Positions 1-64,000 of a DNA stretch of 64,000 nt are shown one piece after another (position 1 is the first letter of the stretch; every line of letters starts with the position of its first letter). Source of the stretch: Polytrichum commune. Its lineage: Eukaryota; Streptophyta; Polytrichopsida; Polytrichales; Polytrichaceae. Location of the stretch: contig OX485803.1 of assembly GCA_950295325.1 (NCBI GenBank), positions 58,419,554 through 58,483,553 on the forward strand. The letters run 5' to 3'. The position numbers and the translations under genes are program-made. Under the pieces are notes generated by a model. That model did not search any database. It was given only the letters and a program-made list of their open reading frames with translations, and had not been told where the DNA came from.

Positions 1-898
1 ATGAAAGTATTTGTAAACTTACTCATAAGAAATGTCATCAGAAAAGTGACCACGGTGACCTAAACCACCATATGACACTAAATACAAATGTTTAGTGTAG
101 TAAACCTCAAAACATTATCCACTTTATGTCATGTAGAATCCGTGTAGTTTTCCTTCCATTCAAACTTCCTTGAGCCCTGAAGCTTGAATGCAAAGTGGTG
201 TGGAATGGTTGACATCAAAGTAATGAGAACAAAGTATGGGCTCAAAATATAGAGACCATTCTAGAATCAATAATAAACATAGTTGAGAAGACCTCCATGA
301 TTGCTTTCATGTGTATATTAACTTTCCCATCTCAACTCCTATTGTGAACTTGATACGACAATTTTGTGACTTGCAATTGCTTGCTCGATGAAACTTTTCA
401 CCCCTTGGAATGCTTATTTTAAAGTAAGACGTTAATCCGTTGCGTATTTCCAAATAACAACACACACTAATTGAGATAATCAATGTAACATCGGTTGTTC
501 GGTCCTCGTAGAACATAGATGACTTTGCTTGGCAAATCATTAGAGTCTCATTAAATAGCACTACGTAACCCCAAACAATAGCACACACTAATTGAGGTAA
601 TCAATGTCGAACTAAGATTGAAATATAGCATGAAAAATAGTAATATTATGTGCCAAAAGTTTCTTCCAACTCATGCCCATAAATCAACGAGGGTGGCACA
701 AGGAGCACGTAGCAAACACTACACCTCATTCGTAGCCACCAAGCCTATGAAGTAGGTCACCGAACCTCTTGTGACAATCCAAACCTATTTCGATGAATGC
801 GAACCCACCCCCACTGACCTCCCAAAACTGATAAACTGTCAAATGGGGTTGTTCATGAAAGTACCTTGTTTCCACTTAGTGTAAGACCGTCTCCGCAC

Positions 899-1126
899 CA
901 GTGATCGGGGAGATTTTTGGACATAATCGGTCAAGATCCTAGTGTTTGCAAGTCCAACCGGTTACATGTTGACAGACATCCTTCGGGTTTCCTTTATTAA
1001 ATTAGGGTATATTCTCCAGATTCCTCTACGATGATCAGTAAGTTTCCTGCAGTCTTGAACTTCAACCAGTTACTTCTCAAACTCAACCAGTTCATCTGTA
1101 ACTAACTGCTGGTTCTCCCTCCCCGA
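899..1126 (+). repeat. ~230-bp inverted-repeat element, copy 1
   Basis: First of at least seven copies of a short non-coding element. It begins CAGTGATCGGGGAGA and its right end carries a GGTTCTCCC motif. Internal landmarks shared by the copies are a CATAATCGGTC block, a CCAACCGGTTACATGTTGAC block, a GGTATATTCT block and a CTCAAACTCAACCAGTTCATC block. It has no coding capacity. The size and imperfect terminal inverted repeats suggest a MITE; the superfamily is not established. Confidence 0.7.
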
Positions 1127-1618
1127 CCAGAGTCCCCACCTTTTCCAACCCAAGGTGCTGCAGATTGAATCTAACTTGACGGCCACTGTTCAGGTCCTGG
1201 TGTGGTCACACAGGCCGGGAAACCTTGCCGAATTGAATAACTTGGAATTTTTTTTCAAAGGGCGGGCTCGGCCTGCATGAGCCCGGAGGTCTAGGCCTCG
1301 ATGCCACATTTGCAGCTAAGCTCGTGAGCGGTTTCCAAGGGTGACGTAGCTTCCACGTGTTCTACTTCCCACACAATCAGAGGCACAACCACCTCCCTCC
1401 CTCCGCTGGCTGACAGAGACAAATTCCTCCTGTGTAGCTGTCTAATTCCCACTTTTCCATGGCACAGTGCGCCTGACCCCCGAACTTCGCCTCATTTTTA
1501 AAAGCCTTCAAATCCACGAGCTGCCAAGTGCCATGGTATTGGGTCCCAGCACACTTGGCATTGGTGAACACAGATTAATTAGGGCCCCACTCCTGCATTC
1601 AAGTTAACTCAAACAGCG

Positions 1619-1834
1619 CAATGATCAGGGAGAATCAGCAGTTAGTTCCAAATGGACCGGTTGAAGTTCAAGACTGCAGGAAGGAAAATTACCGATCACT
1701 TTAGAGGAATTTATAGAATATACCCCAATTCGATAAAGGAAAACCGGAGGAGGATGTCAACATGTAACCGGTTGGACTTGCAAACACATGGATCTCAACC
1801 GGTTATGCCTGCCCAAAAATCTCCCCGATCACTG
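1619..1834 (-). repeat. ~230-bp inverted-repeat element, copy 2
   Basis: Same family as the copy at 899-1126 but in opposite orientation. It ends TCTCCCCGATCACTG, the exact reverse complement of the first 15 bases of copy 1. The two copies therefore make a head-to-head structure of about 935 bp with a ~490-bp spacer. Confidence 0.7.
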
Positions 1835-1967
1835 AACCAGAGTGCTAAGTTAATGAGAGGCAAGACTCGCGCCCCACTCACTGGTATGAGGTATTTTTGT
1901 TGTGGCTTTTAGCAAGTGTGAGCAGGGTGTTAGTGAGCTTACCCGTTGCCACATATATATCCAACAA

Positions 1968-2205
1968 ATCCATCCTCCCTCATCCATCTACGTCTTGCTT
2001 TGTAGATGTGGGTGCATTCTCTCATTAATTGGTGGTTGTATTCGTATCCACAAGTCCCTCCTGCATCAATCTTCGTTTTGCTTTGCGGATGCGGGTGCAT
2101 TCTACTACTGGTGGTTGCATTTGTAACCATAAGTCCTCCCGCATTCAATGACTTTTTGCTTTTGTAGATGCCAATGCATTCTCCCATTTGTTGTTGTATC
2201 CATAT
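1968..2205 (+). repeat. three-unit tandem repeat, 72-80 bp unit
   Basis: Three degenerate direct copies. Each has a TTGCTTTG(T/C)(A/G)GATG core followed by a GTGCATTCT block, a GGTGGTTG(T/C)AT block and a TCCACAAGTC-like end. It creates matching open frames on both strands, which I treat as repeat artefacts. Confidence 0.7.
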
Positions 2206-2261
2206 CTATCCGTATTTGAGGAGAAAACATTCTCAGGATTCCACATGTTTTGTAATATGGC

Positions 2262-5200
2262 ATGGTTGAGAGAGCTGACTTTTCAATGCTTTATGCAAAG
2301 CTTGAACTTCCTCTTTTCAGAGGCTTAATCCTTCAACATCTTCCTCATTGCTTTGCAAGGGTGGGTGGGTGGGAACCCTCTTACCACTCAGTCTTTCAAA
2401 CCAAACCTTTCCTATATAGTACCTTAATGCTAACAATGCATAATGCATAGTGTTTGTACCCATGCCTAATTGTATGTAAACAACATAAACATGCTACTTT
2501 ATGTCATACTGTGCCTCATAAGTATTTGTATTATACTTAGGGTTTCAGTATTCATATATTGTTCATAAGTACCGATAACAAATTGTGGCTGACTATTCCA
2601 TACCTTGGTAGATTTAATCACCTATCCTCATGCCTTGCTCCAACATATAAGTAACCTATCTACTATACATATGGAATACATACCAGGGTATATGCCTAGT
2701 AGTCTTAACCAAAAGAAATGCATAATATGTCATAGTCACAATACATCATTGTATTGAGAGTGTGAAGGGTCTGCCTCACTTGTGCCCATGCAACCAACCA
2801 ACAAATAATTGAGGATTAGTTACGTACACGAGGTAAATAACAACAGAACCTAGTTGTTATCCATGTCACACACATAAAACTTACATCAAATGCATAATAG
2901 TACTTCAAATGGTAACACTCATTGCACAATGTCAAATGGGTGTTCAAACATGTTCCTTAGCCATGAGTGTATCACCACAAGTAGAATACTCTGCTTGGTG
3001 AATAGCTCTAGTATCCTCTCTTAACACACGTATCTAGTATCCCAGTAAGTGTGCACTAAGTTACCACACCAAGCTCTTGTGTGAATGGTAAAAAAGAGCC
3101 TCTTTTAGGGTTTGAGGGTTTATATTGAAGATCTTACCCGTGGTAAGTTCTGTCAAACCCTAAGTTCACCATGGGTTAAAAACGTGCTCCACGTCCTTAA
3201 CTCTGGTTACTTTGTTCCATTCATCCATACTCATGAAAACTTAGTTCACATGGTAATTACATTTGCTTTCCATATGTATATAAGATATATTTCATGACTC
3301 ATCGTCCTTCTTTTTTATTATTATATTTATAACAAAGAACGAAGTATTTGCAAGGTGTATAAAGTGAAGGTTCATGGTCTTAGAGCGAACACTTGGCTTA
3401 AAGCAAGAACTAGAGAGAGATGGGCATTGCTTGAACAGATTCTATGCTTACTTTCCAGCATAGTTCCTTCTTAGTACATCCTCTTGTTTAGAGGCCATAT
3501 CATTCCATTACATATCTATAAACCTTCCAAAACCCAGGAGGGTGGGTGGGACCATCCCTCTTGATCACAACATTGCAATATTATTTCTAAGTATCTACAA
3601 AGAGTCTCCACTTGGTATGTGTTCAAATCATCACTAAAACCTTTGAGTATTCACACCTCTAAGGTTGTAATCTTTTCTACCCATAAAAGTAATAGTACAT
3701 AACATATCCGAGATACAACCAGTCACTATCAAATGAGTAAGTGCCTCTTATTCAAAAAATGCTTCAAGTTCCATTCACAAGTAAAAGCGGCTTTGTAAAA
3801 AGCCTTGTACACACAATAATTTTGCATAAAGATGAAATACAAAACCTAAGATGGCCGTCAAAAATGTGAAGGGTTTGCCTCACCTGTGCCCATGCCACCA
3901 ACCAAATCCAAAGAGAGGGTTAGTAACGTACACGAGGTGAATAACAGCAGAACCCAATTGTTATCTATGTCACACACATGAGTACGGTGAAATCATAAGT
4001 TTTGTATCTAAGAATACTCAACAATACTAAGTACTCTACATGTTCCTTGGCTATTTGAGCTTAGTATGTAACAATACTGAGGTCGGTAGCGTACACCTTC
4101 CACAAGTCCTCACAAGCTTACACTAATCCGAGTAGTTACTTAGGGTAAAACTGCCTAAGCGGTTTTAACTTTTGAAAGGAGGGATCAATGCTTTCCCCAC
4201 CCTTCATATATGATTAGGTAAAAGCTCTCATCCGTAGATTCTTAGTGTGAGATCTATGGTTGAAAACAGTTAGGTAAGCCTCATTTAGCCCTAGAACATT
4301 AAGTTCATTAGGGTTATGTTTTTTTACCAAATCTGTTCATCTATGGCATAGTAGGAACAAGAGAGCTGACTAATCTTGTCTTGATTATTGTCTTGTCCTG
4401 TTAGGATAAGTCATCACTATACAGGTCAAGTTATGTTATGTTATGACAACATACATCCCTTGTAAGGGTCCCGATAACCAAGCATTTTATTTATTATCCC
4501 AAACACATCCTTCTTTAAGAATATTCCTGTAATAGAAGGAGAATATCACCTTATATGAGTATTATGTACTACTATAAATAAGTATACATAATATTTTCAG
4601 AAAAATAGGACTTGATATCGTGTTTAACATATACTGTTCGTTTAGAATCAGTAATAGTAGTTTTTTTCCGTTTGCTGTTTTACACATTTGTCAACTCCCA
4701 CTGTTGGTCTGGTCAGTAAATTAACTATGAAACAGACTATCTTCTCAAGTTTATAATATCTCATCTCTCTCCAGGATATAACTGTATATATCACATTATA
4801 TATATATCATGGCATGCAGTAATTTTCAAGGAGTATATATATATGAATCGAAGATCAACGAGTTCGGTACTTATTTTCGTACCACTTTGATCTAGGCATC
4901 AGTATATATTTATTTAGTAGTCAATACTACTAATCCTCTTACATGGTGATAAACAGTTTTAATGAACAGGTAAATAATTTAAATAGCTTAAATAAGCCCT
5001 TGATAATATTCTTGAATCAACAAGCTGTAAGTCGGATTCCAGATCATTTGCTCTGTAAAGAATGACAGTATATCCTGTTTATATCAGGTACTGACAGCAT
5101 GGATATAACCAAACACAGACTGTCAAGCATTTCTGTTAATCTCCTTTTTCAACATTTCTCTTATTAAACCCATGCCACTGATCAAGATATATAAATGTAT

Positions 5201-5800
5201 ATATATCTGAATATTGGGTTTCCATAAATTCTACAATTCAAGCCAGACAGAACCATAATATTTTGAGAGAATTTCTAAGCAAGTATGCTGATATGAACAT
5301 AGAGTTCTAATACTCTATTTCTTTATTGTAGAGTAAATCAAGAATAACTGTCTTTATTCTGTGTACCATATATAGTGGTATGACAGATTGTATAATTGTA
5401 TTCTTGATTTCTTTATTATCTATTCAATAGTTTCGAATAGAGTCATATGCTGAAGTATGAATAGAGAATGTAGTATGTAAAGAACATATGGTGTAAAAAT
5501 AGGAAGTACTCAAAATCAATTCCAAGATTATGAAATCCTTTAAGAATTGACTAGAGTGGACGGATCTTCGGAAGGCGTATTGCACTTGTAGAAGAGGTCC
5601 TCACCTGTGCCCATGCTCCCCAACATTACCAAGAAATAAGTTAGTAGAGCGTACATCAGGTGTAAGCGGACCTTCTTACTTGTTATCGATGTCAACAAGG
5701 CTTTAGACACTTCCTTAGATAAGATAAATATCCATAAATATATAAGCACCATTCTTACAATTCTCATATAGCTTAGATAAAAATAAATTGTCATATGTAC
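2262..5800. repeat. LTR-like dispersed repeat fragments
   Basis: Several blocks recur. A CTTCCTCTTTTCAGAGGC block followed by AGGGTGGGTGGGTGGGA lies near 2,305-2,370, with a shorter form near 3,537. A GCCTCACCTGTGCCCATGCC block, followed ~60 bp later by CGTACACGAGGTGAATAAC and by a TCCATGTCACACAC-like motif, lies near 2,770, 3,875 and (degenerate) 5,600. The same blocks reappear at 18,112 and 18,700. No reverse transcriptase, integrase or gag frame is visible, so these look like pieces of long terminal repeats or other non-coding transposon ends. Confidence 0.5.
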
Positions 5801-6239
5801 AATTTATATAACTCCCAAGTCTGTCTGTGCTTGTAATATCATAAACATTTCAAGATTCTCTTGACACCTTAGACTCATCAGATGCAGGAGCAGAGCTTGT
5901 CTTGTTCATTATGCTGTTAGTACTGTCACAGGAGTATCGCAGTTCCTCAGCAATACCAATACACAGTACACACCCAGCTACAGATCTCACTGCGGAGTCT
6001 CAGGTTACTAACTTCTGGACAACAGAACTAAGCCTGTAAGCCGGCAGAGATGGCTAGTAGAGAAGCTAGCTCGCAGAGAGCACTCGGTAGCAGGAAACAC
6101 TAGATATGCAGAGAACAACTGTAGGCATGGTAGCTGTAGTGCACTCAGGTCTTATATACATATCTCTTGCCATTAATAATTTTCTGGGCAGCCTGTGACG
6201 GGCAATAGAAAAATTCAAGAAAATCAAGAAAACAGATAT

Positions 6240-6242
<3 letters not shown>

Positions 6243-6272
<30 letters not shown>
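6243..6272 (+). repeat. (GA)n microsatellite
   Basis: About 15 uninterrupted GA dinucleotides; a comparable tract occurs at 19,268-19,295. Confidence 0.95.
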
Positions 6273-6276
<4 letters not shown>

Positions 6277-6423
6277 GTTGGTGTGAATGAGGGACGTTTC
6301 ACCTTGATCATAATCACAAGCTCGTATGTGAACCCAAAGTGGGTTTAATGAGCAAGGTAACGGGACAAATGCTATTGCCTCCTTACGGAGGTGGTCCCTA
6401 TGGGTAACCAAAGACGAGAAGAA

Positions 6424-6438
6424 GGGGGGGGGGGGGGG
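6424..6438 (+). repeat. poly-G homopolymer tract
   Basis: A run of about 15 G residues followed by TGGGGTGGG. It could be a genuine low-complexity tract or a length-uncertain assembly position. Confidence 0.9.
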
Positions 6439-8011
6439 TGGGGTGGGCTTCATTCATTGGCATGTTTATTAGTATATAGGTTTTGTGTACCATTGTGTGT
6501 ATATTTGAGAGTGGGTGTTGCGGGAGTAGGGTGTATGTATTTGTTGTGACATGTGTTGGTTTGATTCCTAGGGCTGACTTCGAGGGGTTGTCTATCCCTT
6601 TATATAGGCGGATTAAGTAGGCATCATGTTGTGGGATTCATTCTTGAAAATTTGGTGCCGGTGTGGAGTTTTTGGTGGTTGCTGAGGTGGGGAAAAGTTG
6701 TTGTTGGTGGTTTTCCAAATTTTGTTTGTTGAGCATGAATAAGGTGAGATATTTGATGGCTATTAAGTGCATGTGTTGCATGCATGCATGCATGGGCATT
6801 AGGGGATGTAGTATTGTTCATATAGGTTGGTGCATAGGGAGTTCTCCCCATATGCTTGAAGTGAGGAAAGTGAGGATGACATACCATCCAATGTCTTCTA
6901 GAGTTTTCACTAGTGTTTGTTTGTTTTAATTTTTAATTTTTTGGGTCCCCCCCCCCTTCTTCTTTGGGTTGCGATCTTGGTAGAAGATAATTCAATGAAT
7001 TGTAGGCTCGAGTTTTGGGTGGTGCACTGTGTGGTTTTCTCCGGGATGGTGGTGGTAATGTTGAAGTGTTAGGTTGGAGTCTAGCGAGGCATTGGTATGG
7101 CCTTGTGGTGCAAATGTTGGGACATAGCCACACATGAGTGCATGTGTTCATTAATATTGTGTCTTGTGTTGAGGAGTGGGAGAGGAGCACCTTATGCATT
7201 TTCTATACCACTTTGTTGTATTTGGTTGTTCGGATGTTATTAAGGGTGGGGTTGGTGCATGTGGAGAGGAGGTGGAGACATGTGTCAGCCTCTTGTAATG
7301 AGCAAAGGTTATAGAAGGGGTCATGAATTTGGTGGGTCAGATGATGTGTTTTCTTTGATTGCCCGTGTATTGGTTATATACACCCTTGGATACTAATATG
7401 TACGTTATATTTTGATCACCAAAATCAAGTACTAAAATATTTTCATTTTCTCCTTGACATAAGAGAATGTTTAAAATAAGATTTCAAACCCATAAGTATA
7501 TAACATTTGATTTTTGAACTTGATGAGCCTGTATAAATTTTGCATTTGGCCCTATATGGAGACCATGCATCCTTTAACGGTTATTTTCTAATCTATCAGA
7601 CTGACTTCCTCTATGCTTACATAACTTGAATCTCATTCCAAGCTAGTCTAGTACTTACAGACATCATGCACAGCCTTTTTGGATTCTAGCATTTTTATAC
7701 TCAATCTGAAATGCACTAAAAACCACATCATCACATCATCACATCAGCACGTCCAAATGAGGAACATGAGAGTTCATGTTTTTATTTAATTTTGGAGTTA
7801 AACTAAATTACTTTTGCATTTTGAGGGGTTTGACAGTAAAAGTCATAGATGACCTATAATGGCTTTCTTTTGAATACGTGCGTCCTCAACTTGGATATGT
7901 GCCCATTATTTAGTATCCATTACAAGTCACAATTCATGATAAGTGCATTCATATTAACCCCTAAGCGTTTTAGATCTCAATTTGGACGTCTCATACATGC
8001 AATATTTTGAG

Positions 8012-8390
8012 ATTGTACAACATGAATATACATTATGATGTGATTCTTGTGGTAGAGAGTGATAGCTTACTCTCTTGCAGGGTTGGTACACTTGGGATTA
8101 TCACCAACACAAAGAAACTTGGAAAGAGTTCAATGGAGATCCCATATCATCGAGTGAAACTGCTCACATGGTTTGGGTGTTAACCATTAAATGCTGTTAG
8201 CAATTTTGTGCTTATTGTGTACTATTCTCACTTTATACTTGATGATATGCAATCTTCCTCAAACTCTTTCCAAGTTTTTTTGTGTTGGGGTGTTAACCCC
8301 GTGTCAACAGGTGTACTAACCTCGAAAGACAACAAGCTATCGCTCTCCACCACAAAAATCACACCATAATGTATATTCACGTTGTGCAAT
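8012..8390. mobile_element. fold-back (long inverted repeat) element
   Basis: Two arms of about 120 bp (roughly 8,012-8,130 and 8,270-8,390) are near reverse complements around a ~140-bp loop. The outer ends are ATTGTACAACATGAATATAC and GTATATTCACGTTGTGCAAT; the inner ends are CAACACAAAGAAACTTGG and CCAAGTTTTTTTGTGTTG. There is no coding frame. This is typical of a non-autonomous fold-back/MITE-type element. It lies about 0.7 kb upstream of the plus-strand AWPM-19 gene. Confidence 0.75.
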
Positions 8391-8521
8391 TCCCAAATAC
8401 TGTATGTGAGACGCCGGCATCTGGTAAGTTCGGAAAGCGCATAGAGGTTCTAAAACAACAAGTTAGCCTGATCAGTACATAGCTACTTAGATGAGCTTGA
8501 CGAAACCAGTGTTGCGAGAAG

Positions 8522-8749
8522 CAATGAACGGGGAGAACTAAGCGCTGGTTACAGATGAACCGGTTGAGTTTGAGAAATAACCGGCGGAGGTTTGAGACTT
8601 CAGGAAAATGACCGATCATTTTAGAACCAGAATCTACGGAATATACCCCAAATAAGTGAAGGAAAACCGAGAGATCACAACAAGTAACCGGTTGGACTTG
8701 GAAACACCAGGATTTTGACCGATTATACCCAAAATTCTCCCGGACACCG
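8522..8749 (-). repeat. ~230-bp inverted-repeat element, copy 3
   Basis: Reverse-orientation copy of the family first seen at 899. It begins CAATGAACGGGGAGAAC and ends CTCCCGGACACCG, and contains the ACCGGTTGAGTTTGAGAAA and TAACCGGTTGGACTTGG blocks. It ends about 75 bp upstream of the ABRE-like motifs of the AWPM-19 promoter, so it is part of the distal promoter of that gene. Confidence 0.75.
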
Positions 8750-8818
8750 TCGAGGAGCAGATGGGCATTGAATGATGCGACGACGACGTCCGAAACTGGG
8801 AAACTTGGCACTCCGATC

Positions 8819-8836
8819 CATGCACGTCGGACACGT
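8819..8836 (-). promoter_or_regulatory. ABRE/RY-like motif cluster
   Basis: The minus strand reads ACGTGTC (complement of 8,830-8,836) and GACGTGC (8,822-8,828), both ABRE cores. CATGCA, an RY-type half element, overlaps at 8,819-8,824. The cluster lies ~260 bp upstream of the AWPM-19 ATG and ~100 bp upstream of a TATA-like sequence. AWPM-19 proteins are known as ABA- and desiccation-induced, so the position is sensible; activity is inferred. Confidence 0.55.
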
Positions 8837-8938
8837 AGCTGGGTGAGATGGCAGCGTGTCCTTGCCGGCCGCTCCAGGCTTGTGGGGTGGGTCAGGCCTC
8901 CATCCCATGAGTCCAGCCTGCTTGCGCTGTATCCATAC

Positions 8939-8946
8939 TTATATGG
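8939..8946 (+). promoter_or_regulatory. TATA-like box
   Basis: TTATATGG at this position, about 155 bp before the ATG at 9,096, is the best TATA candidate between the ABRE cluster and the start codon. It is a weak call on its own. Confidence 0.35.
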
Positions 8947-9095
8947 ATCCCTACTCGCACCTCTACCCTCACAGTCTCATCCTACACACCTCACCTGTCT
9001 TCTGTCTGTTGTGACTAACCTTAGCTGCCTCTTGTTTGCATTTACTCCTACTCCTACAAAGTCTGTAGCTCGACCGTGCATTGGAGGTTGCAGCG

Positions 9096-10568
9096 ATGGC
9101 GTTCGGGGTGGGGCGAGCTCTGTCGACACCACTTATGTTTATCAACTTCTGTTTGTACCTTACCGCAGCGGCCTTGGCAGGCTGGGCCTTAAACAGGAAC
9201 TTTGATAACACTAATGGAGTCGGTGAAGGCTATGTCGGTACGTCATGCGCATCAGATTACTCGACAATCCAGCAGTTCATAAAGAATAATTGGGTTCCTT
9301 AATTAGTACAGCCTTATCCTATGGTAGTTTGATCTGCATTAGGTTTGACATGGAAGAGTGTTAATTAGGTTATTCATGATATTGTTTGTGCACCGTAAGC
9401 CTGAGTCCAGCTTTGCAATAGAGGAAAAACGGGACCCTCAATATCAGTCACATGGATCACCAGATCCGGCAATCGTATCGTCTTCTTCCCCCGGTTAAAA
9501 TCAATGGTGTGGACAAGTTCATGCGAGTCTGTTCCCAGCTAGTTCCGTAACTGGAAAAATCAGCCTTGAATTAGATTTTATCCCTGGAGTCGTACCCAAA
9601 GCTTCGGGGATGGAGAATGAATACTGAGCGGGCTTTGTCGGGTGATGTTGTCATGTGTGCAGGCAATACAATAACACCCAGGTTCTTAGAGTTCGCACTG
9701 ATAGCCTGCATGGTGGGATTGGCCTCGGTTTTCGCTGGAACGCACCACGTCCGGGTGTGGAGGATGGACAGCCTCGCAGCGGCAGCGGCGACGTCCTTGA
9801 TGGCTTGGCTTCTCACGCTTCTGGCCATGGGGTACATACTCTGCACTTATGATTGATCCATTGCTTGCAATCTGAATTAACCGAAAGGTCGTCTTAATTG
9901 AATCTCTAGTGAAAGGTGGCAGGATATTTTGCGGGTTAAGGGTTTCCTGATCTGACGCAGGATCCTAACAGAAAATATGATGTTAAATTTGTGCACTCTT
10001 GCACTATGCACCTCTTCATCCATTTCTTGCAATCTGAAACCTCTAATGAAAGGTGACAGTATAAATAGCATGTTGAAGGTTTCCTCTGTAACTGGATCCT
10101 AACAGAAACTTGTGTAAATTGTGCAGTCTGGCAGCCAAGGAGATCCACACTGGAGGTGGCTACCGTCTGGGAAGACTGGTAAGCGAATCCCTTAATTCTT
10201 TATCGGTCCAATCATTTGCTGAGGTTCTGATTTTGTCCGAGCGCACAGAGTTCGATCGCATCTTTGTCTGGGACATCAAGTCGCTGCGTTGTGTTGTGTT
10301 GCGTTATTTTTAGTTTTAAAAAACCTATTTCTGATGCGTGTATGTAAGATTGCAAAGGTGTTTCTTCGCTGTGATATCTTAAACATGAATTGCTTTGGTG
10401 CAGAAAGTGTTGGAGGCCTTCATCATCGTTCTGTCGCTTACCGAGCTGCTCTACTTGCTGTCGTTGCACGCTGGACCCTTCACAAGTGCCGGCCCTGGCT
10501 ACGTGGATGGCACCTACGGGCCCGGCCATCACACTGACAGGAAGATCCCCACTGGAACCAGAGTGTAA
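9096..10568 (+). CDS. AWPM-19-like plasma-membrane protein (copy A)
   Basis: Four coding exons: 9,096-9,237, 9,663-9,831, 10,127-10,178 and 10,404-10,568. They have GT-AG borders and phases that join to a 175-residue protein. It starts MAFGVGRALSTPLMF and has four hydrophobic segments near residues 9-31, 56-73, 85-107 and 123-143. The family landmarks are present: GWALNRNFD after segment 1, FAGTHHVRVWRMDSLA between segments 2 and 3, AAKEIHTGGGYRLGRL before segment 4, and VLEAFIIVLSLTELLYLL in segment 4. AWPM-19/PM19L proteins are four-pass plasma-membrane proteins induced by ABA and desiccation; the rice member OsPM1 has been described as an ABA influx carrier. The ATG is the first in frame and directly precedes the conserved N-terminus. 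ABRE-like motifs lie upstream. A paralogue converges on it at 13,702-15,365. Confidence 0.93.
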
Positions 10569-13500
10569 GAACCAACCTGCAACGGACTGACGAGAGAAAC
10601 TATTTCGTTCGGACTCGATTGGAGCGGCTCATGTCCTCGACAGAGGAGCCCATATACTTGTTGCAGTAGAGATAGTGGTGTCTGAAATTTTGGTGATTTG
10701 CAACCATGATGCTGTGTATAAGAGGTTGACAAAGTCTGTGTACATTATCTGCCGTATATACATAAAGAGCCGAATCATCTTTTCTCTTAAAAATATTGTT
10801 GCCAGGCTGATTGTTCGTTTCTCTATACCTAATCGAAACTTGATCCCTTAGAAGTGGTACCCTTGTCCCACTTCAAAAACAATGCGATCCATGTGACGAG
10901 ACAAGTTCAGTGAAGGTTTTTCCCAGCGACATCGCTCAAGTGCAAAATTGTGATATCATTCGGGTTTTTTTTCTTGTTCTCTATCTTTAGATCAGATTTG
11001 CGTCTTCAAATTTGTGTTGCATTAGCATGTTTTTCATGAAACATCAACAAAAATCAGATTGAAAATCGATATCAGACCTCTCTTGATTTAGTTACAGTTA
11101 TTGGAAGTGCATGATCATTGTTTTCTTAACTGAATACATAGGTCCTCCTAATTGTGGTCACTATTGAGTGTGGAGTACTTAATAAAACTTCAAGATGTTG
11201 TCCAATCTCTTTTAAACATGTGTCTTATGTTGTTTGTTCTTTGATCCTCATCTAACCACACCAATCAAATTTAGGGGTCTGATTAAAAAATGAAACCAAT
11301 TAACACCAACATACCTTGCACTATTGCAAAGGAGAATTCCTCTCTTACGCGTGTGCACACAACTGCCTTCCATTTCTCAAGCATCTGAGTGTTGCTGTCC
11401 TTAACCTACTTGGAGTCAATTTGCCTACTTACTACGGGAAATTAGGTATTCACATGTTGATTCAAGTTTGCCTGCAATCGGCGCTTCGTGCCTGGTTCAC
11501 ATTTGGAAATGAACCACCGACCGATAAGAAATTGATTTTTCTGCTTCTTGTGCCCCATTGCTTTAGAACCCATCTCACATTGGGACCCTTTATGGACATG
11601 AACCATATCTTATGCTGCTTGGAAATCGTGGTTGCAGCGTGGAACCACTTTTCAGTCAAGCGGTTGGACATGTTCAGTTCAGCAAGTAGTGAGAACAAGT
11701 CTAGGCGGTTCTGGATTGCACACTAACTATTCAATCTGGCCATGGATATTATATGTTGTTTTAAAGAGAGTTAAAGGCTTGAAAGTGGTTGGAATTCTAC
11801 TCCATTTTGTCCAAATCGCTTTGTGGAGCCATTGGCATTGAGACAGGAACATGCTCAGTTGCTCAAGGATTACAGAACCTATAGGCAAACGCTGTGTTAT
11901 TTCCTGACTGCTTGTAACACTGTGCAACACTCCAATCCCTTCTGTATGGATGTGGCATCATCTGAATATCTGATTATTCAAGCCTGTGAGCACTGGCCGC
12001 AAACACTAAATGAGATATGGTATTTAGTGTTGGTGACACTATTCTGCGGTTTACGATTAGTATTGAGCAAGAGAATTAGTATTGGTGACACTAAATATCA
12101 CATTTAGTGTAGCCAATCTAAAAAGATTCCTAGTGGCCAACAATAGTAGAGAGAAATGGCTGCCAGCATATTATTTCCCTATTTACATTTTTACCAGGAT
12201 CTCAATCCCCATCCCAAGGGCATGTGAGATTTGTCACAGAATCAACCTAGAATTTCAAGCCCATTACTGGATATCCAGATGCAGATAATGCTTAGTGAAC
12301 TCAATTTAAAATCAGGAATGTGTTTTGAAGCCAGTCAATGCACCCTGTAGCAAATACATTGTACAAAGTATTCACTTGAAGCAAGTCTGCATCATATTCT
12401 AGCACATTTTAATCTGTCCCGTGGAGATAAGTGTGGAGATTCCCTGAATAAAAGTAGTGAACCTTATACGAGGATAAGGAATTTCAGAATGCAACATGCC
12501 TTGTAGATGTGGTGAAAGCTTTGGGATTTAGCCATGTGCCAGACTAAGATGATCCAAAGTAAGAGATTTGGTCTACCCGCTATTTGATACTGACGTGCAG
12601 AAACTTGCACTCAATTTGAGCACAAAACAGAACACTTACATAAAAGTAACGCATTTGACATGTCATATAGCCTCTTGTTTCTTGGAAAAATCTACGTGCA
12701 TGCCTGGTGATCAGGGGAAAGAAAACCTCATCTCATAATTTCTCCTGGAAGTCTACACATGCCTGTGGTCAGTCATTACAGATAAATTTTAGTTTACAAA
12801 CTTTCATGGCGCTTTGCTTTCATGGACAAGAGGACAAGAGATAATGCACCCTAAAGATGATTCTGTCAAGGGCCATAAAACCAACTGAAGTGCAAGTCAA
12901 TGCGCCAAAAGTGCATGTTGCATAGAGAAACTGCTTTCAAAAGGACAACAAAACACCAACTGCTTCTGTGGTGGACACTCTCCGCTGTTGATCTTTTGAG
13001 AGGCGTTGTGTACTTCACTTTCTTGTGCTTGAGCAATCACAAAATGCATATTAGAAAAATGAGCATGCTTTACAACTTCAGCGAGAGGAATGGCTTGGCT
13101 AGCAGGTCATGAAGTCTGGGGAGAGTCACTAAAATGTGATGTGATGTGTATTGTGTATTATCAGCATGACTCAAATCACTGGGAATGAAAAATGAACTGG
13201 AAAAAAGCTGTTATCGCCACATCAAATTGAGAGGATCGTGATGCTCTCAAGACATGAAAGAAGCATGCAAGGGATGTTTGAAGCAGTTACATTGTCGCTG
13301 CTTTTCGCACAGTTGAGGAAGAGTAGCTGCATTCTGTTTGAACAAAAGTTCGCCATGTGAGCTACCCAGGTTTTGTACAGATAGAGAATTCTTCGTCTCT
13401 CTTCATCTTGAAATTTATGCTACAGAGTACAAGATTGTCTCGGGCAGCCCAGAAGTCACCCGGCTTCTCCCACTCCTCAGATAACAAATGCGTTGTTCAG

Positions 13501-13701
13501 ATTATTGTGCAGATAATTGTCCCTCGATCAATTGCAAGTCATTATACATCTCCACTGATGCATTCACGTGTGGGATTGTGCCACTCAAAGTGTAGAGCAT
13601 GTTCCTCGGTGGAGCCCCAAGTTACAGGGGATTAGAAAAGCCGATATACTTCAAAAGACACCGTGAAAAATTGAATTGCACGACACCCGTGATATCTTTT
13701 G
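10569..13701. other. intergenic region between convergent AWPM-19 genes
   Basis: About 3.1 kb carries the 3' flanks of both AWPM-19 copies. A plus-strand frame at 11,316-11,726 lacks an ATG start and resembles no family I recognise. A short palindrome, ACACTAAAT...ATTTAGTGT, lies at 12,089-12,111. I see no RNA gene. Confidence 0.5.
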
Positions 13702-15365
13702 TCAACCACATTCGTGCATTTGTCCTTGAAGGCCATGGTTATGATGTATGTGGTTATGGCCGTGAACACATTGCTGGCCATGACCGCCCATTCCGCCGAT
13801 TGGGCCGAACGGATGGATAGGGTGACCCATCTGGCCCAACAGCTGGGGGTTCCTGAATCCTATAGATGCCCTTCGCAGAACCGGACCGTGCAGGGCCAGA
13901 AAGTAGATCAGCTGAAATACAGACAAGATGATGATCATAGCCTCTATTGCTTTCTGCAACCACCCAACGCGTCAACCCACACTCGAATCTCAAGAAGCTG
14001 CGCTTCTTACGCTTATTGAATTGGAGATGGGGGTGACCTTAAATTATGTTTGACGCTTTCACAAGGTTACAGTGGTTAATGTTTGCTATTAGGTCTCACT
14101 TGACATCACTTTCAGAACTGAAACTTTGCAAGCGAGACAAAATCTGGGGTTACAGCACTCTGAGGTATTAGGATTCATCAGAATATGAAACTGCAAGGCT
14201 TTGAGGACATTTTGCAAGCAGTATTTTCTTACCAGTCTTGTAGGCCTGTACCCAATGTTACTTTCAATCTCCTTGGCTGCAATTCTGAGCCCGCGCCGGA
14301 GCGCACACACACACACACGTTTTGTGTCAGGAATTAGGTCAGCGACAACCATGTTTGGAAATCTACTATACATTTGGAACTTTGAAACAGCGAGGACACA
14401 TGGGCTGCGACGGTGCGTGGACGGCAAGGGTTCAACGTCGACATCTTGAGCGGATGGCCCCGTAAATTTATTCATATACACGGGTGCAACGCGTTCAAAC
14501 TAGTGGCTATACATCAATGTAGGAATGCAGGAATTAGCGCTAGCGCGCAAAACACATACATGTTTTGTGTTGGGAATTAGGTCAACCACAACCATGTTCG
14601 GAAATCTACAGTACATTTTGGGACTTTGAGACAGCGAGGTCGCATGGGCTGAGTTGTGAGTGAACGGCGAGGGTCCGTCAACATGTTGAACGGATGGCCC
14701 AGTAAATTTAATCATATGCACGGGTGCAACAGGTTCAAACTTTTTCCTATACAGTTATCTAAGAATGCAGGAACTGGACATGTGGCTGTCACTGCAGCCG
14801 CAAATGACAAGGTCCTGTTAAAGACCGGAGGCAGAGGACAGAGGGGCAGCGGATGTACAAACTTACCCCATGGCGAGGAGGGTGAGGAGCCAGGTGATCA
14901 AGGAGGTTGCACCTGCCACCGCAAGGCTGTCACTCCTCCACACAAACATATGATGGATTCCAGCAAGAGACGTGGCTAACCCCACCATGCAGGCAATCAA
15001 GGCCACCGGCAAAAAAAATGTTGTAATGCTGTCACCTGCACCCTAACCCAGAGAATTCAAAATGCTTCAACTTCCTGTCACGATCATGATCAACAGCCGC
15101 ACCTTTCTCCTCCACCATTTCTAATTTCCAGCCGCAATTAGTTACGACTATAGCTCTGCTTCCAGCTTATATGAAGAATACTGGAACCCTAGCTCTTTGA
15201 ATGGAGTGGAGTTGGCGACCTACCAATTTCATTTTCACCATACTTGTTGTTGCTGTCGAAGTTTCTGTTCAGAGCCCAACCCGCGAAGCAGGCAGTGACA
15301 AAGTATAAGATAAAATTGATGATCAGCATTGGTATGGCCAAAGCCCTTGCAACCCCAAACGCCAT
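13702..15365 (-). CDS. AWPM-19-like plasma-membrane protein with His-rich tail (copy B)
   Basis: Minus-strand gene of four coding exons: 15,365-15,224, 15,035-14,867, 14,284-14,233 and 13,953-13,702. All borders are GT-AG and the product is 204 residues. The first three exons have exactly the same lengths as in the plus-strand copy (142, 169 and 52 nt), and the proteins align throughout: MAFGVARALAIPMLI, GWALNRNFDSNNKYGENEIG, ACMVGLATSLAG, WRSDSLAVAGATSLITWLL, AAKEIESNIGYRPTRL, EAMIIILSVFQLIYFLALHG. Four membrane segments are expected. The last exon is 87 nt longer than in copy A. It adds a Gly/His/Met tail with ten His and two Cys in the final ~40 residues (GGMGGHGQQCVHGHNHIHHN and following). 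That tail could bind metal ions; this is inference. Intron 2 contains a ~240-bp tandem duplication. No ACGT core is present in the 430 bp upstream. Confidence 0.9.
14300..14778. repeat. ~240-bp direct tandem duplication inside an intron
   Basis: Two adjacent direct copies (about 14,300-14,537 and 14,538-14,778) lie in intron 2 of the minus-strand AWPM-19 gene. They share ATTAGGTCA, ACAACCATGTT, GGAAATCTAC, ACAGCGAGG, GCGGATGGCCC/ACGGATGGCCC, a GTAAATTTA block, CACGGGTGCAAC and AGGAATGCAGGAA. They differ by substitutions and small indels. A CA microsatellite sits at the boundary near 14,303. Confidence 0.8.
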
Positions 15366-16238
15366 CTGCCACAAACCTCACGCCCACCGCACCCCCAGAT
15401 CTATGCAGCAAATAAATTAACCCCCTCCACCACAAATATATTTTCTGACCTAAACCTGGACCACACGGCCACACAGCGAGTGCATTCAGATCATGTAACT
15501 TCTTTGCTACTGAAAAAATGATTCCTCCATGCTTCCGGGTGGCGATGCAGCACGAACTAGCAGAATCTCCTCGAGCATGAATTGCAACCCTTCCTGCACC
15601 GGACACCCATCCCTGGGGTCGCCTTGGAGATGATCTGGCTCTGCGGCTGACGCTCATTGTGCTAACTTCGACTTCCTCGACTTAATGCTTTCCCTTACAA
15701 GTTGGGTTGCTTGCTTGTCCCTTGGCGAGGAAAGGGTCGACCGGTAAGTTAGTTGGTTGGTAACTTAGGTGGAAATTCTCCGTCGTGCTGGTGCTGGTGC
15801 GTCAGCAATAGGCGGCTTACAGTTGAGTCCGGCCTGAGCATTCAAGACAATAACTTGAATTAGGTTTGGAGGGCGGGCTAGGGAATGAGGCCATTCATTC
15901 CAATTCTTGGTTTGAGAATTCAAGGCAATACTTTTGGAGCGAGGCCATGAGTTCTCTAAGTTTTCAGCTGAAGAATTCAAGGCAATGCGTTTGGAGGGCC
16001 ATGGAACGAGCGCATGAGTTCGCATTCCCAGCCTAGAAAATTCAAGGCAATAGGCGTAGAGGGCCAGGGTTCATAAGGCCATGAGTTTGAGTTCCCAGCC
16101 CAAGAAATGAAGGCAATAGGCTTAGAGGGTATTCAAGGCAATAAGCTCAAAGGCCATGGAATGAGGGCATGAGTTCGAGTTCCCGGCCCAAGAATTGATG
16201 GCAATAGGCTTAGAGGGCCAGGACTCATGAGGGCATGA

Positions 16239-17366
16239 GGGGCGGTTTACACTATGGACCATGAAGTCGTCCCACGTAAGAGGCCTATTTTGCGTGGGAC
16301 GACTTCATGGGACGACTTCCATGGTCCGAGTTACAAATATTAGTTTTCATGGTTCATGGGCCCTTCACTAGGTGTAAACCGAATGTAGACCATGAAGAAT
16401 GACCATGCACCAAAAAGTGGAGGTGCTGATTTTTTTAATACATGCCCAAAAAGGGCAATTTTGAAAAAAAAAAATTAAGTTTGATCATTCCTTGTCTTCT
16501 CTTGGGCTTCACTTGTCTTCACTTCTTGTTAAATGTGTCGAAGATGTGGCTTGCAAATCTTCTCACAACAAATTTTTTTAAATAAAATAAAATGAGCAAT
16601 TTAATTTGTACATGCTCAATGTAATTTACATGTGACATGTACCTTGTGTTGTCACTACACTAAATAGGATTTTTAGTGTTTGATTATATTTAATGTTGTT
16701 ACCACCCTACCTTGCTCAACACTAATTTTCAATTCTTTGATAATTAATGTTAGAGGATTTCCCATTGCACTTCTTTTGACTACCCTGATCTACAATCACT
16801 AAACCATTTTTGTTTTTTGTTTTGCAACTGCATTTTGTAATATTATTGGGGTGTGTAATATACCGTTGGAAAGGTATTTTCAAGACCTTTCCAACGGTAT
16901 ATTACAAGCCCCAAAATTCCAAACATTACATTTTGGTAGACCAAAGAAACAAATCTGCACTTGAATTCTTGAGTTCTAGATGTCCCGCGTTGTTTGGTGA
17001 AACACGTGTGAGCCGGTTTAAGGGGTAGGGCAAGGTATTGCTGGTATGTCTTGTGGGCTATGGTATAATTAAGGCGCTTAAAAGGTAGATTCATTAAAAA
17101 TTTATTGAAATGGAATTTCTTTGACATGGGCCCTTGCCTTTTCCTACCAGACCACCTTTCTTGCCTCTCTCAACGCAAAACCCGTTGGACCATGTCAGTG
17201 CATTTATTAGGCCTTAAAAATTATATTTTGGGGACCTCGACCTCCATGGTCCCTCTGCCATTTTTTCCTTAGTGTAAACCAAAGTTGTCCCGGGAGAACT
17301 TCAAAAGCCAATCAGCTGCCTTGCAGATGCTTGGTCCAACTTCATGGTCCATAGTGTAACCGCCCC
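16239..17366. mobile_element. non-autonomous DNA transposon with 28-bp TIRs
   Basis: The left end is GGGGCGGTTTACACTATGG...; the right end is the reverse complement of GGGGCGGTTACACTATGG..., and the match continues into GACCATGAAGT, about 28 bp with one single-base indel. TGA (or TGAG, as one G is ambiguous) flanks both sides. The flanking DNA is one split minisatellite unit, so the empty site can be inferred. There is no transposase frame. Internal hairpins occur at 16,258-16,311 and 16,856-16,906. A 3-bp target duplication with TIRs not starting CACTA could point to a PIF/Harbinger-like group, but this is uncertain. Confidence 0.8.
16856..16906. repeat. perfect hairpin inside the transposon
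   Basis: TAATATACCGTTGGAAAGGT is followed after about nine bases by its exact reverse complement. A stem of 20 bp with a short loop is expected in single-stranded DNA or RNA. Confidence 0.85.
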
Positions 17367-18089
17367 TGAGTTCAAGGTCCCAGCTTGAGAATTGAAGGCA
17401 ATAGGCTTAGAGGGCCAAGACTCATGAGGGCATGAGTATGATGAGTTCCCAGCATGAGAATTGAAGGCAATAGATTTAGAGGACCATGCCTCATAAAGGC
17501 AAGAGCCCCGTGCACCCGGGGGGGGGGGTCCCACGTTGTGTGAATTAGGAAAATACATGCAATTAAAGTATGCTACCGCTATATTATATGCTATACAATT
17601 CTGAGAAAATCATGAATTTCTTACTAGAGATATAAAATCATTGACAACATATTTTGTATATATTTTCCAGAATTTTGATTCCTCATATGATTGTTTTAGT
17701 TGAATTCTACATCATTCTAGCTAAAAATGCATTGTTCTAGTTATAATTAGTTATAATTCTTTCCTATCTGATAGATATCATATACATCTATTAAAAAAAA
17801 TTGATAAAAATTGACCCATTTTAGTGATGTGTCTTAAAAATATTAGTTTTATTCTTATTGGACGTGGTATTGACCTTGACAAGTGGAGTGAACTTAGTTT
17901 CACACTAATTTTGGTTAGGAAAACTTCTAGGTTAAGTAGGGTAGTCTTGAAATTTTGGGTCCCTTAACTTGCATATTTGAAGATTTCCATAAATTTTGTA
18001 TTACCAAAGGTAGATTCTCAGTTCTATACCATTTGGTGACTTACATACATGGCTAGGAATCTTGTCTTATATACTCAAGGAGAGAGTTG

Positions 18090-18800
18090 TCTTTTTTTCA
18101 AAGTTGTTTTCAAAGCTTGATCTTCCTCTTTTCAGAGGCCTTTTCCATCCTATTCTTCATCAAAATAAAGCAAGGGTGGGTGGGTGGGATTTTCTCTCAT
18201 CACAAGTCTATTACTCACCAAAACATATTTGTCATTGTAGCCATGAATGTAGTGATATGTTCTACATCATATGAAGTAGTTTGAACTTTCAACAAGGAGT
18301 ATGTATTCTCATTAGAGTGGTTATATATGTTATCAAGTTTCTTTGCTTTCAAATCAAAGTTTGATAGCATAAAGTATCAATTGACATGTAATGATGTGTG
18401 TCATGTTCACAAAAACACATTACATCTAGCAGCTAAGTTCAGAACATAGTCTAGTATGTCACTACATTGTGCATAACAACTATTGTTACAACCAAGTAAT
18501 AAGTTAAGGATGTAATATGTAAACTTACATACCTCACTTGTATGTATTCTCAATATCTCAACTACTTTCTAGAGGTTGTATACATATCAAGATACTAGTT
18601 CAAAGTAAAACAATAACTTTCACAAGTATAAGATCATAAAGTGAAAGAATATCCAAACATGAGTAATGTACTATTGTTGGTGTTGAAAATGTGAAGAGCT
18701 AGCCTCACCTGCACCCGTGCCAACCCAAACATACAATTGTGTGTTAGAAAGGTGTGTGTCAAGTGTCTTCAGCTAAGCTCAGTTGCAATCCATGTCACAT
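18090..18800 (+). repeat. LTR-like repeat copy
   Basis: CTTCCTCTTTTCAGAGGCC and GCAAGGGTGGGTGGGTGGGA at 18,122-18,190 match 2,305-2,370. The GTGAAGAGCTAGCCTCACCTG block near 18,690 and TCCATGTCACATTTAC near 18,788 match the 2,762 and 3,866 copies. Order and spacing are broadly conserved. Confidence 0.55.
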
Positions 18801-19267
18801 TTACTTCACCTGTAAAGTCCATTGAATGTTTGTAAATACCAATACTCACTACAAAACAATGAGTATACAAACATGCTCTTTTGCCATATTGTGCAACTTC
18901 TTGGATAGTAACAATCTTTAGTACACCAAACACCATGCACCTCCACACTATTCTTGTATCCACCTTCTAAGCCAAGAGTTTGCTCCTTCAAGCATGTAAA
19001 AGAGTTCTCACATGAAGGAGCTTAGGATTTAAGTATTGGTTTAATAAGGTATAGTGGCCGCTTTAATTAGGTCACTGAAAACCCTAAAACGTGGAGCGTG
19101 GTAACTCTCCTTTACCATGGTAAGTTAACTCATGGTTAGGTTTAGTTTATTGTTTTAACTGTGGTGTAGATTATACTAAGTGTCCTAGTCTTAGTAGAAG
19201 CTTTTAATCAATTTTTCAAGAATGTTACATTTAAGTATATCTCAATGGCAAAATCTAGAGCAAAGCG

Positions 19268-19295
19268 GGAGAGAGAGAGAGAGAGAGAGAGAGAG
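19268..19295 (+). repeat. (GA)n microsatellite
   Basis: About 14 GA units in AT-rich intergenic DNA. Confidence 0.95.
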
Positions 19296-20557
19296 TTGTG
19301 AATATTTTTTTAGATAACAATTATTTATTTCAAAATTAATTCATGAAACACATGCCAATGATGGAAGGCTTGCATTATTTGATATTGGTTGTAGGCACCA
19401 TAATAGGTCTTTGCGATATTTGATATTTTTCTTTTTGTACTCAAGTTAATAGTGTTATTTAATGGAAATATAATTTATTGATATCATAGTTGATTTAAGA
19501 ATGTTGCATTCATAATATTTGGCAATTGAATATGAGGGGGTTTAGTAACATTTTCAAGTGCATACCTTCAGTTCTAGATAATTAGTACTTCAACCATTAC
19601 ATGAAATTTTAAAACCGGCCATATACTTCAATGTAGGATTTGTTAGCTAGTATTTAATTAATTCCGGATTTTTGATGAGTTTGGAAATGTGCAAGCAATT
19701 TTGGGAAATGTAAACACTTGTGTTCCAAGTATTATCATTGTACTTGTCATTTAGCCATTATGTAGATGATTGTTTATTTAAAGACCTTGGAGATATGTGC
19801 AAACATTTTGGCATCATAATGGAGATAAAGCGACCTTGTGGCGGCAATTCAATCCGGAAGTGGCCAAAAAAATCTGAAATTATTTAAATACTAGTTACGA
19901 ATCACATACATGAGCAAACAAATCCTTTGTACATTGATTATGAACATTACACATTCATGTTTTTACCTTTTCTTAGAATTTCGAGGATGTGTTGGTTCAA
20001 GCTTCAAACACTCCAACATACAATATATGAGTTTTATGTCGAAATCTTAGAGTTTTTAGTTTAAATCAAACACATATTAAAGGCCCTGACTCATAGACCT
20101 TACTTTGGAATCCATTTACAAGACGCGATTGTACAGATGGAATCCACACAACTTTTGGGACAAATACACATAACCTTGAGACTCCTACATAGTGCCATGA
20201 TCACCAAAAAAATCCTAATTCACATTTTGTCTCATTTATTCGTCATGTGGGTAAACACACATTAGAAGAAAAACATCCGAAATTCATAGGCAAATGGTAA
20301 AACCAATTCTTTTTGGAAAAGGTGGTCCAACATGTGTGCATAACATTACTCAACAAGACGAGCATGCTATGTGATGCCTTAAATATCGCCCAATATGTGT
20401 TGAATCTTGCTCTCATGATTCTGGACATACCACAGCTATAACACTCAACCTAAATCGCATACAAATGATACAATGGGGAAGCATAATTAACAACCACAAC
20501 TCTCCTTCAAAAAAGGTGCAGATCCAAGTCTCTTGTCCTCTCGACATTGCTTATCTA

Positions 20558-20785
20558 CAGCAATGCCCGGGAAATTTTTGGGCATAGTCGGTCAAGATCC
20601 CAGTGATTCTAAATCCAGCTAGTTACATGTTGACATCTTCCGGTCTTGTTTTATTCATTTGAGGTATATTCTATACATTCTTCTCAAACGATCGGTAATT
20701 TTTCTGAAGCCTTGAACTTCCACCGGTTATTTCTCAAACTCAACCGGTTCATCTGTGAGCAACCGCCGGTTCTCCCCAAGCCCTG
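20558..20785 (+). repeat. ~230-bp inverted-repeat element, copy 4
   Basis: It begins CAATGCCCGGGAAATTTTTG (from 20,561) and ends AACCGCCGGTTCTCCCC. All internal blocks are present (CATAGTCGGTCAAGATCC, TTACATGTTGACATC, GGTATATTCTA, CTCAAACTCAACCGGTTC), which makes it one of the best preserved copies. Confidence 0.75.
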
Positions 20786-23189
20786 ATCTAGAGTGATTCG
20801 CGTAGGCGGTAATTAAGTACCCCTTTAGTAGAGAAGAGAACTTGTTCATTGAAGTGTACGTAGTAATGTGATTGTAGTTGACCCAACCCAATCGAATTAA
20901 CCACCTTGCTTTGAATGCACTGTTGTCGAGGTCGTGGTTGACGATCAGGCTAGGGTTGGACCATGATCACAACGAGGCCACTGCATGCACAAGTGTTGCC
21001 TAGATTGGCATTCAACAGGCGCCGAATCTTAATATAATTATAATGGACACAGCTCCTTCAACATTTCGTCAAGAAATTAAAGTGGTGTGTTCTCGACTGG
21101 TCATACTTAATGACTCGTGTCGACTTTACTTCACTTCACTTTCCAGCTTGTAATCTGAGTAGGATGATGCACCTCGCCACTTTACACCTTCTCTCCGCAC
21201 TTGAGATTCAAGCTTCCATAGTCTCCATCCCTTCTATATGGATGAAAAGGGCTCACCAAAACCTATTTTCAAGGTGGTCATTATTGTTCAGTAAAGTGAG
21301 GAATGACAGGTTTTTTTTTTTATAAATAATTTTTTTCTGATTAGCCCGCTTCTTCCGGCATGTTAAACGCGAGGTTGTAGAAAATTTCCTCATAACTTTT
21401 GGAGCTCGTATGAGTACTTTGTTCCTTACCAAAGTGCATATTCTCGTTTCACCTTGAAATATCATATACTAAGTCTCATCTACTTATGTTGATTGACGAG
21501 CATAGAATAGTTATCAAAATTTGAGCACGTAGTTCAATTTCTTTGAAACACATGTCTTTTTGGTGTATGTATATAAATCCTCACTTAATCTCCCATAACT
21601 CAACTTTCAAGTATAGGTGTTTGATTAAAATAAGTAACCAAATTAGGTCCACCTACCTTATATACTTTATTAGTATGTTTTGCCTTGAGGTAGATTTTTT
21701 TGGTTTCATCAGTTTCTCAACCCCATGACTTTGTCCTGGAAGAGCCTTGAATGAATGCGTCCATATGAGTGGATGTGAGTATAATGGATTAATGAACGTG
21801 TCCTGCACATTTGCCTTTGGATTGTTGCTAGTTCAAGCTGTATCTTATGCAATGGTCTACACTATGGAGAGCCACACATAAGCGAAGAGATACAATGGCT
21901 CTTGTTTGGAAGTGAGCTTCAACAATTCCTCTAGTAGCTTATGCTTGTGTTCATATATGATGTGATTTACATCATACTTATTCATTAACATACAAGATTA
22001 AGATGGTTTTGAATGTAATGCTTGGAATGAGATGGTCTCATGCTCTCCTTGCTTTTTCTTTTATTGCTTTTGTTTTTTTCTTTGGTTCATACAAACAACA
22101 TGGGATAACTCTTATCCCTCTCGGACCATCGTTGTGGCCTTATTCTAACCTTAGTGTTTCTCATGCCTCTTCCATTACATTTTTATTGACTACGAGCAAT
22201 CTAATGCTCTACCTTCTAAACCTTCTAGTATTACATTTCTATGATTATGAGCAATCTAATGCTCCACCTTCAACAACAAGTGTCTTTGACCCAAATTTAA
22301 AAATTGGTTCAAAATTGAAAATCCCCGGACTATTCAATGTTTCTGTGCATTTTCATCCTCTCCCATGGTAGTTGCCATGAAACCTTATCCTCCAATGGGC
22401 CTCGACTAACTTTTCATTTTTCTTTGCTGAAGCCGGACATGTTAGTCAATCCCTTAATAAATTCTAGTACTTTTGAGAAATGAGATACCTCTCAATTATG
22501 AAGTTTTCGGCCTATGTGGTTTAGGCCAGTGTTGGACTAGTATTGTTTCTATTTGGTACCAGGCAGGTATCTATAATGAAGATTTCACATTTTTTTGAGT
22601 ACTAGTAAGATATAAATATTTGATGAATCTTTTATTTGTTTAATTTTTTTTCAATACCATTCGGTACGTATACTAGTATGCAAAAACCTTCACACCTAGG
22701 CAAAAACGTCCTCGTATCGATATGATATAAAATGATATCAACCTTACTAATAACTCGGGTACTCTAAGATTCTCTCACCTTGACATTCTCACCAGACATC
22801 AATATTTGATTGATATTACAATTTTAATGCCCACAAATAGGTGCTTTGATACCATTATTGACATCCATTATTGATACCCATGCATTCACGTATATAGCGG
22901 TCCAAGATTGCTTCGGGCCTGCTGTAAGCAGAGTATGATTTGGAACTGGACCTAAAGAGTGAATTATGTGCCACCAAGAACGGAAGTAGTTTCAGCTGAT
23001 GGAAATGCACCCTGTTCCTCACGAAACGCAAAGGGTAAATGTGCTCGTCAAGGGCATTCTCAAGTATCAAGAATACCAAACGGACTATCAACAATAGGTG
23101 GAATCGTTCCAATGGGAGCATTCACATTATTGTACCAGAACCTAAGAAAAAAGAAAACACTGCGATATATATATATAAAAGGATGGGTA

Positions 23190-23885
23190 CAGTGTCTGGG
23201 GAGTTTTTTGGGCATAATCGGTCGAGATCCGAGTGCCCTAACATAGTTTCCGTCACTAGTCTTGAATGCATAAGCTAATTATGGCCGTGCCAGGCTTTGC
23301 AAGAGTCGTCGCCTCGGGAACTACACATGGGTACTTTATCCGTTGTAATTTTTAATGCTTCAATGTTTTATTGTGTCAATGTTACATAGTAGTAATATTG
23401 TGGTGTTATAGTACTACTGTACAAATGTTTCATAATTGAGACAGGTGTACACGGTAGACTAATGTTCTCATTTTGTTTCCTCAAGGGTCTCAATAATAAA
23501 GAACAAGGTGGGAGTGAATTTTTGATGTTCCCCACGATGTTCTTCTTTGGGAAACATCAAAATCCACTCCCACCTTGCTCTCTATAATTATATAAAGTGT
23601 GAAATTTCCATCATCTCCCTTAAGAATAGTTGGAATATGTTTTGGGAGGAAAAGATGTGAACTCCAACCAGTTATTTCCCAAACAGTTGTGAACTCCAAC
23701 GCATGATTTTGAGAGGAAAAACATGTTGACGTCTTTCGGAGTTTCTTTCCTAACCTGAGGTATATTCTCTCTACATTCCTCTCAAATGATGCGTAATTTT
23801 CCTGAAATCGTGAACTCCAACCACTTATCTCTCAAACTCGACCCAGTTCATCTATAATTAGCAATCGCTTCTCCGTTATTCATTG
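23190..23885 (+). repeat. ~230-bp inverted-repeat element, copy 5, interrupted
   Basis: The left part (23,190-23,240, CAGTGTCTGGGGAG then GGGCATAATCGGTC) and the right part (23,721-23,885, ACATGTTGACGTCTTTCGG through TCTCCGTTATTCATTG) belong to one element. About 480 bp of unrelated DNA separates them. The inserted segment contains the 23,501-23,580 hairpin. Confidence 0.6.
23501..23580. repeat. 80-nt near-perfect hairpin
   Basis: Arms of ~32 nt (23,501-23,533 and 23,549-23,580; GAACAAGGTGGGAGTGAATT pairing with ATCCACTCCCACCTTGCTC) flank a ~16-nt loop, with only a few mismatches. The pairing extends weakly outward into AT-rich flanks. The size resembles a small-RNA precursor or a tiny fold-back element; no expression is implied. 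Confidence 0.6.
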
Positions 23886-25142
23886 TATTGGCAGCCTGCA
23901 GTGACAGCTTGACAGCATGAGTGGGTACACTGGACACCACACGATTTGCTTGCTCTAAGCAGTTCTTATGGGTTCGATTTTGATGGTGAGATAGTTTATC
24001 GGGGTACGACAAACCTGAAATCAAGGGACTGATCAACAGCAACTTACTACGTACAGTTATATCTGTATATAACTGTGCCCTTGATTTGTTGTTTGAGGAC
24101 CGAAGAATCTAATGTAGTATGTATTCAGCTGATACCTCCGGAATCGATGCATGCCGGACACCAAGAAAAACGTTTGCACTGTTTGTTTGTGCACGTTAGA
24201 ACTTAACTTAATGGCATCGCTCCAAGCATCAGCATCATCATCATCACAAGTTCATTTGTACACAGAGCCTGTGCAAGGCTCACCCATAACTTACTTTAAA
24301 ATTTTGAGCCATGTGGGCAGCCTGAAGTTTCTGTGAAGGAAGTACACGAGTGTACCAAGCGGAAGAAGAGCCACTTTGAAGAAGCATTAAATATTGCGAT
24401 TCGAACTTATGGTTGGGGTGTCGATCCACCGCGTTCATGAGTCAAGCTTTGAGGGATGGGGGGAGCTTTTTATATCATAGTTGCCTACAGTGGTCTTCCA
24501 GTCGCACTTCTAGCTAGCTAGGTTACATGTTTTTGTGCAACTATCTATTCCTACGTCACCGATAGTGGTCCTGGGCTTTTAGAGGAGAAGTAGTGGGATA
24601 AAGTGTTCAATGTGCATCGGCCAAGTTATTATTAGGGTTCCTTTTACCACGAGGGTCGCAACCTTTCATGGCCGATGCGGCTTCCAACCTATTCAAAGCC
24701 CGGAATCCCAAAGATCTACTTCAAAGTCGTTAGTTCCTTGGTCTAAAGACTTACATTGAAGTTGGACTTCATGGACAACGCACGGGAGCACTGACTGCTA
24801 CCCTATATAGTCTTATTGTTGTGGGCCACAGTAAGTTTTTGGAACCCATGCTAATTTTCACAATGAGAATAAAAATGAGCTACGTAAATTCTTAACCCAT
24901 GTTAATTTTCTAGTAGAAATTAGCATAGGGCATGATGATTTTTTGTTTAGAAAATTGACATGGATGATTACTTTATTTGTGTTACTTTTGTCCTATAACT
25001 AATATTCAATGTGTTGGTCGGAAGTCTTCAGGAAGACTTGGGAGAAAACCCGAAGTCTTGGACCCACGTTTATTCCACCTTGACTAGAAAATTAGTGTGA
25101 CCCACACTAATTATATCCACACTAATAAGACTACTTGGTGTA

Positions 25143-25342
25143 GTTACATATGAACCGATTGGGTTTGAGGAAAAACTAGTTGAAGTTCAAGACTCAATCA
25201 TTTGAAAAAAAATCTATGGGATATATACTTCAAATCAATAAAGAAAAACTAAAAGATGCCAACATGTAACCAGTCTAAACCAGATGAACTTGGACACACT
25301 AGGATTTTGACCAATTATGCTCAAAATTCTCCCCGGACACTG
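25143..25342 (-). repeat. ~230-bp inverted-repeat element, copy 6
   Basis: Reverse orientation and truncated at its right end. It retains CAAGACTCAATCATTTG, ATGCCAACATGTAACCAG, TAGGATTTTGACCAATTATG and the terminal TCTCCCCGGACACTG. Confidence 0.7.
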
Positions 25343-27688
25343 TTCATGGGTTTCTCTCAAGAATGGCACTCCAAGTGTGACAACTTTAATAAGGAACACG
25401 TGTGATTGTTGATGAGGATCTTGTGTTGTTTGGTCTCTTGCACTTTTGACTGAGCTTTGAAGTGGTTTTTCATGAATATTATTCTGAAACAACTTTCGAA
25501 TATTAATGTGTTGCTACTCGTAAGAGATGTATGTCATTGCTACTCAGCAATGACAACTTTGGAATTTGTTTTTTTTAAGTTAGTTAGACGAATAATCTCA
25601 ATAGTCACGTCCTTCTCCATCTTTTGACAATTTTAGAAAAAAATCAGATGATTACTTCACCCAAAGTGGGATGTTTAGTGGAGCTGAGGAGTGTGAATTG
25701 GAGACCAAAACAACAACACAACAATCACAATTTTGAATGTCATTATTTCATATGTTCATCAATCACCATATTTGTGTAGATTTGTAATCTAGTGTACGTC
25801 ATATTAATTGACGATTGGAATTGTCCAAAATTCATGCATAAATCCAAATACACTTAGATCAAACTTTCATGGTGTTTTTACTCTTAGCTGAATTTCGGCT
25901 CTCGTTCCTTGATTTTCTCTGCGTGGGATCCTTCAGCGTGGATGACTGTTGGCATGGCTATACATAGTTTTTCTAAGCTTGTTACTTGCATTTCCTTCCT
26001 TTCAGAGCCATTTTTGTGCTAGTCTATGGGGTTAGTATATCCCCCACCAAGTGCACTTATTTCTCAGGTCTGCATTTAGGTTCGTAGCAGAAAACCTTAT
26101 TTAACTGCTCCTTTTTTTTTGCCTATGTGGTTTCGGGCTTCAAATTTCCATTTCAAGATTGCTTTCTTGGGAGGCCTACTCGGAGGATCGGGTGTCCAAA
26201 TCGGTTTTTAATCATAAGCAACTTGGGTTTAGATGTTCAGGTCTCTATTTCAGACCTCCTCAGGTGAGAATTGAGTCCAGAGTTTGAAGTGTTTGTTTTT
26301 GCATGTGTCGCATGCATTGAGGCATCTGATCTTCGAGCGTCCATTTCAAGCTTGCTTCAATGCAGATTCTGTGATGTTTTGGGTCTTGACTGCCGAACTT
26401 GGGTTCAACACTTAAAATTGTGCCCTGCAGGCTTGCTTCCTGCAAGTTTTGGAAATTTGAGTGCCAATCTCGGGTTTGCAAACTTATGAATTGGGTTCAG
26501 AGCTGAAAGTGTCCATCGATGATCCGCTTTCTATCGGTTGGGTTCAAAGCTTCGGTGTCTATCTCGATTTGCCTTGCCAAGCCTCTGCTGTTCGCCAGAC
26601 AATTGTTATGACCCGCCACGACGATGGCCTTCCGCAACGCCAACGGGAGGCATTTGAGACACCCATATGCACCTGCTCCCACTTGTCAAAATGTAAGTGG
26701 GAGCTGCAGGAAGATTGCAACAATTTGTGGTCTCTTACGATGTGATTCGACTTGGACGATGAGCTCCAATCGCAGGAGCTCACACAATCACTGCGGTCAA
26801 TGAGGCATTTGGTGCTCTCGGCATGCAGGTACAATATTGTTGGCCGCAAATCTTCAGCTCTCCAACCTCGATCCAAGAAAACAAAGTGCTCACATTAGAG
26901 TCAGATTGTCGTCAAGCAAACATGTGCACACCCACAAGTTATGAAAGTTCCTCATGATTTCAAATGCAAGGACATATGCATGTGAAATTTGGCAAATGGT
27001 CTTGCTTTAATCATCATATCCTCTAGAAGCAACGTGCATGACATAAATTCAAAAATCGGCATCCGCATTTGCTTTAAGTTAATATCAACCTTCTCTTGTG
27101 TTAAAAAACATCAAGATACCTTTATTGATACTCACTTTGAACACATGCTCAAGAGGTGACATACATGTCCACACATACACAAAATGTGACCTCCCCACTT
27201 ACGTTAACCTTTTATTGCGCCGGGGTCCGACCCATGGAAACTTCAAAGTTAAGACCCCCCCCCCCCTTATGTTAATGATTTTCAAACCCTTGTCCTACAA
27301 CTCTATGATGATCGGGCATTTGTTTGTGTTTACTAGCTTGAAGAAGCATCCAATATTCCCCCCCAAAAAAATCCAAATTCGATTGAAATCCGAGAAGATC
27401 CATTCGAGCCAAAGATCAATCGGCAAGTGAAGGAAGCTTTCAGAGTAGGTTAATTTTTCTAGTCTTGGACGATGGATTGAGCATAGGCCCACAATGTCTT
27501 TACATATCACGCCCATGAAGAAATAGTGCATAAGGGGCTTTTCCAAATCTTCATTTGAACTCTTTATGGGCAAGACATACTTGGTCAAACTTGCTTCATT
27601 GGATGGAGCTTGGCATTATGTTGAAAAATAAGGGGCCCTTGGTATCTACAAATTCTTTAGAACATGGTCCAAAGAGTTGCCAACAAAT

Positions 27689-27752
27689 GGGAGGAGCTCA
27701 ATAAGTGTTACAGGGAGGAGCTCAATATGTGTTACAGGGAGGAGCTCATGAG
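27689..27752 (+). repeat. 24-bp tandem repeat
   Basis: Two full units and one partial unit of GGGAGGAGCTCAATAAGTG plus TTACA, with a single T/A difference between the full units. Confidence 0.9.
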
Positions 27753-30700
27753 TAGAGTTGCCCAACTCTAACACACTGGAGGAGGATCAAAAAGTCAAAG
27801 AGTTCATTTCTCTTAGGGATGAAATCTAATTTTCAATTGGATTATGTGGGATTATAAATATTGCAGCACAATGACTTTTTTAAAACTCAAATTGACCATT
27901 GCCCTAACCCCTCATGGGGTACCTTTTTCTCTTCATAACATGACATGTGGGGTCCTCGGGGGGAATAAAGGGTTAATCTACTATGTGGCCATGCTCTTAC
28001 ATCACCATTGCTAACATCTTTCAAATTTTGTTCAGTTCCTTTGAAGTCCAATCGAGGTACTAAGAACTATGCTTGGACAACATTTAGTTAGACTTAGTTA
28101 AATCCTTGGTTGCTATACCTTAGTAGACTATATTGATGATCCCAATTAGTGAGTGTGGTACTGATTCCCAAAACATGCACTATTTAGCCAAGTCTCAATA
28201 TTAATGAGGGCTAAACTTTCAGTTGCATGCGATTCATGTGATTGTTTGGTTGCTTTTGTTATCTTCACAAAGAACAAGAAATGAAAAAAGAAAAAGAAAA
28301 AGAAGACAACTCTGATGTTACCACCGGCGTGAATTATAGTGTTGCTTCATTTTCTAGTTGGACTAAATCTATATGTAATCCTAAAACAAGCACTATGAGA
28401 ATTGGAGGACCTTTGATGACTAATGCCTTCTTCCCAGGGTGAACACCTTGAATAGGTGTAGACAAGCCGACCGGTACTTATCTCCCCCATGGGAAAGCCC
28501 CTAGGTTCTAAGATGGTTGGTTGAAATATCCGGTTCACCGGGATACCCCACTATGATCGGGTGGATCATAGGTGGTATGGTGCATTGAAAATCAAGTGCT
28601 AGGAAGCTTGCCCTAATCGAGAACTATTCTAGCCTTAAGCGGCTTGAACCTTTGAGTTCCCATGGGATTTGAGTTAAGGCCTCAAGTTTAAGTCACCATT
28701 CATGAGCACATCCAACCCACTACTATCTAGGATCTGGTGGGTCGATGATGGACATGGAAACCCACCCTAATACCCCCCTTCCCACTTGACTTTAGCGGAA
28801 CCTCACTTAGCGTAAAAGTTCATTTAAAAAACATGGCCTTCACACCATTGATGCCATCTAGTCTAGAGCCTAGTTGGCAATGGATGTGGCATGGTCCAAA
28901 AACGGAGGTTTAAAATCCTAAGCACCAACCCTCCCATCAATATCTAGAGGTGGGTGCAAAGAACTCCATCAACAAAACCTAATGATAAGGTAGATAAGTG
29001 GAAGGCATTTGGCCTTGCTTTTAAGACCTATCCAACATGTCATCACTTGGTAGATAAAGCAATGAACATGTGAGAAAGCTACTTAACTAAAACCTGCTTG
29101 AAATTCTCTAGAGCAAGTTCTTGTAGGTGCACTAGGTTAGCCAAGTGCTTCCACCATAACTAAGAGAGCTTGACCCAATGTTTAGCAAAGACTTTGGTTA
29201 TATGGTAAAGCCATGTGGGGATGGGACTTAAGCTTTACAAAACCACCAATTTGGATTGGAGTGGAAAACAAACGATTATGTCCAATAAAAGAGGGACCAC
29301 CAACATTGAAACCAAGCTCCCTAAGGTTAGGTACATGTCACTAACATTATTCACCATACATTTCAAGCAAATTAGTGCGTGCTCTAAGATGTTTGTAGAG
29401 TGATATAAAAAATTTATATGAAATAGTAAATAGTGCTAGGATGTATAGTTTTGGTACTTTCAATGAATAGCATTAATGTGTATAATTTATTTAGTGAATA
29501 GTTTTAGGACATCTGAACAATGCTTCCTAGATCTTTTGTTGGCACTAATTTCATAATGTAAAGACATTTATTATGACTTTAACTAATTACCCACACTCAC
29601 TATTAGCCCTCCCTCACTAATTGGGATAATCAATGTAGTAGGAGCACATGGGTACATGTTGCAACACCTACTATTGGGGAGAGTGGAAATGTTGATTCTT
29701 ATGTAGAGTTCAACAATTACAAATTTTACTTAAGGTAAAATTAAAGTTGGGGTCACAAATTCCAAATAAGTTTACTAAATTCAATTTAGTATGATTGATA
29801 AATAATGAACTTATGTAGAGGCATAATTTACTGCACCCACAATGGTAGGTGTTAGGAAAAAATTGTAGCACATGGTAAGCTACAATTACTTGTTATTATG
29901 TATTTTTGATCCACATGCGTGCGTTTCTTCACTTCTTTAGTGGCCTGCTACTTTTAGTGGTGACACTGATCACAAGTTGGAGGGCTATTTCCGGATTTTG
30001 TTTCCCAACACCTACCATTTGAGGACAGTAAACAATCTGCCCCCCTAAAGGTTTGTTGAAGATTCATCCTAATTTTATCTAATTGTACTACTTTTCGATC
30101 TTTGACTCCGATTTAGATGTTAATTTGATTAAATTTAATAATCTCCGGGTTCTATATAGTAAGCATCAGTTTCACCTTCCCCGCTGAAAGGTGTTGTGAA
30201 CGTTTATTTACTAGTCCTCCTCACCCACAGAGCAAACCTTGACACTTCATGTCCACTAGATGATACTATCTACACTCAACATTGCCCTTGATGTTGTCCA
30301 CAATACTAACTGTGAATTCATGAGTTTTAAGGCATTTCATGAACAATTTTGGTAACAAACAAACAAACAACTAGACCCCGATTGTAATTGGAATTTGGTA
30401 ATGTACCCTACACTGTGTGTCAATAGTATTGAAAATCAGTATGCCCTATCAAAAATGCTGTCTTCGTAAGATAATGTTATCTTGTCCGCATAATGAATGT
30501 AACATCAATGCTCTATCAACATAATACCATGTTAATTGTTAAGAACACGCTAACTGCCTCAAGTTTGGAGTTAGGTGGGCCACTTGGCATGGTAAGTAAC
30601 AGGAACTAACATCTTCTTTAACTTGGTGATAATTTGGTGTAACAGTCTGGGGAGCAGTGATAACCCTGTGGCATAACTTAGAGAGCTTGAGTGGTTTGCA

Positions 30701-32275
30701 ACAAGTTTGAAATTTCAAAGCATTCTTTGCTAAAACTGGAAGATTGTGAAAGTAAATAATAAATAAATCTATGGAAATTTTCTTCAAATATCATGTCCTC
30801 CAAAAATCTACACATGATGCAGGTGGGTTGCTCCTATTTACATGAATTAGGTGCAGACCAATTCGTGCTCCCGTGTGGACAAAGTTAGTCTGCTTAACAT
30901 GAGGGGTCGAGGCCTTCAAAGTTTGCAGATAATTCACACGAAATATTGAATAGGCTTAAGAAGGGAGCAAGCTTTGACATAGCCGCAAGGAAACAAATCG
31001 GGTTTCCGTTTTGGTCCCATCCAATTGTCTTCCTTCACGTTGCGTCAGAATTTGCCTTTAGTGTATTTAAATATGATTTCGCCTCTTTAGAATATCAATT
31101 TTTGGAAATGGTCTTGGCTCCATCATGTAAAGGCCTTGGAAATAATTTAATGAATCGGATCAATCATGTACAAGGATTTATGCATGTCAAAGCCCCAAAT
31201 TGGTCTTGACTCATCATGTAAAGTGGCCATTAGATTTGGTCAAACAAGGGCTCATTGATATGGGCATCATCCACTTGATAATGCAACGGCCAATCCAACA
31301 ATCTTGAAGTGAACACCTAACCTCCTTGGCTTCAAAGTCCTAATATGTGTTGCAAAAATTTACTAGGTTGTCAAGTTAACACTAGGGTCTACTACTAAAG
31401 AAACTTCAAAAATGGGCGATCTTATTGGTTGAGAGAAAATCATTGGATTCAAGGAGTTTAGTACACTATGGTATGAGTTCAAAAATATGATTTTTTTTTA
31501 TAAATAATTGGCACTAATGTGGCATCATAATTTCCATCATGTTTTGTCAAACGATACTTAAGAAAGCATTTCTCCTGGTTTAAGAAATAAATCTTCAAGC
31601 TTGGGTCTAATCTTGAATTCAAATGTAAGGTCCATGAAGGAATGTTTTGAGCTTGAAGTTTCTCGGGCTTGGATTCTAAAATAATCCACCCTTGACTTTC
31701 TAAGCGCCTCAAAGATTCATTATGGACCTCTGCATGCACCAAAACATGTATTCAAACTTACACAATACATTTTCATTTTTAGGTAATTCTGTCAAAAGCG
31801 GCCCTATCTAAAATGAACTCAATCTTGAAGTACAAATTTCAAATTGGTTGCAAATTTGGGCTACAATGATATACAACACGGGTGCCTTTGAATGCAAGTA
31901 CATACTTTGATCATTAGCGTCACACATGAACGTATATACATAAGATAATGTCACTAACCAAAATTTCGACCTCCTAAACATAGAAAATTTGATTTCAAGA
32001 CACGCTGAGGCTCATAGATATTGGACACACATGCTGTACAATTGGCCTGCCCATGTGTCCAGGATCGAAGGTTAACTTACTTATGAAGTAAGTTCAAATC
32101 AGCCACAAATCCAGAAACTGTGGTGATTAAATTAAGCTCGTAACCACAGTGGAGTGACCCTCAGCAGACAAGATTGAGAAAATGCCTCGATCTGAATGCC
32201 AAATACAGGACCTGTCCTGGATATTGGAGTAAGTTACACTAGAACTTAAAAGGCCGAGGACCATGGTCATCCTGA

Positions 32276-32508
32276 CAATGAACAGGGAGAACTGACCACT
32301 AATCATACATGAACCAGTTGAGTTTCAGAAACAAACAGTTGCAGTTCAAGACTTGCAGGAAGATTACCAATCGTTTCAGAGGAATCTAGAGAATATGCCC
32401 CAAATTCATGAAGAAAAACCGAAAGATGTCAACATGTAACCAGTTGGACTTTGAATCGCGAGGATCTAGACCAACAAATTATGCCCAAAAAGATCTCCCC
32501 GGACACTG
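32276..32508 (-). repeat. ~230-bp inverted-repeat element, copy 7
   Basis: It begins CAATGAACAGGGAGAAC and ends TCTCCCCGGACACTG. The hexamer ATCCTG occurs one base outside the left end (32,269-32,274) and directly outside the right end (32,509-32,514), a possible imperfect target-site duplication. This gives the clearest definition of the element's borders. Confidence 0.75.
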
Positions 32509-35500
32509 ATCCTGGAGCCTTGGATTTAATTGTGGGGACAGTCCAAATCACCCCAAATTCAAGGGCTCGCAAGGGGCTCATTCTCCATGCCAACGAGATA
32601 GAGGGCACGCATTCTGGATGGACCACGTGCATTGGTGGATGTGTAGGTGTGAAGAAGACGCACACGTCTTAATATAGAGCATGGATGGAACGTTTGAAGG
32701 TTTTGCTTCTTCCAATAATTACATACGAGGTTGAGATGTGCACCTGTCACAAACCTCAAATGTCCGAAATCACAACCCTAAGTGTATACATGATGCACAT
32801 TTGACGGGTGTGATGGGTATTTGGCGGGTGCGAAACTCAAACACTGAGTACATGTTGCAGCCTGCATTTGAGAACGAAACCGCAGCACAAACGGTGGAGT
32901 GCATCGTCGCATGGTAATAATCAAGTTAAGTCCATCGATCGACTCTTGATGTCCTATGCGATCATAGTCTGGTCGTGAGCAGTTCACTCTGACCCCTTTG
33001 ATATTAGTTCGGATGGTTTTTTGATTGTTTCAACTACTCCTAGTTTTCTACGTTTTGCCACATGGATGATTTTGATTCAATCGAGTTAGCTTTTTTTGGA
33101 TTAATTCAAATATGGGAGTGTGCTCTCAACCGGTTGTAGTTAGGATTTTGGGTTACGACAAATAACATGGAAACGCTCATGAAAGACTTAAAAGATGATT
33201 CTCATATCATCTAGGTGTCTCGTATAAGTTTCATCAAGATAATCACATGATTATTTCAAGTTATTTTGGCTTTGAATTGGCAATTGGATGATGATTTATA
33301 AGGTAAAGTCCTACAAACTCTCACAACAATACATGCAATTGTGGTTGTCTCTCAACTCACACTATTTACCTAGGCTATAGTATGATAATGAATTCATTTT
33401 GATTGAAGCAAGTGCGGTGCACAAGCATAGGCACAACCATCGGCAATAGTCTTGCATAAGTATCTCATTTGAGTCTCGTTACCAAAGCCAAGGGGCACTT
33501 TGGACGAGTCTATAGTCTCGTATTAATTAGTCCCTTTTAATGCAACTTGAAACTGCAATGTAATCATCCTTACAAGTCTTTCGGTCTTCTTTGATTAAAT
33601 ATGATATTAGTATTTTCCGGCAATTGTTTTTCACCTAGTTTTGGCCAAAGTTATCATGATATCCATGAATAATAACCATATGACAAACCACATATGCATG
33701 TTTATAAATCATGGCATGGCTCATTAGTTTATCATACTTAATTTGAGGTTCAATTCACGCTCTCGCTCTCTTGTTCATTAGTCAAGACTATTGGCTAATG
33801 TGTTCAATTACCATGTTTTGATTAATTTCAAGGTTACCACTCTAGCATTTTAGAGTGAAATCACTTTAGTGCATTACATAAACTCAAAAAACTTAATAGA
33901 GTTCCAACTAGCAAGACTATTCATCTTCTTGGCGTCTTTATAGTCAATGGTCTTGTCAACCTTATCATCTTATTTCCTATCAAGGGTTAGGGCGATAGAA
34001 TCTTGGAAGGTTGAAATTGTTGAGATTGTAGCCTCTTCATTTTCTGGATGTCCTTATTCTATGTCTCTCTTCCCTTAGACAATAAGTTATCACCACATAT
34101 TACAACGACCACATATAATTCCTTAATTTAGTAAGTGTATTTCAATTTCTATTAAATATTGATCTTCTAAGCGAGTTGATTAACAACATCCTACTTTACA
34201 ATTCTTTGTCACAATGTGTCATTCAATCTTGGTTTCTTTGAAACTCTCAATTAGACTATGGCCTAGGCGAGCTTTCTTGAAGGCAGAATAACAATTCACT
34301 GACATAGACACTTTAATTATGCTACTACTATCCTCTAGGGACAAGACTATGACTCACAATTAATTTCGTACGTTTTTCTCTCAAGGGTTGACATTGTAGT
34401 TTTCTTTGGAGCTATTCCAAATTAAACCAACAAGACAATATCTATGAGACAAAATTTGTATTGGAAATCTCAAGCTTATTGTTTGCCAATCTTATATTCA
34501 CCTTCAAACAATGGTTTGTTTTGGATAGAGGACTCACTCCTCTTCCTTTACAAAGAACAAGTCACTCAGTCTATCTAATCACAAACTATGGTTTAAACAT
34601 ATACCAATTTCCTTGTCAATTCACCGATAGAGAGACTATGGCTTTAGCAAGAATTCCCATAAATAATGATTTGGTCAATCTTCAATGAATAACTCCATGT
34701 TGACACACTCAATTACAAATCCCGCCCTATCACTCCAGCTTGATTCTCGAGTTCACCAATGTCTCATATCTTCTCTAGCCACAAATAGTAGTACAAACAT
34801 ATAATGAGAACTCAATTAACCAAACTCTTAGTGACCATTGATGAGGTAATTTAGTACTTTAGACAAAGGAATCACTCATTCATCAAAGATTGAACCAAAA
34901 TCCCAATGATAAGATAAAATACGTGCAATCTAGTATAAGTACATTGGATTCAATCTAATTTTCCCGAGCACCAGACAATTGACTAGACAAATATGTATCA
35001 CCACACAAATGCTTCAAAACACACTTTTTGTTTTATATTCCAATTCCAATTGAAAATTTGGCAGAGTTATGGTATTACAAAGGGTAGGTTATGGGCCCCC
35101 TCTCTACTTGATTTCCTAGCCTTAAATACTTTCTAAAACGCATGTGTAGATATCCAAGTTTAGATCCATTCCTAACTTTCTTATCATGGTCTTTCTTATC
35201 TTTACTTTCTGGAATCTCGAGACAATAGCATATTCATACTTACTTAATTGAACTTTTTCTAGTTCATATCAAGTCATGTTCACATTTGGATCCTATATAA
35301 GCTTAACCAAAACAAGATTTACCACCAGACCGGTTTACAATGGCGGTCCACAAACCAAAACTTGACATTTGTCACCTCCGTGGTTTAGGGGCAACACTTC
35401 CTAAACATGTTTTGTTGTTGATCCCCATGTGCAGATGATTCTCAATTGATCTAAAAATTTGCATGACACTCAAATGCAACATATCTTAAGCATCTACTAT

Positions 35501-36889
35501 TGGAATTTTTAGTTGGACATTTGTTGGTGTGGGTAAATCCAAGTTGAAGGTGCCCAGTTGTGGCACTACTGCCTCAAATTACAAAGGTTCCCCCAAAATT
35601 AGGAAAAAGATGGTTTCAAGATTTGTGAGCTGATTTGAGTAGGTATATTGACTCTCTTTTGAATGAGGGTAATATTTTGTCATCTGGAGATTATTTGAGT
35701 GGAGGTTCGATCAAAACAACGACCCTAATTCAATTTCTAAATTTTTGTCCCTCAAGACCATTATTGACATTCTTATTATAATCTCCTACATGATAGATCT
35801 TCAACGTTTGAAATTTGGACAGTGAGTAGTCACTTCTAATGTGCAAACATCTGTACGGTTGGATTTCTCAAAAAAAATTAGATCTTTAGCTATGATTGTT
35901 GAAATTGAGGTCCCATTTTTTGGGCAAATTTGAGGGAAATTGGGCGTGGGAAGTTAGGGGTTAAGCCAAGCCCAACACTGCAATACATGTGAGAGACATG
36001 TTTGTCACAAATAACTTGAGGTATGTGGCTCTCTATCCTTAATCCCGACACCTATATTTAAGTTGTATACGGCAAGGTTTGTATTTAAGTATAGACGCCA
36101 TAGATGAGAATACAACCATTGTTCTAGGCTCTCAATAATGAACAAAATTGAGAAGATTCATGTGATTTTTTAAAAGAAAAAGAATAAAATCCTCGCTATG
36201 ACATCTTATAACAGTACAAGAATTTGTGTCATGGACAATTCTCACGTGTCACTAGGAAATCCACAAATAATGTATTTTCATATTAAGTGCACCGAGTCAC
36301 GATGTTTGCTTAAGACGCATATGCTGGTACTGTACATTATACATGTCAACTCCAATTCCAAAAGTTGAACACACAAATTTCGTGCTTCGCAATTACTAAG
36401 TAGATGAGACATCTCCTGATTCGATCCAACGGTCCAAATTGTTTGTGGGGTTGGAATTGTCCACACAGAACCGCACACCTGATTACTTACAACAGTGTCC
36501 ATGGAAGACTCGCGTTAATGATCATCTAGCTGGCAATACTGCGACGACCACGGAATGAATGAATGATGAAGCGGCTGGTGGGTCACCATATTTCTTCGAC
36601 ACGCTACATATGATTAGTGTGGCCTTTGGATAAGGACTCGATCGGCATGCTAATTAAGTAAGGATTCAACACAAAAGTTGTTGTGAGGTTCCCAAGTTGG
36701 GAATGAGGCGGGGCCATGTGTCACAGAGTCCATAAACTGGCTGCGCGAGGACAATGGTGGTGGCCTGGCCGCACCGGGAAGATCGGATCCAAGTAATTAA
36801 ATTTTTCGGAGGTGTATACTGCAGTGGATGAAGCCTTGTCACCAACTCATCAATCACCTGTGCATCGCCTTTAATGGGAGCATTCAAGG

Positions 36890-37270
36890 GAGTAGGTGCA
36901 GTGGTACGGGGTTCGGCCGGGTATTAGCGCCACCCGGCCCGGCCAGGCCCGGAATTTCGATCTGGGCAGACTGGTGGGACCCACCATAGGCCAATCGGGA
37001 CTCCGGATCCCGTTCGACCGCCTGCCGCGTGGGGCGCTGGGGGGAATAGTTTTCACGGGCAGGTTGCTGCTGCCCTGCGTCTCCTCGAAGGCGAGCGAAG
37101 CGTGGCCGATGTTGCAGGAACCGGAGCTTCGGAGCGCCATCGCCACCCAACGCGACAAAGGTTAGGCTTTAGGCTCAAGGCTTAGGCTATCGGATCGTTT
37201 CCCTTTGAACCTCCAGACCGTTTTGTTGTTGATGGAGAGAGCCCTATGACGAGATGAGAGGCAGCCAGCT
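36890..37270 (+). promoter_or_regulatory. GC/CpG-rich promoter and 5' leader of the peptide gene
   Basis: GC content rises sharply here compared with the AT-rich flanks, and CpG is frequent. The stretch ends at the ATG at 37,271. Open frames on both strands (36,871-37,165) are by-products of the composition. The transcription start is not determined. Confidence 0.45.
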
Positions 37271-39508
37271 ATGGCCGGCGCTCCTGCCCCGCTGCTGGTG
37301 TCAATCTGTATGTGCATACTGGGGCTGATGTGCTGCGAATCGTTGGCAGACTCCCGCCCGGTTCACCATGAGACTCGACGACGTGCAGGTAGTGGTTCAT
37401 GTTGCGTTTTGCGATGTTTGTTGGGTGGTTTTTGGTGCTTCGGGACTCACGCGTATTGGAGAGTGGTCACTGCAAGCATGTGGGAGCCAGTGGTTGAGTC
37501 ACCAGTGTTTGAACTTTTTATTTGCTTCGCGGATGATGCAAATGGGGGATGAGAAAGTCGAGAGATTTTTGGAGCCAACTAGGATGTTAGGTTGTCCTGT
37601 TCACTCTCTGTCAAGCCTCTTCTAGTCAGCCCGTGTTGAAGCTGTTCGGCGAAGGATAATTCGTGTTAGTGCATTTCGAGGTTTACATCCATTGAGTAGA
37701 GCTTGTTTAGCTGGCTTCTTGTGTGAGAGAAGTGTTGGTTGTTTGGAAGAAGGAAGCGAACTTCGACTCTTCAATTATTGATGTGAGTAGATGATGTTTG
37801 GGACGACGTTCTTATTCACGAGCTCCACTATTGAATGTGCTGTGCGGGAGGTAGAATCGCGTCCTGGCTGTCCCCATTTTGATAAGAAAGCCTTTACTGT
37901 CTTTTCGGAGCAGCTATGGAGGTGGTCATGTTCATAGGTTTCGTGTAGGACCGAGCTTTACTGCCATTGTAACAGTGATGTAGCTCGAGTCACCAAAACT
38001 TGGTTACATAGTTTGAGTTTTTCGTCGAGCTGAAGCCTCTCTCTCCCTCTCCCTCTCTCCCTCTCCCTCCCTCTCCCTCCCTCTCCCTCCGGATATTGTG
38101 CACTATTTCATCCTCCACTCGATGAATTGAAACGAGCAGCAGTAGTTCTCGGAGGAGTGCTGAATTAATCCCTTAAAATCCCATTGTCGCAGAGTGTGTC
38201 GCAATCCTCTTATACCTCAATGGACGCCACTCTTCACCATATTTACCAAAACTTGTTCCTTGTAACCAAGGATTCTGTGTTACATCCCTTTCCCGTAATA
38301 CATTCTCGTCTCTCCGACCTTGTTATCTCCGAAGCACGTGATTCCTTTGGGACTAGCGGCAGTGCTTCTCTCCGCCTTCAAACCTCGGTTTTGGAGGATG
38401 TCTCGTATCTCCGGTTTCGTTATCCAGTCGTTGCAATTCGACGGCGGTTCCTGTGGACGAGTGAATCGTGCCGAAGCAAATCTAGAATGATTGCAGAGCT
38501 AGTTTTCTAGTCCATCGCAATCTATCCACATGTACTCACAACGTTGGGGGATGGCTCTAAGTCATTGCACGCCATGTCCAGTAGGAGAGGTGTGCTAGTT
38601 ACCGATGCAAGTGCACTTGTTTGAGTGGAAGTTTTCAATGTTGTGATTAAAACTTTGGTTAAGTTTTGTCTGAATCACCGCCCAAGAACGGCGGTGAACA
38701 GGGAGGTTTGTGAAGCATGTCTTGGACATGATAGGTTATTCTCTGACATGATAATGATGTTGCTTGAAGAGTTTCTTCTCACTCTATCCCTCTTCGACTG
38801 TTGAGTCTCTCATGATTGGATTCCTTACCTGGATGTGTATTTCCCGCAGAAAGGAAGATTATTCAAGTTGACCTTGATGGGATTGACGATGGCCCAGAAA
38901 CATTCACAATGCAAGATCATTTCAACTTCCTGGTATGTACGCCTCTCACATTTTCAATGTAGTCAGCTTTCAGAGCTGGTGTAATGTCAATGTTAATAGA
39001 GATTCACACTGTAATGAAGTAGACTGGTGATTTAGTCTGGAAAGTACTACATCAGATTTTGGGTGAATTGGATATCTCAATGTTAGAACCTGAGGATCTG
39101 GAGCCGGAGAATTTGCTCTGTTCTTTGAATTCCTATGCTTGCCAGGGTTAGACTAAGAGTAAAACAACTGTTTTTGTCCAAAAACAGCCACATATCATCA
39201 TGTGACTGGTTGAAACTTTTCAATAAAGATGACGTGGAAATCTATGTCAGGCAGAGACGTGCCCAGTTAGACCTGAAGATACGGTAGAGCGCTGTCCGAC
39301 ACTGATTATGTGTGGAATTTTGCAGAAGAATCGGGAGTTGGAATTGCGAGCCAGAGCTGATCAAAAGAGAACTCATCAAGCTGTAATTTTAGGAACGGCA
39401 TTGACTTCGAAAGCGACGGCGACTCCCACCATTTTTGTAGATGACTACGGCTGCACAACCTCCAACACACACAACGATCCTTCACTGTCCTGCCCGCCAG
39501 GCGGATAG
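37271..39508 (+). CDS. secreted precursor of a PSY-like sulfated-tyrosine peptide (putative)
   Basis: Three exons (37,271-37,388, 38,850-38,932, 39,326-39,508) have good GT-AG borders (CAG|GTAGTG, CTG|GTATGT; acceptors CCCGCAG and TTTTGCAG). Their phases join to 127 residues. Residues 1-26 form a signal peptide (LLVSICMCILGLMCC core, probable cleavage after SLA). A basic RRRAERK stretch follows, then an acidic middle (VDLDGIDDGPE), then a C-terminus with DDYGCTTSNTHNDP at residues 106-119 and PP-GG at the end. This fits the PSY family pattern D-Y-x4-[A/S]-N-x2-[H/N]-D-P. The Asp residues before Tyr108 are what tyrosylprotein sulfotransferase favours. PSY peptides are secreted, sulfated growth/stress-trade-off signals. 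Unusual points are Ser and Asn for the common Ala and His, and two Cys within the peptide. The exon structure is firm; the family assignment is inference. Confidence 0.6.
38038..38090 (+). repeat. (CTCCCT)n low-complexity tract
   Basis: Pyrimidine-only run of CTCTCC/CTCCCT units inside the 1.46-kb first intron of the putative peptide gene. Confidence 0.9.
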
Positions 39509-39689
39509 GTTAAAACCCAAGCCTCCATCCTCTCTAGAAGGTAGACGAAGAAGATCATAGCCCATTCTTTTGTAAATAGTCTGAAGCATCCTCAGCAGAA
39601 GAGTCTCTGAAGGAATTTCATTTGTATTCATCATCGCATCTTCCTGTAGTCCAGTCTAGCGTCCTCTGTTCATGTGCTTCATCTTGGAC

Positions 39690-40270
39690 GCGGACTCACT
39701 GCCATTTGCGCAAAATTGTATACCACCATGGCTAAACTCCCATGCAGAGTTTTTTCAAATGCACATCTGGATTCATCCTTTTCCAATATGCTCAACTCTC
39801 TGTACATCAAGCACACGGATGACGTAAGGAGTATTGTTTTTAGGCTTCGATCACTATTTGAGCAGAATTGTACTCCATGGCTACCCTCATTTGCACACAT
39901 CTGTGCTCAGCCTTTTGCAATGTTGGCAGCTCTCTGTGGATCAAGCAGATGGATGAGGTAAAGATTATTATTTTGAGATTTCGACCAAAACTTAAGCAGA
40001 ATCGTACTCTGCCATGGCTAACCTCACATGCCCAGAAATTCTTCATTTGCACAGATCTGTAGTCAACCTTTTGCAGTTTGGTCAGCTCTCTGTGGATCAA
40101 GCAGACCGTTGAGGTAACGAGTGTTTGAGGTTTCAATCCAAAATTTGAGAAGAATTGTATTCCACCATGGCTAACCTCATATCATTGAAGTTCTTCAAAT
40201 ACACATCTGTACTTTTTCAATATGGTCAACTTTCTGTAGATCAAGCAGACGGGTGAGGAAAGCAGTACTC
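39690..40270 (+). repeat. four-unit ~145-bp tandem repeat downstream of the peptide gene
   Basis: Each unit contains AATTGTA(T/C)(A/T)CC...CCATGGCTAA, a TTGCACA(T/G)(A/C)TCTG-like block and CAGCTCTCTGTGGATCAAGC followed by AGA(T/C)GG(A/G)TGAGG. Units start near 39,708, 39,858, 39,998 and 40,147. The array begins ~180 bp after the stop codon, so it may fall in the 3' UTR. It produces spurious frames on both strands. Confidence 0.8.
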
Positions 40271-40675
40271 TCAAAATTGTTGCCCATTTTTTTTCCAGGT
40301 GCTTGTATCAATGTCGTTGAAAATAATTTCTTGAGTTCTAGATTGGAGATTCAGAGGTAACCTTCATAAGGAGATAGAATTTCCGGTCTTCTTGGAAGCT
40401 TGTTGTAACAGTGGACACTGCGAATTTGATATCATTTAAGCAGCATGCTCAGCCCTGGCTCACATATCGTTTTAAATATCTGATACTGGAGCATCCTAAA
40501 CATTACTCAGCTGATGAGCTGTGTTCATGGGCGCCACAATAGATTTGAGAATCATGCCTCTGAGAATTGCAGTGCCTCAGCCTAAATCTGAAGTCAAGTC
40601 AGGGCAGCTGAACATAACTCATGAGCTGAGTAATGTTATGTGAGACTATTAATTGAAAAGATTGGGGAATTAAGG

Positions 40676-41410
40676 TATGTGGGCTTTTTGGACTCTTCTT
40701 AAGTGAACATCAATGAGCGCTAATGATAAGGCTTGTAGTCAATAAGAGATGAAAAAGACATGTGTTACAATAAGATCAAACCATGTGTTTAATATGTATA
40801 AACCATTCTAGGTTAAACAATAAACACAATTGGGATGGTATATGTGATCATCAAAATAGAGAACCGTTTTGTTAATCTCATAACCATTGCATGTGTAATC
40901 TAATTCTAAAACTTGGTAAGGTAGATGTACAAAAAACAATAAATATAAGTTGATTTGTCCAGAATGAGTAGCTTGAAATTTGTGCAATATTTTTCAAAGA
41001 TGAAATAGAGGAAATGATGACAAATGCAAGTTGTTTCATAAATTTATTCCATGTAGTTAATTAGTTACATTTTCCCAAAGAGGCAAGTAAGCACCACTTT
41101 TTACAATTAGCCATGAGTTTGGGTCCACACAAGAATCATTTTACCCCTAGTCTAATGCACCAATAATGGTCATTCACCGTTTTTCTACCTTATGTGGACC
41201 TTTTGGACTCTTCTTAAGTGAATGTGGCAACAAATACCAAACAACCATGTCTGACAATGACATCAGACAATGTGTTAAAAATATATTAACCATTCTAGGT
41301 TCAACAATGAACACAATTGGGATGGCCTTTGTGATCATTAAATCAAACAATCATTGCTTTAAAATCTTATAACCATTGCATCAATAGTCTAATTCTAATA
41401 CTTGAAATAA
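40676..41410 (+). repeat. direct duplication, ~220-245 bp copies ~510 bp apart
   Basis: 40,676-40,925 and 41,192-41,410 share TTTTGGACTCTTCTTAAGTG, an ACCATTCTAGGTT block, AACACAATTGGGATGG, a TGTGATCAT block and ATAACCATTGCAT. The spacing and orientation could reflect two ends of a small element or an old segmental duplication. Confidence 0.7.
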
Positions 41411-43199
41411 CAATTTTGTGAATGTGATTGCTAACTGGAAGAGACAACTCCCAAGCTCATTCAGTGGCCAAAATTGTTTCTGCAGTTGGAAGTTACCATG
41501 AGAAGTCACCTTATAAGTTGCAATGTATGAAGAACCTAATTAACTTACCGCTTATATCGTGGTGATTCTATCTTCAAGCAAAGATTTGAAGGTCAAAGTG
41601 ATCTCCCCAATCGTTGAGAATTGCCAAATTCTCTCTCCAAGGAGCCTATCTCTTATAGCGTTCTTCATTTGAGAGATAACCCTACAAATTACTCAGATGT
41701 GTCACACAAAATTGCAAAGTTCCTAAGCAAGAGACTTACCATGATGTCATTTCTTATATGTATTTTATATCTACAAGGGACATGACTAGATGCCCAACTC
41801 TTTGAGTTGGGCCCCATCACTTTTACCAAGATAAAGGAGGTCTAGTAAAAATATGACCCCATAGGTTTGTGGTTTATTTATATCAAGTGAGTCCATGTAG
41901 ACTAAAGCAGGGTCTTGGATGCTCATTTCGGGATAAATTGTCCAAAAAAACCTTCATGCAATAATAGAATTGCATGCGTTTTCACATCGGGTAATATTGG
42001 TAGGGGCCCAGCCCAAAGAATTTGCGTCTAGCCCTGGCCTTGTGCAAGAGGTGAGTGCTCCATTGGAAATATAAAAAGTTTGAGTCCCCAAACGTGTATG
42101 TTGCTCACAAGTTCACCTGGCAAGCTTTGCAGAACTCCTGGGAGACACAATTAAGGTTTATAATTGCATAGAATGTAAGTCCGTAAGATATGCCTGCCCA
42201 ACCTCCCTGAAGCACGGGATGTGACTACTATAATTAACATGATAGAGCTAAGATTCTGGCTATTTTATGAGGACAGTGAAGAGTTGAATAAACTTCTGTC
42301 CTTTTTGTCAACAGTCAATACAGATTGTTGACCAAGGGTCCACCTGCTCCTGTTAACTTACCTAGTCCTCTATCTCTTAGCAGAGATTTATGGGCCCAAT
42401 TATAGGTAAATTTGAACACGTCTTCCCTCTCAATGTCCTTCATGAAGGTGTAAAAGCACACTTTTGACATAGTGTTTTTTAGAATGAAACAAAAGCTTAA
42501 GGGGCAAGGAAGAGCCTGCAATTATTCTTGTACTATCCCGCTTTGCAGTGAAGTGTTTAATTCACTTGGTTCTTTATTTGTTTAGTTCACAAGTCACGAT
42601 GTCACCATGAGGATATCAAGGGATTGCATTAACACAGTAATTGCCGCAGGTGATTTACTTAACCTTGATTGCCCTTGTTGTGAGAGATCTCTTGCACATA
42701 ATTTAGGCCCAAGAAGCTGTCAGTGGCCCCAAAATCTGGGAGTTTGATCTGCGTACCCAAGACCCTGTTTGCATGCAACAATATATACATAAAGGGGACC
42801 CACTGAGCATGGTGAGGCAATCGTGTAGGGTTCTCCAAGATTTGGTGAGTAATCAAATAGACCTAGAACTGCACTATAATTCCGTCAAATATATTATGAT
42901 TGGTAAAATGGGTGTAGCTTCCAGTGTAGTCATCCTCATACTTCAATAACTTTGACGATTGATTTTTGTCACTCCTTCCAATGATTCATCTTGTGTTTCA
43001 CATTATACAGGTGAAGGTGATAGAGAGCCTGAGATAATTATGAGTGCAACATGTGCAGTACAAACCCAAACTTGCAAAAATAGCACCATTTTTTATCTTC
43101 TGAAATTCCTCCGCTCCTTGGAGGTATGTCTGCAAAAATAGGCAGCTCTGGAACAGAGGAGGACTGTATGATCTAAAATTACAATAGCTTAGGTCACAA
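41411..43199. other. intergenic region downstream of AP-4 beta
   Basis: No gene seen. The part nearest 43,199 should include the 3' UTR of the minus-strand AP-4 beta gene. Confidence 0.5.
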
Positions 43200-46100
43200 C
43201 TATGACCCAAATGAACTCAAAGCTGAAAGGAAGAAGTCCCGGAATGCAGGTGCTAGAGACGCATCATCAGCCTTAATTTTAGCTTGCGAAGAGCCAGTCG
43301 ATGTGTTGACAAGGAGCTCAACAAGGAAGAAGCCTGATGCAGCAGGGGCATCAACAGCTTGACCATAGAAAAAGAACTTGAATGTTGGGGCTTTCCCACC
43401 TGAAGCCATGCACTCTACTGACTTGGCTTGCATATGGCGCAACAATGGTTGTGGAGTTGGTAAAGCAGCAGGACTGGACAATGTATGATCCTGCAATTTT
43501 GCATTCAGATATTGCAGAGTTAACATCACAGGAGTACACAATTCACACTACATCTCTGGGAATGAACCACCTTCCAAAAGCCCCTCAACTTGTTGCCATT
43601 TATATGTGAATGAGTTGACAGATTCTTCTCTAGAATATGAATAAGCAGCAAATCAGCTTTACAAGTACACAAGGACAAGAGTTGCAGGATAGTTAACAGA
43701 GGGATTAATAAGGTTAGATCATAGGAGATGAGGTAGAAGAAAGAAAGGTAACCAGATCTAACAAAGCCTGAAAGATTGGAGGAATTTAATAGTGAAGAGC
43801 AGATACATATGTAAAGAACAAAAAACATTGAATAAAGAAAAATAATAATAGAGAATAAAATGGAATTAAAAACATAAGGAAGTGGCTTGAAGGCACAAAC
43901 CAGAGTTGTTGCAACTGCAAGTTGACCCCACTTTTGTTGAAATCCCTTTGAGTCTAGGGAGGGTTTTGCTTTTAGCTTCAAAGTGGTGGGAGCAGGTGAA
44001 GAGCTGATGTTTGTGTTGAAACCAAGTAAGTCTTCAAAGTCTAGTAATGAGGTTGAAGCTGCAATGGGAGCAGTCATTGGTCGGTTTGTTGGGGGTGGGA
44101 GGGTTGGTGAAGGTGACCTACACAAAACATCGACAAAATGGTCATCACCACGTTAGTTTATTCAGAATGCCATGTGCATGGAAGTAACTTTGACCTAGTC
44201 ACACTTAACTTCTAGGGCGTAATCATGAAATCTTTTATCTCAGTAACACAACACTGGCACCTAGATCATAGCCACCTCAAAATCTCTTCATAGTCACCTC
44301 GACTTACTTGACTTCACTGTCTATGATGATTTTTAAAATTGATTTGAGTGACTTCTTTCAAGCCAGAATGAAGTGACAGGGACAATGCTGACCTTGGTGC
44401 AAAAGATGATGTTTCAAACCCAGATAGATCTGGGCCACTGTAAGCATGGGAGCCATTGCTGTTGGTCACCAAGCTTTCTTCTCTATCGGATGCACTCAGA
44501 AGAAGATCGTTATCATTAGCATCAACAAGTTGACTAGGCAGCACATCTTCAGTTGTTGTAGGGCCCATTGGCAATATATCTGACTCCTCCGTTATAATCG
44601 GTCCCCGATGCTCTTTGTCCAGAAACATGTACGAAGGCTGCAAAACAGAGGTGATGTCACAAATCACATTCTTATTGCCAAACATCAAAAACTCCATGTA
44701 GGAACACAAAGGAAGAACATCATGCAGAACATGACAAAGCACATTAAGGACATCATGGATACATCCCTCTTCCATCTCATTGTCCTTGAATTCTAGTTTT
44801 GAGTAACCCGTCCTGACCAACCCAGACATACCCCAAAAATAGGACACATACCTTAAGAATTTGTTCTATAAAATCAAAACCAATATAAGATCATTAATGC
44901 AAAATATAAGGTCTATAATACCTCTTGATATAGAACAGAAAGACTGTTAAACTCATCAAAAATGCGATCCTTGATTTCACTGCTCTGTGTATCAGCAAAA
45001 ACGGAAACTGCCTGTTTTGTGGGGTTCACAACTTGTTCAGCAATCTCCACACCCTGCTGCAACAACCTATAGTACAACAGGGCCCTATCATGCACATCCT
45101 GCCATTATCCAAATCAGAAGTTAGAGAGCATGTAAGTGTTTGTTGTCTGCTGCCAGTTTGGCTAGAAAATTCTGCAGTAAATGCAATCACCCATAGCAAG
45201 CTAAAATGGGTTCATTGGTGACTACAGCTCTTCCGATTAGGCGAGCAAGCAGATTTTGCTGGGACTGACTTACTCAAGATGGTAAAATTACTTGGTTTGC
45301 ATGATTTTGCAGAGAAGTAGTGATGGTGCTTTCCCAGATACCACACTAGATAAATATTGTGTTGTATGGATGAGAATTAAAGAAGCAAGAGAACACTTGA
45401 GCTTTCACTACCCTCCATGGGCTAGTGCAATTAGTCAGCTGTGTGGTTTAAAAAAAATTGTATAATGCTAAATAGCCATTCATCTAGAATGGATCAGCCA
45501 TCACATGGGACACCATTAAAGTAAGAAGTGCTACCAACCCCCCTGCCCCCTAAAAAACAAACACAATAAGATACCTGATGGACGTCAGCAAGCCCAGCTG
45601 TAAGTGCAGCCCCCAACATCTTGATGCTCTCAGGAGGTCTCTTGAAGAACAGCTTCATCACAGCTGTCAGGAGCTCTAGTTTTACCTGCCAACCATGTAC
45701 AACAAAATCAGCAAACTCACTGCTGACATTCAACTTGCTCTAAGAGGAGAATTTAGGTGTTAGGCTGACAGTCACTTTAGATGTATAACTAAACCAGTGA
45801 AAATAGTGTAAACAGTTGAAAACATTGAGCTCGTTAAGCTCCAAGACAAGAACAATGCATACCTCTGCAGAGTCTTCTTCAGCCCAATTGTCAATAAAGC
45901 CCTCCAGAATGTAAGGTGCATCCAGCATGTCATATGCATACTCTCCGAGCATCCACACTAGAGCAGCTTTGGCTTTTGGCTCTGTCACAGTTTTGCTGCT
46001 CACACTGCCAACAACTGCAATGCAGTCATGACTCCACTGAGGGTATTTGCGCAAGAGATCCTTAACAAGTACCTGTAAACCAAAGTTCATATAATGCATA

Positions 46101-49100
46101 AGTTCAATGCTTACTCACCAATGTTGATCATTAGCATGGTAAAGAACACAATATCCGCATAGGGCCCCTCAGCTTGATACAAACTGCACCACATACCCCC
46201 ACTATTGCAAACTCTCGATCTCAAAATACAAGGAAAACAGTGCTTCACACATAAATGTATAACATCAAACTTCTGCTTGAAAGAGGCAAGGATTTTCTGA
46301 CATCAGGCTGTGTGCACGGGGATTCTTATGCAATTCAACTATCATGCATGACATAAACTTAGTTTCATCCACATTAGTATCTAGTTTCCACATTCATTCA
46401 CGGACAAACTTATGGGCAAGAAAAAAAGCAAACCAAGAGCTCTGCTTTAGGGCAGAGCTAATAAAACATTAGCATTCAGTGCTATAGTCCTCATCTCAAG
46501 AAGATCCTCACATATTCAAAAAGAGTCTACTTGTACTTAATTCTGACACCTTTTGTGGCTCTACCAATTCAATCATGTATTATTAGGAAACTATTGAGAA
46601 TACCTCCCTGATATCAGCATCAAGCCCCATGGCAGCAACTGGCATCCTACCTTTGTAGAGTCAAAATAAGAACAAGGATAGTAAAGAGAAGGAGAGGAAT
46701 AAAGTAGGGATTGTTCAATCTACTAGAACATACATTCTGTTTGTATTATGACATATTTTGGGTTTGTGCTCATTTTCTATCAAACTGAATCTAAAATTCT
46801 GATTTTTGTGTTATCAAGAAATACTTTGGTGGAATTGATTTCCATTTTGCAACTACTTACATATCATCATCCCTTGCATTGCTACAGACTCGGCATCAGG
46901 TAGAGAGCTCAAAGTAACAGCAGGATAGGATATCCAAGCTCACTGACCCCCTGACTCAAATGTGTAGAAAGTCTACTCTCACCAAATTCTTCATATATGT
47001 GATGAGCAGATGCTTACCAAAGTCTCAGCAGTCACATAGTCCTTCTCCATTTCAAGGAACTGAAGTAGACGATCAACAATTGCATTAACATCATACTGCT
47101 GCAAAGCAATCTTTCCAACAGCTCGAATTGACTCCCGGGCTATTTGTACATCCACATTTGCTGCGTATTCGCTAAGCTCTGTCACTGTAAATCAAAAGCA
47201 AATACCTTAAAACATAGTGTCACCATAAGATTCTAGCACCTGTGTTCTACTATACACAAATTTATATGGCCTTTAAAACCATGGAATGGAAAACCTGCTA
47301 TCTGAGATATAAGAAGTACTAGATGCAGAAGATATACGCAAGAAAATATCTAAAATTAAGGTACAGGGTTCATGCAAGGTAGTTGTAAAGGAACACTTTG
47401 GAACTTACCAATTTCATATGTGTTGGTCTCATTGGCCACAGCAGTAAGCATCTCCAACTTCAGCTTTTTCACATATGAGGGGTCACTGTACCGGCAGTAG
47501 AAGTGCTTGTAGTCGCTTGAAAATAGCACAGGGGCTCTCAAGACAAGTAAATGTAAGTGACTTAATACTGCATATGTTTGCTCAGCACTTCCGGAGTTGA
47601 CAAGAGTAAGCAATGGTGCTTTGATTCGCTCATACACCTGTAAGAACAAGTAAGGCATTTCCCATGAGGTTCTGTCTATTCCAATGGCTTCAAACTTTCC
47701 ACTGACAATACAGCTGTAATTTTATATATTTTTGAGATTATAAAGTCCCAAAGTTGAGCCTAAATGAAGGAAAAACTGAGAATACACTTAGAGAAAAACC
47801 TGCTGGTGAATGTCTGCCATTGAGATTGTCAAATGAAGAAACACTTTGATGGTAGCCAACACTACAGCACTGTTTGTATGCTGCAGTCGGTCTTCAAGAA
47901 TATTCATCATGTCAAATGACTCATCTGAATCTGATGGTATGTACTTTGCAACCACATCTAGGACCAAGCATTGAGCCCATTCCGTGAACTCCTTTATCCT
48001 GCATTAGACAGACTTTGTGAGACGCCTGTCCAACAAGGGAGAAACTGATTGCTTCAGAAACAACCAAAAAACAGTAAACGAGACACTGGTGGGGCATTTG
48101 CAGCAAATGATACAAGGGATACAATGGGATACAAGGGACATTGACTAAGGAGCTGATTCATATCAAGAGGGAAATTAATAGCCTTGTTCACCTGTTTAAC
48201 AGAGAGTAAATAACAGCCTTGCTAAAGAGATGTTCTCGATCCCTGGCAGCTGTCTCTGAGGAGATATTTGCCTCTGCTGTGTAGATTTCTTGAAGAGCAG
48301 ATAGGCAGTTGGCAACCACCTACAGATTCATATATAAATTAGCCACTTTGAATGTATAAGACAAGATGGAAATGACATCTGGAAATGCAATACTGTGCAA
48401 GTACGACCTTGTCACAAATCCGCCCTTGACATGATGCAACTTAAGGTGTTCAAATTTTAAAATATGCTGAAAAAGGGATGTTTTGGAACTACTTCCCGTT
48501 CAAAGGTTTTCTCAACTATTGTGTTCACGAATGGGCTATAAACAAACAATATCTCAGCTTACAAAAACTTAGAAAACCCTGGTGTTTTGTCGCAGTGAAC
48601 AATAAGTAGTTGTGAATCTAAATTACTGAAGTGGGACAGCTTTAGTAGTTTCACTGGAAGTGGAAACTAGCAGCCTTGAGAAGTCTGTACTGTGTATTCA
48701 AATATATCTAAACCGGCTCAGTGCAAAAAATTGTTTTGTTTTGTTTTTTATTTTTTAAATTCCACCCAAAAGAAAGGGAGCTTTGTACGCTCAGCTACAA
48801 ACTACCATTGCGTTAATCGTGTGTAAGTGAAATGGAATTCAAATAGAAGAATGAGTACACTACATTGAGGTCCAAGAGAAAAGTCCAAGGCTTTGTAAGA
48901 TTCATAATTCATTTCAATTAAAGTGCGATATTTTTTATTTTTTTAAACGGACACACCTTTCGTCTAAGCTTACACAGATACTTGAAGGCTGACGAGCTGC
49001 TAAGTTGCTGCATACACCCCTCTTGATAAATTTTGTGGTGTTTTTCAGAAACTTCTTATGAATGACCCAAGGTTTCAAATCCAAGAAAACAGGCTGAAAA

Positions 49101-49678
49101 CATGTACTTTGCAGCTTGCTAAGATCAGGAGGAGATTTACTTACTTGAGCATCTGGGTCGTTCATAAGGAGAGCTCTGAGCATAGCAGGGAACTCATTAT
49201 CAGTGCACTGCCCAGGAGCAATGTGGTACAACTTGAGCACCCCCATAGCTGCCACCGTCCTCACATACCCATTGTTATCCTTCAACCCCGACCGCAGAGG
49301 GCCTACCAAATACTCCACCAAATTCTTCACTCGTAACGAACACAAGCTTCGCAATGCAAGTCCTCTGATCATCGGATCGTCATCATGACAGTCCTTTTGC
49401 AGAAAGTTTATGGTCAAGAGAGCTAAATCAGGATGTCCACGAGCGTAATTTCCTACATAAAGATAACACATCTTCTTGAGCACAAGATCCGATGTCGCAG
49501 AGCACATCACCATCTCCGAGAACAGAGATGACACATCGATTCCGATGGTCATGTATGATATCACTTTCTTATACAGCTCCCTTTTGATGTCCTCTACTCC
49601 AGGTGCTCTACTTCCAGCTAGTTGCCTCAGCTGGCCCTTTAGCTCTACCAGCTCCCCCTTCCTGTTATCCGCATTCAT
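43200..49678 (-). CDS. AP4B: AP-4 adaptor complex beta subunit (beta-adaptin-like)
   Basis: Eleven exons: 49,678-49,145, 48,319-48,192, 47,998-47,800, 47,637-47,409, 47,184-47,018, 46,072-45,863, 45,685-45,575, 45,098-44,922, 44,637-44,393, 44,117-43,901 and 43,490-43,200. All have GT-AG borders and compatible phases, and sum to 2,508 nt (835 residues), close to the ~840 of the Arabidopsis protein. Exon 1 carries LKGQLRQLAGSRAPGVEDIK, the VISYMTIGIDVSSLFSEMV segment, KKMCYLYVGNYA and DDDPMIRGLALRSLCSLRV, the adaptin trunk. Later exons give YERIKAPLLTLVNSGSAEQ, SYVKKLKLEMLTAVANETN, AVGKIALQQYDVNAIVDRL and PQWSHDCIAVVGSVSSK. A hinge (GPDLSGFETSSF) and the C-terminal ear (HMQAKSVECMASGG, FKFFFYG) follow. 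AP-4 sorts cargo at the trans-Golgi, including vacuolar targeting in plants. The ATG at 49,678 precedes the conserved N-terminus. The 43,490 acceptor is the least certain border. Confidence 0.95.
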
Positions 49679-50330
49679 GGTTGCTAATCTTCACAAGAGA
49701 CTCCTAACCTAATAATCTATCGATGCTCCAAATCAGCCCCAAACCACTGGCTCCAATGCCAATTCTTACCCTAACATGAAAAACTACATGCAAACTACAT
49801 GAAAACTTCCAGAAATAAACCAGAATTCCTCGTTACCACAAGATTGAAAAAATTGCCTTAGCCTCCTCCTTTCCTCACTAGGGTTTGGTTTCGGTCCAAT
49901 GTTGTGCCGAACACCTTCACTTCTCAGACTAAATCCGCAACAATCATACACTCCAAAATTTCTTCCTCACTTGGATATCAAAAAAATTAGCATCCTGATG
50001 TCCTCAGCATGAGCATTCCGCCATCGCCACCGCAAACACTCTTCGCACAGGGTGGAAATCAGAAGATAGCGTGGCGGACACGAATCGGGGCCAAATTTTG
50101 TGCAATTTGTCCCGTTCAATAACGAAATTTTCGCTCGATCAGCAAAGAGCGAAGAGTGACACCGATCTAGCAATGGCGGGTGGAATCGGTTGAGAAGTTT
50201 GGAAGATTTGTTGCAAACATGTGAGAGCAGTAAGAGCGGAGCGAGAAAGTCAGGGGAATGAGTAAGAGAGAGGAGAGAGAGGACGTTCCCAATTGACGTT
50301 CTCCCACGTTTCCTGTGTCTGCTCCCAAGG
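49679..50330 (-). promoter_or_regulatory. 5' leader and proximal promoter of AP-4 beta
   Basis: This segment is less AT-rich than the flanks and shows CpG-containing stretches near 50,000-50,300. Short frames on the minus strand here (about 49,967-50,173) look like leader sequence. I cannot place the transcription start. Confidence 0.35.
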
Positions 50331-51919
50331 AAACTGGCACGTGTTCTGTGTCATCCTATCACCACATGACTGTATGTACACAAGTTGTATGTTATAGACG
50401 TGGCGGTAATAACTGGAATTCAAGACTCAATAGTTGTCCCCCCATTATAAATGTTTATAGCTGAGCCTCGGTCTCAGGAGTATGAAATATTTAACACTTA
50501 GAGTGTGTTAACACCATCACTAGGAAATAGTGATGGTGGGAGTGTGGGTATGAGGAAAATACTAGGTAGAATGTTCAACATTGGTACACTAAGGGTTTTA
50601 GACTACGGTGAAGAAGTGCACCGGTTTAGAATTTTAGGGGATAGAGCAATATGATTGGCTACAAATGGGGTCCTTCATCGGCCATGGTTTACAATATTGT
50701 CAAGACTTCTCCAGTTAAATATTTCATACATGGATGGGAAAATGACATGGTTGCCAACATGGTGATAGTTTTTGTTAGGAGAGTTCTTTGAAGGTCAAGT
50801 TTTTGGACAACCTCAAACCCTTGGACAAGAAACTTGGCCTCCGGAGAAATCCAATTTGAGGCATTTTCTTTTATTATTTTTCCATCTTGTTTGCCATATC
50901 AACCATTGCCTCAAATAACCTTGTTTTGGGTTGAAATTCTTGACCCACTTGTGCATTGCTTCACCGTAGTCTAAACCAACCCTCAAGCACACTATGCATC
51001 GTCAACCCACATTGGTTGTCTTGCAATCATCAAGCAACAACTAGAGAAGGTGTCCTATGATATTTGGTGTTGCATGATAAGTTATGAAAACCACTCCAAT
51101 TAACATGGTTTATGAAATTTAATCCCATAGTAATAACATATGTAGTGTAGTCTACTTGCATTAGGAAATTATGATTGTTATTCAATGTTCGAGACAAATT
51201 AACACTTACAAAGGTTTAATTGCACTTCTCAAGTGCAGGTGATGATGTGTATCCTTCTATCCAATGAAGAATAAACACAAAAGCAAAATTTTGTGGCATG
51301 ACCACTACAATTTCCAGTTGGACCTTTTTGCCACTTTTGTATCCCAAGAAGATCCATTGATAAGATATACCACATATCATGTTTCCATGTAGCAAATATA
51401 TGAAGAATATCTCAAATCTCACACCTTAGTCAACTAACTTGGTAAGGCTATCAAATGCGTAATATTTGTGACAATTTGTGCCTTCATTAGGGTCTATGTA
51501 GTGTACCTTAGTGTACATTTTCACTCTCTCATCCAAAAACAAAAGGGTTATCAAAACTCGTCACAATTCTATTCCATGAAGGCATGATATCATCCATAAA
51601 TTCCACATTTCATCCATGAACACATCGAATATGATTGATAACCAACTTGAGTAGGTGGATGACTTGCCACTCTTGCAACCACTTTCAACTCTCATTGGTC
51701 ACTAGTCCAATAATGATGTTCTTCAATTGAGTATGCTAGGATTATATTAAGCCCTTTGCATGGCCCTTTGCAGCCGTGTCACTGAGGCGTTGTGAATGAG
51801 GCATGTGTGGTTGCGGGTAGGGTGGTCTTCGGGTTGTCGATGCATCAAGCCTCATCCAACGGTGCCACGGAGGGTAACGGAGGGCATGGACCACATACAA
51901 CCTGGCAAGCTAGCAGGCA
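50331..51919. other. intergenic, nothing supported
   Basis: AT-rich DNA between the AP-4 beta promoter and a large inverted repeat. I see no gene, RNA gene or clear repeat in it. Confidence 0.5.
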
Positions 51920-52945
51920 TGCAACACCTCTCTAGGGTGTGCGGATATGGCAATGCAATAGGAGGAAGGCAATCAAAAATCGACTAAGTTACATGAAGGT
52001 TCAAGGATTGCATCAAGCAAGTAGGCACCATACCAACAAAGGGCTTAAATTTCAAACGTGTCTAGAAGTTAATACCAACAATTTCACCAAGTTTTTTTGC
52101 ACTTGAAATCTACAGAAAGAAGAAACTCAATGCACATGGTCGAAATCGTGAACATGGAGAAGGAGGTGTTGCAATATGTGTTCGATGTGGACTAAAAGGG
52201 CTTCATTTTGATGGAAGAGCGACACCGTTTGATGCTCAGCCTGAGTAACAAACACATGACGTTGAAGGATTTAGAGTGTCATTCCCAATTTTTTGTGCGT
52301 GATAAAATAGGGACAAATAAGAAAGTTGTGAGCTTAAACAATTGTGAAGTTTAGGGTTCTGGTCAACAAGCTCTGGCAATTTCATTCATGTAGATCTTCA
52401 TAATTATATAGGGATCATGAGTTTTGGGGAATTTCCCGAAGCATAATGCTTTGTCAGTATGCTTCACTTGCATGGCCTGCAGATGCATTTTATCGAAGTG
52501 AATGTGAAAGCATCCATTCCAGATAATCACATTTGTAGGAATATTGTTGCTATGCTTTTGCACTAAAGAACCATATTATGACTCTCTTATAGGTGAAACC
52601 CTAAACCCATAGCAACAGAAATGGAAATGTGATTATGGTTGCTCTTCCATTAAAATGAGGCCCTAATGGTCCACATTGAACGCATATTGTAACACCTCTT
52701 CTCCATGTTCACTACTTCTACCACCTATATCAAGTTTCTTTGTTCTGTAGATTTAAAGTGTAGAAAACTTGGTGAAATTGTTGGTATTAACCTTCAGAGA
52801 TGTTTCAAATTCAAACCCTTTGTTGGTTTTATTGTCTACTTGCTTGATGCAATTTTTAAATTTTCATGCAACTTAATCGATTCTTGATTGCCTTCCTCCT
52901 TCCGTTGCACTGTCGCAACCGCACACCTGAGAGATGGGTTGGGCA
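51920..52945. mobile_element. large fold-back element, ~300-bp arms
   Basis: The left arm (51,920-52,222) and right arm (52,640-52,945) are reverse complements over about 300 bp. Paired landmarks are GGAAGGCAATCAAAAATCGA with TCGATTCTTGATTGCCTTCC, GCATCAAGCAAGTAG with CTACTTGCTTGATGC, AATACCAACAATTTCACC with GGTGAAATTGTTGGTATT, and GAACATGGAGAAG with CTTCTCCATGTTC. The loop is ~415 bp. No transposase frame is present. Confidence 0.8.
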
Positions 52946-53329
52946 CATGTCCCAAATTTGTTGTCGCACAATTGTGTTTTAGTAGTTGGGGAGGCAAAGC
53001 AACTAGGCAAGCAATTGTATAAAAAAAACTAAAAAGAAGCTACCGCCAAGGCAAGCCACCACGCATGCTGCAAAATGTAGTAAAAAATGCAAACTACGTT
53101 TTACCCAATGCAATAAACACATTGCATTTGTTTTATCCAACACGTACTTATACTTATACCAAAAGTTTTTATTGTTACAGTCCAAGTCTTCAAGGGCCGT
53201 CCGGGTTGTGGAAGTGCAGACCATGTGACCAATCCTAGAGCCGCTGCTTGCCTGCCAGCTTGTCATGTTGTCCATGGCCCCCGCCTTCCGTTGCCACAAC
53301 AACAATGTGGCACCGTTGGATGAGGGGTT

Positions 53330-53825
53330 GATCACACCAGCCACTTCTAACACCATCCGTCGGCATCTCCGGCTGTAGTAGTGTGAAAAGTGGTGGGCCA
53401 ACATCTATTTCTCAACATAATCCCTAAAATTTTCACGACTAGAACCGAACGGAAAGTTTGGTGTGATGGGGGCCTAAGGAACTGATCACATGAATTACTT
53501 ATGACATCATCTGACAACATCTCCAATTGTAATAGTGTGAAAAAGTGTTGGACCAACATTTATTTCTGAACATAATCCCTAGCAATTTCATGGCTGGAAC
53601 CGAACCAAAAGTTTGGTGTGACCGGGACATGAGACATGATGCATCGACTGCCTAGGATCTCTGTGCCAGCGCCTCATGCTCCGATCACACCAAACTTTTT
53701 ATCCAATTCTAACTGTGAAATTGCTGGGAATTATGTTGAGAAATAGATGTTGGCCCACCACTTTTCACACTATTACAGCCGGAAATGCCTACGGATGGTG
53801 CCAGAAGCTGCCGGTGTGATCAGCC
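53330..53825. repeat. inverted repeat with an extra direct copy in the loop
   Basis: The left arm (about 53,330-53,470) and right arm (about 53,680-53,825) are inverted, sharing AGTGTGAAAAGTGGTGGGCC / GGCCCACCACTTTTCACACT and CAACATCTATTTCTC / GAGAAATAGATGTTG. A second direct copy of the left arm, more diverged, lies at about 53,505-53,625, with AATAGTGTGAAAAAGTG and GAACCGAACCAAAAGTTTGG. It has no coding capacity. Confidence 0.8.
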
Positions 53826-54032
53826 GTCAGTGCCGCGGCCTTTGCAGTGCTGCTTCAAATATATCTTTCTTTCGGACACCTACTTGTGTCGCTTGAATCT
53901 TGATGTCTCCAACTTCTCGTTTGGTGCAACAATTTCTCTAATTTGGTACATTCTGCATGCCCTTCTCGCCTAAGAAAACCGTAAGTTTACCACTTTTCTC
54001 GCTTACATCCTTATCATCACCTGCGAAGTAGC

Positions 54033-54560
54033 TCCATCATCTTCGACTCAGCTGCAAGATCCAACAGAGCAACCATGCGAGCTGTGTCTCAATTTTGATG
54101 TAATGTTCTCAGAAATGGAGTGTCTTGTATGTGCACTCGGTTCTGTTACTGAGTTTTCAGAAGAAATTAAAGAAGGTTGAGAGAGCTACACAAGTTGCCC
54201 TTGCAGGATCAGCTTATGAATACATAGTTTCTTGTGAAGGGATACAGATCCTTATTCCGTCTGCATGTCGAATTTTTTTCTTTGGCGTAGTTTGTGCCAT
54301 CATCTTCGGACTCTGCAAGATCTAACAGAGCGACCATGCGAGCTATGTCTCAATTCTGATGTAATGCTCACAGAAATGGAGTGTCTTGTGCACTCAGTTT
54401 TATTATGGAATTTTCAAAAGACATTTAAGAAGATTGAGAGATCTCCAGATTGCCCTTGAAGGAGCAGCTTATAAATACATAGTTTCTTGTGCAGGAATAC
54501 AAACCTTGATTCCCTCTGCATTTCGAATTTGTGTTCTTGGTGTAGTTTGTGCCATCTGAT
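54033..54560 (+). repeat. ~265-bp direct tandem duplication
   Basis: Two adjacent copies (54,033-54,297 and 54,298-54,560) share ATCATCTTCG, CAACAGAGC / TAACAGAGC, ACCATGCGAGCT, AGAAATGGAGTGTCTTGT, AGTTGCCCTTG / ATTGCCCTTG, AATACATAGTTTCTTGTG and GTAGTTTGTGCCATC. Different short frames survive in each copy, so coding function is doubtful. Confidence 0.8.
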
Positions 54561-57289
54561 AGTTTACATCAAGAAAAATATGTAGGGGGGCGGCTTTGCA
54601 TTTTTTTGCCAATAAATCGTTGCGGGAAGAAAAACTCTCCAAAACCATTTCTCTGAGTTCTACTACATGATTCCTATGTTCATCAAGACTGGTGGTGGTT
54701 TGAAAAGACTGTCTTTGTGTTACATTTTTAACATGAGGTGGATTTGCAGCTTCAGCAGTGGGATGCTTGAAGACGAAGGTATCAAATCAGTTCAGAAGCA
54801 CGGTGCAGCGAGGAGTAATGATGATGATGATGATCATCATCATCAGTTAGCATCAGGTTTCTATCTTGGATGCGCATTTCTTTTTTTTCTGACGAATCAA
54901 GGCAAAAAAATATGGCTTTGCCAAGAAAAAAAATCGTAAGCAATTTCTATATATAACGCTCGCAGACACGCAGGGTTTTCAGGGCTGGCTTGACCCATGG
55001 GAGGACGTGGAGTCATGCGACATGGATCCACACCGAACGTGATGTCGATGAGTACGCGGGTAACGGTTTTATTACCAAGCGAGAAGGGCATGCAGAATGC
55101 ACCAAATTTGAAAACGAGTTGCAAAAGGAGGAACTGGTGACCTACGAAGTAAGTAAGTGGACAGTGAAAATAGTGAAGCATGATGGAGGATTGAAGGAGC
55201 AGAGATTGAAGAACGTCACCACTGAAGGTAGCCTTGATAAAACTTTATGAGCGCCTCCCCTAACTCTCAATTGGTAGATGGATTGTAATCATTTCTGTTC
55301 CATGAGGTCATAGCGTCTCGAGCATGCCTTCCGACGATATTCGGCAATAGTCATATGTCTATGTGAACCTGAAATTGATGAGTGATGTAGATCCCGAATT
55401 AGGATCTAGATGTTTGAAAAGAACATTTTATCTAAGGCGCGCTGCAAGAGTATTGAGAGATACTTTAGTGCCGATAAGTTCACCTTCATATTTGACTACA
55501 TGCTGATTTGAGTATCGATACAAAATACATTGCAATCTCACTAACACCTCGATCAGCATACCCTGCAATCATCCTGTTTTTGAAGACCTAAACCTTTTGT
55601 TCCCTAGGGTTGAGATAGCATGTATACTACCAGTTGTAGCAGACATGCTTTAAATTATAGGACTTTATCAGACCATATCATATTGCCGCCATACATCACT
55701 AGAATTTTTTTTGTGCGGCTCCAGGGCTGAAAAAACCTGTGGTGCATCATCACAATTGCAAGATGTCTGAGGGTGTCTTGACGCCTGATCAAGGTAAAAG
55801 GCTTTCCTGACATTGTTTCTGTTAATGTCAGGAGAATTGAGCAAGGGTTTAAGAATACTCATGTTGAGCAAGAGAGTGTGATTAAATGAGTACTTGTAGC
55901 TGCAGTGAGGTTGCTTTGATGTAGGTAGGCGCTGCAACTCTATTTGTGAATGGAAGAAAGTTAAGTGATACCATGAAACTTCACAGGTCTATTCATTCAG
56001 ATGTTGGATGTTATTGACTGGCTGTTTGGTTATAATCGTGTAAAATGTGTCGCTCAGAGAACTTGTGAAACTGATTTGACACAGGAATTAGGATCTGAGA
56101 CCTGCAATTACATGAGAGCCCAATTTGGGAGGACTTGAGGTATTTGTCTTGGTCCTTAGGTATCAGTGTAAGCCATCCGTGCTATTTAGCACTTAATTCT
56201 ATCGTGTTTCTACCTACCTACTGGTCATGGAAAGGCACCTTGACATAATAAATATTGATAAGACATTACCAAAAGCTACTTACCCAGCTCAAGGGCACTT
56301 GCTGTAATGCTCCTGTGGATAACCCCCTGCTCTTGAACAATTTCCCGACTTGCTGACCTATTTTGCAAATTTGAAAAGGTTCAACTTTAAAATCCTAGTC
56401 CCATAGGGATTAGATTAATTTCACTCTGTTACATGTGAGGAGTAGTACCCTGCATCACAAGGAAAACAATAACTGTTTTTCTCCTCCTTCAGGACCCAGG
56501 TGACATTACGTCTTTCTGCTCCGTAATTTTGCACGAGGAAAGCAATAACTGCCTCTCTGTTCCTCCCAATCGATCAGTTCCTTTCCCAACACCATATCGT
56601 GGGCAGCATTTCTAGTGACAGAATTTCGCTTTGTTTTGTAAGGCAGTGAATCATGTGAAGCAACAGATCACCTGGATGCTTCACTTCAAGATGACATGCT
56701 CTTAGAAACCAGGTCCTGATTTGTGCGGCACTAATTAGGGCAAAAGTTTGTTGATCTTGGTATATAGCCATAGGCACTGATCGTGAGGGTGCTTCAGCGA
56801 TTGAACGACCTTCCTAGACGAGAAAGTTTACATGGCTGTCTTTCGTTACTATGCTTCACTATTTGGGAACTTAGGAAGGAGATAGGGTTGAATTTGAGTC
56901 GTTAACATCTGTAAGCTCACAATATAAATCATCTCATGCATGCTAGAGATGTTTGCAGGTGTTCGAGTGCATCCGTACTCCAAGATCAGATGCCTCATTT
57001 CGGAAGAACCTGTCTCAACAGAAACAATTGAAAGAGTTCCTTCTTTCAATGATGGTTGATTGCAAGGAAGCAACAAGAAAATCTAAATAGTGTATTGCAC
57101 AAACATTTCTGGAAAAGATTGAAGCTGATACTGCAAAATTGACATGCATGGCAACAGAAAGCAACACATCTGTGGATGTCTGTATGGCTGCGACTCGCAA
57201 TTTCCAAACCCTTACCACAAAAGTGAACTAAATTGCTCTACTCTGCTCGTGCAATCCACCTGAAAAACAGTGAGTCGTTGGTATCAGCC
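54561..57289. other. intergenic region upstream of the small heat-shock gene
   Basis: No firm gene. A plus-strand frame at 54,990-55,250 lacks an ATG start and cannot be assigned. A single TTCTGGAA (TTCnnGAA, a heat-shock half-site pair) lies at 57,107-57,114, about 180 bp before the candidate ATG. This pattern is expected by chance every few kb, so it is only suggestive. Confidence 0.4.
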
Positions 57290-59739
57290 ATGTTTCGAGT
57301 ATACCAGGTGAAGTTTGCGCAATGCGACCGGCGATACCGAGGCCAAATCGTGTGCGGGCCAAGCGGGGGGCACCATCATCATATGTATGCGAGCATGCCA
57401 TGCAGTCCATGTGCACAGCCAGGAATTTATCCTCAGAACCTCCCGGCCATGCCACCACCGCTGACCCCCATCAACTACCAGAGCTACATTGACACTGCGC
57501 AGCAGTTGGATGCTGTCGCTGTGCGCAAAGCAGTGTCAACTAGGGTTGTTGCAGGAGCAGGAAGCCCCGCCCACGTTCCTCCGAAATCAGAGAGCGATGG
57601 AAATTCCGGTGAAGATAGTAGGGTTGATGATCAGATTTACAGGACCCCCGCAGCAGCGGAAGGGGATCATCAGGATCAGGCTGGGGGATTATTAAGCCGT
57701 GCCGGGCTTGCAGCAGGAGAGTCCAAGAGTGCGAGTGGCAAGGAGACCGACCTCACATGGATTGATTGGGCATGGCCCGGCAGCCACACACCATGCCCAT
57801 TCAATTCCCGTCACCCTGCAGATCAGCTGTCCACCCGCACACATCGCCTTTCGGTAGGTTTACCATGCATGCTTGCTGATATATTCATCAGCCACAAGAG
57901 TGAGTGCATCAGGTGAGAGAATTGCTCCTGCAAACCACAAAGTTCTGGTCCAAGAATTTGTTCATGGTCATGCAGTGATGCCCACAAATGTTGACCAGCT
58001 GTCTGAGAATAACTACTGCGAACTCGTCTTCGAAATAGCACTACCGATTATAAGAAATACATCAGAATTTGATACACCATTTTTTATAATAGGTACGTCC
58101 TTCAGAAGGACATTATGTCTAGCCTATCTGAGTACCTGTGGTGTTACTCATGTGTATGTCAATTTGATGAAGCCATGGTGCGTGGGTGTGTATGTGGAAG
58201 CACAGCTTTTGGCACCCGGTATGTTTCAAAGTTGTCCACAATTGCAAGCATTAGCATTGCGTATTTCCAGCCTCCCATGTTATGCGAAGCTCACCAGCAA
58301 TCTTCGAACCCTTATGAACCGCATCAGGGCAGCTGTCAAAGTACGCCACTTCCATAGCACCTGGTACAATGCTTTAAACACTTCCATCGTGCTTGCAAAA
58401 ATGTTGATGCATGATCTTTAATAAGACACATGATAGGTATGGAGCTTCTTGCTGAGTTACCAATTGCAACACCCTTCACATGCTATCCCCTTGGTAAAGT
58501 GTAAAACTGTGTATGTGCTTGATGCAATGATGATGTAAGGAGGTGGATTGTAGATTGGTTGGTGAAGTTTTTAGTCTGCCTATAACCAATTAACACCACA
58601 TCAGAAATCTACCCATGCTCTTGAAAGCAAATGGCCATTCAAAGCAAAAGATGACACAAAGGATGTATATCCAATGCTTAGCTTGTACTATGCTGTTGTT
58701 CTTTCAGTGTCCACAGATGGTGAGCGTTGCAGTTGATGTGAAGGAGGTCTCTAATGCCTACATCTTTGAAGGTGACATGCCTGGCTTGAAGAATACTGAC
58801 ATCAAGGTACACTTACACAAACGTGTGTCCCTATGTTGCACATTGATGTTGCATAAAAACCGCATGATGGGTTATAATTCAGAGTGAATTTACTACAGGA
58901 TAACCTTTCCTCTAGAGAGAGAGCCTTGGTTTGTTTCACAAGGTGTGATTTATATGCCCTATCAAAAGCAGAAGGTAATGTACACTTGATATTATCATTA
59001 TGATTGTCAGTTCTTGAGGTACAATTTTACCAAACTGCTTGCTTTCTGGTCTTTTAGATGTCCAGCACATTGAGAATACCTGGGCCCAATTTGAGTATCA
59101 AACAAAATCAAAGTGCAGAAATGCTCATAATGGATACTCTGACATGAAAACATTATTTAATTAATTTGAGTATCAAACAAATTAAATGCAGAAATGCACA
59201 CAGACAGGAAATGTACACCCTGACATGAGAACATCGTGTTCCCAGTTGAGCATCAAACAAAATCAAATCGCAGAAATGCACATAGACAAGGAGTGGACAC
59301 CCTGACATAAAAATATCGTTTCCCCAATTTGAGTATTAAACCAAATCAAATTGCAGTAATGCTCAGACAAGAAATGGGCACCCCTGACATGTAAACATTT
59401 TTTGCATGGTTGCGACCTGAAAGAAGACTAAAATAATCTGCCCTTTGGCCATTGCAGGTGCAAGTGGAGAATGACACTCTCTTGAAAATTAGTGGTGAGA
59501 GGAAACCTTATGAGTTTCCAGTGGACCAAGATATTAGAGATGTGCTTGTGGAGCGAATTCCTGGCAAATTCATGCGCAAGTTCAATTTACCTGCAAATGC
59601 AAACCTTGACAATATCACTGCGGCTTGCCAAGATGGTCAACTTACCATCATTGTGCCCAAAAACCCTCCACCTGACATCCACCGGCCCCGCACATTTGCT
59701 GTTCCTGTTAGCTCTGCAAACCTGAAAACTGAACAGTAG
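57290..59739 (+). CDS. small heat-shock protein, HSP20/alpha-crystallin domain, with putative long N-terminal arm
   Basis: The alpha-crystallin domain is split between two firm exons. 58,708-58,806 gives VDVKEVSNAYIFEGDMPGLK; 59,458-59,739 gives VQVENDTLLKISGERKPYEF, GKFMRKFNLPANANLDNI and CQDGQLTIIVPK, then a short PPP-rich tail with FAVPV. The domain reads most like plant cytosolic class II, but the phase-0 intron after NTDIK recalls the intron of class III genes. The usual Tyr-x-Arg-x-Glu-Arg-Arg strand is replaced by VLVERIPGKF. Such proteins are holdase chaperones that bind unfolding proteins. The first exon is uncertain: an open frame from ATG 57,290 to the donor at 57,853 (TCG|GTAGGT) is phase-compatible and would add a 188-residue arm rich in Pro, His, Ser and acidic residues, giving 314 residues, long for the family. 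The gene converges on the hydrolase 345 bp away. Confidence 0.75.
59085..59400 (+). repeat. four-unit ~80-bp tandem repeat in the HSP20 intron
   Basis: Each unit has TTTGAGTATCAAACAAA or a variant, then TGCAGAAATGC, then AGACA(A/G)G, then (C)CCTGACATGA and AACAT. The array fills most of the second intron of the small heat-shock gene and ends ~57 bp before exon 3. Confidence 0.8.
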
Positions 59740-60083
59740 CCAAAAGCATGAAGGGTGGGCAGAGATTTTGGCTGTATGCCTGCTTGAGGTAACAATAATC
59801 AAGGCTTGTATTGATATAAGAAATCTAATCTTTGCAAGAGCAGTGAGGCCGTGAGAACACAAAATGTTGGATTTGGAAATGTGAACTATCACCTGTTCCC
59901 ATTTACATAGACATCTCATTGATGGCTGGATTTAGTCAGAAACCTCTTGGTACATAGGGATACAAAGACAGCTGATCATTGAAACCGCATGCAAAGTGAG
60001 CTCGATATCAGCAACAGCAGCAATTGAATGAATATTTATATATAATAAAGGATTTGAACTGTGAGCATCAATTTGTACAATCT

Positions 60084-63000
60084 TCAAGCAGATGCATGAG
60101 AGTGCAGGGGCATCGAGCTTTGAAGGCTCTTTTTTGCTAAAAATGTTTGAATATGAAAGAGAAATTCCTCTGGACTTTCCTCCTGAGGCACATGTCCGCA
60201 CTGCTTCATCAGTATAAATTCAGCATTCGGCAATGCGTTTGCCAATCGCCTTGCATTCCACGCAGGAACCAAACGGTCTGTGTCACCTGTGATCACCAAA
60301 ACTGCACAGAAAATAACCCAGAGACATTTCTGTCAAGAATGCACAAAGGCAAAGCTATAGAAACTCAACAGAATTTGCTGGAATGCTTATTGCGATACAA
60401 ATTTATGCCACAAACATGATTGACCTACCTGGACAAGTGACTTCTTTCAATCGTCTCCCAAGGGGTAGCTTTGGCTGCAACCCAGTTGCCGGGTTGACTG
60501 TCAATGCAAGCACAAATTCAAGTAGTGCTTGTTCCCAATCTCTGCACCGCAATGGCTACCATGCCCACATGTGTTGAATGATTAATGTGTTGAACTGCTG
60601 CATTGAACTTTCACAGTGGAAATACTCTTACAAAAATTGTGCTGGTACAGACTGGTGAAATGGATTCACAGCAGATGCTGCGTGGACCACAATTTCCAGT
60701 GCTGTGGAGGTACGCAAATGCCGTCCTGTTGGCATTGAGACTTGTAGATCTATAATGTCTACTAAATAACACTAACAAAAATTATGTTCCAACTTTCTCT
60801 GCTTGTCAATCAATACAAGAACTTTTCATGCACAACTTTTTTGTACTCCGTCAACTTGACCTCTTCCACGACAATGTAGCCAGAGTCTTGAATTAGAAGA
60901 AGGCCATACGCCAGAGGCTGGGCCTGTTTTGTGCTTTAGGCACAAAAATGGTGTTTGTGAATTTCAACACTTGTGAAATCAAGCTTAGTAAATAGAAACA
61001 CAATCTATAAGAAACAAGTGTGCAATTGTACCTTTGTGTATCCATCAAGTATATGTTTGTCTGCTTTTTTAGGGTCATACCATGCCATGCGGACTGCCCT
61101 CGTTCCGAATCTGTCTATTATAAATCGAATCTACAACCAAAACCGCCCATACAACACTAATCGTTAATAGAGATTCCTGACCAAATACCAGAAACTGCTC
61201 ATCTTATTACTCAAACCTTGACTGAATTCGGTCACCTTTCTTGTCTTTCCATTTGTGCTATGTGGAGTTGGTTGCTGTTGTTCTATTTGAGTTATGTGGT
61301 TCTGATAAGCAGGAAAGAGGTTGAGATAAAGTACTGTCCAAATTGCTGGAGGTGATCTGACGATCCCACGTATGAGCCTCTCGCGTGCCCCTTGTATTGC
61401 ACTTCCCAAGGATGCTACAACCTTCTCAGGTGCCAACGTTTGAAACAAAGCCTGAACTCCCGCTTTAATAATTAATAGCACCTTGAAGACTTGCATCAAC
61501 AGCCACCAAGCCCCAGCACGTGCAGCCAAGAAAACCTTGGCCAACCCAGATCCCTTTAATCCTGCCTCTGCCTTCCTCACTGCATTGTCGGGATCTTTCA
61601 CTTGAGCATGCAAAAGAAAACTGTCAACTCATCTTGCTGACTTCACCAGCTGTACTGGATAAAAAATTGTAACAAGTGTCTTGGTTTTGTAAAATTATTC
61701 TTGGACAAATGTGGAAACAGTTTCCAAGTGTGTATCTGAGCTCATTTGCCAGTAAGTAGGGTGATTCACTTCAACAAGTATTGATTAGCCATTATATCTC
61801 TGGAGCAAACACGTTGTAACTACAGTAGCTTTCTTTTATCTCACTGAAAGTACAGCCTGCTTCCAACCCAGAATAGACAAGAAACAAATTTCTAAAATCA
61901 TGGCATTCTATGGAAGGATGTCTGTGCATTATCCACTAAAAGAACAAATTTACCGCAACAATTGAACTTCCCTTCTTGCTTTGTAAACACTGGACCTTAT
62001 TCCGCGAGCATACTGAGGGCTTCGATAGCTCAAATCCACTAACTAGTAGGTAATGGATGCGAGAAGCCCTGCCATAGCCTGAAGTAGGTGGGCGCCCAAA
62101 CTACTGAGCCGCGGTAGCAACAAGGTAGGTAATGGGTGCCTACTACAGCTGATGGCAGGGCAAAATGTTTCCATTACCAAATGTAGTGACTAGGCCATGG
62201 CAGAGGCATCAATTACGGGTGATAATGTGCCTCCTCATATCCAATCATGAATAGATTAAAAAATCGCTCAACATGACCACTACAAACTAGGTAATAGATG
62301 TTGAGGAGCCTTACCACAAGTTAGTAGGCACCCAAACTATTGAACCGCAACAACAACAAAGGTAGGTACGGGGTGCCTACTAGAGCCGATGGCATGGGAA
62401 CACATGTTCATTACCATGCGTAGTGGTTAGGCCATGACAGGGTCATCAATTACAAGTGATATTGTGCCTCCTCATATCCAATCAGGAATAGACAAGTCAG
62501 CAAAATTGCTTGGCATGACCACTACGTCTGGTGGAACCCAATACCTGGGTCTGGTGTAGTAGCTGCTTTCTCAACTTCTTCCAGAATGATTGGTGCCGCA
62601 AGTGCAGGTGCCACCAGAATCAAAGCACCAACTTTATCAGGTGCATCTAAGTAGGATTGCAACGCTACAAGGCAGCCTGCAGAGTGTCTGCGTTCCAGCA
62701 TACAAAAATAACATTATATCTTCGTAAGATTGTTCTGTGGGATGAAGAATCAAAGACTTTTTGATGCAAGCCTCAAAACCATGTCAGAGAATATTGTGCA
62801 AGTTTAAGCCTTAATCTGAGATCGTGCCTCAAAAGTGGAATGCAGTAACAGCTCCAGAACCAACCGATCAGCTACTCAGTCCAAATAGCATCAGAAAATT
62901 GTTATGTGCTCATCACAACGAGGGAGAAACCAAAAATTACCCAATCAGAACCACTTGTTGTGCGTGAAGAAAGTCAACAAATGATAATGTTGCCGCCACA

Positions 63001-63868
63001 GAGAATTCCAAGCTGAATGGGTTAAGTGCAGCCACCCCAGTGGCATCCTGTACTTCCCCCACTGTCAAACCCCATGTTAAGTGCCGAAGCTTTAGACACA
63101 AATATGCAATCTTGGTTACAAAGAAAGTCATTCTAATACATGTAATTCAGCCACTTGTATCTACAGTCTTTGGTCTAGCAATAAAGAATCATCCTTTCTT
63201 GCAACCATAAAGGCAATTCAGGGGCACACAATAACAGATTCTCTGCACTTGGTTATGATTTTGTTGTGGATATTGCTAAGATGGTGTTAACCCATTTCAA
63301 TGGGTACCTTTGATTTGAGGCCGAGATGTGAGCCCAAAGGCAGGCCGGTCGAAAGCCACGACGCGTGACCCAATAATGTCTGCCAGAGGTTTCAAGACTC
63401 TGCTCCATGAAAATAAGGACGCACCAAACCCATGCAGAAGTATAGCAGGTGCACTTGTTGACATCTTTTTATTTTTAAGAGTGCTGACCCTCTCAGAGGT
63501 TGTGGATTCATTGTCTGCAGGAAAAACACATTCCCAAAAATTAAAGTATGTTACTCAATGGACATCACCACTTGTCCACCAATCAGCTACCAGGATGTGT
63601 GAACAAGAAATGTAAATCTAAACCCATGTGCACATCAATTATTCATCTGTGCATTACTGACAAAAAAAAATTTGGGGGCAAGACCTGTAGGTGGATTGGC
63701 AATTTTGTAGTGGAGTTGCACGCCATATAGTTCAGCAAAGCGGCTATCCTCATCAGCCAGCAACCAAGGATCCACACAGTCAGTTTGATCTACTCCTGCA
63801 ATGTATCTCTGTTTTGAACTCCCAGGCTTCCTTGGCAATGGTATTGAGCTTGATAATGACTTCAAGTT
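60084..63868 (-). CDS. alpha/beta-hydrolase fold protein (5' end outside the window)
   Basis: Eight minus-strand exons: 63,868-63,685, 63,514-63,308, 63,061-62,941, 62,687-62,545, 61,600-61,335, 61,130-61,032, 60,555-60,429 and 60,301-60,084. They join in phase to 454 residues. Family landmarks in order are ELYGVQLHYKIANPP, PAILLHGFGASLFSWSRVLK (HGFG oxyanion loop), VVAFDRPAFGLTSR, FVDFLHAQQVVLIGHSAG (nucleophile Ser in GHSAG, split by an intron), ALILVAPALAAPII, a hydrophobic/basic lid (AGAWWLLMQVFKVLLIIKAG), FGTRAVRMAWYDPKK, GYTKPLRCRDWEQALLEF, VITGDTDRLVPAWNARRL (acid Asp) and QCGHVPQEE (catalytic His). The complete triad suggests an active hydrolase; the substrate is unknown. It resembles the Arabidopsis At1g80280/At1g15490 type. 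The first exon seen starts after an acceptor (TCTGTGCAG), so upstream exon(s) lie beyond 64,000. Confidence 0.92.
62040..62525. repeat. ~243-bp tandem duplication in a hydrolase intron
   Basis: Two adjacent direct copies (62,040-62,283 and 62,284-62,525) share TAGGTAAT(G/A)GATG, GCACCCAAACTA, GGTAGGTA, GGTGCCTACTA, CATCAATTAC, TGTGCCTCCTCATATCCAAT and CATGACCACTAC. The array lies in the ~0.94-kb intron between the 62,687-62,545 and 61,600-61,335 exons and ends only about 20 bp from the 5' splice site. Confidence 0.8.
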
Positions 63869-64000
63869 CTGCACAGATGAAGTCAAAACACCATTTATCT
63901 AAATGATTGTCTCAAAACCGAGCCAAAACAGACCAAAATTCTCATTTCTCCAACTTGTCAGACCCTTAAACCCTGCAACTACTACAGGAGGTTAATTCAT

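What the first reader, a model, noticed from the sequence alone, without database searches (positions are those of the whole stretch)
37271..39508. PSY-like sulfated peptide precursor with two cysteines and a three-exon structure
Three well-spliced exons give a 127-residue secreted precursor whose C-terminus reads DDYGCTTSNTHNDP, followed by a Pro/Gly end. This matches the PSY spacing (DY, four residues, small residue-Asn, two residues, polar-Asp-Pro). The Ser, Asn and especially the two Cys flanking the core are not in the common angiosperm consensus. A Cys pair could make a disulfide-closed sulfopeptide, which I do not know to be described for PSY peptides.
Basis: partly seen in the sequence, partly recalled or inferred. 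Interest (0 to 1): 0.7.

Follow-up and report, generated by a model that had tools for sequence, protein, structure and literature searches.

The report
Cysteine-paired PSY-like plant peptide precursor
A plant gene here probably encodes a small secreted protein ending in a hormone-like peptide that resembles the growth-regulating PSY family but carries two extra cysteines, so it may be a ring-shaped variant; no relatives could be compared, so it is a good lead and not a proven member.

Summary
Exons 37271-37388, 38850-38932 and 39326-39508 join at GT/AG borders into a 127-residue protein with a signal-peptide-like start and the C-terminus DDYGCTTSNTHNDPSLSCPPGG. Beyond the signal region its only cysteines are C110 and C123; the ring they could form holds most of the core, with Asp-Tyr just outside. 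A relaxed PSY motif occurred 3 times in 400 Markov-resampled windows. Of 1015 ORF ends in the window, 8 (68 with loose thresholds) can be spliced to a signal-peptide-like first exon. A real secreted-peptide gene is therefore likely, though unproven.

PSY membership is only partly supported: the published motif DYx4[AP]NxxHxP is not met, because Ser replaces Ala/Pro and Asn replaces the conserved His. An essential Cys pair is already known in another plant peptide family, CTNIP/SCREW, whose 9-11 residue spacing filter is not met either. Searches of Pfam, PDB, viral and prokaryotic contigs gave no relative, and no plant genome was available, so conservation is untested. Best reading: a divergent PSY-like sulfopeptide, possibly disulfide-closed.

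The parts
37271..37388 (+). Exon 1: start codon, signal-peptide-like N-terminus (residues 1-26, likely cut before Asp27) and start of the pro-region
   Evidence: splice donor CAG|GTAGTG, rank 6 of 167, best in 37271-37560
37389..38849 (+). Intron 1 (1461 nt, phase 1), contains a CT-rich array at 38036-38090
38850..38932 (+). Exon 2: pro-region
   Evidence: acceptor rank 7 of 143, best in 38600-38932; donor rank 1 of 167
38933..39325 (+). Intron 2 (393 nt, phase 0)
   Evidence: competing acceptors before 39146 and 39251
39326..39508 (+). Exon 3: rest of the pro-region, C-terminal peptide and TAG stop
39441..39505 (+). Segment coding the C-terminal peptide DDYGCTTSNTHNDPSLSCPPGG (residues 106-127; first codon begins at 39440): candidate sulfated Tyr108, Cys110 and Cys123, PSY-register core DYGCTTSNTHNDP

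Best explanation
The gene encodes the precursor of a secreted, C-terminally encoded peptide hormone of PSY type. Shown by sequence: a frame in three spliceable exons, a signal-peptide-like start, no cysteine in the pro-region before the peptide, and a C-terminal Asp-Asp-Tyr followed by a core in the register of PSY, with exactly two cysteines (C110, C123). Inferred: the signal peptide is cut after Ala26; tyrosylprotein sulfotransferase in the Golgi sulfates Tyr108; a protease, probably a subtilase, frees a peptide of about 21 residues that ends at or near the natural C-terminus; C110 and C123 bond in the secretory pathway and close a 14-residue ring around most of the core; the peptide binds a leucine-rich-repeat receptor kinase like the PSYRs (subfamily XI) and shifts the balance of growth and stress response.
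For: Gene model and signal-peptide-like start. Gap-free register with AtPSY1 (recalled) at D1, Y2, G3, N8, D12, P13; score 35 against at most 31 in 20 resampled windows. Relaxed motif 3 in 400 resampled windows. 8 of 1015 ORF ends joinable to a signal-peptide-like first exon, this one among them. Asp-Tyr is described as the minimum for tyrosine sulfation, and acidic residues next to Tyr matter for the sulfotransferase. Codon score positive only in the proposed frame.
Against: Published PSY motifs not met: 0 matches for DYx4[AP]NxxHxP and DYx5-7NxxHxP. His, conserved in 32 of 32 aligned sequences of Tost et al. by their text, is Asn. No homologue found. With looser thresholds 68 of 1015 ORF ends are joinable. 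Codon score is weak, 0.05 against 0.21-0.42 for the self-scored training exons. A stronger competing acceptor would remove the peptide. Upstream ATGs precede the start. The relaxed motif was chosen after seeing the sequence.
Confidence: 0.5

Rival explanations
1. A CTNIP/SCREW-like stress peptide: a C-terminal peptide whose Cys pair is essential for binding an HSL3/NUT-like receptor kinase and recruiting a BAK1-type co-receptor. The resemblance to PSY would be convergent or accidental.
For: [quoted passage not shown] the C-terminal 23 residues of CTNIP4 suffice; a similar Marchantia sequence was used as outgroup, so relatives outside flowering plants may exist.
Against: Cys spacing is 13 positions (12 between); confident CTNIPs were filtered for 9-11, and CTNIP4 has C58 and C68. 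Asp-Tyr plus the N and DP register is not explained. Reported in Amborella, eudicots and monocots except Poaceae. CTNIP sequences could not be obtained for a direct comparison.
Confidence: 0.14
2. Not a gene, or not this peptide: the exon chain and motif are a chance assembly, or the locus is spliced so that the peptide is not made.
For: At 0.0075 relaxed motifs per resampled window a genome of thousands of windows would hold tens of chance motifs. Competing acceptor before 39146. Weak codon score. No homologue and no expression data.
Against: Product of motif chance and joinability is about 6e-5 to 5e-4 per window if independent. Donor 2 is the best of 167 and the four sites are all among the top seven of their kind.
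Confidence: 0.2
3. An orphan, lineage-specific two-Cys secreted peptide, neither PSY nor CTNIP; Asp-Tyr may or may not be sulfated.
For: No Pfam family up to E 10; it fails the stated filters of both families.
Against: Six positions in gap-free register with AtPSY1 (recalled).
Confidence: 0.13
4. A divergent RGF/GLV/CLEL peptide, another Asp-Tyr family that ends in His-Asn (recalled).
For: Asp-Asp-Tyr site and an internal His-Asn.
Against: His-Asn lies at core positions 10-11 and is followed by ten residues, while RGF peptides end in it about 13 residues from Asp (recalled). The pattern DYx8-10HN does not match this peptide.
Confidence: 0.03

Closest known systems
[quoted passage not shown] AtPSY1
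   Same: Signal-peptide precursor of 70-200 residues with a C-terminal Asp-Tyr peptide; gap-free register at D1, Y2, N8, D12, P13; variable pro-region (AtPSY1 letters recalled).
   Different: Asn in place of the conserved His; Ser in place of Ala/Pro; two cysteines, C110 and C123, around most of the core.
CTNIP/SCREW peptides, ligands of HSL3/NUT
   Same: Secreted, C-terminal, two cysteines near the end.
   Different: Cys spacing 13 against a 9-11 filter; here an Asp-Asp-Tyr site and PSY-like register. CTNIP4 is 70 residues, this precursor 127.
Root-knot nematode PSY mimics (MigPSY)
   Same: Deviant PSY-type peptides with Asp-Tyr and a later Asn (PMC10629525, passages).
   Different: MigPSYs keep NxxHxP and lie right after the signal peptide in 50-51 residue products; here NxxNxP at the end of a 127-residue plant precursor.

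Membership tests
PSY | Motif DYx4[AP]NxxHxP (Tost et al. 2021) | tested here: not met
   0 matches in six frames; Ser at the [AP] position, Asn at the His position
PSY | Five conserved residues D, Y, N, H, P | tested here: not met
   4 of 5; His is Asn
PSY | N-terminal secretion signal on a precursor of about 70-200 residues with a C-terminal peptide | tested here: met
   127 residues, hydrophobic start with an acceptable -3/-1 site, peptide at the C-terminus; hydropathy only, no SignalP run
PSY | Sulfated tyrosine in the mature peptide | not testable with these tools
   Asp-Asp-Tyr context present; modification needs mass spectrometry
PSY | Perception by PSYR1-3 type receptors | not testable with these tools
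   binding or genetics needed
PSY | Common descent with known PSY precursors (orthologues) | not tested
   no plant sequence collection available; own genome not held
CTNIP/SCREW | Two Cys in the C-terminal peptide with 9-11 residue spacing | tested here: not met
   two Cys present, but C110 and C123 are 13 apart, 12 residues between
CTNIP/SCREW | Sequence similarity to CTNIP precursors, binding to HSL3 | not tested
   CTNIP sequences are in supplements that could not be opened; binding needs experiment
RGF/GLV/CLEL | Asp-Tyr with His-Asn at the end of the peptide (recalled) | tested here: not met
   DYx8-10HN does not match this peptide; ten residues follow the His-Asn

The most novel reading that the evidence does not exclude
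A disulfide-closed, tyrosine-sulfated PSY peptide: a land-plant lineage combined two chemistries usually treated as separate classes, sulfated linear peptides and Cys-bridged peptides, in one ligand, which could even link the PSY type with Cys-pair peptides of the CTNIP/SCREW kind.
Probability: 0.25. Interest if true: 0.65.

Novelty: new variant of a known kind. Interest (0 to 1): 0.38.

Why it matters
In the current model PSY peptides repress stress-signalling receptors and so permit growth (passages). A ring-closed PSY would show how a linear sulfopeptide can be held in one shape, perhaps with redox control. Papers disagree on which sulfated peptides early land plants had, and a precursor like this would be missed by the published motif. 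If it is CTNIP-like instead, it bears on whether that module predates flowering plants.

Tried and rejected
Searches without a useful result: Pfam with the full precursor, 0 families up to E 10; PDB with the precursor, two weak matches with E 1.2 and 1.6 to a phage tail protein and a DNA methyltransferase, and with the last 33 residues, none up to E 10; exon 3 in IMG/VR contigs, 38 pattern matches and none confirmed, and in prokaryotic genome contigs, 205 pattern matches and none confirmed; Rfam, 0; tRNA, 0; own genome not held. No second copy of the peptide in the window: the next best 18-mer scores 24 against 107 for itself. RGF-like reading rejected. Text search for fragments of the peptide found two unrelated papers. 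Structure prediction was not run: a lone 60-residue sequence without relatives would not test a disulfide.

Literature. PMC7913133: first of six parts of the text, passages, section 4.1. PMC9191895: outline and passages. Passages only: PMC13074997, PMC13091385, PMC13056886, PMC4526923, PMC10629525, PMC11756074, PMC10834447, PMC10043930, PMC13157962, PMC12907539. PMC8329595: the two passages shown were both from its reference list (35). Two papers that I wanted, Furumizu et al. 2021 and the He et al. 2024 review, are not held. That a Cys-paired PSY was not seen in print rests on searches and those passages, in an open-licence library without supplements.

Full report
WHAT IS THERE. The + strand of 37271-39508 holds three exons, 37271-37388 (118 nt), 38850-38932 (83 nt) and 39326-39508 (183 nt with the stop), separated by GT/AG introns of 1461 and 393 nt. 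Joined, they encode 127 residues. The first 26 look like a signal peptide: Kyte-Doolittle mean up to 2.46 over 15 residues, with Ser24 and Ala26 at -3 and -1 of a cut before Asp27. No dedicated signal-peptide predictor was run. The last 22 residues read DDYGCTTSNTHNDPSLSCPPGG. Cys 13, 15, 21 and 22 lie in the signal region; C110 and C123 are the only others.

IS IT MORE THAN CHANCE. The strict motifs DYx4[AP]NxxHxP and DYx5-7NxxHxP have no match in the window. A relaxed motif, chosen after seeing the sequence, has one match here; its expectation is 0.01 per window over 100 Markov-resampled windows for [APS] at position 7 and 3 in 400 for [APSGT]. All 3 of the latter also had a stop within 25 residues, so a nearby stop is no extra evidence. 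Against the AtPSY1 core (recalled) the peptide scores 35; the next best place in the window scores 24, and the best scores of 20 resampled windows lie between 21 and 31. Separately, 8 of 1015 stop-ended ORFs of at least 35 codons on both strands can be reached from a signal-peptide-like first exon through one or two introns with splice scores at least near those of this gene; with three looser settings it is 13, 41 and 68 of 1015. This gene is among them in each setting. If motif and joinability are independent, the product is about 6e-5 to 5e-4 per window: unlikely for one window, not negligible over a whole genome. The codon score, trained on 289 adaptin codons of this window, is positive in the proposed frame alone (0.05, against -0.14 to -0.21 in the other five) but well below the self-scored training exons (0.21 to 0.42).

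WEAK POINTS OF THE GENE MODEL. The AG before 39146 scores above the one used (3.8 against 3.1) and leads at once to a stop that removes the peptide; the AG before 39251 would keep it and add 25 residues; the AG before 39393 loses it. Skipping exon 2 or retaining intron 1 loses it too. In the 270 nt before the start there are four ATGs, at 37109, 37232, 37246 and 37254, opening ORFs of 18, 5, 3 and 24 codons, the last overlapping the main start. The transcription start is unknown.

WHAT IT IS MOST LIKELY. The C-terminus fits AtPSY1 (recalled) without gaps at Asp1, Tyr2, Gly3, Asn8, Asp12 and Pro13. Tost et al. name five conserved residues, D, Y, N, H and P, present in 31 of their 32 sequences, the exception lacking only the P. 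Four are here; His is Asn. It is therefore PSY-like, not a tested member. Asp-Tyr is described as the minimum for sulfation. C110 and C123 could close a 14-residue ring that holds most of the core and leaves the candidate sulfotyrosine two residues outside. Sulfation, ring, processing and receptor are inference.

THE RIVAL THAT MATTERS. Rhodes et al. 2022 (PMC9191895, outline and passages) describe CTNIPs: peptides with two conserved Cys that are required for activity, for binding HSL3 and for recruiting BAK1. They report them in Amborella, eudicots and monocots except Poaceae, filtered confident candidates for a Cys spacing of 9-11 and rooted the tree with a similar Marchantia sequence. Here the spacing is 13, so that filter is failed. 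The CTNIP sequences are in supplements that I could not open, so relatedness stays open.

CONTEXT. Neighbouring ORFs match beta-adaptin on the minus strand (N-terminal region in ORFs at 45740-46114, 47356-47721 and 48935-49690; appendage at 43203-43547), AWPM-19-like (9069-9299 and 9575-9853, +), HSP20 (59437-59736, +) and alpha/beta hydrolase (60087-60332 and 63300-63554, -). That fits plant nuclear DNA, AWPM-19 being a plant family by recall; the species was not identified. All 124 ORFs of at least 75 codons were scanned against Pfam; the nine families matched at E 0.001 include no receptor kinase. Shorter exons were not scanned.

LITERATURE ON EARLY PSY. Tost et al. found a single PSY in Physcomitrella. 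A 2026 review groups PSY1-type peptides as largely vascular and scarce or absent in bryophytes. A 2026 survey calls PSY and RGF the most recently emerged sulfated families, and another 2026 paper reports PSY-like sequences in several protist lineages. The record is inconsistent, and the published motif would miss this precursor.

VERDICT. A probable secreted-peptide gene with a PSY-like, Cys-paired C-terminus, a new variant of a known kind if real. Interest is moderate because splicing, conservation and chemistry are all untested.

Noticed in passing
39699-40269: Four copies of a degenerate tandem-like repeat, spacing 134, 156 and 144 nt, starting about 190 nt after the stop of the gene; Tandem Repeats Finder did not list it.
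   Followed up: partly
37109-37328: Four ATGs upstream of the main start (37109, 37232, 37246, 37254) open ORFs of 18, 5, 3 and 24 codons, the last overlapping the main start; possible translational control if the transcript begins upstream.
   Followed up: no
38036-38090: CT-rich tandem array (CCTCCCTCTC and related units) inside intron 1.
   Followed up: no
14301-14773: Two tandem copies of a 240-nt unit, 81% matches.
   Followed up: no
9069-9853: AWPM-19-like gene in at least two exons on the + strand; one search counted a third matching ORF that I did not locate.
   Followed up: partly
43203-49690: Beta-adaptin-like gene on the - strand: N-terminal region in three ORFs and the appendage domain in a fourth.
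   Followed up: partly
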